DNA of 58,568 nt, from contig CAKZQS010000032.1 in the NCBI GenBank assembly GCA_937141935.1, forward strand, positions 1 to 58,568. Direction: 5' to 3'. The stretch is from an uncultured Ectothiorhodospiraceae bacterium (GTDB taxonomy: Bacteria > Pseudomonadota > Gammaproteobacteria > Nevskiales > Oceanococcaceae). The first letter of the stretch is position 1, and the number at the start of each line of letters is the position of its first letter. Shown piece by piece: positions 1 through 58,568 of the stretch. The translations under genes were made by a program, and so were the position numbers. The notes below the pieces were generated by a model, which was not told the DNA's origin, ran no database searches, and saw only the letters and a list, made by a program, of their open reading frames with translations.

Positions 1-1
1 G

Positions 2-160
2 TTTCTGGACCGCGTCGCCACCCACATCCTGGCATTCGAGGACTCCGGCGAAATCGTCTACCAGGAAGGCAACTACCGCGAGTACGAGGACGACTTCCGC
101 AAGCGCACCGGCTCCGAGCCCGGCGTGAACCGCAAGGCGCGGCACAAGAAGCTGGCCTGA
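2..160 (+). CDS. ettA: C-terminal end of ABC-F ATPase (EttA-like), partial
   Basis: Only the last 52 residues lie in the window; the gene begins upstream. The fragment opens FLDRVATHILAFEDSGEIVY and continues with EGNYREYEDDFRKR, the signature that follows the second ABC cassette in EttA/ABC-F translation factors (the E. coli protein has FLDRIATHILAFEG and EGNYQDYE at the same place). EttA binds the ribosomal E site and gates entry into elongation according to ATP/ADP level. The end is rich in basic residues (RKARHKKLA), as is usual in this family. Another ABC-F paralogue is possible because the ATPase domains are not visible. Confidence 0.8.
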   Translation, partial: FLDRVATHILAFEDSGEIVYQEGNYREYEDDFRKRTGSEPGVNRKARHKKLA

Positions 161-178
161 TCGGCAGGCCCTGGGCAG

Positions 179-208
179 GATGCCGGCCGTGTCGGCATCG
201 GGGGTTTT
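179..208 (+). terminator. Possible Rho-independent terminator of the ABC-F gene
   Basis: GATGCCG (179-185) pairs with CGGCATC (193-199) around a 7-nt loop, followed by five G and TTTT. The stem is good but the T-run is short and separated from the stem, so this is a moderate candidate. It starts 18 bases after the stop codon. Confidence 0.45.
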
Positions 209-632
209 CCCACGGCCAGGCCCGCCATCCGCGTCCGAAAGCCGAGCCACGACACCGTCGAAACCCCGCGCCGTCACGAGGCGTGTTCGGCGCCGAATCG
301 GGCGGCGGAACCGGGCGGCGGAACCGGGCGACTAATTCAGGCGGCGAATGAGTTTCGGGGCGCTCCCCCCAAAGGCGCTGAGACGCCCAAGGCTGAGCGC
401 GGGAAGTTCGCCGGGCCGCAGCGCCGGCGCCGCCTCGCCGGTTGCGGCGGTCGTGCGTGGCCGGACGGCACGCCCGGGATCCGGGCCGTGCGCGAGTACC
501 GCCGAGGGCCGAGGCATCGGCCCGATCCCCGGCGGCCGAGGGTCCGCAGAACCCGGGCCCGGGACAGATGGCAAACTGCTGCAATACGAAGCCGAATCAG
601 CAAACACCGGGCGCGTGCCGTCGGAGCCGTAC
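209..632. other. Long intergenic stretch with no supported gene
   Basis: About 420 bases between the ABC-F terminator and pxpA. Open frames cross it only because of the high GC content; their translations are Arg/Pro/Gly-rich and match no family I recognise. A 13-bp unit GGGCGGCGGAACC is present twice in tandem at 300-325, with five bases of a third copy. I see no convincing promoter, tRNA or terminator. The open frame that ends as pxpA could be extended back to 348, but that extension lacks family similarity. Confidence 0.5.
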
Positions 633-1355
633 ATGAGTCTTTGCGCGCATCCTCACATCGACCTCAACGCCGATCTCGGCGAAGGCTACGGCCGCTGGAC
701 CCTGGGCGACGACGAGGCGCTGCTGGACGTGGTCACCAGCGCCAACCTCGCCTGCGGGTTTCATGCCGGCGATCCGGTCATCATGCGCCGCACCTGCCGG
801 GCGGCCGAACGCCGCGGGGTGCGCATCGGCGCGCAGGTCTCCTACCGCGACCTGGCCGGCTTCGGCCGCCGCGAGATGGAGATCGAGCCCGATGAACTTT
901 CGGCCGAGGTGCTCTACCAGATCGGTGCATTGTCGGCATTCGGCGAGGTGGCCTACGTCAAGGCGCACGGAGCGCTCTACAACCGCTGCATGCGCGATCC
1001 GGTGCAGGCCGGCGCCGTGGTGGCCGCGGTGAAGGCCTGGCGCCAGCCGCTGCCCCTGCTCGGACTGCCGGATTCCGAGCTGCTGCGGCTGGCCTCGGAA
1101 CACGGCATCGTGGGCGTGCCCGAGGGGTACGCCGACCGCACTTACGACGACCACGGCCGGCTGCGGCCCCGCGGTGCGCCCGGAGCGGTCATCCACGACG
1201 CCGGGATGGCGGCCGACAGCGCGCTGCGACTGGCCCGCAGCGGCCGGGTCCGGACCCTGTGCGTGCACGGTGACACGCCTGGCGCGGTGGCCCTGGCGCG
1301 GCAGGTCCGCACCCGCCTGGTGGCCGAGGGTCTGCGCCTGCAGGCATTTGCCTGA
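633..1355 (+). CDS. pxpA: 5-oxoprolinase subunit A (LamB/YcsF family)
   Basis: A 240-residue protein of the LamB/YcsF family, subunit A of the ATP-dependent 5-oxoprolinase PxpABC that opens 5-oxoproline to glutamate in the cytoplasm. The family signature is at the N-terminus: IDLNADLGEGYGRW, then SANLACGFHAGDP, then RIGAQVSYRDLAGFGRR; VKAHGALYN and CVHGDTPGA follow. The start at 633 is chosen because GGAG lies six bases upstream and the family begins close to this residue; the open frame further upstream has no homology. It should be followed by pxpB and pxpC, but only the first ~45 codons of pxpB are present before an abrupt break. To my eye its text resembles the actinobacterial-type branch of the family, which would fit foreign origin; that is an impression, not a measurement. 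Confidence 0.9.
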   Translation: MSLCAHPHIDLNADLGEGYGRWTLGDDEALLDVVTSANLACGFHAGDPVIMRRTCRAAERRGVRIGAQVSYRDLAGFGRREMEIEPDELSAEVLYQIGALSAFGEVAYVKAHGALYNRCMRDPVQAGAVVAAVKAWRQPLPLLGLPDSELLRLASEHGIVGVPEGYADRTYDDHGRLRPRGAPGAVIHDAGMAADSALRLARSGRVRTLCVHGDTPGAVALARQVRTRLVAEGLRLQAFA

Positions 1356-3720
1356 GCCGGTCGCGGACATGAAATGACATGACATGACCCGGCCCGCCCC
1401 GCACATGAACTGCCTGGCCGCTGGCCGCCAGGGACTGCTGGTGGAGCTGCGCGATTCCGCGGACGTGATGCGCCTGTATTCCGAACTGTTGCGCCGACGC
1501 CCGGCCGGCGTCGTCGACATAGCGCAGCCAGGACACGCTGGCCTGCTTGCCGTTGCCGGGCGCGCGGTAGTCGCAGACCCCGTCGGCGAACAGGGTCTCA
1601 AGCTGGGTCCATTGCGCCTCGGTGAAGGGCAACGGGCCGTAGTCGGCATTGCGGTCCAGCGGCTTCATCTGGCACTCGAAGTTGTCGGCCGTGCGCGTGT
1701 CGCCGGCCACGGTGCGCGGCGTGCCATAGGCATATAGCGGCCGCAGCAGGTCGATGCAGACCTCGCCCAGCAGCGGCTCGCCACCGATCAGCGCGCAGCT
1801 GTCCTGCACGTCGCCGGGGCGGTTGCGTGAGATCTTGTCGGCCAGCGGCAGCGCGCTGCCATCGGCCTCGACGTTGGCCAGCCAGGCGTCCATGGCGTCC
1901 AGGCCGCGGTAGACATAGTTCAGGTCGCCCAGCAGCGGCACCGGGCCGCCCCACATCACATGGTTGCGGGCGCTGCCGTGCTCACGCTCGATGCGCCAGC
2001 GGATCCACCAGGCGTGCAGGGCGTCGTGCGCGATGCCGGGGTCGGGGCCGACGAAGGTCAGGATGGCCACGGTGTCGAGGTTGTTGGCCATGTTGATCAT
2101 GCCGCTGCGGTAGGCGTTGCGCAGCGCGATGGGGTCGGCCTGCGTGCGCGCGGCCTGCGGCTGGATGTCGACATCCAGGCCGCCGATCTTCTCGTTCAGG
2201 TCGATGAACATCGCCGGGGTGATCAGGCCCGCTTGCAGCGCCTGCAGGCCGTACTGCACGCCGGTGTTGCCCAGCGGGATGCCGGTGAAGCCATAGCCCA
2301 CCTGCTGCTCGACCTCCGACCAGACCTCGGGGCTGCGCTGGCCGAGGATGTGCGGCATCCATTCCAGAATGCCGCAGCGCTGGCCGGTGGGGTTTGTCTC
2401 GGGGTCGTAGCTGTCGTCGCCGAAACAGTCGCCGGTGGTCTGCGTGGCGGCCTTGAACAGGCCCTCGTCGGCGACCACGGCATTGACGTGGCTGATGTGG
2501 CCCTCGACCGGCCCCCACAGTGCGGGGTTCCAGACCACGCCCGGCGCCCAGCGCGAGGGGTCTTCGAAGTACTTGCGCATCAGGTGCAAATCGGCGAACT
2601 GCAGGCCGGCCGACAGCGAGTCGGGGTAGGCGCACATCGTCAGCAGGCCCTGGTACAGGCCGGGGTAGGCGTTGGCGATGGTCAGCTGCGCAATCGAGCC
2701 GCCGGAGCAGCCGGTGCCGATGGTGTAGCGCAGCGGGCCGTATTGCTCGACGAAGCGCTCCTTGGCCATCATGATCGATTCGGCCGCCAGCGCCACGTCG
2801 CAGTTGTGGCCGGTATTGGCCAGCGCGGTGGACAGCACCGCATAGCCCTGGCCCAGCGCGTAGACATAGCTGGGCTCGACCAGCGGGATGTCGCCCAGCG
2901 TGCCGGAATAGTCATCCAGCGGCGCGCGGCCGGGCGTGTATTTGGCGCCGCAGTTGCCGCCGTGCGGCACCAGCAGCTTGCCGTTCCACTGGCTTTGCGG
3001 GGCCCAGGGCTGCCAATCCTCGTCGGGCCGGTACAGCGTCAGGATCTTGTATTCATCGCGGTCCTGGTAGCCGCGCTCCTGGCGCACGATGAAGGGCAGC
3101 GTCTCGCCGTTCTGCGTCGTGGTCGTGGCCACGTCCGTCGGCGGGTTGTCCGGGTCGTAGGGCAGCAGGCCGGCGCCCGGCTGAAAGGCCACATCCAGCG
3201 GCAGCGCGTCCAGCGGGCTGCTCGGGCGGTACAGATAGCTGTACTCGGCCGGCTGGTTGCAGGCCATGTCGGTGGCGCTGTCCTGGCAGCGCAGCCGCTT
3301 GATCTCCGGCCGCGAGAAGATCGGCCCCTCGTTGGGGTAGTTGCGCAGGCTGCGGCTGGCCTCGCCCGCACCCGGCTGCTGCGCCCGCAGCAGGTTGTCA
3401 CCGACCTGCAGGCCCTCGACGCGGCCGAGCACGCGGCCGTTCTCGCGCAGCGCGAAGGCGGCGCTGATGTCCTGGCCGTTCAGGCTGACGCGCAGGCCCT
3501 GTGCGTCCTCGACGCCGCGAATCTCCACCAGCGCGTCGCCGCCGCTGATCATGTCGGCGCGGTTGGACAGCACGGTGATGGCCAGCGGCTCGCCGGCATC
3601 GGCCCGCGGGTTGCTGAATGCGGCCTCGCGGCCCCCCTGGCCGCAGGCGGCCAGCAGCAGGCACAGCAGGGGGGCAAGCAGCGATGCGCGGGCACCGCCG
3701 GACAGGCGAATCGAAATCAT
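1189..3720 (-). CDS. DUF6351-family lipoprotein, tail fused to antisense pxpB/pxpA
   Basis: The first ~735 residues look like a complete DUF6351 protein, a family of secreted proteins of unknown function with an alpha/beta-hydrolase look. Residues 1-26 form a lipoprotein signal with lipobox LAAC (Cys26). Around residue 335 is TIGTGCSGGSIAQ, reminiscent of a serine-hydrolase nucleophile elbow, and there are several Cys pairs. The start at 3720 is preferred over 3744 because AGGAGA lies eight bases before it. The family-like part ends near WLRYVDDAGR (about 1501-1530); beyond this the frame runs without a stop through the reverse complement of pxpB and pxpA to 1189, giving ~105 Arg/Pro/Gly-rich residues that match nothing. 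The natural stop codon has apparently been lost. Substrate unknown; the esterase idea is inference. Confidence 0.75.
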   Translation of the reverse strand: MISIRLSGGARASLLAPLLCLLLAACGQGGREAAFSNPRADAGEPLAITVLSNRADMISGGDALVEIRGVEDAQGLRVSLNGQDISAAFALRENGRVLGRVEGLQVGDNLLRAQQPGAGEASRSLRNYPNEGPIFSRPEIKRLRCQDSATDMACNQPAEYSYLYRPSSPLDALPLDVAFQPGAGLLPYDPDNPPTDVATTTTQNGETLPFIVRQERGYQDRDEYKILTLYRPDEDWQPWAPQSQWNGKLLVPHGGNCGAKYTPGRAPLDDYSGTLGDIPLVEPSYVYALGQGYAVLSTALANTGHNCDVALAAESIMMAKERFVEQYGPLRYTIGTGCSGGSIAQLTIANAYPGLYQGLLTMCAYPDSLSAGLQFADLHLMRKYFEDPSRWAPGVVWNPALWGPVEGHISHVNAVVADEGLFKAATQTTGDCFGDDSYDPETNPTGQRCGILEWMPHILGQRSPEVWSEVEQQVGYGFTGIPLGNTGVQYGLQALQAGLITPAMFIDLNEKIGGLDVDIQPQAARTQADPIALRNAYRSGMINMANNLDTVAILTFVGPDPGIAHDALHAWWIRWRIEREHGSARNHVMWGGPVPLLGDLNYVYRGLDAMDAWLANVEADGSALPLADKISRNRPGDVQDSCALIGGEPLLGEVCIDLLRPLYAYGTPRTVAGDTRTADNFECQMKPLDRNADYGPLPFTEAQWTQLETLFADGVCDYRAPGNGKQASVSWLRYVDDAGRASAQQFGIQAHHVRGIAQLHQQSLAASGQAVHVRGGPGHVMSFHVRDRLRQMPAGADPRPPGGCGPAAPGPPRQACHRARTGSGPGRCGPVAARCRPPSRRRG
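1384..1518 (+). pseudogene. pxpB: Truncated start of pxpB (5-oxoprolinase subunit B)
   Basis: Directly after pxpA, a frame starting at 1384 (or at the ATG at 1405) reads CLAAGRQGLLVELRDSADVM, followed by RLYSELLRRRPAGVVDI. This matches the N-terminus of PxpB/KipI-type proteins, which read roughly GDRALLVEV, then VLALYRAL, PPPGVVD and a V-P segment. Similarity ends at GVVD (about 1518); the following bases are the reverse complement of the DUF6351 gene's coding sequence. The remaining ~160 residues of PxpB, and PxpC, are absent. Either the locus is broken by a rearrangement or the contig is joined wrongly here. Confidence 0.65.
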
Positions 3721-3737
3721 GGTCAGGCGTCTCCTGG

Positions 3738-3756
3738 GCCGCACATCCTGTGCGGC
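3738..3756 (-). repeat. Perfect hairpin in the 5' leader of the DUF6351 gene
   Basis: GCCGCACA and TGTGCGGC, 8 bp each, are separated by three bases. The hairpin ends 17 bases before the ATG and just upstream of the Shine-Dalgarno sequence, so in the mRNA it would sit next to the ribosome site. It could be an operator or an mRNA-stability hairpin; there is no T-run, so it is not a terminator. Confidence 0.5.
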
Positions 3757-3886
3757 AAACGGGTCCGATGCGCTGCGCCGCGTGCGTGGGCGGGCAGGGC
3801 GCCGCCATGGTCCGCCACTGCGGGCGGCGCTGTCGAGAGCCTGCTAGGGATTTACTACGCCGGCCGGGGCGTCCGCCGTGTGCCGC

Positions 3887-4825
3887 TCAGCCGCCGCGCA
3901 GCTGCACGTTTTCGATGGCCAGCGCCATCGATTCGCAATACAGCCGCATCAGCTCCTGGTCGCGCGGGTTCAGCGGCGCCTGGCCCTCGGCCCGCAGCAG
4001 GATGCTGGCCTGGTGGCTGGTGTCGGTGGTGACCAGATAGGCGCCGCTGCGCGTCCGGCTGATGCCGCTGTCGGGGCGCTCGCGCAGCGCCGCGCAGAAC
4101 TCCTCCGCCAGCTCGGGCGGCAGCGCCTCGCTGACGGTGCCGGCCTGCGGCACCTCCGGCGTGGCCGCAAGCACGCGCAAATCCTCGCAGTGCGTGCCCA
4201 TCGCCATCGTGCAGACGATGCGGTCAATGTTCAGCAGGGCGCCGAGTTGCTCGATGGCCGCGCCGGCCAGTGCCTGCACCGTGCTCATCGAGGACAGCTC
4301 GCGCGACAGCATGATGATGCGCGCCAGGGCCTCGCGGGCGCGCTGCAGCGCCGCCAGGTCGCGGTAGCTGCAGATCATCGTGTAGGCGGTGGAATACAGC
4401 CGCGTGGCGGTCAGCTCGGCCTTTTCCTTGTAGCCGTTGATGTCGTATTCGGTGATGACCCGGCGTTCGGGTGCCTGCCCCGGCTGGCCGGTACGCAGGA
4501 TGATGCGCATCAGCGCATCGCCATGCTCGCGGCGTATCCAGCGGGCCAGCTCCAGCCCGGCGTGTTCGGTCTCCATGACCACATCGAGCAGGCACATCGC
4601 GATATCCGGCTCGGCGCTGATCAGCGTGCGGGCCTCCGCGGCCGAATAGGCATTCAAAAAGCGCAGCGGGCGGCCATCGACCTCCAGGTCGGCCAGCGCG
4701 TGCTTGGTCACGGTATGGATGCCGGCCTCGTCGTCCACCACCAGCACGGTCCAGGGCGAGGCTGCGCTGCGCCGCGCGGCGGAGCCGGGCTCCTCGGCGG
4801 CAAATTCCATCAGCTCGTCGCTCAT
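3887..4825 (-). CDS. Response regulator with DUF3369 output domain
   Basis: 312 residues. Residues ~27-150 are a receiver domain: acidic pair Asp31/Asp32 in VLVVDDEAG, phospho-acceptor Asp81 in CLLDVVME, Thr112 in ILRTGQ and Lys133 in NGYKEKAEL. Residues ~155-310 are DUF3369, a sensor-like GAF-related domain found after receivers; there is no DNA-binding, GGDEF or EAL output. The start at 4825 overlaps the kinase stop as ATGA, so the pair is translationally coupled. It is the last gene of the operon that begins with the TonB receptor at 9142 and is the obvious partner of the kinase. How it passes the signal on is unknown; it may act by protein contact, with the nearby SpoIIE phosphatase as a candidate partner (inference). 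Confidence 0.9.
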   Translation of the reverse strand: MSDELMEFAAEEPGSAARRSAASPWTVLVVDDEAGIHTVTKHALADLEVDGRPLRFLNAYSAAEARTLISAEPDIAMCLLDVVMETEHAGLELARWIRREHGDALMRIILRTGQPGQAPERRVITEYDINGYKEKAELTATRLYSTAYTMICSYRDLAALQRAREALARIIMLSRELSSMSTVQALAGAAIEQLGALLNIDRIVCTMAMGTHCEDLRVLAATPEVPQAGTVSEALPPELAEEFCAALRERPDSGISRTRSGAYLVTTDTSHQASILLRAEGQAPLNPRDQELMRLYCESMALAIENVQLRGG

Positions 4826-6474
4826 TGCTGGCCCTCGGCACGCGGGCCCGCGTCCGTGGCGGGTAGCGTGATGCAAAAGGTGGTTCCCTGGCCCGGCTGG
4901 CTGGTGACGCGGATGCGGCCGCCCAGCTTGTGGGTGACCAGATTGTAGACCAGGTGCAGCCCCAGCCCGCTGCCGCCGGCGCCGCGCCGCGTCGTGAAGA
5001 AGGGCTCGAAAATGCGCCGTCGCACGGCCGCCGACATGCCACGGCCGTTGTCGGATACCGTGATTTCCACCGCGCCGTCGGCCTCGCGCGCGAGGCCCAG
5101 GCGGATCTGCCCGGCGTCGCCCTCGGCGAAGGCATGGTGCTGCGCGTTGATGATCAGGTTGGTGACGACCTGCGCCAGCACGCCCGGGTAGGTGTGCAGC
5201 GTGATGCCCGCCGTCAGCTCGGTGCGCAGCTCCTGCGCGCTCTTTTTCATCTGCGGCTGCAGGCTGACAGCCACCTCATCGAGGTAGCGGCCCAGGTCGA
5301 CGTCCTGCAGCGCATCGGCGGTCTGGTCCACGGCCACGCGCTTGAAGCTCGCCACCAGCTCGGAGGCCCGCTGCAGGTGGCTGAGAATCACCGCGGCCAG
5401 CTCCCCGGCCGTGGCCAGCTTGTCCTCCAGCGTCGAGCGCTTGAGCTGCCCGGAGGCGATCAAGCCCTGCAGCGTCTCGACATCGTCCTTGAGCTGCGAG
5501 GCGGCGGTGACGCTGATGCCCACCGGGTTGTTGACCTCGTGGGCCACGCCAGCGACCAGCCCGCCCAGCGAGGCCATCTTCTCGGCCTCGATCAGCTGCT
5601 CCTGGGTGCGCTGCACCTCCTCCAGGGCGCTTTGGGCCTTTTGCTGCGCGGCCCGCAGGCTCTCGACGGCCTGGGCGCGCTCGATGATTTCGTCCTCGAG
5701 CCGGTGGTTGGTATACAGCAGCGCCTGCTCGCGGCTTTCGATCTGCTGCAGCATGGCATTGAAGTCCTCGACCAGCGCATGCACCTCGTCGCGCTGTGGC
5801 GGCTCCGCAGCGCGCAGCGTGAAGTCCTCGGATTCGGACACCTTGCGGGCCACCTGGGCCAGGTCGAGCATTGGCTGCACCGTGCGGCTCTGCAGCACGC
5901 GGGCCGCCCACAAGGCCAGCAACAAGCCCAGGCCCACCGCGGTCGCGCCGAGCAGCAGTCGCCAGCCCAGCACCCGCCACAGGTCGTCGAGCTGGCGGCC
6001 CAGCAACAGCGTGCCCACCGTCTGCTGGCCGACGACGACCGGGGTCACCGCGGTCCACTGGGCCCAGCGCTTGTCGACCCGCGTGGGCCCGCGGCTGGCG
6101 GTCGTTTCCGGCGGGCAAGGAGGGGCGGTGGGGCGGGCGAAGTCGGCCAGTAGCTCGGTGCGACCCTGCTCGTGCAGGTACAGGCAGGCCCGTTCGATCT
6201 GCGGCAGCAGGGCGAGATTGGTCAGCGTGTCGCGCGCCACATAGGGGTCGCGAAACGCGACAGCCGCGCTGACGCTGGCAGCGGTCAGCTGGGCCAGGCT
6301 CTGCAGCTGCTGCGATAGTTCGCGTCGGGCGCTCAGCGCATCGAAGCTCAGCAGCAACACGGTGATAGCCGACAGGCCCAGCACCGCGTACAGGATCAGC
6401 AGCTGGCGCAGCCGCGCGGCCACCGACTGCCGCGGCGCGGGCGCCCCGGCAGGCACCGCTGCCGGCGGGCTCAT
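4822..6474 (-). CDS. Membrane sensor histidine kinase (HAMP, HisKA, HATPase)
   Basis: 550 residues. A transmembrane segment at about 25-45, a periplasmic region of ~120 residues resembling CHASE8-type domains, a second membrane segment near 170-190, HAMP at ~195-250, a coiled coil, then the H-box VAGVAHEVNNPVG with His312. The ATPase domain shows the N box NLIINAQHHAF, G1 VSDNGRGM and G2 GGSGLGLHLV, so it should be active. HEVNNP is the variant typical of the HPK4-like kinases. It overlaps YfiR at its start (ATGA, 6471-6474) and the receiver-DUF3369 gene at its end. The periplasmic region is the natural place to read the state of the YfiR-like protein, much as YfiR controls YfiN in Pseudomonas; this is inference from gene order. 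Confidence 0.92.
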   Translation of the reverse strand: MSPPAAVPAGAPAPRQSVAARLRQLLILYAVLGLSAITVLLLSFDALSARRELSQQLQSLAQLTAASVSAAVAFRDPYVARDTLTNLALLPQIERACLYLHEQGRTELLADFARPTAPPCPPETTASRGPTRVDKRWAQWTAVTPVVVGQQTVGTLLLGRQLDDLWRVLGWRLLLGATAVGLGLLLALWAARVLQSRTVQPMLDLAQVARKVSESEDFTLRAAEPPQRDEVHALVEDFNAMLQQIESREQALLYTNHRLEDEIIERAQAVESLRAAQQKAQSALEEVQRTQEQLIEAEKMASLGGLVAGVAHEVNNPVGISVTAASQLKDDVETLQGLIASGQLKRSTLEDKLATAGELAAVILSHLQRASELVASFKRVAVDQTADALQDVDLGRYLDEVAVSLQPQMKKSAQELRTELTAGITLHTYPGVLAQVVTNLIINAQHHAFAEGDAGQIRLGLAREADGAVEITVSDNGRGMSAAVRRRIFEPFFTTRRGAGGSGLGLHLVYNLVTHKLGGRIRVTSQPGQGTTFCITLPATDAGPRAEGQQ

Positions 6475-7061
6475 CGCCGCACCTCCGCAGCCACGCCGAG
6501 CAGGCGCGCGTCCACATCCAGCCCCTGCGCCCGCACCGCGGGCAGGTTGACGACGAAGCGAATCCGGTCGGCGCGTTCGACAAAGCCGATCATGCCGCCG
6601 TCGGCCGTGAAGTCAGACCCCTCGCCGACGGTCAGCGCGCCCACCAGCGGGATCATGCGCCCGGCCTGCAGGTAGACCAGGTCGCAGTCGGCATCGACCG
6701 GCACCACATCGGCCGGAAATTCGCGCACATCCACCACCCGGCCTTGGACGCGCTGGCCCTGCAGAGCGCCGCTGGCGTGGCCGCGGAAGGCGACATCGGC
6801 GACCAGGCAGGCCCGCAGCGCGCGGCTCGCGTCGGCCGCCGGCCAGCGGGTGAACTTGGCGAAATTCAGCAGGTAGGCGGTACGGATGCGGCTGGCCGCG
6901 TCGGTGTCCGCGGCCGACGCCGGGGCCGGCAGCGCCAGCGCCGCGGTACAGGCGAGCAGGCCGCAAATCGATGCGCGCCGCAGTCCCGTGCCTCGGCTCC
7001 GCCGTGTCGCCGCTAGTGGCGGCCGGCCGGCCGCGGCGAGCGGCGCGCTCACCATTGCCAC
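6471..7061 (-). CDS. YfiR-family (DUF4154) periplasmic protein
   Basis: 196 residues with an Arg-rich N-terminal signal region and a hydrophobic core ending in PAPASA near residue 50, so exported to the periplasm. The mature part begins AASRIRTAYLLNFAKFTRWP, the hallmark of the YfiR/DUF4154 fold (KAAFLYNFAKFVEWP in relatives), and has the usual end (RIRFVVNLPAVRAQGLDVDA, then LLGVAAEV). In Pseudomonas YfiR inhibits the diguanylate cyclase YfiN; here the downstream partner is a histidine kinase instead. The start overlaps the end of the TonB receptor gene by 13 bases; an alternative ATG two codons in (7055) would shorten this overlap. Confidence 0.88.
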   Translation of the reverse strand: MAMVSAPLAAAGRPPLAATRRSRGTGLRRASICGLLACTAALALPAPASAADTDAASRIRTAYLLNFAKFTRWPAADASRALRACLVADVAFRGHASGALQGQRVQGRVVDVREFPADVVPVDADCDLVYLQAGRMIPLVGALTVGEGSDFTADGGMIGFVERADRIRFVVNLPAVRAQGLDVDARLLGVAAEVRR

Positions 7062-9142
7062 TGCAGGCCGATCTGGCCGCTGCGCTCGCGCAGGGCGCGC
7101 ACGGCCGAGGTGGCGTATTCCAGGTGCCGGTCCTCGAGGAGGTTGCGGCCCGAGAGCATCAGCAGCAGACCGTTGCGCAGCGGCCAGCGCAGGTGCAGAT
7201 CCAGCTCTGTATAGGCGGGTACATCCAGCGCCGGCAGCGCATCGACGTAACGCAGGCCGGCGTAGCTTTCGATCGGGCCGATGCGGCCGAAGGCCTGCAG
7301 CGCCGCCTGGTGCTCGGGATCCTGCTCCTCGCGGCTGCGCGCCTCCGATTGGTCCTGCGGCGCGCGCGCCTCGATGTCCAGTTGCAGCCAGCTGTAGCTG
7401 GCCTGCAGGCGCAGCCGCGACCAGGGGTTCCAGCGCAGCACAAGCTCGGCGCCATGGCTGCGGCCGTCGAAGCGGTTGGCGATGCGGGCATCGCCCTCGC
7501 CATCGTCGTCCACACCACGCAGGTCACGGTAGCGGTTGGCATAGAGCGCGAGGTCCACGGCGACGGCGTTGGCAAAGGTGTGCCGCCAGCCCAGCTCCAA
7601 CGCGTCCAGCGTTTCCGCGTCGAAGTCCTCGCTGCCGACGAGGTCGCGGCTCTCGCCCTCGTTCAGAAAGATGTCGCAGTAGAAACCGGGCGCCCCGGCC
7701 TGGCGGCACTGCTCGCGGTCACGGGGCGCGCCGTCGGGGAAGAAGGTGCCAAAGAAGACGTCGCAGAACAGGGTGCCGCCGCCGGCCTCGCGGCAGTCCT
7801 GCGCGGTGAAGGGGCCGTTGCCGCCGGTGGCCGGGTCGGTCTGCCCACTGAGGTCGGCGTTGACGCCCTCGGCCTGGGCCTGGCCGCCGGCGCCGATGCG
7901 GCGGCTGTCGCGGTCCAGGCGGTTCGGCGTGCGCACCGCGTGCGAGAGCGCCGCCCAGAGGGTGGTCCATTCGCTGGGATGCCAGGCGCCGCGCAGCGAG
8001 GGTTGCAGTTCGAATCCGGTGTAGTCGTTGTGCTCGAACTTCGAGCCCAGCGTCAGTTGCCAGTCGGGCGCCGGCTGCCAGCTGCCCTGGCCGAACAGGC
8101 TGTAGGTCGTGAGGTCACGCGCGGCGGGCCAGAACTGCAGCGTGTCGGTCTGTTTGATGTCGTCGCGACTGTATTTGACGCCCGCGCCCCACAGCGTTTG
8201 CAGCGCTCCCCACTGGGCCGGGCGCTGCGCCTCGGCATGCAGCGTCAGGCGATCCTCGCCAAAGCCCTCGTCGAGTGCGCGGCGCGTGCCGTCGACATAG
8301 CCCAGCCATTGCGTCCGGTTGGCGGCCTCGTAGCGCCCCAGCAGGAACAGGCCCTGAGTCAGCAGTTCGCCACGGTCGGTGCGCTTCTGGCCCTCATAGG
8401 CCTCGCTGTTGATCGTCAGCCGCCCCTGATCCAGTCGCATGCCGATGCGCTGGTGCTGCCAGGGCGCCTCCACCGGCTCGCCGTCGGCGTCGACGAAGGG
8501 CTCCATGCGCAGGCCATGGCCATAGAGCCGCAGTCCGCCGTTCGACAGACGGAAGCCCTGGCGGGCCTCGGCGCGGTAGGTCTGGCTGCTGCCCAGGCGC
8601 AATTGCGCATGCCCGCCGAGGGTCTGCGCCGCGGAGCGGGTCACGATATTGAGCACGCCGTTCACGGCATTCGCGCCCCACAGCGCCGCGCCGGGCCCGC
8701 GAATCAGCTCGATGCGCTCGATATCCTCCAGCGCGATGTCCTGCTGATCCCAGAACACGCCGGAGAACAGCGGCGAATACAGGCTGCGCCCGTCGCGCAG
8801 CACTTCCAGCTTGTCCGCGAGCGGGCTGTTGAAGCCCCGGGCGCTGATCGCCCAGCTGCTGTTGTTGAGCCGCGCGACGTGAATTCCGGGCAGCAGCCGC
8901 AGTGCCTCGGGCAGGGTTTGTGCGCCGGAGCGGCGGATGTCCTCGCCGGTGAGCACGGCGATTGCCGCCGCGGCCCGGCCGACCGGCTCGGCGCGCCGGG
9001 AGACGCTGGTCACCGACAGCTGCGACAGCTCCTCCAGCGACAGCTCCAGCAGCTGGTCCTGGGCCATCACGGCGGGTGTCAGCAGCGGCAGGCCCGCGGC
9101 CAGAAACAGGGCGCGGACCAGGCCGCGGGTTTGCTGATACAT
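7049..9142 (-). CDS. TonB-dependent receptor of the YfiR-linked type
   Basis: 697 residues: signal peptide ending PAVMAQ near residue 28, then LLELSLEELSQLSVTSVSRR, a TonB-box-like start seen in receptors that travel with DUF4154 genes. The plug (about 45-165) contains RGFNSPLADKLEVLRDGRSL and RIELIRGPGAALWGANAVNG; the remainder is a beta-barrel ending in the aromatic residue W (IGLQWQW). An extracellular stretch around 7665-7800 holds a doubled Cys motif, CREAGGGTLFCDVF and CRQAGAPGFYCDIF. It is the first gene of the signalling operon and probably either takes up the ligand or senses it. The ligand is unknown; no B12, haem or siderophore marker is visible. Confidence 0.92.
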   Translation of the reverse strand: MYQQTRGLVRALFLAAGLPLLTPAVMAQDQLLELSLEELSQLSVTSVSRRAEPVGRAAAAIAVLTGEDIRRSGAQTLPEALRLLPGIHVARLNNSSWAISARGFNSPLADKLEVLRDGRSLYSPLFSGVFWDQQDIALEDIERIELIRGPGAALWGANAVNGVLNIVTRSAAQTLGGHAQLRLGSSQTYRAEARQGFRLSNGGLRLYGHGLRMEPFVDADGEPVEAPWQHQRIGMRLDQGRLTINSEAYEGQKRTDRGELLTQGLFLLGRYEAANRTQWLGYVDGTRRALDEGFGEDRLTLHAEAQRPAQWGALQTLWGAGVKYSRDDIKQTDTLQFWPAARDLTTYSLFGQGSWQPAPDWQLTLGSKFEHNDYTGFELQPSLRGAWHPSEWTTLWAALSHAVRTPNRLDRDSRRIGAGGQAQAEGVNADLSGQTDPATGGNGPFTAQDCREAGGGTLFCDVFFGTFFPDGAPRDREQCRQAGAPGFYCDIFLNEGESRDLVGSEDFDAETLDALELGWRHTFANAVAVDLALYANRYRDLRGVDDDGEGDARIANRFDGRSHGAELVLRWNPWSRLRLQASYSWLQLDIEARAPQDQSEARSREEQDPEHQAALQAFGRIGPIESYAGLRYVDALPALDVPAYTELDLHLRWPLRNGLLLMLSGRNLLEDRHLEYATSAVRALRERSGQIGLQWQW

Positions 9143-9162
9143 TCGCTACACAGACTGGAGCA

Positions 9163-9206
9163 GGGCAGGTTCGACGCACCGGGACCCGCGCTGCGGGGAC
9201 CTGCCC
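9163..9206. repeat. Inverted repeat between the receptor operon and the phosphatase gene
   Basis: GGGCAGGT (9163-9170) and ACCTGCCC (9199-9206) are perfect reverse complements, with a second small hairpin (CCCGCGCTGCGGG) between them. The element lies in the 89-bp divergent gap, in the 5' leader of the minus-strand receptor gene and just upstream of the phosphatase gene. Operator or structured leader; no known riboswitch motif seen. Confidence 0.4.
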
Positions 9207-9231
9207 GTAAAACTGCGGGCCATTATTGCCG

Positions 9232-10404
9232 ATGACGACCGCCCTTCATACCGCTCTCAGCGGCATTGCCGCCCTGTTGTGCCTGCTCAGTCTGGTTCTG
9301 GCCGTGCGCTCGGGTGCAGGCTTGGATGCCGACAGTCGCTGGCGCCTGCGCGGCGGGCTGCTGCTCCTGGTGCTGGTGGTGCTGGGCTTGATCGGCCAGG
9401 GGCTGTGGCTGCAACACGCCGGTGGCGACCCGGCGCTGGCCCATGCGCTGGCGCTGCTGGCCGCGGCGCTGCTGGCTTCGGCGCTGGTGGCGGTGACCGG
9501 CGGGTTGCTGGCCCGGCTGCGCGATGCGACCGCGCGCGGCGACGCGGCCGAGGAGCGGCTGGACTGGAACCGCGACAGTTACCTGCGTTTGATCCGTGAG
9601 CGCACCAGCACGCTGCAAAAAGAGATCGAGCATGCCGACACGCTGCGCAGCCAGCTCGAGCGCCATTCGGCGCAAATGGAGCATGACCTGCGCTTTGCCG
9701 CCCAGGCCCAGGCGGCAATGGATACTGAGCCGCCGCAGGCGTCCTGGTACCAGATCAGCCAGTGCAGCGTGGGGCGCGAGCTGGTCAATGGCGATTTTGT
9801 GCACACGATGGCCGCCTGGGACGGCAGCCTGATGCTGGTGGTGGGCGACGCAATGGGCCACGGAGCCGCGGCCGGCTTCATGACGGTGATGACGCGCACC
9901 GCGTTGAATAACCTGAATACCGAGCTGCCGCCTTTCATCGTGCTCGAAGAGGTCAACCGCACGCTGGCCGAGCGCGACACCGGCATCTTCGTGACGGCTT
10001 GCGTGGCCAAGCTGCACGAGGACGGCACGCTGTTTTTGGGCCACGCCGGCCACCCGCCGGCACTGCTGTGGCGGGCGGCCAGCGATACGGTGGAGGAAGT
10101 CTGCACGCCCGGCTATGCGCTGGGCATGTTTGCCGATGCCAGCATCAGCTTCGAGCAGGACGAGGTGCGCCTGGCGCCGGGGGACCGCCTGCTGCTGTAT
10201 TCCGACGGGGTCACCGAGGCGCTGAACGAGGCCGACCAGCCCTTTGGCCGTGCCCAGCTGGAGGCCTGCCTGCGCGCCAAAATACCTGTGGACGAGCTTT
10301 GCGCGACGCTGATCGAGGCGGTGTACGACCACTGTGGCGCCCGCCCGCTGAACGACGACATCACGGCGCTGGCCTGCGAATACCGGGGCGCGCCGCCCGC
10401 CTGA
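9232..10404 (+). CDS. Membrane-anchored PP2C-type phosphatase (SpoIIE/RsbU family)
   Basis: 390 residues from the ATG at 9232 (a TTG at 9226 would add two residues). Three hydrophobic segments fill residues 1-95, a charged coiled-coil linker lies at ~100-160, and the SpoIIE domain occupies ~170-385. The metal-binding aspartates appear in VNGDFVHTM, VGDAMGHGAAAG, LLYSDGVTEA and PLNDDITALA, matching the family's four acidic motifs, so the enzyme should be active. Such phosphatases dephosphorylate anti-sigma-factor antagonists. It is transcribed divergently from the receptor/YfiR/kinase operon, with 89 bases between the starts. No antagonist or anti-sigma gene is in the window. Confidence 0.9.
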   Translation: MTTALHTALSGIAALLCLLSLVLAVRSGAGLDADSRWRLRGGLLLLVLVVLGLIGQGLWLQHAGGDPALAHALALLAAALLASALVAVTGGLLARLRDATARGDAAEERLDWNRDSYLRLIRERTSTLQKEIEHADTLRSQLERHSAQMEHDLRFAAQAQAAMDTEPPQASWYQISQCSVGRELVNGDFVHTMAAWDGSLMLVVGDAMGHGAAAGFMTVMTRTALNNLNTELPPFIVLEEVNRTLAERDTGIFVTACVAKLHEDGTLFLGHAGHPPALLWRAASDTVEEVCTPGYALGMFADASISFEQDEVRLAPGDRLLLYSDGVTEALNEADQPFGRAQLEACLRAKIPVDELCATLIEAVYDHCGARPLNDDITALACEYRGAPPA

Positions 10405-10418
10405 ACCGCAGGCGGTTC
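10403..10418. terminator. Hairpin between convergent genes
   Basis: GAACCGC (10403-10409) and GCGGTTC (10412-10418) form a 7-bp stem with a two-base loop, overlapping the stop of the phosphatase gene and 22 bases beyond the stop of the opposing EamA gene. No T-run on either strand, so at best a weak or Rho-assisted bidirectional stop. Confidence 0.3.
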
Positions 10419-10440
10419 GGGCGGGCGACGGCCCGATGAC

Positions 10441-11376
10441 TCAGGCCCGGCCCTTGGCCGCGGATGCGTTCTCGACCGTGGCCGCAGCCGCCGCGCGGCG
10501 CCGGCGCGGCAGCTTGAAGCCGCGGTTGAGCTGGTACAGCGCCAGCCCGCCCAGGATCAGCGCCGCCCCGATCACCGTGTCGGCCCGCACCGGCTCATCC
10601 AGCACCACCGCGCCCAGCAGCAGCGCCAGCACCGGCGTCGCCAGCGGGATCAGCGTCACCTGCGCCACCGTCAGCCGGTGCAGGATCGAGAAATAGAGCA
10701 TGAAGCCCAGCGTCGAACCGATGACGGCGAGGTAGAGCACGAAGCCCAGGCTCAGCGCCGAGAACTCCAGCGGCAGTTGGCCATCGCTGAGCGCCCAGGC
10801 GGCCGCGAACAGCGGCAGGCTGAACAGCAGCGAGCCCGCCGTGTGTTGCGCGGCCGACATATTCCCCGAGTAGCGCTTGACCAGCACGCTGCTCAGCGCG
10901 AACAGCGTCACCGCCACCAGCGCCAGCAACAGCCCCGGCCAGGCCTCGGGCGCAAAGCCCAGTGTGCCGCGGAACACCACGCCCAGCCCGCCGAGCGCGA
11001 TGGCCAGCGCCAGCACGCGCACCGTGCTCAGCGTGCGCTCGCCCAGCAGCCAGCGGGCGAAGACGCCGGACAGCACCGGCGCCAGGCCGAAGATGACCGA
11101 CAGCAGCCCGGAGGGCACCCAGGTCACCGCGGCATAAATGCAGCTCATGGCGCCAAAGACGCCGATGTTGGCGGCGGCATAGCTGGCCAGCGCCTCGCGG
11201 TCGAAGCGCAGGCGCTGGCGCACGATCCCCAGCCACAGCAGGCAGCACAGGCTGGCCAGCAGCATGCGCAGGCCGGCCGCGGCCGAAAAGGACAAGGTAT
11301 CGGTGCTGAGTTTGACGGCCATCGGCGTGGTGCTCCAGATGAGCACAACGCCGAGGTAGGCCGGGGCAGCGGACAT
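10441..11376 (-). CDS. EamA/DMT-family membrane exporter
   Basis: 311 residues, almost entirely hydrophobic with about ten membrane segments and the internal duplication of the drug/metabolite transporter superfamily. The N-terminal half contains YLGVVLIWSTTPMAVKLS and the region APVLSGVFARWLLGERT, the second half PLATPVLALLLGAVVLDEPV; each ends with the conserved Glu of the EamA repeat (LLGE, VLDE). The tail is Arg/Ala-rich and cytoplasmic. Relatives export amino acids or metabolites. The start at 11376 is chosen because AGGAGGG lies five bases before it; an ATG at 11400 is in frame but directly abuts the upstream terminator. The leader holds a short ORF and a strong terminator (see 11401-11551), suggesting expression by attenuation. 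Confidence 0.92.
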   Translation of the reverse strand: MSAAPAYLGVVLIWSTTPMAVKLSTDTLSFSAAAGLRMLLASLCCLLWLGIVRQRLRFDREALASYAAANIGVFGAMSCIYAAVTWVPSGLLSVIFGLAPVLSGVFARWLLGERTLSTVRVLALAIALGGLGVVFRGTLGFAPEAWPGLLLALVAVTLFALSSVLVKRYSGNMSAAQHTAGSLLFSLPLFAAAWALSDGQLPLEFSALSLGFVLYLAVIGSTLGFMLYFSILHRLTVAQVTLIPLATPVLALLLGAVVLDEPVRADTVIGAALILGGLALYQLNRGFKLPRRRRAAAAATVENASAAKGRA

Positions 11377-11400
11377 GGGACCCTCCTGGGTGCCGGGCAT

Positions 11401-11436
11401 AAAAAAAGCCGCCGGTTCGGGAAGAACGGGCGGCTT
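11401..11436 (-). terminator. Rho-independent terminator in the EamA leader
   Basis: On the minus strand AAGCCGCC (11436-11429) pairs with GGCGGCTT (11413-11406). The stem continues after a G/G mismatch with GTTC/GAAC and is followed by a run of seven T ending at 11401. It ends one base before the first in-frame ATG of the transporter gene and lies 190 bases after the folD stop. It is therefore better placed as a leader terminator of the EamA mRNA than as the folD terminator. Confidence 0.8.
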
Positions 11437-11461
11437 GGTGAAAAACCGGGTGTGGCGTGAT

Positions 11462-11551
11462 CTAGCGCCAACACCGCCCGTACAGGCGCAGCAGAACCAC
11501 CCCGCAAAGCGGGGCGCTGCGCAGCCAATTCGGGTGCATTCGAGCGTTCAT
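11462..11551 (-). CDS. Putative 29-residue leader peptide of the EamA gene
   Basis: Starts MNARMHPNWLRSAPLCG and ends VVLLRLYGRCWR, so its second half is rich in Val/Leu codons (GTG GTT CTG CTG CGC CTG) and it has Trp as the penultimate residue. No Shine-Dalgarno sequence is seen, but TATGCT sits seven bases before the ATG, which could make the mRNA leaderless. Evidence for coding is positional only: a short ORF ending ~26 bases before a terminator whose 5' arm pairs with the ORF's last codons. Confidence 0.35.
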   Translation of the reverse strand: MNARMHPNWLRSAPLCGVVLLRLYGRCWR

Positions 11552-11624
11552 GCGGGGCAGCATAGCCGCTGCCGGCCGACCCCGCCAGCCGGGGCCGCCA
11601 ACGCGCGGTCGGCGGATGGGCGGA

Positions 11625-12482
11625 TCAGCCGCCGCTGCGCGCCTGCCAGGCGCTCAAGGTGTTGTGCAGCAGCATCGCGATCGTCATCGGCCCCACGCCG
11701 CCGGGCACCGGTGTGATGGCCCGGGCCCGCCGCGCCGCGGCTTCGAATTCGACGTCGCCGACCAGCGTGCCCGCGGCCGTGCGGTTGATGCCGACGTCGA
11801 TGACCACCGCGCCCTCGCGAACCCAGTCGCCGCGCACGAATTCGGGTTTGCCGACGCCGGCAACGACGATGTCGGCGCGGCCCACCTCGGCTGCCAGGTC
11901 GCGGGTGCGCGAGTTGCAGATGGTCACGGTGGCGTTGGCCAGCAGCAGCTCCATCGCCATCGGCCGGCCGACGATGTTGGAGGCGCCCACGACGACCGCA
12001 CGCTTGCCGGTGCAATCCTCACCCACGGCTTCGAGCAGCTTCATCACGCCATAGGGCGTGCAGGGGCGCAGGCCGGGGCGCTTCTGCAGCAGCCGGCCGA
12101 TGTTGTCCGGGTGAAAGCCGTCGACATCCTTGGTGGGGTCGATGCGGTCGAGTAGCGCCTCGCTGTCCAGGTGCGCAGGCAGCGGCAGCTGCACCAGGAT
12201 GCCGTCGATGTCCTCGCGCGCATTGAGCTCGTCAATCAGCGCCTCCAGTTCGGCCTGGCTGACATCGGCGGCCGGCGTGTACTTCACCGAATGCAGCCCG
12301 GCCTGCGCGCAGGCCCGCTCCTTGTTGCGCACGTAGACCTGCGAGGCCGGGTTGTCGCCCACCAGCACCACGGCCAGGCCCGGCGGCCGCTGGCCGGCGG
12401 CGGTGGCGTGCTGGACTTGCTGCGCGAGGTCGTCACGCAGCCCGGCGGCGACGGCCTTGCCGTCGATGATCTGGGCGCTCAT
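11625..12482 (-). CDS. folD: Methylenetetrahydrofolate dehydrogenase/cyclohydrolase
   Basis: 285 residues, the usual length of FolD, the bifunctional cytoplasmic enzyme that interconverts 5,10-methylene-THF and 10-formyl-THF with NADP. Visible signatures: [16 protein letters not shown] at the start, [14 protein letters not shown] with the catalytic Lys, [10 protein letters not shown], and [18 protein letters not shown] for the dinucleotide site; [17 protein letters not shown] closes the protein. The start at 12482 fits family alignment; an in-frame ATG at 12593 lies inside the divergent tRNA gene and is rejected. Between its stop and the next terminator lies the EamA leader, so it seems to have no terminator of its own. 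Confidence 0.97.
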
Positions 12483-12550
12483 GGCAGGGGAGGCGGGGGC
12501 GGGTGGGGCGCTATTGTCGCTGATCCGCCTGCTTGGTCGCCGACTGCGGC

Positions 12551-12556
12551 TACAAT
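12551..12556 (+). promoter_or_regulatory. -10 box of the tRNA-Pro promoter
   Basis: TACAAT (12551-12556) lies 9 bases before the mature tRNA 5' end. No good -35 hexamer is found at 16-18 bases; TTGGTC at 12533 is too close. Placement supports transcription starting near 12563. Confidence 0.45.
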
Positions 12557-12565
12557 GGCGCCCGT

Positions 12566-12642
12566 CGGGGTGTAGCGCAGCCTGGTAGCGCAACTGCTTT
12601 GGGAGCAGTGGGTCGGCGGTTCGAATCCGTCCACCCCGACCA
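12566..12642 (+). tRNA. proM: tRNA-Pro (anticodon TGG)
   Basis: 77 bases including an encoded CCA end. Acceptor arms CGGGGTG and CACCCCG pair, the D-loop region reads AGCGCAGCCTGGTAGCGCA, the anticodon stem ACTGC/GCAGT encloses loop TTTGGGA with anticodon TGG (12600-12602), and the T arm carries GGTTCGAATCC. Closely resembles E. coli tRNA-Pro(TGG). Its 5' side is divergent from folD. Confidence 0.97.
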
Positions 12643-12780
12643 TTTCTGCCCGCCGCCGCTCGAGTCTGTGCACTCTGGAGCCGGCCCCCGCGGCACCCTT
12701 CTGCTCTTTAGCTGGCGGTCTTCGCCGGATGCCGGCGCCGCTTGCGCGCGGCGTGCGTTGTCGAGGGCAGAGCGCCGGCC

Positions 12781-12808
12781 AAAAAAAACGGCGCCCGGAG
12801 GCGCCGTT
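12781..12808 (-). terminator. Rho-independent terminator of the porin gene
   Basis: AACGGCGCC/GGCGCCGTT, 9 bp around a CGGA loop, followed on the minus strand by eight T. A second perfect hairpin, GGTGGCC/GGCCACC (12815-12832), lies between it and the porin stop. Strong, unambiguous. Confidence 0.93.
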
Positions 12809-12845
12809 CTTCGCGGTGGCCCGGAGGCCACCGTGTTCGCAGCTC

Positions 12846-13937
12846 TTAGAGCTCGAAGCCGTAGCGCACACCGAAGCTGGCGGTGTTGTTCTCGGCATCT
12901 TCGATGCTGGCGTCGCTCAGCGTGGCGGCGTCCAGATCGGCGAAGGAGTACAGCGCGTAGAGCTGGAAGTCTTCCATCAGGTCGACGAACAGGCCCAGGT
13001 TGGCGCCAAAGCCTTCACCGGCACCCTGGTCCACCTGGCCGACGGAGGCGGCCAGCGTCAGGTCTTCGGCGATGTCGAAGGTGCCCGACACGTAGGCGTA
13101 GCCACGCTCGTCATCGGTGGTCAGCAGCTCGACCAGCTCGTAGGAGGCACCCACGCTCCAGCCCTTGCCGGCGTAATGCGCGGTGACCTGGCCGGCGGTG
13201 TCGACAACGCGGCCGGAGCCGGCGACAACGCCTTGCACGCCCGCATCCTCGGCTTCGCGGCCGGTCATGATGTACTGCAGACCCACGGTCAGGTCGCCCA
13301 GGCGCCAGTCCAGACCGGCGGTCAGGTCATGGTCGGCATCGTCCACTTCCTGCAGGTGCACACCGGCGTTGAAGGTCAGACCCAGGCCTTCGATTTCCGG
13401 CGACAGGTAGGCGATCGTGTTGTCGGTCCAGCCGTTGATCAGGTTAGACAGACCGTAGGTCGCGCCTTCCGGCGAGAAGCCGCCGACGAAGTTGGCCGCC
13501 GAGGTGTCATAGAAAGGGTCAACGCGCTTGCCGGCCAGCTTGTACGCGGTGTTGACGCGACCGAAGCTGAAGGTACCGACGCTGCTGTTGAAGCCCACGA
13601 AGGCGTGGCGGGTGAAGCCCAGGCCGTCGGCGGCGCTGTCGACGTCGGAGTCGATGTCCAGGCCCAGTTCGACGGCGAAGAAGAACTGACCCTTCTCGCC
13701 CTGCAGGCCGATCAGCGAGGCGTTGTTGTCGACGCTCTGGCCATCCTGCACCTGCGAGCCGAAGCGCTGCGTCTGCGGCGAGCTATCCGGCGCGGTGTTG
13801 CGGTTCGCGGCGGCCTGCTCGGCCTCGACCTGGTTGGCGGACATGTGGAACACGCCGTACAGCTTGCCTTCGGCAAAAGCGGCGTGCGGAGCCGCGAGCG
13901 CGGCCAGGGCCAACGCGCCCGTCAATGGAAATTTCAT
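12846..13937 (-). CDS. Outer-membrane porin (Gram-negative porin_4 type)
   Basis: 363 residues. Signal peptide of 22 residues (MKFPLTGALALAALAAPHAAFA) ahead of EGKLYGVFHMSAN; then a 16-stranded barrel pattern with the usual porin features: LIGLQGEKGQFFFAVELGLD, FVGFNSSVGTFSFGRVNT and a C-terminal FGVRYGFEL ending with Phe-Glu-Leu. The start at 13937 has GAGGAC eight bases upstream; the longer in-frame start has no signal peptide. It forms a general or anion-selective diffusion channel; selectivity cannot be read. Flanked by its own promoter (14024-14051) and terminator, so monocistronic. Confidence 0.92.
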   Translation of the reverse strand: MKFPLTGALALAALAAPHAAFAEGKLYGVFHMSANQVEAEQAAANRNTAPDSSPQTQRFGSQVQDGQSVDNNASLIGLQGEKGQFFFAVELGLDIDSDVDSAADGLGFTRHAFVGFNSSVGTFSFGRVNTAYKLAGKRVDPFYDTSAANFVGGFSPEGATYGLSNLINGWTDNTIAYLSPEIEGLGLTFNAGVHLQEVDDADHDLTAGLDWRLGDLTVGLQYIMTGREAEDAGVQGVVAGSGRVVDTAGQVTAHYAGKGWSVGASYELVELLTTDDERGYAYVSGTFDIAEDLTLAASVGQVDQGAGEGFGANLGLFVDLMEDFQLYALYSFADLDAATLSDASIEDAENNTASFGVRYGFEL

Positions 13938-14023
13938 CTGAGTCGTCCTCAAGTTTGGAATTGGTAGTCCCGACCGTCGCTGAGCGCGACGCTCCCCAAG
14001 TAAGTTTCGCGGCGGGGACGCCA

Positions 14024-14051
14024 TGTATACAGCAACCACGCGCCCCCGCAA
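14024..14051 (-). promoter_or_regulatory. Putative porin promoter
   Basis: On the minus strand TTGCGG (14051-14046), a 16-base spacer and TATACA (14029-14024), about 85 bases upstream of the porin start. Both hexamers match the housekeeping consensus at four of six and five of six positions. Confidence 0.45.
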
Positions 14052-14078
14052 ACCTAAAACAGGCAGGTTGCAGAATAA

Positions 14079-15437
14079 TTATGACATGCCCTCGGCATCC
14101 GGCTTTTCGGCGCGGTCGAGGGCGAGCTTTTCCAGGTGCGCCTCGACATTCATGCGGGCCAGCCCCCACAGGGCCTTGGGCACGGCCTGATAGAGCCGGG
14201 CGACGATGGCGTCGGCATCCAGCCCCTGCTGGCGCAGCGCCTTGATGGCGCGCTCCCGCTCGCGCCGGTGTGCCAGGGTGCGTTCGATCTGCAGGGTGCC
14301 GGGCAGGGCGATGCCATGCGAGGGCACCGTGGCCGCCGGCGCCAGCGCCAGCACCTTCTCGAGGCTGGCCAGGTAGTCGCGCATGTTGCCCTCCGGGCGT
14401 GCGATGACCACCGTGCCGACGCCTTGATACAGGTCGCCGACAATCATCCACTCGCGCCCCTCGGGAAGGATGGCGAGGTGCCCGGCGTCGTGGCCGGGTA
14501 CGGCCACGGCCCGCACCGGCCGGCCCAGCGAGGTGCACAGCGTGTCGCCGTCGGCGATCTGCCGGACTTCGATGCCTCGCAGATAGTCCGCGCCCCAGCG
14601 CGCCCTCAGGCGCTGCTCGGTATCGGCGCTCATCCACATCGGCAGGCCCCGTTCGCGGGCCAGCCTGGGGGCCTGCTCGTGGTGATCCGGGTGGTGGTGG
14701 GTGAGGAACACCGCCTGCGGGGCGCCAAACGCGTCCAGAAAGGCGCCCAGGCGCCGGTACTCCTCCGCGCCCGCCGGCGAGGGGTCCACCAGGATCTGCG
14801 GCGTGCCGGCGTCGCCGAGCAAAAAGGCATTGGTGTGCGTGGCGGGCGGCAAGGTATGGGAGCGCAGCGGCAGCATGCGCAGCCCGTGCAGCGGCTCGGT
14901 CAGGTCCAGACCCTGCGCCTGGCCCGGCCGTTCGCCCAGGTCGGGCACGCAGGTGGCCTGCGGGTCCTGCGTCAGCGTTGCCAGCAGGCGCTGCAACGGC
15001 GAGACGCAGAGCAACTGGCCGTCCAGAAAGCGCTGCCAGAAGTCGGCGGCGCGGCCCCAGACCATCTCGGCGTGTTCGCGCGCGTCCAGCCGCAGCGCGG
15101 GCTTGGCCGCGAGGTCGATGCGGAAGAACAAGGTGTCGAAGCGCCGCGGCGCGTAGTGCGGCGTGACCGCGCGGCCGAGCAGGTGTACCCGGCAGTCGGC
15201 GCCATGCAGGTCGAATCCCAGCTCTTCGTCCAGCTCGCGGGCCAGGGCCGCCAGCGCCAGCGTATCCAGGCCGCAATAGGCCGCCCGCGGCGGCGGCGTG
15301 GCCTCGTTGCGCTCGACCTTGCCACCCGGGCAGCTCCAGTAGCCGGGGAAGGCCGGTTGCTCGGGATTGCGGCGGACGAGCAAAATCTCATCGCCCACGC
15401 AGAGCAGGCCGGCGACGGCGGCGCGGGCCTGGGTCAT
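14079..15437 (-). CDS. Nudix hydrolase fused to metallo-beta-lactamase-fold hydrolase
   Basis: 452 residues from the ATG at 15437. Residues ~1-190 are Nudix: VAGLLCVGDEILLVRRNP, then PGYWSCPGGKVERNE, with the box continuing as RELDEELGF at 67-75. The box is stretched: Gly39-x5-Glu45 is followed by 21 residues instead of seven before Arg67-Glu68, as in NUDT19-like enzymes. Residues ~210-400 are an MBL fold with THHHPDHHEQ (HxHxDH metal motif, near 245-252), PGHDAGH and VGDLYQG, and a C-terminal helical domain starting near VPSHG, as in the LACTB2 group. The open frame continues far upstream but there it runs antisense to other genes. Substrates unknown; a coupled hydrolysis of a CoA or nucleotide compound is only a guess. 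Confidence 0.85.
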   Translation of the reverse strand: MTQARAAVAGLLCVGDEILLVRRNPEQPAFPGYWSCPGGKVERNEATPPPRAAYCGLDTLALAALARELDEELGFDLHGADCRVHLLGRAVTPHYAPRRFDTLFFRIDLAAKPALRLDAREHAEMVWGRAADFWQRFLDGQLLCVSPLQRLLATLTQDPQATCVPDLGERPGQAQGLDLTEPLHGLRMLPLRSHTLPPATHTNAFLLGDAGTPQILVDPSPAGAEEYRRLGAFLDAFGAPQAVFLTHHHPDHHEQAPRLARERGLPMWMSADTEQRLRARWGADYLRGIEVRQIADGDTLCTSLGRPVRAVAVPGHDAGHLAILPEGREWMIVGDLYQGVGTVVIARPEGNMRDYLASLEKVLALAPAATVPSHGIALPGTLQIERTLAHRRERERAIKALRQQGLDADAIVARLYQAVPKALWGLARMNVEAHLEKLALDRAEKPDAEGMS

Positions 15438-15499
15438 CGGCTGTCGGGGCCCAAGTTGAACATTCGCCTGAATACCTTTGCGAAGGCTGCTGAAGACAT

Positions 15500-15539
15500 T
15501 GGCATTTTGCGGGGAGCTTGGGCAGAATGCCATGGCATT
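15500..15539. promoter_or_regulatory. Candidate operator: 14-bp palindrome plus half-site
   Basis: AATGCCATGGCATT (15526-15539) is a perfect palindrome in the divergent gap between the Nudix-MBL gene and the lipoprotein gene. The half-site TGGCATT recurs at 15500-15506, 20 bases before the palindrome's start, i.e. about two helical turns. This is the layout of a repressor or activator site serving one or both genes. Confidence 0.45.
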
Positions 15540-15584
15540 ACTACGAACGTCCGGTGCAGGGGTACCGGCAAGGGACACAAACAC

Positions 15585-17786
15585 ATGCGCGTGATGAGAT
15601 CTCCCTGGTTCTGGGGCCTGGGTGTGGTCGCAGCGTTGGCCGGCTGTGACGAGGGGGCCCGCAGTCCCGATTTCCTGCCGGAACTGGACTCGATTCAGGT
15701 CTGCGCCAAGCCGCTTAATCAGGAGTGTCCCGCCGATGGCAGCGTCGGCTGCCCGACCGCCAACGCGATCGTGCCCGCGGGCCGCGAGCAGCAGTTCTGC
15801 GCGCTGGGCTTCTACTCCGGCTTCAGCAACGACGAGGTCACGATTCCGCGGACCAGTCGCGACATCACGACGGAGGCGAACTGGAGCAGTTCGCTGACCG
15901 CCGTGGCGACCATCGACGACGATGGTCTGGCGACGGCGCAGGAAGAGGGCCAGACCCAAATTACGGCCAGCGTGGGTTCGGTGGATGGCAGCACGCAGCT
16001 GCGCGTTACCGAAGCCCAGCTCGAGTCGCTGGATATCCAGCCCGCGTCGGCGCAGCTGGTGCCGGGCGAGCAGCGGCCCTTCCAGTGCTTTGGCACCTTC
16101 TCCGGCGAGCGCTGCGAGGCGGCCAATCAGGCCTCGCGGGTCTGCGACGTCACCGAGGAAACGCAGTGGACCTCCAGCCGCGCCTCGGTCGCCACCGTGG
16201 GCAACCTGCCCAGCGATGTCGCCGAAGAGCCCGAAGACGCCAAGGGCGTGGTCAGCGCGCAGGCGCCGGGCACGACCACGGTGCGCTGCTCCGCCAGTGG
16301 CGATTTGGAATCCGTGCCGCCCGCCAGTGCCACGGTGCGGGTCTGCAACGCCGAGCTGGACCCCGACCAGCCCTTCGAGCTGCGCATCGCCGGCGCGCCC
16401 ACCGACGGGCTGACGCTGCAGGTCAACCAGACCGTGCAGCTGCAGCTGATCGGCCGCTTCATCGTCGACGATGCCAACTGCACGGCCGGCGAAGGCAACC
16501 TGCGCCTGGTGGACCTGACCAATTCGGCCGAGTGGTCCTCCGACCGCCCCGAAGTGGCCCGCGTCGGTAACCGCGTGATTGCCGGGCCGCAACTCGACCC
16601 GAATGCCCGCGGCGCCGTGACCGGCGTCAGCCCCGGTCTCGCCACGGTCAGCGCGGAATACGAAGGCCGCGCCATCGGCCTGCCGGTCATCGTGCGCGAT
16701 GACGAGGTACTGGACGTCACCGTCACCGGCCCCGACTTCCTGTTCGCGCCGGGCAGCTATCAGTACCAGGCCTTCGCGCGTTACGAGGTCGGCGAGGGTG
16801 CCAGCGACCCCGACGCCTTGCCCGAGGGCTGCGAGCCGGTCGAGCCCGCCGAAGGCGAGACCAGCTCCGAAGTGCTGTGCGACGTAACCGAATCCATCGA
16901 CACGCTGTGGCGGGCCGAGACCTCGACCGGCGCTAGCGCCGCGCCCGAGGTGACGGTGCCGGCCAACAATGGTCGCGTGGTGGTGACGCCCGACGCGCAG
17001 CCGCAAACGGTGCGCATCGTCGCCAACTTCCGCGGCATCGTCGGCAGCAAGGAGTCGGTGATCCTGCCGGCGCGCCTGGTCGACGTGCGGGTGACGCCGA
17101 GCCTGGCCTGCATCTCCAGCGGCACGCTGGGCCTGGGCAGCGTCACGAACCAGCAGTACACCGCGCAGCATGTCTACGAGATCGACGTGCCGGGCCAGGA
17201 CACACCGCTGACCTGTGGCATCGACGGCAGCGAGGCCTCGCTGTGGGGTATCCCGGAGGACGAGTTCACCGGCCTCACCGAGAACGGCTCGGATCTGCTC
17301 AGCCTGTTGTCGATCATTCCCGAGCTCGGGGACTTCTTCGCCGGCTGTAATCCGATCCTGCCGGTGGGTTCGACGGAAGGTTCCACGCCGTTGGCGGCGC
17401 CGCCGGCCTTCGTCAGCAACCAGGCCGGCGAGCGCGGCCTGGTGCGGCCGAACACCCGCGACGTGCTGGGCGTGATTCCGAACCTGACCGTCGGCACCGC
17501 CTGCGTGACCGCCACCGCGACCAACAGCGAGGGCACGGATCTCACGGGCCAGGGCACCGTCCTGGTGGCCGTTGACGGCCTGCCGGAGGTCTGCAGCGCG
17601 CTGAGCCCGCTGACCGAGGCCCTGCTGGCGGACGGTGCGGAAGAAACGCCCTGTTCGGAGGCGCTGGCCAACATCACCCTGCCCGAAGAGGGCGAGGGGG
17701 AAGGCGACGGCTCCGGCGGTGGAGAAGGTGAGGGCAGCGCGCTGGGCGGGCTGCTGGACTTCCTGCTCGGCGGTGCCGGGCGCTAG
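15585..17786 (+). CDS. Large Cys-rich lipoprotein with Big2-like repeats
   Basis: 733 residues. Lipoprotein signal with lipobox LAGC (Cys21), start at 15585 with AAGGGA about nine bases upstream. The mature protein has several bacterial Ig-like (Big2) units, recognised by repeated patterns such as TAVATIDDDGLATAQEEGQT, ASVATVGN, PEVARVGNRVIAG and GLATVSAEYEGR. Paired cysteines are frequent, suggesting disulfides in the exported domains. The C-terminus is a Gly/Glu/Ser-rich run followed by a short hydrophobic GGLLDFLLGGAGR. It precedes the OmpA/TSP3 gene by 36 bases and is probably co-transcribed with it. I cannot assign a function; adhesion or cell-envelope scaffolding is the usual role of such repeats. 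Confidence 0.85.
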   Translation: MRVMRSPWFWGLGVVAALAGCDEGARSPDFLPELDSIQVCAKPLNQECPADGSVGCPTANAIVPAGREQQFCALGFYSGFSNDEVTIPRTSRDITTEANWSSSLTAVATIDDDGLATAQEEGQTQITASVGSVDGSTQLRVTEAQLESLDIQPASAQLVPGEQRPFQCFGTFSGERCEAANQASRVCDVTEETQWTSSRASVATVGNLPSDVAEEPEDAKGVVSAQAPGTTTVRCSASGDLESVPPASATVRVCNAELDPDQPFELRIAGAPTDGLTLQVNQTVQLQLIGRFIVDDANCTAGEGNLRLVDLTNSAEWSSDRPEVARVGNRVIAGPQLDPNARGAVTGVSPGLATVSAEYEGRAIGLPVIVRDDEVLDVTVTGPDFLFAPGSYQYQAFARYEVGEGASDPDALPEGCEPVEPAEGETSSEVLCDVTESIDTLWRAETSTGASAAPEVTVPANNGRVVVTPDAQPQTVRIVANFRGIVGSKESVILPARLVDVRVTPSLACISSGTLGLGSVTNQQYTAQHVYEIDVPGQDTPLTCGIDGSEASLWGIPEDEFTGLTENGSDLLSLLSIIPELGDFFAGCNPILPVGSTEGSTPLAAPPAFVSNQAGERGLVRPNTRDVLGVIPNLTVGTACVTATATNSEGTDLTGQGTVLVAVDGLPEVCSALSPLTEALLADGAEETPCSEALANITLPEEGEGEGDGSGGGEGEGSALGGLLDFLLGGAGR

Positions 17787-17822
17787 GGCGACGATGCCAA
17801 CGCGAAACAGGGGAATATAAAC

Positions 17823-19367
17823 ATGAGCGCATTCGCATCCGTCACCCGCCGCGGCGCCCACATGGCGCTGCTGCTGGCCACCTCCGTGGGCGCGACGCTG
17901 GCAGGCGTCGCCCAGGCCCAGGAGCCCATCGACCCGGAGACACAGGCGGCCATCATCAACGAGCCGAACTTCGGTTCGCCCTTTGATAACCGCTTTTACA
18001 TCGGCGCCTCCGGCGGCTTTGCCTTTGCCGACGACGAGGACTTCGACACCGGCGCCGGTGGCTCGCTGTTCTTCGGCAAGACGTTGCTGCCGAACCTGTC
18101 GCTGCAGGTCGAAGGCTTTTACAGCCTGCTCGAGGTCGCCAACGTCGCCAACACCAGCCAGAGCTCGGACTATGAGCGCTATGGCGTCGGCGCGGCCTTG
18201 CACTACTTCGTGCCGCTGCAGGACTTCAAGCTGGGCCCGACCTTTGGCGCCGCCTTCCGCACCATCGAGTTCCTGGGTGCCGAGGAGGATGGCCTGGGCG
18301 TGCATGCCGGCCTGGCCGGCGTGCTGGCCATCGGAGACTACCTCGACCTGACGCTGGACCTGCGCTACGTGCTGGACTTCACCGATGGTGAGGGCGCGAT
18401 TGCGGACACCACCTTCTACACCTGGAACGCGCTGGCCGGTTTGCGGGTCAAGCTGGGCCAGTGGCCGCCGGATGCGCCGGACAGCGACGGCGACGGCGTG
18501 CCCGACTATCGCGACGACTGCCCGAACACGCCCTATGGCGCGCTCGTGGATGCCCGCGGCTGCGGCATCGACAGCGATGGCGATGGGGTGCCGGATCACA
18601 GCGACCGCTGCCCGAACACGCCGCAGGGCGTGCCGGTCGACGCCTTTGGCTGCCCGCAGGACAGCGACGGCGACGGCGTGCCCGACATCCTCGACGAGTG
18701 CCCGGACACGCCGGAAGGCACGCCGGTGGATGCCCGCGGCTGCCCGCTGGATACCGACCAGGACGGCGTGATCAACAGCAAGGATCTGTGCCCGAACACG
18801 CCCTTTGGTGCCGAAGTCGACATCAACGGCTGCCCCTTCGACACGGATCAGGACGGCGTGCCCGACTACCTGGACCAGTGCCCGAACACGCCCTTCGGCA
18901 CCCCGGTGAACGAGAAGGGCTGCGCGCTGGATTCGGATGGCGACGGCGTGCCCGACGTCATCGACGCCTGCCCGAACACCTACCCGGGTCTCGCGGTTGA
19001 CGAGGTCGGCTGCCCGCTCAAGGCGCAGGTGCTGGTGCTGAACAATGTGCACTTCGAGTTCGACCGCGCCGACCTGCTGCCCGACTCGCGGGAGCTGCTG
19101 TCCCGGGTGGCCAAGTCGCTGCTGGACCAGCCGCAGGTCAAGATCGAGGTCGCCGGCCACACCGACAGCATTGGCTCGGACTCCTACAACGAGGCGCTGT
19201 CGGACAAGCGGGCCAACTCGGTGCGCAGCTACCTGATCAGTCAGGGTGTGGCGGCCGGCAGCATCTACGCCAAGGGTTATGGCGAGCGGGTGCCGGTGGC
19301 CAGCAACGCGACCGATGAGGGTCGGGCGCTGAATCGCCGGGTGGAGATCCACCTGCTCGAGGACTGA
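17823..19367 (+). CDS. OmpA-family protein with six TSP3 repeats
   Basis: 514 residues: signal peptide ending GVAQAQ near residue 33, an eight-stranded beta-barrel (about 55-215, starting FYIGASGGFAFAD), then six thrombospondin type-3 repeats, then a C-terminal OmpA domain that binds peptidoglycan. Each repeat follows D-S-D-G-D-G-V-P-D-x4-CPNTP, a calcium-binding loop. The OmpA domain shows NNVHFEFDRADLLPDS, GHTDSIGSDSYNEALSDKRA and GYGERVPVASN with the usual NRRVEI motif. AGGGGA lies nine bases before the start. It follows the Cys-rich lipoprotein gene. Role: anchoring the outer membrane to the wall, with the calcium-stiffened repeats spanning the periplasm. Confidence 0.93.
   Translation: MSAFASVTRRGAHMALLLATSVGATLAGVAQAQEPIDPETQAAIINEPNFGSPFDNRFYIGASGGFAFADDEDFDTGAGGSLFFGKTLLPNLSLQVEGFYSLLEVANVANTSQSSDYERYGVGAALHYFVPLQDFKLGPTFGAAFRTIEFLGAEEDGLGVHAGLAGVLAIGDYLDLTLDLRYVLDFTDGEGAIADTTFYTWNALAGLRVKLGQWPPDAPDSDGDGVPDYRDDCPNTPYGALVDARGCGIDSDGDGVPDHSDRCPNTPQGVPVDAFGCPQDSDGDGVPDILDECPDTPEGTPVDARGCPLDTDQDGVINSKDLCPNTPFGAEVDINGCPFDTDQDGVPDYLDQCPNTPFGTPVNEKGCALDSDGDGVPDVIDACPNTYPGLAVDEVGCPLKAQVLVLNNVHFEFDRADLLPDSRELLSRVAKSLLDQPQVKIEVAGHTDSIGSDSYNEALSDKRANSVRSYLISQGVAAGSIYAKGYGERVPVASNATDEGRALNRRVEIHLLED
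18480..19019 (+). repeat. Six exact-length 90-bp coding repeats (TSP3)
   Basis: Six units of exactly 90 bp (30 residues each), all in frame inside the OmpA-family gene. Units share GACGGCGTG in the calcium loop and CCCGAACACGCC in most CPNTP motifs. Length is invariant while the sequence has diverged at many third positions, so the array is old but has the means to expand or shrink by recombination. Confidence 0.93.
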
Positions 19368-19376
19368 ATGGCACGG

Positions 19377-19400
19377 CCCGCCGCCAAGGGGCGGCGGGTT
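19377..19400 (+). terminator. Possible terminator hairpin after the OmpA gene
   Basis: CCCGCCGCC (19377-19385) pairs with GGCGGCGGG (19390-19398) around AAGG. Only TT follows, so it may work weakly. It begins ten bases after the stop. Confidence 0.4.
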
Positions 19401-19485
19401 GGCTTGGGGGGGAGGCGGTCGATTGGCCGCCTGGCAGGCGGGCGCGTCGCGTGCGGCGCGCCCGGCCTGACGAAGGCCGCGGCCC

Positions 19486-20067
19486 TTAAGGCGTTGGCGC
19501 CGCCTGGCACTCCTTGTGCTGCGGGCAATGCACGACGTGGTCGTTGATCATGCCCGTCGCCTGCATGTGCGAATAGCAGATGGTGCTGCCGAAAAAGCGA
19601 AAGCCCAGGCCCTTGAGGTCCTTGGCGATGCGGTCGGACAGCGGCGTGTGCGCCGGCACATATTCCTGCGCCCGCCAGTGGTTGACGATGGGCTGGCCGT
19701 CCACGTAGCCCCAGATGAAATCGGCAAAACGGCTATGCTTGGCTGCCAGTTCGCAAAAGACGCGAGCATTGCCGACGGCGGCCACGATCTTGGCGCGGTT
19801 GCGGATGATGCCGGTGTCGCCCAGCGCCGCCTCGATTTCCGGCTCGCCCCAGTCGGCCACCGACTCGGCATCAAAGCCATCGAAGCGGGCGCGATAACCG
19901 TCGCGGCGCTTCAGGATCGTCAGCCAGGACAGGCCGGCCTGCGCCGATTCGAGCACGATGAATTCGAACAGCTTGCGGTCGTCAAACTGCGGCCGCCCCC
20001 ACTCGGTGTCGTGGTACTCCTGTTCGATCTCGGTCTTGGTGGCCCAAGGGCAGCGCAGGTCCCACAT
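19486..20067 (-). CDS. tag: DNA-3-methyladenine glycosylase I
   Basis: 193 residues. Excises 3-methyladenine from alkylated DNA. The N-terminus reads MWDLRCPWATKTEIEQEYHD and continues TEWG; LLxxGL-type and active-site features include LESAQAGLSWLTILKRRDGY and FRFFGSTICYSHMQATGMIN. The zinc site of the family is complete: Cys6 and the YHD histidine near the N-terminus, and HCPQHKEC near the C-terminus. The start at 20067 has AGAGGA a few bases upstream. Last gene in the gltB-gltD-pyrF-hemE-tag row, 73 bases after hemE. Confidence 0.96.
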   Translation of the reverse strand: MWDLRCPWATKTEIEQEYHDTEWGRPQFDDRKLFEFIVLESAQAGLSWLTILKRRDGYRARFDGFDAESVADWGEPEIEAALGDTGIIRNRAKIVAAVGNARVFCELAAKHSRFADFIWGYVDGQPIVNHWRAQEYVPAHTPLSDRIAKDLKGLGFRFFGSTICYSHMQATGMINDHVVHCPQHKECQAAPTP

Positions 20068-20140
20068 CGCTTCCTCTCCCGCCGCGAAGCTTTGCAAGCG
20101 GGCAGTGTGCCGCATGGCCGGGGCCGGGCACCAGCGCGCG

Positions 20141-21181
20141 CTAGGCCGCCGCGACGGTCTCCAGCACCACCTGCAGCGCCTCGGGGCCCACATCCGGCGT
20201 GATGCCGTGGCCCAGGTTGAAGATGTAGCCCGGCGCCGGGCCGGCGGCATCCAGCACGGCCTGCGTGCGGGCGCGCAGCTGCTCGGGGCTCCCCAGCAGC
20301 GCCGCCGGGTCCAGGTTGCCCTGCAGCGCCAGCCGCTGGCCGACGCCGGCGCGGGCGGCGGCGAGGTCGACGGTCCAGTCCAGCCCCAGCGCGGCGAAGC
20401 CGGCCCCGGCCTGGGCCTCCAGCCATTGGCCGCCGCCCTTGCTGAACCAGATCACCGGCACATCCTGGGGCAGCGCGGCCCGGATCTGCGCGCCGTAGTC
20501 CAGCGAAAACTCGCGGAAGTCGGCATGGCTGAGCACGCCGCCCCAGCTGTCGAAGAGCATCAACGCCTGCGCGCCGGCGGCGAGCTGGGCCGCCAGGTAG
20601 GCGGTGGTGGCCTGCGTGATCTTGGCCAGCAGGCGGTGCAGCGCAGCCGGGTCGGTGTAGCGCAGCGCCTTGATGCGGTGGAAATCGCGCGTCGAGCGCC
20701 CCTCGACCATGTAGCAGGCGATGGTCCAGGGGCTGCCGGCGAAACCGATCAGCGGCAGTGCGTTGGCCAGGTCGGCGCGGATAGTGCGCACGGCGTCCAT
20801 CACATAGCGCAGCTCGACCTCGGGGTCGGGCACCGGCAGCGCATCGATCTGCGCGCCGCTGCGCACCGGATGGGCAAACACCGGGCCTTCGCCGGCGGCG
20901 AAGGACAGCCCCAGCCCCATCGCATCGGGGACCGTCAGGATGTCGGAGAACAGAATCGCCGCGTCCAGTTGCGGGTAGCGCTGCAGCGGCTGGCGCACGA
21001 CCTCGGCGCAGAGCTCGGCGTTGCGGCACAGCGCCATGAAGCTGCCGGCCTTTTCACGCGTGGCGCGGTATTCGGGCAGGTAACGGCCGGCCTGGCGCAT
21101 GATCCAGGCCGGTGGGCGGTCCACCGGCTCGCGCCGCAGCGCGCGCAGGAAGCGGTCGTTGCGCGGCGCCTGCGCGCTCAT
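20141..21181 (-). CDS. hemE: Uroporphyrinogen decarboxylase
   Basis: 346 residues, full length. Converts uroporphyrinogen III to coproporphyrinogen III in the cytoplasm (haem synthesis). Signatures: [17 protein letters not shown] at the active-site arginines, [17 protein letters not shown] with the catalytic Asp, [16 protein letters not shown] and [14 protein letters not shown]. The start overlaps the pyrF stop as ATGA (21178-21181). The gltB-gltD-hemE neighbourhood is also found in Pseudomonas; pyrF is inserted here. Confidence 0.98.
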
Positions 21182-21900
21182 GCGCGGGCCTCCACGGCGG
21201 CGCGGATCTCGGCCTGGATCGCCTGCGCCGCAGCGCGCGGGTCGGCCGCGTCGCGTATCGGCCGGCCGACCACGAGGTGATCCGAGCCGGCCGCGATGGC
21301 GGCGGCGGGGGTCAGCACGCGCTTTTGGTCGCCTTCGCCGCCGTCATTGTCCACGGGGCGGATGCCGGGCGTGACGGCGACCAGCTCGCCCAGGCCGGCG
21401 GCCCGCAGCGCGGCGACTTCCATGCCCGAGGAGACGATGCCGTCGCAGCCGGCCTCCAGCGCGCGGCGGGCGCGCGAGGCCACCAGCGCCTCGACCTCAC
21501 AGGCAAAACCCAGGTCGTCCAGGTCGCCGCGGTCCAGGCTGGTCAGCGCCGTAACGGCCAGCACCCGCATCGCGCCGGTCTTGGCCTGCGCGGCGGCCTG
21601 CATCATCGTCTGGTTGCCATGCACGGTGCACAGCTGCACGCCGCGCTGGCTCAGCCGGGCCACGGCACGGCCGACGGTGGCCGGGATGTCGAAGAACTTC
21701 AGGTCGACGAAGACCTTCTTGTCCTGCGCCAGCAGCCAGTCGATCAGCGGCCAGAAGCCGTCGGTCATCGCCAGCTCCAGCCCCACCTTGTGAAAGCGCA
21801 CGGCATCGCCCAGCGTCTCCACCAGCGCCCGGGCCTGTTCGGGCTCCGGCACATCCAGGGCGAATATCAGGCGGTCTTCAACGGCCGGCGGCTGGGGCAT
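21178..21900 (-). CDS. pyrF: Orotidine 5'-phosphate decarboxylase
   Basis: 240 residues. Catalyses the last step of UMP synthesis. Signatures: [24 protein letters not shown], the catalytic [16 protein letters not shown] (Asp-x-Lys-x2-Asp), VTPGIRP and [11 protein letters not shown]. The start at the ATG at 21900 matches the family N-terminus; a TTG at 21924 that overlaps the gltD stop is an alternative that would add eight residues. Coupled to hemE by a 4-base overlap. Confidence 0.97.
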
Positions 21901-21920
21901 GGGGCTGTTCCGGGCTGTGC

Positions 21921-27998
<6,078 letters not shown>

Positions 27999-28146
27999 CT
28001 ATTCACCTTGGCAGAGGTCGCGCGGGCCGCAGCCGCCGGCTGCGCGGCGGCGCCGTGACGGGTGCGGGGGTCAGCGCAGGACGTGACGGGGGCGCGCCGC
28101 TGGTGCGGCCGCGCGTCGAGGCCGCGGGCGGCCTTCGAGCCGACGA

Positions 28147-28172
28147 ATTATAGCAGGGCAGCCCGGCTGCCC
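28147..28172 (-). promoter_or_regulatory. Extended -10 promoter of gltB with inverted repeat
   Basis: On the minus strand TGCTATAAT (28155-28147) is a perfect extended -10 element (TGn-TATAAT), about 150 bases upstream of gltB. Immediately upstream is a perfect inverted repeat GGGCAGC-CCG-GCTGCCC (28156-28172), sitting where the -10/-35 spacer is and also seven bases after the dgt stop. It may be an operator for gltB, the end hairpin of dgt, or both. Confidence 0.6.
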
Positions 28173-28178
28173 GAGGGC

Positions 28179-29306
28179 CTAGAGCCGGCGCGGGTTGTAC
28201 AGGCGCTCGTGCTCGTCCAGCGCGTAGCGGTCGGTCATGCCGGCCAGGTAGTCGCAGACGGCGCGCTCGAGCCCATGGGCCTCGACGGCCTGGGCGACTT
28301 CGGCCGACAGCAGCTCCGGCGCCTGGGTGTAGGCCTCAAAGATTTCGCGCAACACCCGCTGGGCCTTGTAGGTGCTGCGCAGCACCCGCGGGTGGCTGTA
28401 CAGGTGGCGGTGCAAAAAGCGCTTCAGCTCGGCCGACTCCTGCGCCGCCTGCTCGGAATAGGCGATGACCGGCGCGCCGGCGGCGCGAATCCCGTCGATC
28501 GTGTCGGCGCCCAGCGCCTCCAGCCGGCGCTGCGATTCGCGGGTCAGGTCCACCACCAGGTGGTTGATGATGCGGCGGATCACCTCGTGGCGGCGCTGGC
28601 GGCGCGTGCGCGGCGCGGCCTGCTCCTGCGCGATGCGCGCAAAGCGGCCGAACAGCGGCACCTCGCACAGCGCCTCCCAGTCCAGCAGCCCGGCGCGCAA
28701 GCCGTCGTCGATGTCGTGGTTGTTGTAGGCGATCTCGTCGGCCAGGTTGGCCAGCTGCGCCTCGGCACTGGGGTGGCTGCGCTCCAAAAAGCGCTGGCCG
28801 ACCTCGCCCAGCTCGCGCGCCTTGGCCCGCGAGCAATGCTTGAGGATGCCCTCGCGGGCCTCAAAGCTCAGATTCAGGCCGTCAAAGCCGGCGTACTTGG
28901 TTTCCAGCGTGTCGACCACCCGCAGGCTCTGCAGGTTGTGCTCGAAGCCGCCGTGCTCGCGCATGCAGCGGTTCAGCACCTCCTGGCCGGCATGGCCGAA
29001 GGGCGTGTGGCCGAGGTCGTGCGCCAGCGCGATGGTCTCGACCAGGTCCTCGTTCAGCGCCAGGCTGCGCGCGATCGTGCGCGCGATCTGCGCGACCTCC
29101 AGCGAATGCGTCAGCCGGGTGCGAAACAGGTCGCCCTCGTGGTTGACGAAGACCTGGGTCTTGTAGACCAGCCGGCGGAAGGCGGCCGAATGGACAATGC
29201 GGTCGCGGTCGCGCTGGTACTCGCTGCGCATCTGCGGCGGCGCCTCGGCATGGACCCGCCCGCGGCTGCGCGCGGGGTCGGCGGCATAGGGGGCGAGCGT
29301 GCTCAC
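28179..29306 (-). CDS. dgt: dGTPase-like deoxynucleotide triphosphohydrolase
   Basis: 375 residues if started at the GTG at 29306. HD-domain enzyme that splits dNTPs into nucleoside and triphosphate. Signatures: RSRGRVHAEAPPQMRSEYQR, RDRDRIVHSAAFRRLVYKTQ, RTRLTHSLEVAQIAR with His67, and LAHDLGHTPFGHAG with His96-Asp97, all metal ligands. It belongs to the deoxyguanosinetriphosphate triphosphohydrolase-like subgroup rather than E. coli Dgt itself. No good Shine-Dalgarno sequence is seen; upstream in-frame ATGs (29405, 29369) would lie over the opposite gene's promoter and lack similarity. Confidence 0.93.
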   Translation of the reverse strand: MSTLAPYAADPARSRGRVHAEAPPQMRSEYQRDRDRIVHSAAFRRLVYKTQVFVNHEGDLFRTRLTHSLEVAQIARTIARSLALNEDLVETIALAHDLGHTPFGHAGQEVLNRCMREHGGFEHNLQSLRVVDTLETKYAGFDGLNLSFEAREGILKHCSRAKARELGEVGQRFLERSHPSAEAQLANLADEIAYNNHDIDDGLRAGLLDWEALCEVPLFGRFARIAQEQAAPRTRRQRRHEVIRRIINHLVVDLTRESQRRLEALGADTIDGIRAAGAPVIAYSEQAAQESAELKRFLHRHLYSHPRVLRSTYKAQRVLREIFEAYTQAPELLSAEVAQAVEAHGLERAVCDYLAGMTDRYALDEHERLYNPRRL

Positions 29307-29342
29307 GCGCGCACTGTAGCAGCGCGCCCGGCCCGAGCGCGC

Positions 29343-29348
29343 TAAAAT
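29343..29348 (+). promoter_or_regulatory. -10 box for the PKD lipoprotein gene
   Basis: TAAAAT (29343-29348), 74 bases upstream of the ATG at 29423, in the divergent gap with dgt. No clear -35 partner. Confidence 0.35.
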
Positions 29349-29422
29349 GTGCCGCGAGAACCTGGCCATGCCGGAACGGCTGAAACAGAGCGGCGCAGCC
29401 GCCACCTTGGGGGGAGAACCCG

Positions 29423-30793
29423 ATGACGACGATGATTCGCGCTGCGCGCCTGCGCAGCCTGCCGCTGGCCTGTGCCAGCCTGATCCTGCTGGCCGCCTGC
29501 GGCAGCGAAGACAGCACCACCCAGGCGCCCTCGCGGGCGACCGAGGGCCCCAACGCGCTGCAGGCCGCGCTGCTGGCCAGCGGTCTGGGCACGCAGCAGG
29601 CCGCGCCGCCGCAAAGCCTGGGCTTCGACCGCCGGCCCGAGCTGGCCGCCCGCGATGGCGTGCTGGAGCGCGAGCTGGTCGTGGACACGCTGACCGGCCG
29701 GCCCGGCCTGAGCCTGCCGCTGACGCTGCGCAGCCACAGCGGTACGCGCATTCAGGCGCTGTACCTGCAGGTCGGTGGGGCCAGCGGCGCGCGCCGGCTG
29801 GACCTGGCCGAGGCCGAGGCCGCCGAGCTGGCGCTGGACCTGGAACTGGAAGTGCAGGCCGCCAGCGTGGCCCCCGAGGGCTTCTGCTTCGACCTTGCGC
29901 TGGAGGATGCGCTGGCTCGCGTGTCGGCCCCGCTGCGCCAATGCGCGCTGGGTCAGGCGGGCGCGCGCAGCGTCGTGGCGCCGGCGGCCTTCAGCGCCCT
30001 GGCGGACAGCGAGCTGCGGCTCGCGCCGCTGCGGCTGGACCCGGGCCTGGCCGCACGCTGGACCGTGCTTGGCGTGGAAGGCACGCCGACCCCCGAGTTC
30101 AGCGATGACGGCGACGCCGTGCGCTTCACGCCGGCCGCCGGTCGCTACCTGCTGCGTGTCGAGGCCGGCGGCCAGTCCGACCTGAGCCGCCTGACGGTAC
30201 GGGCGCAGGCGCCGCTGCAGGCCGAAGCCGGCGCAGACCGCCGCGCCGATGCGGGCGAAACGCTGACCTTGTGGGGCGATGCCAGCGCGGCGGCGGACAG
30301 CGTGCAGTTCGCCTGGACGCGGGAGGGCCAGCCGGCCGGCGACACCCGCGACCTGACGATCAACCCGCAGGCCGCCGACATCGGCCGCAGCCTGGTCTAC
30401 ACGCTGACGGTGACGCCCATCGCGGGCGGCGAGAGCGGCAGCGACAGCGTCACCGTGCAGGTGCGCGACCCGGCCAACCTGCCGCCCACCGCCGATGCGG
30501 GGCGCGACCAGACGGCGGGCGAGGGCGCCCGTGTGCAGCTGGACGGGCGCGGCAGCCGCGACCTGGACAGCGACACGCTCGATTACGCCTGGGCGCAGGT
30601 GATCCCGCCCGGCGAACCGACCCCGCGCGTGGAGCTCGAGAATGCCGACACGGCGCAGCCCAGCTTCGTGGCGCCGACGGTCGATAGCACCCTGGTGCTG
30701 GAGTTCGAGCTGACGGTTCGCGACGCCAACGGCAACGCCGACAGCGACCGCATGCAGGTCACCGTCGAAAACGACATCGAAGGCGGTAACTGA
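29423..30793 (+). CDS. Lipoprotein with PKD/REJ-type Ig-like domains
   Basis: 456 residues. Lipoprotein signal with lipobox LAAC (Cys26); GGGGAGAA precedes the start. The N-terminal ~180 residues are unrecognised, with two Cys (CFDL, RQCAL). From ~245 come two Ig-like domains: the second begins NLPPTADAGRDQTAGEGARV, then LDGRGSRDLDSDTLDYAWAQ, a PKD/REJ pattern; VLEFELTVRDANGNADSDRM closes it. Secreted or outer-membrane, perhaps binding a polysaccharide or protein. It stands 190 bases upstream of the SH3b-TonB receptor on the same strand; whether they share a transcript is not evident. Confidence 0.8.
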   Translation: MTTMIRAARLRSLPLACASLILLAACGSEDSTTQAPSRATEGPNALQAALLASGLGTQQAAPPQSLGFDRRPELAARDGVLERELVVDTLTGRPGLSLPLTLRSHSGTRIQALYLQVGGASGARRLDLAEAEAAELALDLELEVQAASVAPEGFCFDLALEDALARVSAPLRQCALGQAGARSVVAPAAFSALADSELRLAPLRLDPGLAARWTVLGVEGTPTPEFSDDGDAVRFTPAAGRYLLRVEAGGQSDLSRLTVRAQAPLQAEAGADRRADAGETLTLWGDASAAADSVQFAWTREGQPAGDTRDLTINPQAADIGRSLVYTLTVTPIAGGESGSDSVTVQVRDPANLPPTADAGRDQTAGEGARVQLDGRGSRDLDSDTLDYAWAQVIPPGEPTPRVELENADTAQPSFVAPTVDSTLVLEFELTVRDANGNADSDRMQVTVENDIEGGN

Positions 30794-30912
30794 GGCCCGC
30801 GGCCGGCCCTGCACCAGTCTGGGGCAGGGTCGGTTGGCCGGGGCCCCCAAATTCGCCACGCAGGCCGATTTGGTGCGGTTTTGCGCGCGCTTCCCCTGAT
30901 GAAAAAAGTTCG

Positions 30913-30936
30913 TTACAGTCGGGGCAGCCGCTGTAA
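30913..30936. promoter_or_regulatory. Inverted repeat upstream of the SH3b-TonB receptor
   Basis: TTACAG (30913-30918) and CTGTAA (30931-30936) are perfect reverse complements 12 bases apart, 48 bases before the receptor's ATG. Candidate operator; the regulator is unknown. Confidence 0.4.
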
Positions 30937-30983
30937 AGGCGGCCAAATATATCGAGCCACAAGACTCAACAGGGAGACGCTCA

Positions 30984-33935
30984 ATGAGCTATCAGGGTCG
31001 CGGACCATCACGTGGGTCCGCCATGACTATTGCCCTTGCCGCCACAATTGGCGCAACGGGTATGGCGAGTGCGGACGAAGGGACGACGAAAATCCGCATC
31101 AATATGCGGGAGGCGCCGGACCTGAACACGCGGATCGTCACCACGCTGGAGCGTGGTGCCACCGTCGAGGTTCTCGGCTACGACGGCGATTACGCGATGA
31201 TTCGCGACAGCGAAGGCAACGTCGGCTATCTGAAGTCGAAGTACCTGAATGTCGAATCGGGTGCGGTGGCCGAGTCGGCCCCGGCGCCGATGGCGGCTGC
31301 TCCGGCCGCACCGGCCACGCCGGCCGAGCCGGCCAGCCAGCAGCCCGCTGCGCCGCCGGAAATCCCCGAACTGCAGCGCGCCGAGCCCTCCTCGGCCGAT
31401 TCGGTCTTTGAGCCGGATGCCGAGCCGCGCGACGCCGATGCCGTTCGCCTGGACAAGATCTCGGTCACCGGTTCGCGCCTGAAGCGCTCCGACATCGAGG
31501 GTGCGCTGCCGGTCGCCGTGATCAGCCGTGAGGACATCGACCTCTCCGGCAACATCACCGTCGGTGACATCCTGCGCAACACCACCTTCAACACCTTTGG
31601 CTCCTTCCGCCAGCAGTCGGGCAGCTCCGCCCAGTCGCTGGTGTCGGTCAGCCTGCGGGGCCTGGGCCCCGAGCGCACGCTGGTGCTGATCGACGGCCGT
31701 CGCGCGCCGAAGGCGCCCTTCGCGCCGACCGCGCAGGACATGAACGCGATCCCGCTGGCGGCCATCGAGCGCATCGAGATCCTGTCCGACGGTGCTTCCG
31801 CCGTGTACGGCTCGGATGCGCTCGGCGGCGTGGTCAACCTGATCATGCGCAAGGACTTCGAGGGCTGGCAGGTCTCCTATCAGGAGTCCGACCCCTCCCG
31901 CGAAGGCGGCGACATCAAGCAGGGCCAGTTGGTTGTGGGCTCGAGCGGCGAGCGCGGCCACATCGTCATGGGCGCGTCCTTCCACAGCAAGGACATCGTC
32001 TTTGCCCGGGACAGCCTGTTCAATACGCCCGGCCAGAGCTTCTTCTCGAACAACTACACGCCGATCGAGGGCCCGAACGAGGGCGATCTGGACTTCCTGC
32101 CCGGCGGCTGTAATGACGACGCCAGCGTCAACACCGGCCCCGGCTACAGCCTGATCCCCTACGTCGACGCCGACGGCAACCCGCTGTCGCCCTCCGGCCA
32201 GCGTTGCGCCTTCGACTTCAACCTGGTCGCGGCGGACGAGGCGGCGGTCGACAACCAGTCGGCCTTTGCCCGTGGCACCTACGAGATCAATGATGACTGG
32301 TTCATCAACAGCATGGCCTCGATCTCGAATGCCGGCTCCTTCGGCCGTTATGCGCCGACGCCGGGCTTCTTCACCGTCTCTGGCGAGGTGCTGTCCGACA
32401 ACACCAACGGCCAGGTGACCGACGACTCCTATGTGTACCACCGCTTCGCGGCGGTCGGCCCGCGGGACACGGAAACCGAAGCCAACGTCTACGACATCGT
32501 GGGTGAACTGCAAGGCCGCATCGGCGAGATCGACCTCGCCGTCGGTGCCCGTTTCAACGAGTACAAGTACATCGAGCTGGGTCGCAACTACGTGGTGCGT
32601 CCGCTGGCCGAGCAGGCCGCGGCCGATGGCTCCTACAACTTCGTCTCGCCGCTGGACAACGACCCGTCGGTGCTCAAGGGCATCGCCGCGACGATCAACC
32701 GCGAGTCGATCTGGGAGACCCAGGAGTACTTCGTCGACGCCTCGATGCCGATCTTCGAGATGGGCGGCGGCTTCGCCCAGCTGGCTGTCGGCGCCGAGAC
32801 GCGGACCGAGGTCTATTCCGACACCTATGACTCGCTGCAGGAAGCCGGTGTGATCCTGGGCAGTGCCGGCAACTCGGCCGGCGGTGCGCGGGATGTCACC
32901 TCCTTCTACGCCGAGACGCTGTTCCCGGTCACGATGGATCTGGAGCTGACCGCGGCCGTGCGCTACGACGACTACTCCGACTACGGGGATGACGTGTCGC
33001 CGAAGGTATCGGCCCGCTGGAAGGCGGCGGATTCGCTGACGGTTCGGGCCTCCTACGGCCAGGGCTTCCGCGCGCCGACGCTGGACATCCTGACCCAGCA
33101 GCCGACCTTCTCGGCCGAGTCGATCAACAACGACGAGCAGACCTGTATCGCCACCGGCGGGGTGTTCTCCGACGGCGCGTGCAGCACCTCCTCGCAGGTC
33201 GACACGATCTTCCTCGCCAACCCGCTGCTGGATTCGGAGAAGTCCGATCAGTTCAGCATCGGCTTCGCGGCGGACGTGACCGAGTGGATGGACCTGACGC
33301 TCGACTACTACAACATCACCATCGAGGACCTGATCCTCGAGTTCGACCCGGATGAGATCCTGGACCGCCTGGCGGCCGGCGACCCGATTCCGGCCGGCCT
33401 CGGGATCACCCGCCTGCCCAACCAGGGCAACCGCATCGACGAGGTGACTGCAGGCTTCGCCAACTCCGGCGACCTGGAGACCTCCGGCATCGATCTGAGC
33501 ATCGATATGCGCTTCAACCTGGGCGAGTGGGGCCGGATCAACAGCTACCTCAAGGGCGTTTACGTCCTCGACTACACCGAGAGCGGTGGTCGTAACGAGG
33601 TGGGCGATCCGGAGTTCCCGGAAATGCGTTGGAACATGAACAACGCGTGGTCGCTGGGCGCCCTGGGCGCGGCCTGGAACATCAACTTCATTGGTGACCA
33701 GGCGGCCGAGGTGTCCGGTGGCGGTGTGCAGAGCGGGCATATCCCGACCTACATCACCCACGACATCCAGGTGAACTACACCTTCGATTTCGGCACCACG
33801 ATCACCGTGGGCGCAGTGAACGCCTTCGACAAGGAGCCCGATCCGCGCTCCGCTGCCGATGGCCGCAACTACGACTTCGATCTGTACGACCAGTACGGCC
33901 GTACGCCTTACTTCAAGCTGACGCAGCGCTTCTGA
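30984..33935 (+). CDS. TonB-dependent receptor with N-terminal SH3b domain
   Basis: 983 residues. Signal peptide ends GMASA near residue 30. Residues 35-90 are a bacterial SH3 domain: IRINMREAPDLNTRIVTTL, then GATVEVLGYDGDYAMIR and GNVGYLKSKYL. A Pro/Ala-rich linker (91-150) follows, then a TonB-box-like LDKISVTGSRLKRSDIEG at ~157 and the plug (RGLGPERTLVLIDGRRAP, then ERIEILSDGASAVYGSDALG, and NLIMRKDF). The barrel ends with Phe (YFKLTQRF). The receptor half resembles the large Xanthomonadales/Caulobacter-type group. GGGAGACGC precedes the start. SH3b domains usually bind peptidoglycan or peptides and are not normally found in TonB receptors; the domain would lie in the periplasm. Ligand unknown. 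Confidence 0.93.
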   Translation: MSYQGRGPSRGSAMTIALAATIGATGMASADEGTTKIRINMREAPDLNTRIVTTLERGATVEVLGYDGDYAMIRDSEGNVGYLKSKYLNVESGAVAESAPAPMAAAPAAPATPAEPASQQPAAPPEIPELQRAEPSSADSVFEPDAEPRDADAVRLDKISVTGSRLKRSDIEGALPVAVISREDIDLSGNITVGDILRNTTFNTFGSFRQQSGSSAQSLVSVSLRGLGPERTLVLIDGRRAPKAPFAPTAQDMNAIPLAAIERIEILSDGASAVYGSDALGGVVNLIMRKDFEGWQVSYQESDPSREGGDIKQGQLVVGSSGERGHIVMGASFHSKDIVFARDSLFNTPGQSFFSNNYTPIEGPNEGDLDFLPGGCNDDASVNTGPGYSLIPYVDADGNPLSPSGQRCAFDFNLVAADEAAVDNQSAFARGTYEINDDWFINSMASISNAGSFGRYAPTPGFFTVSGEVLSDNTNGQVTDDSYVYHRFAAVGPRDTETEANVYDIVGELQGRIGEIDLAVGARFNEYKYIELGRNYVVRPLAEQAAADGSYNFVSPLDNDPSVLKGIAATINRESIWETQEYFVDASMPIFEMGGGFAQLAVGAETRTEVYSDTYDSLQEAGVILGSAGNSAGGARDVTSFYAETLFPVTMDLELTAAVRYDDYSDYGDDVSPKVSARWKAADSLTVRASYGQGFRAPTLDILTQQPTFSAESINNDEQTCIATGGVFSDGACSTSSQVDTIFLANPLLDSEKSDQFSIGFAADVTEWMDLTLDYYNITIEDLILEFDPDEILDRLAAGDPIPAGLGITRLPNQGNRIDEVTAGFANSGDLETSGIDLSIDMRFNLGEWGRINSYLKGVYVLDYTESGGRNEVGDPEFPEMRWNMNNAWSLGALGAAWNINFIGDQAAEVSGGGVQSGHIPTYITHDIQVNYTFDFGTTITVGAVNAFDKEPDPRSAADGRNYDFDLYDQYGRTPYFKLTQRF

Positions 33936-33959
33936 TTGCGCCAAACTTGACGAGCTTGG

Positions 33960-33987
33960 AAGGCCCCGCAAGGGGCCTTCTTTTTTT
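33960..33987 (+). terminator. Rho-independent terminator of the TonB receptor gene
   Basis: AAGGCCCC (33960-33967) and GGGGCCTT (33972-33979) around GCAA, followed by C and seven T. Strong. It lies 24 bases after the receptor stop and 28 bases before the methyltransferase start, so the next gene needs read-through or its own promoter. Confidence 0.95.
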
Positions 33988-34014
33988 GGGGACGTCCTTG
34001 AATAGAAGAGCACT

Positions 34015-34986
34015 GTGACGACGGACAGCAAGGCGCAGCGACGCGCCGCCTGGCAGGACTACTGGACCCGGGGGGCGCTGCAGTCCAGCGGCGGCGCGCC
34101 CGGCTACATCGGCGCGATCCGCGACTACTGGCTGGGCGCGTTAGCGCCGCTGCCGGCCGACAGCCGGGTGCTGAACCTGGGCTGCGGCAATGGCGCGCTG
34201 GAGCGTTTGTTTCGCGATGTCCCGGGTCCGCGCTTCGTCAGCGTGGATCTGGCGGAGGTCGGCCCCGAGTGGGTGGATGGACTGAGCCCGCAGGCGCGAG
34301 CCCGTTTTGAATTTCATGGCGGCACGGACATGGAGGCGCTGCCGCTGGAGGCGGCCAGCGTCGACGCGGTCGTGTCGCAATATGGGCTGGAATATGCCCG
34401 CCCCGAGCCGGCCTGGGCGGAGATCCGCCGGGTCGCTCGGCCCGGCGCCCGGCTGGCGCTGCTGCTGCACCACGCCGATTCGCTGCTGGCGCGCAGCGCC
34501 GCGGGCGAGGCCGAGCAGGGGCGGTACCTGCTGCAGGAGTCGGCGCTGCTGGAGGCCGCCGCCGCGCTGGTGCCCTTCCTGGCCATGGCCGCCAACCCGG
34601 CCGGGCGGGAGCGCCTGGGCCGCGACCCGCAGGCCGCGCGCCTGCGTGAACGCTACAACGAGGCGCAGGCCGCAGCGCGCGCCTGGCAAGGCGGGCAGGG
34701 GGCCGGCGGTTTGCTGGAGGACGTGGCCACCGGCGTGCACCAGTCGCTGGGCGCCATCGGGCGGCTGGGCCGCGATGCGGTCGAGCGTCACCTCGCCGTT
34801 GTGCGCGAGCGCATCGAGCACGCCGTGCTGCGCCAGCGCGAGCTGACGGCCGTGGCCCTGGACGAGGCCGCCTTCGCCGCGCTGTGCGCGCAGGTCGAAT
34901 CCTGGGGCGGGCGCGTCGACAGGCGCGAGCCGCTGTACGAAGGCGACTCGCTGCTCGGCTGGGTGCTCGAAGGGGCGCTGCCATGA
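34015..34986 (+). CDS. Class I SAM-dependent methyltransferase
   Basis: 323 residues from a GTG preceded by GAAGAG. Motif I is RVLNLGCGNGALERL (about residues 50-64), the acidic residue binding the ribose is VSVDLAEVG, and motif II/III region reads DAVVSQYGLEYARPEPAW. The following helical half (Arg/Ala/Glu-rich) has no catalytic marker and ends EPLYEGDSLLGWVLEGALP. The substrate is unknown. The stop overlaps the sulfotransferase start (ATGA 34983-34986), so the two are translated together, right downstream of the SH3b-TonB receptor. Confidence 0.88.
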   Translation: MTTDSKAQRRAAWQDYWTRGALQSSGGAPGYIGAIRDYWLGALAPLPADSRVLNLGCGNGALERLFRDVPGPRFVSVDLAEVGPEWVDGLSPQARARFEFHGGTDMEALPLEAASVDAVVSQYGLEYARPEPAWAEIRRVARPGARLALLLHHADSLLARSAAGEAEQGRYLLQESALLEAAAALVPFLAMAANPAGRERLGRDPQAARLRERYNEAQAAARAWQGGQGAGGLLEDVATGVHQSLGAIGRLGRDAVERHLAVVRERIEHAVLRQRELTAVALDEAAFAALCAQVESWGGRVDRREPLYEGDSLLGWVLEGALP

Positions 34987-36458
34987 GCGCGGACAAGGTC
35001 GCGCGGCTTTGGGCGGGGGCGCAGCAGGCGCTGGCGCAGGGGCCGCGGCAACAGGCCATCTGGTGCCTGGAGCAGATCATCCAGCTCGACCCGGCCCATC
35101 GCGAGGCGCACCGGCGCCTGGCCGAACTGTTGCGCGCGGATGGCGATGCCGAGCGCGCCGCCGCGCTGTGTGTGCGGCTGCTGCGCAGCCATCCCGACGA
35201 CGCGCAGGCGCTGACGACGCTGGGCGAGCTGCTGGAGGATCTGGGCGAGTTCGAGCAGGCGCGCGAGGTGTACACTCGCGCCACCCGCCAGCGGGGCGAT
35301 CAGTCCTTCGCGCTGGGCCAGCTGCTGGCGCTGGACCGGGGCCAGCTGCCGCCCGAGGCCATTGCCCGGGCGCAAGCCCTGCTGGATGCCGGGGGCAGCC
35401 CGCGGGCGCGGGCGCTGATTGCCTACGGCCTGGGCAAGCTGCACGACCGCCGCGGTGAGCACGCGCAGGCGCTGCGCTGCTGGGAGCAGGCCAACGCGGC
35501 GCGGCGCGCGCAGTGCGGCCCGCTGGACCGGCAGGCCCTGGCGGCGCGCGTCGCGCGCACGCGCGAGGCGTTTTCGGCCGCGCACTACGCCCGGCAAAAG
35601 GGCTGGATGGCGCGCCCGGAGCAACCGATCTTTATCGTCGGCATGCCGCGCAGCGGCACCACGCTGATCGAGCAGGTCTTGTCGCGGCACCCGCAGGTGC
35701 GCGCATTGGGCGAATCGCCGGCGATGCCGGCGGTGGCCGATCGCATGCCGGCGCTGGCCGCCTCGACGCTGCGCTGGCCCGAGGCCGTGGCCGAGCTGAC
35801 CCAGCAGGCCGTTTATGAGGGCGGCAAGGCCTACATGCAGCTCTCCGGGGCCCCCACGGCGCAGCGCTGGACCGACAAGGCACCGCTAAACATCTTCCAC
35901 GTCGGGCTGATCCGCGCGCTGTTCCCGCACGCCCGCGTGCTGCTGCTGCTGCGCGACCCGCGCGATGTGCTGCTGTCGATCTACGAGCAGAACTTCGCGC
36001 TGCACCAGACCTTTGCCACCGACTGGGAGGATCTGGCCTTTTATTACGCCCGCTTCGCCGAGCTCTGCGCGCACTGGCAGGCGCAGGGGCTGATCGACGC
36101 CGTGCTGGGCTATGAGGGCTTTGTGGCCGCGCCGCGGGCGGGCGTGGATGCGCTGCTCGCCGCCACCGGCCTGCCGCCGGAGCCGCGCTGCCACCGGCCG
36201 GAGGCCGCCGAGCGCGCCGTGGCCACGCCCAGCCGCTGGCAGGTGCGCCAGCCCATCAACACCTCGGCCCGGGGCCGCTGGCAGCGCTATGGCGAAGGGT
36301 TGCAGCCCTTGCTGGAAGCGCTGCAGCGCGAGGGCGTCGATGCCGACGCCGTGTTGGCGCGGGCCCAGCAGCCCCTGCACACAGGCGCTGGTGCCGGGGC
36401 TGGGGCTGGGGCCGGGGCTGGCTCGGGGGCCGAATCCGGGGCGGACGCGGGCGCCTAG
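34983..36458 (+). CDS. TPR-containing sulfotransferase
   Basis: 491 residues. Residues 1-200 form about five TPR helix pairs (QQAIWCLEQIIQLDPAHREA, DAQALTTLGELLEDLGEFEQ). From 215 on is a sulfotransferase: the PAPS 5'-phosphate loop IFIVGMPRSGTTLIEQVLSR, the region WTDKAPLNIFHVGLI and the 3'-phosphate site LLLLRDPRDVLLSIYEQNF. Transfers sulfate from PAPS to an acceptor; TPRs usually bind protein or peptide partners. The last ~20 residues are a Gly-Ala repeat. The end overlaps the pgl stop on the other strand inside CCTAGG. In Xanthomonadales such TPR sulfotransferases often stand beside TonB receptors, as here; the acceptor is not known. Confidence 0.93.
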   Translation: MSADKVARLWAGAQQALAQGPRQQAIWCLEQIIQLDPAHREAHRRLAELLRADGDAERAAALCVRLLRSHPDDAQALTTLGELLEDLGEFEQAREVYTRATRQRGDQSFALGQLLALDRGQLPPEAIARAQALLDAGGSPRARALIAYGLGKLHDRRGEHAQALRCWEQANAARRAQCGPLDRQALAARVARTREAFSAAHYARQKGWMARPEQPIFIVGMPRSGTTLIEQVLSRHPQVRALGESPAMPAVADRMPALAASTLRWPEAVAELTQQAVYEGGKAYMQLSGAPTAQRWTDKAPLNIFHVGLIRALFPHARVLLLLRDPRDVLLSIYEQNFALHQTFATDWEDLAFYYARFAELCAHWQAQGLIDAVLGYEGFVAAPRAGVDALLAATGLPPEPRCHRPEAAERAVATPSRWQVRQPINTSARGRWQRYGEGLQPLLEALQREGVDADAVLARAQQPLHTGAGAGAGAGAGAGSGAESGADAGA

Positions 36459-37142
36459 GGCGCCCAGTAGCAGTGCAGGCCGGCGAGCAGCGCCCGCAGC
36501 GGCATCGCTGCCACGGCCTCGGGCTCGGCCTGCACGCGCTGCCAGGTGGCGCGCTTGGCGGCGCCTTCGATATGTAGCGCGCGCCAGCGCGCCTGGCCGA
36601 GCAGGCGCGGCGTCAGCGTGATGCGCGGCGTGGGCTGGCTGGCCGGGCGCATCGCGGCGCAGAGCCGCGGGCTGTCCAGTGCCGCCGGCAGCTCCGGGGC
36701 ATCGGGGAACAGCGAGGCGGTGTGGCCGTCCTCGCCCAGCCCCAGCACCAGCGCGGCGGGTGGGCCGGGCAGCGCCAGCAGGCGCTGTTCCACCTCGGCC
36801 TGTCCGGCATGCGGCGTCGGGGCGCTGGTGGTCAGGGACACGGCCCGGGCCCGCGCGGCGGCGCCCTGCAGCAGCTCGCGGCGAATCAGGCCGATATTGC
36901 TGGCCGGGTCGTCTTCGGGCACCCAGCGCTCGTCGGCCGGCACCACGACGACCCGTGACCAGTCCAGCGTGCTGCCGCGCAGCGCATGGAAAAAGCGCGT
37001 CGGCGTGCGCCCGCCACTGACCACCAGCACCGCCTGCTCCTGGCCCCCCAGCGCGACCTCCAGCGCGGTGGCCACGTCGGCCGCCAGCGCGGCGGCCAGG
37101 CTCAGCGGGTCGGGGTAGGGGCGCCAGTGCGTCGCTTCGGGC

Positions 37143-37162
<20 letters not shown>
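36455..37162 (-). CDS. pgl: 6-phosphogluconolactonase
   Basis: 235 residues from the ATG at 37162. Hydrolyses 6-phosphogluconolactone to 6-phosphogluconate. Family motifs: AVLVVSGGRTPTRFFHAL, VVVPADERWVPEDDPASNIG and VLGLGEDGHTASLFPDAPEL (the SugarP-isomerase-type fold). Residues upstream of 37162 are Pro/Arg-rich and not family-like. It overlaps zwf by 20 bases and ends with its stop overlapping the convergent sulfotransferase stop. Part of the Entner-Doudoroff set. Confidence 0.95.
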
Positions 37163-38621
<1,459 letters not shown>

Positions 38622-38639
38622 CGTCGTCGCACCTCCAGG

Positions 38640-38664
38640 CCACGGCCCGTGACGTAGGCCGTGG
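38640..38664. promoter_or_regulatory. Inverted repeat between zwf and edd
   Basis: CCACGGCC (38640-38647) and GGCCGTGG (38657-38664) are perfect reverse complements with a 9-base spacer, in the 108-bp divergent gap. Centre about 30 bases before zwf. The known HexR site (TGTAATTAAATTACA) is not present, so if this is the operator a different regulator acts. Confidence 0.4.
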
Positions 38665-38729
38665 GGGCATTGCATGACCGGGGCCGCAACACGGTAGCAT
38701 CCTGACTCGCTTCGGCAAGGCACGCGTCG

Positions 38730-40603
<1,874 letters not shown>

Positions 40604-40607
<4 letters not shown>

Positions 40608-41304
40608 CCCTGGACGACATCCTGACCGCCGCCCCGGTGTTGCCGGTGGTCACCATCGGCGCGGCCGAGCAGGCCGTCCCACTGGCCCGGGCCTTGCTGG
40701 CCGGGGGGCTGCCGGCGTTGGAGATCACGCTGCGCACACCCTGCGCGTTGGAGGCGGTGCGCCGCATCCGCGCCGAGGTCGAGGGCTGCCAGGTGGGCGT
40801 GGGCACCGTGCGCAGCGATGAGGACCTGGACCGGGCCGCGCAGGCCGGCGCGCGCTTCGCCGTGTCGCCCGGCCTGCCGCCGGGCCTGGGCCAGGGCCCG
40901 CTGCCGCTGCCGCTGCTGCCAGGGGTGATGACGCCCACCGAGGCCATGGCCGCCGCCGAGCGCGGCTACACGCGACTGAAGCTGTTCCCGGCGCGCGAGG
41001 CCGGCGGCGCGGCGTTGCTGCAGGCGCTGGCCGGCCCGCTGCCGGAGCTGCGCTTTTGCCCCACCGGGGGCCTGGGCGAGGACGACCTGCCGCGCTTTCT
41101 GGCCCTGCCCAATGTGCTGTGTATCGGCGGCAGCTGGCTGGCCCCCGCCGCCGCGCTGGAGCGCGGCGAGTGGGCCCAGATCGAGGCGCGCGCCCGGCGT
41201 GCCGTCGCCATTGCCGCCGGCGCGCCGGCGGCCCCCGCAACGCCCGGCGGCCCCTCGGCGGCCGGGGAAGAAGACCCTGGTGCCGCCATTACGGAGCCCC
41301 GCCC

Positions 41305-41308
<4 letters not shown>
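40604..41308 (+). CDS. eda: KDPG aldolase
   Basis: 234 residues. Cleaves 2-keto-3-deoxy-6-phosphogluconate into pyruvate and glyceraldehyde-3-phosphate. Motifs: [35 protein letters not shown] with the catalytic Glu and the Arg, GVGTVRS, and [15 protein letters not shown] with the Schiff-base Lys; [10 protein letters not shown] binds phosphate. The last ~30 residues (Ala/Pro/Gly-rich) exceed the usual length and are probably a disordered tail. Overlaps edd and ppc by four bases each. Confidence 0.97.
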
Positions 41309-44073
<2,765 letters not shown>

Positions 44074-44121
44074 TCGCGGCGAGGGCGCGCCGCCGCCCGC
44101 GGGCGACGCGCGGGTGGGCGG

Positions 44122-45027
44122 CTAGACGCCGGCGGCCGCGTTGCCGGCGGCGATCGCGTCGCCGCCCTGCGCATAGGCCGCCTGCCACTTGTCGTAGGTG
44201 GCCATCGTGCCGTGCTTCCAGGGGTGAAAGCCGGGCTTGAAGTAGACCAGAAAGTGCGGCAACAGCCGGGTGAACACGCCGCGCGGGCCGTACAGCCACC
44301 ACAGCCCCTTCAGCCACAGGCGGGGGCCGTTGCCGATGCCGTCGACCCGGAACATGTGGCGCATGATCATGAAGGTGTGCAGCGGGAAGGTGATGGCCAC
44401 CTGCAGCATCGACAGCGCGCGGGTGAAATAGCCGCCGCCGGCGATGTCGCGAAAGACATCGAAGGCCACCGCCTTGTGCTCGATTTCCTCGATGGCATGC
44501 CAGGCGAACACGGCGCGCATGCGCGGGTCGGCCTCGCGCATGACGCCGGAGTCGAAAAAGCTGTGCGCCATCAGCGCCGTGACATGCTCGGCCGCGGCGG
44601 TCTGCCCCAGCGTGTAGGTCTTGGACATCTTGCGGCGCATGAACTTGAACAGCACGTCGCTCTGCTGCTGGATGATGCGGTCGACGGCAATGCCCTGGCG
44701 GCCCAGGCGGTCGTTGTACTGCTTGTGCACCTGGCCGTGCTGGCCTTCCTGGTAGATGAAGTCGCGCACCTGCGCCTGCAGCTCGGGGTCGTCGATGCGG
44801 TCGCGAAAATCGCGCACGCAGGCAATGAAAAACCGTTCGCCTTCGGGGAACAGGCAGGACAGCGCATCGAAGAAGCGGCTCTTGAAGGGGTCGCCCCCGA
44901 GCCAGTAGCGCGGGATGTCATCGCCCTGCAGGCCAAAGTCGGGGCCCTTGCGGGGCTGGATGGTCTTGCGCTCCGGCTGCGCGGTTTGCGTCGTCTGCGG
45001 CGCTGCCGCCGGCTGTGCCTGTCCCAT
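44122..45027 (-). CDS. Predicted metal-dependent hydrolase (PF10118 family)
   Basis: 301 residues. Members carry a conserved His/Glu set: here FIYQEGQHGQVHKQYN, RAVFAWHAIEEIEHKAVAFD and HKQY, which suggest a di-iron-like site in a helical bundle. Motif FFDALSCLFPEGERFFI is typical of the family. The N-terminal 30 residues are Gln/Ala/Thr-rich; no signal peptide, though residues ~200-225 are hydrophobic. Start has GGAGACGG upstream. Function unknown; relatives in Pseudomonas and mycobacteria are uncharacterised. Stands alone between convergent ppc and the protease terminator. Confidence 0.9.
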   Translation of the reverse strand: MGQAQPAAAPQTTQTAQPERKTIQPRKGPDFGLQGDDIPRYWLGGDPFKSRFFDALSCLFPEGERFFIACVRDFRDRIDDPELQAQVRDFIYQEGQHGQVHKQYNDRLGRQGIAVDRIIQQQSDVLFKFMRRKMSKTYTLGQTAAAEHVTALMAHSFFDSGVMREADPRMRAVFAWHAIEEIEHKAVAFDVFRDIAGGGYFTRALSMLQVAITFPLHTFMIMRHMFRVDGIGNGPRLWLKGLWWLYGPRGVFTRLLPHFLVYFKPGFHPWKHGTMATYDKWQAAYAQGGDAIAAGNAAAGV

Positions 45028-45125
45028 TGGCCGTCTCCTCCATGAGTGGCCGCCAACTTAGCCTGCGCCCGGGCGGCTTGTCCATACCGGGCGGTATGTC
45101 CAGCGCATGCAAGGCCCGTGGCGGC

Positions 45126-45152
45126 AAAAAAAGGCCCCGCCGAGGCGGGGCC
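45126..45152 (-). terminator. Rho-independent terminator of the protease gene
   Basis: GGCCCCGC (45133-45140) and GCGGGGCC (45145-45152) around CGAG, followed on the minus strand by seven T. Lies 72 bases after the protease stop, before the next gene on the same strand (PF10118 hydrolase). Confidence 0.93.
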
Positions 45153-45224
45153 CGTTCGCGAACGCGCTGGCGCGTCCCTGCATCCGTTTGGCGGTCGCCC
45201 GGGGTCGGGCGGCCCGCCGCCCGC

Positions 45225-46466
45225 TCAGGGGTTGTTGGCCGCCGGCTGCGTGTTCAGCAGCAGGTTGGGCGTGCCCGCATTGGCCGGGCTCAGGGCGATC
45301 GCGTTGCTGGTGGCGTTGCCGATCAGCAGCGCCGTCAGGTCGGCGGTCGACAGGCCCGGCGTGTCGCCCAGCAGCAGCGCGGCGGCACCGGCCACGTGCG
45401 GCGCGGCCATCGAGGTGCCGCTGAGCACGGTGCTGCCCGTGTTGTTGCTGTAGTTGGCCGAGCGGATCGAGGAGCCCGGGGCAATGATGTCGACGCAGGT
45501 GCCGTGGTTGGAGAAGCTCGACTCGCGGTCGGCGCTGTCCGAGGAGGCCACAGTGACTGCCTCCGGCGCGCGGGCCGGCGAGGTCGTGCAGGCGTCGGTG
45601 TTGTCGTTGCCCGCGGCCACGACCGGCAGGATGCCGCGCTGGTACAGGTTGCGGATGGCCGCGTCCTCGGCGCTGGAGGCGCCGCCGCCCAGGCTCAGGT
45701 TCACCACGGCCGGGTACTGCGCGTTCTCGGCCACCCACTCGATGCCGGCAATCACGGCCGAACCGGCGCCCGAGCCGCCGCAGTTCAGCACGCGCACCGC
45801 GTGCACCGTGGCCTGCTTGGCCACGCCGTATTGCGTGCCGGCGGCCGTGCCGGCGACGTGCGTGCCGTGGCCGTTGCAGTCCTGCCAGGCCTCGGGGTCG
45901 GCATCGCCGCTGCCCAGCAGCAGGCCGAGCAGGTCGATCGGCAGCAGGCCGCCCAGGCCGGCCGGGCCGTCGTTGACGAAGTTCTGGCCATTGCCGACGC
46001 GGCCGGTGAACTCGACGTGGTCGGGGTTGATGCCGGTGTCAATGACGTAGACATGCACGCCGGCGCCGGCGCTGTCGGGGTAGCGGTAGCTGCCGTCCAG
46101 CGGCAGGGCGCGCTCGTCGATGCGGTCCAGGCCGTACTCGGGGTTGGTCTGCGTCGCGCCGGCCGTCACCAGGCGGTCGGGCTCGATGCTCGCCACCAGC
46201 GGCAGCCGGCCCAGCAGGCGCGCCTGGCGCGCGGTCAGCGGGGCGGCGAAGCCGGTCAGCACGGTGTCGTATTCGAAGATCGGCGCGCCGGCGCCGACCT
46301 GGCCCAGCAGCGTGCGGCTCAGCGTGCCAATGGTCTGGTTGACCAGGGCGCCGGGCTCCAGCTGGACGATGTACATCTCGCTTTTGGCGCCGAACAGGCC
46401 GGCGGTGGCCGCGCCGGACAGGCCGAGCAGGCCCGCCGCCAGGGCGGTTTTGAACAGGGTTTGCAT
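45225..46466 (-). CDS. Secreted S8 serine protease (proteinase K-like)
   Basis: 413 residues. Signal peptide ends ATA near residue 22. A propeptide of the I9 inhibitor type ([24 protein letters not shown]) covers ~31-100. The catalytic triad is complete: Asp143 in [12 protein letters not shown], His200 in [14 protein letters not shown] and Ser352 in [13 protein letters not shown], with oxyanion Asn287 in AAGNDN. Between Asp and His is a hydrophobic insertion, [19 protein letters not shown] (about 170-188), longer than in proteinase K. The C-terminal end is short, without a pre-peptidase domain. Likely an extracellular endopeptidase with a single-gene transcript. Confidence 0.95.
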
Positions 46467-46590
46467 TGCAACAGTCCTCGGTGTTGTTGAAGTCGCGTCC
46501 TCATGCGACGCCGCAGTCGGCCCAATTCCGACTGTGGCTGCTATTTCAGCCCCTCGCGGCGGCGCGGGGTGTCGGTCGGCTTCGCAGTGC

Positions 46591-46608
46591 GTGTAGTGAA
46601 TGCACTAC
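46591..46608 (+). promoter_or_regulatory. GacA-box-like palindrome
   Basis: TGTAGTG-AATG-CACTACA, a perfect 18-bp inverted repeat with the TGTA-N10-TACA layout of GacA/UvrY sites (TGTAAG-N6-CTTACA). It lies 52 bases before the regulator's ATG, just upstream of a -10-like CATAAT (46624-46629), where an activator or repressor would touch the -35 region. A further GTAGTGG lies at 46614. Confidence 0.5.
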
Positions 46609-46660
46609 AGGGGCGTAGTGGGCGCATAATGGGGTCGTCTCCCCCCGTACAACCCGTTGC

Positions 46661-47320
46661 ATGATCCGGCTGCTGGTCGTTGACGATCACCGCATGATCC
46701 ACCGCGCCATGGCGCACATGGCCGCCGCGCGTGCGGACATGGAGGTTGTGGGCGAGGCCTCCAGCGGCGAGGAGGCCCTGGAGTTCGTTGATGCCCTGGC
46801 ACCGAACGTGGTGCTGATGGATCTGGACATGCCCGGCATGGGCGGCCTGGCGGCCACCGAGCGCATCGCCCGGGCGCACCCGCAGGTGCGGGTCATCGTG
46901 ATTTCGGCGCAGACCCAGGAGCCCTATCCCTCACGGGCGATGGCGGCGGGCGCAGTGGGCTATCTGTCCAAGGACAGCGAGGAGGCCGAGATCGAGCGCG
47001 CGATCCGCCGCGTGCTCAGCGGCGGCAAGTACATCGCCGCCGACATCGCCGGGCAGATGGCCGAGCGCCTGCTCGCCACCGGCAAGGGCTCGCCCTTCGA
47101 TGCGCTGTCCGAGCGCGAGATGAGCGTGGCGCTGAAGATCACCGCCGGCCACAGCACGCAGCAGATCGCCGACCTGCTCGATATCCACCCCAATACGGTC
47201 AGCAGCTTTCGCCGCCGCATCTACGACAAGCTGAACGTCAACAATGACGTGGAGCTGACCCGCGCGGCCTTCCGCTACGGCGTGATCCGTGAGAGCGCCG
47301 AGGGCTGGGACAGCGCCTGA
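46661..47320 (+). CDS. LuxR-type response regulator, GacA/UvrY-like
   Basis: 219 residues. Receiver domain 1-120: VVDDHRMIHRAMAHM, phospho-acceptor Asp54 in VVLMDLDMPGMGG, Lys104 in YLSKDSEE. HTH domain 145-210: SPFDALSEREMSVALKI, then GHSTQQIADLLDIHPNTVSS and FRRRIYDKLNVNNDVELTRA, the same wording as GacA/UvrY (SPFDALSEREIQIALMI; VNTYRYRIFEKLSITSDVEL). In gammaproteobacteria GacA is controlled by a BarA/GacS kinase and drives CsrA-regulating RNAs. Here no uvrC is next to it. No Shine-Dalgarno sequence; the start is the only ATG near the family N-terminus. Confidence 0.9.
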   Translation: MIRLLVVDDHRMIHRAMAHMAAARADMEVVGEASSGEEALEFVDALAPNVVLMDLDMPGMGGLAATERIARAHPQVRVIVISAQTQEPYPSRAMAAGAVGYLSKDSEEAEIERAIRRVLSGGKYIAADIAGQMAERLLATGKGSPFDALSEREMSVALKITAGHSTQQIADLLDIHPNTVSSFRRRIYDKLNVNNDVELTRAAFRYGVIRESAEGWDSA

Positions 47321-47440
47321 GCCGCGGCTTTCCGCCGCCAGCGGATTGGCAGCGGGCGGGCGCCGGCCCGGCGGTGGCCACGGCAGGCCGGGGCGTAGAT
47401 CGGCTATCGTCGCCGCTCGCTTTTCAATGACAGAGCAAGC

Positions 47441-48427
47441 ATGAAGGCATTGCTGTGCAAGACGCTCGGCCCGGCCGAGAACCTGGTGCTGGAGGACATC
47501 GAGCCCGAGGCGCTGGGCCCGGCCGCCGTGCGCGTGCGCGTGCACGCCGCCGGCGTCAACTTCCCCGACACGCTGGTGATCGAGGGCAAGTACCAGTTCA
47601 AGCCGCCGCTGCCCTTTTCGCCCGGCGCGGAAATGGCCGGCACGATCACCGAGGTCGGCGCCAAGGTCAGCCAGTACGCGGTGGGCGACCGGGTCATGGG
47701 CGTGTTTACCCATGGCTGCTATCGCGAGGAGGTTGTCGTGCCGGCCGCCGGCGTGATTCCGGTGCCCGAGGGCATGTCGCTGGACCAGGCCGCCGTGTTC
47801 CCGATGGCCTACGGCACCTCTTATCACGCGCTGGCGCAGCGCGCCGAGCTGCAGGCCGGCGAGTCGGTGCTGGTGCTGGGCGCGGCCGGCGGCGTGGGCC
47901 TGGCGGCGGTGGAGCTGGCCAAGGCCATGGGCGCCGGCAAGGTCATCGCCGCCGTGGGCAGTGAGGACAAATTCGCCGTGTGCCGCGAGCATGGCGCCGA
48001 CGAGGTCATCAACTACCGCGAGGAATCGCTGCGCGAGCGCGTCAAGGCGCTGACCGGCGGGCAGGGCGTGGATGTGATTTACGACCCGGTGGGCGGCGAC
48101 GCCTTCGACGAGGCCGTGCGCTGCCTGGGTTGGCGCGGCCGCCTGCTGGTCATCGGCTTCGCCTCCGGGCGCATCCCCGAGCTGGCGGCCAACCGCCTGC
48201 TGATCAAGGGCGCGGCCGCCGTCGGCGTGTTCTGGGGCGCCTTCGCGATGCGCGAGCCGGCACGCAACCAGCAGAACTTCGCCGAGCTGGCCGAACTCTG
48301 GGCCGCGGGCAAACTTTCGCCGCGCATCGCCGCGCGCTATCCGCTGGCCGAGGTGCCACGGGCGCTGGATGACCTGCTCGGCCGTCGCGTGCAGGGCAAG
48401 CTGCTGGTCGAAGTCGCCGATGTTTGA
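47441..48427 (+). CDS. NADPH:quinone oxidoreductase (zinc-free MDR family)
   Basis: 328 residues. Medium-chain dehydrogenase/reductase without zinc ligands. Markers: HAAGVNFPDTLVIEGKYQFK, PFSPGAEMAGTITEVGAKV, VFPMAYGTSYHAL, the NADPH-binding VLVLGAAGGVGLAAVELAKA, and VDVIYDPVGGDAFDEAVRC. Reduces quinones or other electrophiles with NADPH; sometimes annotated as acryloyl-CoA reductase-like, so the exact substrate is open. Ends 8 bases into the next gene. Confidence 0.93.
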   Translation: MKALLCKTLGPAENLVLEDIEPEALGPAAVRVRVHAAGVNFPDTLVIEGKYQFKPPLPFSPGAEMAGTITEVGAKVSQYAVGDRVMGVFTHGCYREEVVVPAAGVIPVPEGMSLDQAAVFPMAYGTSYHALAQRAELQAGESVLVLGAAGGVGLAAVELAKAMGAGKVIAAVGSEDKFAVCREHGADEVINYREESLRERVKALTGGQGVDVIYDPVGGDAFDEAVRCLGWRGRLLVIGFASGRIPELAANRLLIKGAAAVGVFWGAFAMREPARNQQNFAELAELWAAGKLSPRIAARYPLAEVPRALDDLLGRRVQGKLLVEVADV

Positions 48428-48860
48428 GTCGGTGCTGGTGGTCTGCACCGGCAACATCTGCCGCAGCCCGATGGGCGAATACCTGCTGCGGCAGCGCTGG
48501 GGCCGGGCCGGCGCGCGCATCGCCTCGGCCGGCACCGCCGCGCTGGTCAACCACCCCGCCGACCCGGACGCCTGCGCGGTGATGTCGGGGCAGGGCATCG
48601 ACATGGCGGCGCATCGGGCGCGTCAGCTCGACGCCGCCATGGTGGCCGAGCACGAACTGATCCTGACCATGGAGCCGCACCACCAGCGCTGGGTGCAGCA
48701 GCGTTTCCCCACCGCCCGCGGTCGGGTCTACCCCATGACCCAATGGCTGCCCGGCCAGGACCCGGTGGTGGACCCCTATTGCCAGGGCCGCGAGGCCTTC
48801 GAGCATTGCTGGACGCAGCTGGAGCCGGCCGTCGCCTCCTGGGTGGAACGCCTGGGTTGA
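48420..48860 (+). CDS. Low-molecular-weight protein-tyrosine phosphatase
   Basis: 146 residues. CX5R loop at Cys9-Arg15 (VVCTGNICRSPMGEYL) and the general-acid segment DPVVDPYCQG, as in Wzb/Etp/PtpA-type enzymes. Dephosphorylates protein tyrosine, typically a polysaccharide-export BY-kinase, but no such kinase is in the window. The start overlaps the quinone oxidoreductase stop by eight bases; the longer frame upstream is inside the previous gene. Confidence 0.95.
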   Translation: MFESVLVVCTGNICRSPMGEYLLRQRWGRAGARIASAGTAALVNHPADPDACAVMSGQGIDMAAHRARQLDAAMVAEHELILTMEPHHQRWVQQRFPTARGRVYPMTQWLPGQDPVVDPYCQGREAFEHCWTQLEPAVASWVERLG

Positions 48861-48892
48861 GGGGCGTCTGGCTGCCAGGGGCCGGCGTCCGC

Positions 48893-48898
48893 TAAAAT
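48893..48898 (+). promoter_or_regulatory. -10 box of the miaB operon
   Basis: TAAAAT at 48893-48898, 42 bases before the miaB ATG, in the only gap (79 bases) preceding the long operon. No clear -35 hexamer; GTTCG/CGAAC forms a small hairpin just downstream. Confidence 0.4.
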
Positions 48899-48939
48899 AA
48901 AGGGTTCGTTTTCGCGAACTGCGCGCATAGTGCGCCTGC

Positions 48940-50274
<1,335 letters not shown>

Positions 50275-50282
50275 GAGCCGCC

Positions 50283-51215
50283 ATGAACGTCATCGAACAC
50301 CTGACGCTGGCGCCGGAGTCGGCCGAGCGGCTGGCGCAGCTTTGTGGCCCGCTGGACGGCAACCTGCGCCAGATCGAAAAGGACTTCGCCGTCGAGATCC
50401 GCAACCGCGGCCACCGCTTCTTTGTCGAGGGGCCGGCGCAGGACGCCGCGCTGGCGGCGAAGACGCTGGAGCGGCTGTACGAGCGTACCGGCGAGGCGGG
50501 CGAGATCGAGGCCGGCGATGTGCACATGGCCGCGCGCGAAACGCTGCCGGCCGGCGAGGCGCTGGCCATTCGTACCCGCCGCGGCCTGGTGCGGCCGCGC
50601 AACCCGCACCAGCGCGCCTACCTGGCCGGCATCCTCGATTCCGATCTGTCCTTCGGCATTGGCCCCGCCGGCACCGGCAAGACCTATCTTGCCGTCGCCG
50701 CGGCCGTGCGCGCGCTGGAGCGCGACGCCGTGCGCCGGGTGATCCTGGTGCGGCCGGCGGTCGAGGCCGGCGAGCGGCTGGGCTTTCTGCCGGGCGACCT
50801 GGCGCAGAAGGTCGACCCCTACCTGCGGCCGCTGTATGACGCGCTGTACGAAATGCTCGGCTTCGAGCGCGTGGCGCGGCTGATCGAGCGGCAGGTGATC
50901 GAGATCGCCCCGCTGGCCTACATGCGCGGGCGCACGCTGAACGAGAGTTTCATCATCCTGGACGAGGCGCAGAACGCCACCGTGGAGCAGATGAAGATGT
51001 TCCTGACCCGGCTGGGCTTTGGCTCCACCGCCGTGGTCACCGGCGACGTGACGCAGATCGACCTGCCGCAGGCGCAGCGCTCGGGGCTGGCGCATGCCGC
51101 GCAGATCCTCGATGGCGTCGACGGCGTGCGCATCACCCGCTTCGCCGCCGATGACGTTGTGCGCCACCCGCTGGTGGCGCGCATCGTGCGCGCCTATGAC
51201 CGGGAGGCGACGTGA
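50283..51215 (+). CDS. ybeZ: PhoH-like ATPase
   Basis: 310 residues. P-loop [20 protein letters not shown], Walker [21 protein letters not shown], and [19 protein letters not shown], the wording of YbeZ/PhoH. Likely works with YbeY in rRNA maturation and ribosome quality control; the two are neighbours here with overlap GTGA (51212-51215). Confidence 0.97.
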
Positions 51216-51706
51216 ACCCGCCCCCACAGGCGCAGGCTGGCCCCGTCAGCGTTCTGCGCGATGTGCCGGCCAGCGAAGCCGACATCCCCAGCGATGCGCG
51301 CCTGCGCGAGTTCGCGCGGCTGGCGCTGGAGGGCGCGGCCGGCGAGCTGAACCTGCGCATCGTTTCGGCCGTGGAATCGCAGCGGCTCAACAGCCAGTTT
51401 CGCGGCAAGGCCAAGCCCACCAATGTGCTCAGCTTTCCCGCCGAGCTGCCCGAGGATTTCCCGGTGGCCATACTGGGGGACCTAGCGCTGTGCGCCGCGG
51501 TGATCCGCCGCGAGGCCGCCGAGCAGGGCAAAAGCCCGGAGGCGCACTGGGCGCACATGATCATCCATGGCTGCCTGCACCTGCGCGGCTATGACCACCA
51601 GGACGACGACGAGGCCGAGCGGATGGAGGCGCGCGAGACGGCGCTGCTGGCCACGCTGGGCTTCGCCGACCCCTATTTATTCACCGAAGAATCGACAGAC
51701 TCATGA
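51212..51706 (+). CDS. ybeY: Endoribonuclease YbeY
   Basis: 164 residues from a GTG overlapping the ybeZ stop. Single-strand RNase for 16S rRNA 3' maturation. Zinc motif HxxxHxxxxxH: HGCLHLRGYDH (His at relative positions 1, 5, 11), preceded by FRGKAKPTNVLSFPAELPED and GDLALCAAVIRREA. Ends with ATGA overlap into corC. Confidence 0.98.
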   Translation: MNPPPQAQAGPVSVLRDVPASEADIPSDARLREFARLALEGAAGELNLRIVSAVESQRLNSQFRGKAKPTNVLSFPAELPEDFPVAILGDLALCAAVIRREAAEQGKSPEAHWAHMIIHGCLHLRGYDHQDDDEAERMEARETALLATLGFADPYLFTEESTDS

Positions 51707-52584
51707 CCGACGACCGACCTCCCAGTCCCGAGGGGAGCACGGCTTCCTGGGTGCGCCGCATAGGCCGCTCCCTGGCCGGGGCTCCCCGCAACACGGATGA
51801 AATCCTGGCGCTGCTCGAGGAGGCGGCGCAGCTGCAGGTCATCGATGCCGACGCGCTGTCGATGATGCAGGGCGTCATCGAAACCTCCGAGACGCCGGTC
51901 GAGGACGTCATGGTGCCGCGCTCGCAGATGGTCGTCGTCGACCTGGATGCGGCGCCGCAGGAAATCCTGCGCACCGTGGTCGAGTCGGGCCACTCGCGTT
52001 TTCCCGTCATCGGCGAAAACCGCGACCAGATCGTGGGCATCCTGCTGGCCAAGGACCTGCTCAAGCTGCACGGCATGGCCCTGATCGGCGCCAGCGGCGA
52101 GGCCTTCGATTTGCGCGCGCACCTGCGCACGCCGGTCTTCGTGCCCGAGAACAAGCGGCTGAACATCCTGCTCAAGGAGTTCCGGGCCGGCCGTCACCAC
52201 ATGGCCATCGTGGTCGACGAATACGGCGGCGTGGCCGGGCTGGTCACCATCGAGGACGTGCTGGAGACCATCGTCGGCGACATCGACGACGAATTCGACG
52301 AGAGCGAATCCGCGCCGATCCTGCGCCAGGATGGCGAACGCTACCTAGTGACCGGGCTGGCTACGGTCGAGGAGTTCAACGACTTCTTCGGCGCCGAATT
52401 CTCCGACGAGGATGCCGACACCGTCGGCGGCCTGGTCACGCAGGCGCTGGCCCGCATGCCGCGCCGTGGCGAGTCGGTGCAGCTGGGCGACTTCCATTTT
52501 CAGGTGATGCGCGCCGATTCGCGCCGCGTGCACCTGCTGCAGGTGTCGGTGGCCGAAACCGTAGCCAGCGACGAGGCGGAATAG
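51703..52584 (+). CDS. corC: CorC/HlyC-family CBS-domain protein
   Basis: 293 residues, soluble form without the membrane domain. Two CBS domains (VEDVMVPRSQMVVVDLDAAP; FVPENKRLNILLKEFRAGRH) and the C-terminal CorC_HlyC domain (EFNDFFGAEFSDEDADTVGG). E. coli YbeX/CorC takes part in Mg2+/Co2+ efflux and is tied to ribosome maintenance; its position in the ybeZ-ybeY-ybeX-lnt row is conserved. Confidence 0.96.
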   Translation: MTDDRPPSPEGSTASWVRRIGRSLAGAPRNTDEILALLEEAAQLQVIDADALSMMQGVIETSETPVEDVMVPRSQMVVVDLDAAPQEILRTVVESGHSRFPVIGENRDQIVGILLAKDLLKLHGMALIGASGEAFDLRAHLRTPVFVPENKRLNILLKEFRAGRHHMAIVVDEYGGVAGLVTIEDVLETIVGDIDDEFDESESAPILRQDGERYLVTGLATVEEFNDFFGAEFSDEDADTVGGLVTQALARMPRRGESVQLGDFHFQVMRADSRRVHLLQVSVAETVASDEAE

Positions 52585-52596
52585 GGAGCCCACGGC

Positions 52597-57179
<4,583 letters not shown>

Positions 57180-57208
<29 letters not shown>

Positions 57209-57734
57209 GCGGCTGGCGTTTGCTCAACGGCGTTTCCAGCGCCGGCCAGCCGTACCAGATCAGGCCCACGAAATCCTCGGCCTCCGGCGCGTAGCCCACC
57301 AGGCCGGGAAAGACCGGCAGCCGGGTGACCGCGCCGCTGGTCCACTTGGTGCCCACGCCCAGTGCGCTGAAGGCCAGCATCAGGTTCTGCACCGCGCAGC
57401 AGCAGGCGGCGTAGTTCTCGCGTGAGCGAAAGGGGTCGTGGTCACGCAGGCTGGTCACCAGCAGCCAGCCGGGGATGGCGCGCCAGCGCTCGGCCTTCTT
57501 GCGCCCCGCGTCCGCGCCGCGCTTGGTCTGCACCAGCACCGTGTTGGCGCGGATCACCGCCTCGCGGGTCTGCGGCCCCAGGCTGCGAAAACGCCAGGGG
57601 TTGGTCAGGTGGTGATTGGGGGCGCGGATCGCCGCCTCCAGCGCCTGCGTCAACAGCGCCTCGTCCACCGGCTCCGGCGCGAAGTCGTGGCAGGTCTGGC
57701 GGGCGTGCAGCAGGGCAAGGTCGGCTTCGGCCAT
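57180..57734 (-). CDS. Nitroreductase family protein
   Basis: 184 residues. FMN-dependent nitroreductase fold: HARQTCHDFAPEPVDEALLT, RAPNHHLTNPWRFRSLG (FMN site), AACCCAVQNLMLAFSALGVG and FPGLVGYAPEAEDFVGLIWY. The start is the ATG at 57734; TTG at 57740 is the alternative. Close to the YdjA-type small nitroreductases. Substrate unknown. Convergent with lptE and 21 bases downstream of the GlcF-like gene, with which it is probably co-transcribed. Confidence 0.93.
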
Positions 57735-57755
57735 GGGCAATCTCGTGCAGCGGAC

Positions 57756-58568
57756 TCAGGCTGGGGTCGGCGTATTGGTGGTGGTGGCGGGGCGCCGCAG
57801 CGCCTCTTCCACCACTTCGAGGGGGTGCCGGATCGCAAGTTCCGGGGCCTGCGTGCGCAGCTGGGCGCGGCAGCCAATGTTGGTCGACAGCAGCCCGTCG
57901 ACGCCGTCCGGCAGCTGCGCCAGCAGCGCCTGGCTGAAGCGCGCCGCGTGCGCGGGCTGCTCCAGCATGTGCAGGCCGGCGGCACCGCAGCAGCCCAGGC
58001 CCTCGATCGGCAGCAGCTCCAGCTGCGGGATGCGCCCCAGCAGCCGGCGCACCGCGGCGCTGTCGTCGGCGGCATTGCGGTGGGTGCAGGGCGTGTGCAG
58101 TGCGTAGCGCCGGGGCAGGGCGGCCGGCTGCCAGGCCTGCGGCCAGTGGGCGTCGAGCCAGGCGCAGGCCTCCTGCACGCCGCGGCCGCTGGCGCGCAGC
58201 GCGTCCAGGCAGCCGCTGTCGAGCGCCAGCAGCGTCGGCTTCGCGTCCTCGCCCTGCTCCTGGCCGTCGCCCCTGTCCTCCCCGGCCAGCTGCGCGCGCA
58301 GCTGGGCGGCCTGGGCCAGGGCGCCGCCGTGCTGGGGCAGCGCGCCGCAGCATTGCGTCGGGGCCGGGTGGGTGACGCCCAGCGCGCCGAGCAGGCGGCC
58401 AGCGCTGGCCTGGGCGCGGGCGTCAAAGCTTGCGGCCTGGCAGCCGCGAAACAGCGCCCAGTCGCCCGGGGCCGCGGGCGCCGCCGGCAGAGCCTGGGCG
58501 AAAGCGGGACGGGGCGCGGGGCGCGCGGCGCTCAGCGCGCGGCCAGCCCGCAGCGGCGGCGGCGTCAG
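57756..58568 (-). CDS. glcF: Iron-sulfur protein with CCG domains (GlcF-like), 5' end missing
   Basis: 270 residues visible, running off the right edge, so the N-terminal ferredoxin part is not in the window. Two cysteine-rich CCG domains are present: the first has FRGCQAASFDARAQ, TQCCGALPQHGG and LDSGCLDALR; the second HTPCTHRN, LGCCGAAGLH and TNIGCRAQLR. This is the pattern of GlcF, the iron-sulfur subunit of glycolate oxidase, and of related (Fe-S)-binding proteins, so another family member remains possible. A low-complexity Glu/Asp/Gly stretch lies around 58240-58285. Confidence 0.85.
   Translation of the reverse strand: MTPPPLRAGRALSAARPAPRPAFAQALPAAPAAPGDWALFRGCQAASFDARAQASAGRLLGALGVTHPAPTQCCGALPQHGGALAQAAQLRAQLAGEDRGDGQEQGEDAKPTLLALDSGCLDALRASGRGVQEACAWLDAHWPQAWQPAALPRRYALHTPCTHRNAADDSAAVRRLLGRIPQLELLPIEGLGCCGAAGLHMLEQPAHAARFSQALLAQLPDGVDGLLSTNIGCRAQLRTQAPELAIRHPLEVVEEALRRPATTTNTPTPA

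Follow-up and report, generated by a model that had tools for sequence, protein, structure and literature searches.

Each of the four Oceanococcaceae genomes analysed encodes one TonB-dependent receptor with a bacterial SH3 (SH3b) domain between its signal peptide and its likely TonB box, and at each of the two genomic sites that these genes occupy one type of SH3b head stands before receptor bodies that differ in descent. The best explanation is that the head would serve as an anchor in the periplasm that can be exchanged between outer-membrane barrels and that most likely tethers them to peptidoglycan, a reading to which we give a probability of about one half. In the portions of the literature available to us, the N-terminal domains described for such receptors are STN and the extension of SusC-type proteins (PMC7782687, PMC11658791), and the accessible parts of the open-licence literature on SH3 domains and TonB-dependent receptors yielded no description of an SH3b-receptor fusion.

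One of these genes lies in the window, by which we mean the whole 58,568-nucleotide stretch of DNA that was analysed. An open reading frame (ORF) encoding 983 amino acids (30984-33935, forward strand, as are all features given below), with AGGGAGA standing before its start codon, runs in one frame without a stop codon through a signal peptide, an SH3_3 domain, a linker, a likely TonB box, a plug and a barrel. The signal peptide (residues 1-30, 30984-31073) was assigned by eye and ends in GATGMASA. It is followed by the SH3b head at residues 34-90 (31083-31253), in which Pfam SH3_3 (PF08239) matches a core at residues 39-88 (31098-31247) with an E-value of 1.1e-8 and 35.5 bits, above the curated cut-off of 27, so that the head belongs to SH3_3. 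When residues ~30-93 were scanned alone against Pfam, the SH3_3 score was 41.7 bits, while the profile A1, of which the window head is itself a member, scores it at 119.7 bits. SH3_4 overlaps SH3_3 in the Pfam scan with a weaker score that lies under its own cut-off, and the best SH3 model shown by NCBIfam is TIGR04211, at 38.6 bits against a cut-off of 65. The proposal of the first-pass annotation that an SH3b domain directly follows the signal peptide is borne out, with the signal peptide as assigned by eye.

The head leads into a Pro/Ala-rich linker of 64 residues (91-154, 31254-31445; 50% Pro+Ala), and the linkers of the four SH3b-headed receptors span 49-64 residues with 50-63% Pro+Ala. 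The pentapeptide DKISV at residues 157-161 (31452-31466), picked out by eye, is the likely TonB box; it ends at V161, the first residue of a VTGS motif (161-164) that is nearly invariant in a 17-row alignment. The plug (PF07715, residues 175-283, 31506-31832; 74.7 bits, cut-off 23.9) and the beta-barrel (PF00593, best stretch at residues 589-946, 32748-33821; 133.5 bits, cut-off 27) are both members of their Pfam families, and the protein extends past the best barrel stretch to 33932. The parts that the linker had been proposed to join, SH3b domain, likely TonB box and plug, lie in one ORF. Neither STN (PF07660) nor CarboxypepD_reg-type (PF13715) is among the Pfam matches of the receptor at E <= 1, in keeping with the earlier view that neither is the extension here, and no domain of this kind is named in Pfam or NCBIfam as an ordinary N-terminal extension of the receptor class. 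A frameshift joining two genes, or any other fused-gene artefact, is ruled out because all four family genomes have such a gene, with an open frame and the same order of parts.

An AlphaFold2 model of the receptor, built from a 17-row alignment in which the head is present in four rows, predicts a barrel with a plug, five short strands at residues 37-84 and low confidence (pLDDT <50) over most of residues 89-176. In this structure prediction, a step that the first-pass annotation had suggested, the SH3 part reaches only moderate confidence, with a pLDDT of about 40-72. Foldseek matched the receptor model to TonB-dependent receptors in the PDB, the best being 5fr8 (PirA; E 7e-35). A search of the PDB with the head profile (E <= 0.1) returned six chains from cell-wall hydrolases, surface or toxin-like proteins and an SH3b protein, with 2kq8 as the best match (E 8e-8). 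The whole receptor matched 22 PDB chains, all of which align from residue 140 onward, so by sequence no solved receptor has the head.

The SH3b-headed receptor gene occurs once per genome in 4/4 family genomes, namely the window genome (G000) and G001, which share one genus, G002, and G003 (Oceanococcus sp. isolate BWSM_70); the search for other proteins with SH3b, plug and barrel therefore returned three more, one each in G001, G002 and G003. In this family, the head is a standing feature of a single receptor in each genome. The four genomes hold 19, 18, 29 and 22 plug matches, and 84 of these 88 (one of the 88 is below the cut-off) are without an SH3b head. The receptor is the sole SH3_3 match in the window genome, and other SH3_3 proteins are present in three of the four family genomes.

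When a profile of the four heads was searched against 85 genomes of the order (E <= 1e-7), 25 matches were found in 24 genomes, and exactly four lie in frames of more than 1000 residues, one in each family genome. Seven of the other 21 were opened, comprising six OmpA-like barrel proteins and one coiled-coil protein, and the remaining 14 lie in frames of 203 to 511 residues. A full Pfam scan of ten SH3-less receptors of the order returned plug and barrel with no SH3 or STN family. In a class sample of 369 genomes, 34 had a match at E <= 1e-8, with receptor-length frames only in G000 and G001; six of the remaining matches were opened and all appear by eye to consist of SH3b, a coiled coil and a membrane anchor. 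In a phylum sample of 398 genomes, a ten-row profile matched seven at E <= 1e-9, with a long frame in G000 alone. The general SH3_3 model matched 331 of the 398 phylum genomes, and among the matches listed (down to E 3.5e-11) six lie in frames of more than 700 residues, none of them a receptor by eye; as the window's own match (9.6e-10) is weaker than this, receptor fusions with weaker or other SH3b types may exist elsewhere. Among plasmids, none of 1286 matching records covers 80% of the SH3b domain plus plug, and a DNA search with the whole gene matched 42 records, none over more than 80% of the gene. A match in a 1062-residue frame of G048 was considered as a further SH3b-receptor fusion and rejected; by eye, it has two SH3b stretches and no plug. 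In the samples searched, the SH3b-headed receptor was seen in one gammaproteobacterial family only.

After the four receptors, the best head matches in the order score 51-75 bits and come from another family: six proteins in five genomes, each made up of a signal peptide, an SH3b domain, a Pro/Ala-rich linker and then roughly 180 residues. Pfam scans of five of these proteins found SH3_3 over its cut-off in all five, with no plug among the matches and no match to the OmpA domain (PF00691), which is also absent from the Pfam matches of the window receptor; OMP_b-brl was detected below its cut-off in three of the five (15.8-19.7 against 28.7 bits). In an AlphaFold2 model from six rows (pTM 0.49), the SH3b domain has a pLDDT of 74-85 and is followed by a disordered linker and then by eight long strands; Foldseek matched this model to OmpA, Ail, OmpW, NspA and PagL (E 1e-5 to 7e-4; TM 0.5-0.7 when normalised to the short barrels that it matched). 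On these models, an OmpA-like barrel is predicted behind the related heads in this second family. A tree of 17 SH3b domains separates the heads of receptors and barrel proteins, as a single clade, from coiled-coil SH3b proteins (95/92). In the same tree, the heads of the window and G001 group with the barrel heads (99/96), not with those of G002 and G003. With only some 57 residues per row, and a program warning of long branches meeting, this tree is suggestive; since the four receptor heads do not form one clade, two fusions are possible, and the topology suggests either transfer of a single module between the two kinds of barrel or more than one fusion event. Among the order matches, 0/9 genomes with an opened example contain both a receptor head and a barrel head.

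Related heads on two barrel types would also suit an aid to assembly or quality control, in which the head, having no wall ligand, would promote passage through the periplasm, insertion by Bam or stability of the barrel. A SusC protein without its own, unrelated N-terminal extension supported poorer growth, for which biogenesis is one possible reason given by the authors in the accessible part of their paper (PMC7782687). However, the large majority of plug proteins in the same four genomes (84/88) have no such head, and we consider an assembly role unlikely. A TonB clamp, a role that the first-pass annotation had raised, appears somewhat less likely again. In such a clamp, the SH3 fold would bind either the Pro-rich part of TonB in the periplasm or the receptor's own Pro/Ala linker, and would so raise the local concentration of TonB or gate the TonB box. 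The head does adjoin the TonB box, and the Pro+Ala content of all four linkers is high, but same-clade heads precede OmpA-like barrels that have no plug in Pfam and no TonB box, so a TonB-specific clamp loses some ground. We know of no rule of Pro-rich peptide binding for bacterial SH3 domains. Such binding is described for eukaryotic SH3 domains in the part of one paper available to us (PMC7614798).

The receptor bodies behind the heads differ among relatives, a finding that goes beyond the first-pass annotation. In both the window and G001 the gene lies between a dgt/gltB block and an S8 peptidase block; GltB is 85% and Dgt 75% identical between the two (these genes were named by eye and by HD domains), and the opposite flank comprises the S8 peptidase gene and further genes. 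At this site the two heads are 60% identical, while the bodies are 48, 22 and 29% identical over the plug region and two barrel parts. At the site of G002 and G003 both flanks are common (96% and 87% DNA identity), the heads are 90% identical and the bodies 43, 22 and 28% over the corresponding three segments, the head being the best conserved protein segment. No DNA match was detected between the G001 and G002 regions, so the two sites differ. Across the sites the heads are 47-50% identical, and the window and G002 are closer in the plug region (62%) than in the head (47%), so a constant head is a property within a site and not across the family. In a quick tree of 36 bodies, four of them from the SH3b-headed receptors on which the comparison rests, these four fall in four places, and starred branches force four changes. 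The approximately unbiased (AU) test rejects grouping all four bodies together (p 9e-70), the window with G001 (p 2.7e-4) and G002 with G003 (p 3.5e-5). The tree firmly groups the window and G002 bodies with SH3b-less receptors (99 starred), and the exact places of the G001 and G003 bodies are unsure because both sit on long branches.

In the G002/G003 pair, which may include a strain-chimeric contig in the metagenome assembly of G003 (the argument also rests on the window and G001), there is one mismatch in 540 bases, from 480 before the first ATG to frame base 60, and the next 270 bases are only 76% identical. The end of near-identity at frame base 60 places the exchange point at the signal-peptide region, which means that head and body were exchanged together, and the SH3b heads of both versions are of the same type. 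Such a front-end exchange point would also fit a functionless head, an evolutionary leftover that rides along by recombination at the common 5' end, but in the first 110 codons of this pair 38 differ silently and 16 change the residue, and no protein segment is better conserved than the head, which makes a leftover improbable. A local shufflon with silent copies was also considered and is unsupported, because the repeats near the four loci are short and partly matching and each genome has one such head.

The window body is 54-56% identical over its length to receptors of G006, G013, G016, G055, G048 and G024, and 43% identical to its nearest SH3b-headed relative (G002). Pfam found no SH3 match in the receptors of G006, G016, G055 and G048 (54-58% identical to the window body); those of G013 and G024 start at contig ends, where a head may be cut off. 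In the window, the receptor gene is followed by a methyltransferase-domain gene (34015-34986) and a TPR-sulfotransferase gene (34884-36458), the start of which is uncertain as its ORF overlaps that of the methyltransferase. Homologues of both genes accompany the receptor in all four SH3-less relatives whose surroundings were opened (G006, G016, G048 and G055), the methyltransferase homologue standing after the receptor (32-37% identity) and the sulfotransferase next in the cluster (37-41%). The G006 methyltransferase homologue has no Pfam match at 1e-5, and the G006 cluster continues with a 2OG-Fe(II) oxygenase, DUF3450, two ExbB-type proteins, ExbD and TonB. This shared company places the window body, as judged by sequence, in a receptor-methyltransferase-sulfotransferase cluster that other families have without SH3b. 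Neither homologue was found in the 18-kb region of G001, and comparison with nine other regions gave no match to the TPR-transglutaminase lipoprotein gene that neighbours the G002 receptor. A signalling head, which like STN in FecA or FoxA would inform a partner in the inner membrane about bound substrate or the state of the wall, would occupy the same position in the protein as STN, but with no STN match, no sigma or anti-sigma family in a Pfam scan of 14 other window proteins (some 20 further predicted genes lie outside the scan) and a substrate-specific signal fitting poorly with a head type that different receptors share, it is the least probable of the explanations considered.

The preferred reading, a wall anchor, follows from what stays and what changes: the receptor, and with it probably the substrate, changes behind a retained type of head, which argues that the partner of the head would be common to all of these barrels, tied neither to a substrate nor to TonB, and would most simply be the peptidoglycan layer. 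The wall is the simplest candidate because bacterial SH3 domains are described as wall-binding or targeting domains (PMC7860986), because TagV, an SH3b outer-membrane lipoprotein, has been proposed to bind peptidoglycan (PMC7614798, PMC10433429), as stated in the available parts of these papers, and because the layout mirrors that of OmpA. The same partial source describes, in other SH3b domains, a conserved ligand-site tryptophan that is needed for peptidoglycan or protein binding (PMC7614798), and this residue is present in 0/4 receptor heads and 1/6 barrel heads. For the wall tether suggested by the first-pass annotation, the related heads on OmpA-like barrels and the TagV precedent thus pull one way and the missing tryptophan the other. 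A sensor of wall peptides, likewise suggested there, is a further candidate role.

The protein is a TonB-dependent outer-membrane receptor whose N terminus forms an SH3b head in the periplasm, followed by a flexible Pro/Ala linker. In the mechanism that we propose, this head would extend into the periplasm from the barrel's plug side and, by binding peptidoglycan, hold the receptor to the wall, a service resembling that of the periplasmic domain of OmpA. A linker of 49-64 residues could bridge the barrel to the wall, and the tether would keep the TonB box close to where ExbD and TonB act at the wall. A broader version, for which we would offer somewhat less than even odds, is that SH3b plus Pro/Ala linker is a mobile, general-purpose anchor that ties unrelated barrels to the wall in this order, and that the receptor behind a kept head type has been exchanged over time at its sites. 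If so, these would be loci with a kept head and a variable receptor, at which the cell changes what it takes up and keeps how the receptor is held. A kept head on a swapped receptor separates the role of the extension from that of the receptor, and ExbD itself binds peptidoglycan, according to the available part of one paper (PMC11658791), which raises the question of wall attachment in TonB-driven transport; receptors of this kind make it testable whether such attachment matters. Should the head prove to be a wall anchor, it would correspond, at the N terminus, to the anchor of OmpA and could be moved as a module in studies of outer-membrane proteins in laboratory strains.

The closest parallels in position are the STN receptors (FecA, FpvA and FoxA), which, like the window receptor, carry an additional periplasmic domain after the signal peptide and before the TonB box, followed by plug and barrel. 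The window head is SH3_3 and not STN, however, no sigma or anti-sigma gene is found among the 14 scanned neighbours, and the head is not tied to one receptor type. OmpA and OprF are wall-anchored outer-membrane barrels with a flexible linker and a periplasmic domain. The receptor shares with them a barrel, a flexible linker and a periplasmic domain that may grip the wall, and the related proteins of the other family have a predicted OmpA-like barrel; the window head, in contrast, is N-terminal and an SH3b domain instead of a C-terminal OmpA domain, so the resemblance is one of layout only. TIGR04211 proteins, which combine SH3b, a coiled coil and a membrane anchor, also have SH3_3 soon after the signal peptide, whereas they have no barrel, and the receptor and barrel heads form a clade separate from them (95/92). 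TagV of Serratia marcescens, as described in the accessible part of its report (PMC7614798), is likewise a periplasmic SH3b domain held at the outer membrane and proposed to bind peptidoglycan, but it is a lipoprotein and not a barrel, and it has the conserved ligand-site tryptophan that the receptor heads are without. SusC-type proteins with the CarboxypepD_reg-like extension (PF13715), as far as the available part of the source describes them (PMC7782687), resemble the window receptor in having a small all-beta domain of unsettled role before the TonB box, although their extension has an Ig-like fold and the window head an SH3 fold. N-terminal extensions on TonB-dependent receptors are known; what appears new here, against the literature searched, is SH3b as the extension, and its retention while the receptor body differs.

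In the window, a gene for a PKD-domain lipoprotein-like protein (29423-30793) lies between dgt and the SH3b-headed receptor gene, and no counterpart to it was found in the corresponding region of G001, a second family genome. Just downstream, the window carries a 6-phosphogluconolactonase-type gene, an Edd/IlvD-type dehydratase gene and a PEP carboxylase gene (36458-44073); in G001 an S8 peptidase gene directly follows the receptor. At the site shared by G002 and G003, a TPR-transglutaminase lipoprotein-like gene (L033 5656-6837) adjoins the receptor gene in G002, with no counterpart found in the G003 region.

The window encodes a second TonB-dependent receptor (7052-9142, minus strand), for which no SH3b domain was listed. 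Downstream of it on the same strand lie genes for a CHASE8-HAMP kinase-type protein (4825-6474) and, judged by eye, a receiver-domain-like protein (3887-4876), and this receptor looks to be coupled to a signalling system (3887-9142). The group also includes a small exported-type protein, likewise encoded downstream of the receptor. Elsewhere, the window encodes a protein that combines thrombospondin type 3 repeats with an OmpA domain (17823-19367).

SH3b domains also occur in a 2270-residue proteobacterial frame with many SH3b repeats (L094 6753-13562), which ends in what we take, by eye, to be a CotH-kinase-like region; a shorter version is present in L090.

A cluster in an SH3-less relative (L095 7203-17311) has the receptor at its front, followed by a methyltransferase homologue, a TPR-sulfotransferase, a 2OG-Fe(II) oxygenase, DUF3450, two ExbB-type proteins, ExbD and TonB. 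This gene content suggests a receptor with an energising system of its own and modification enzymes.
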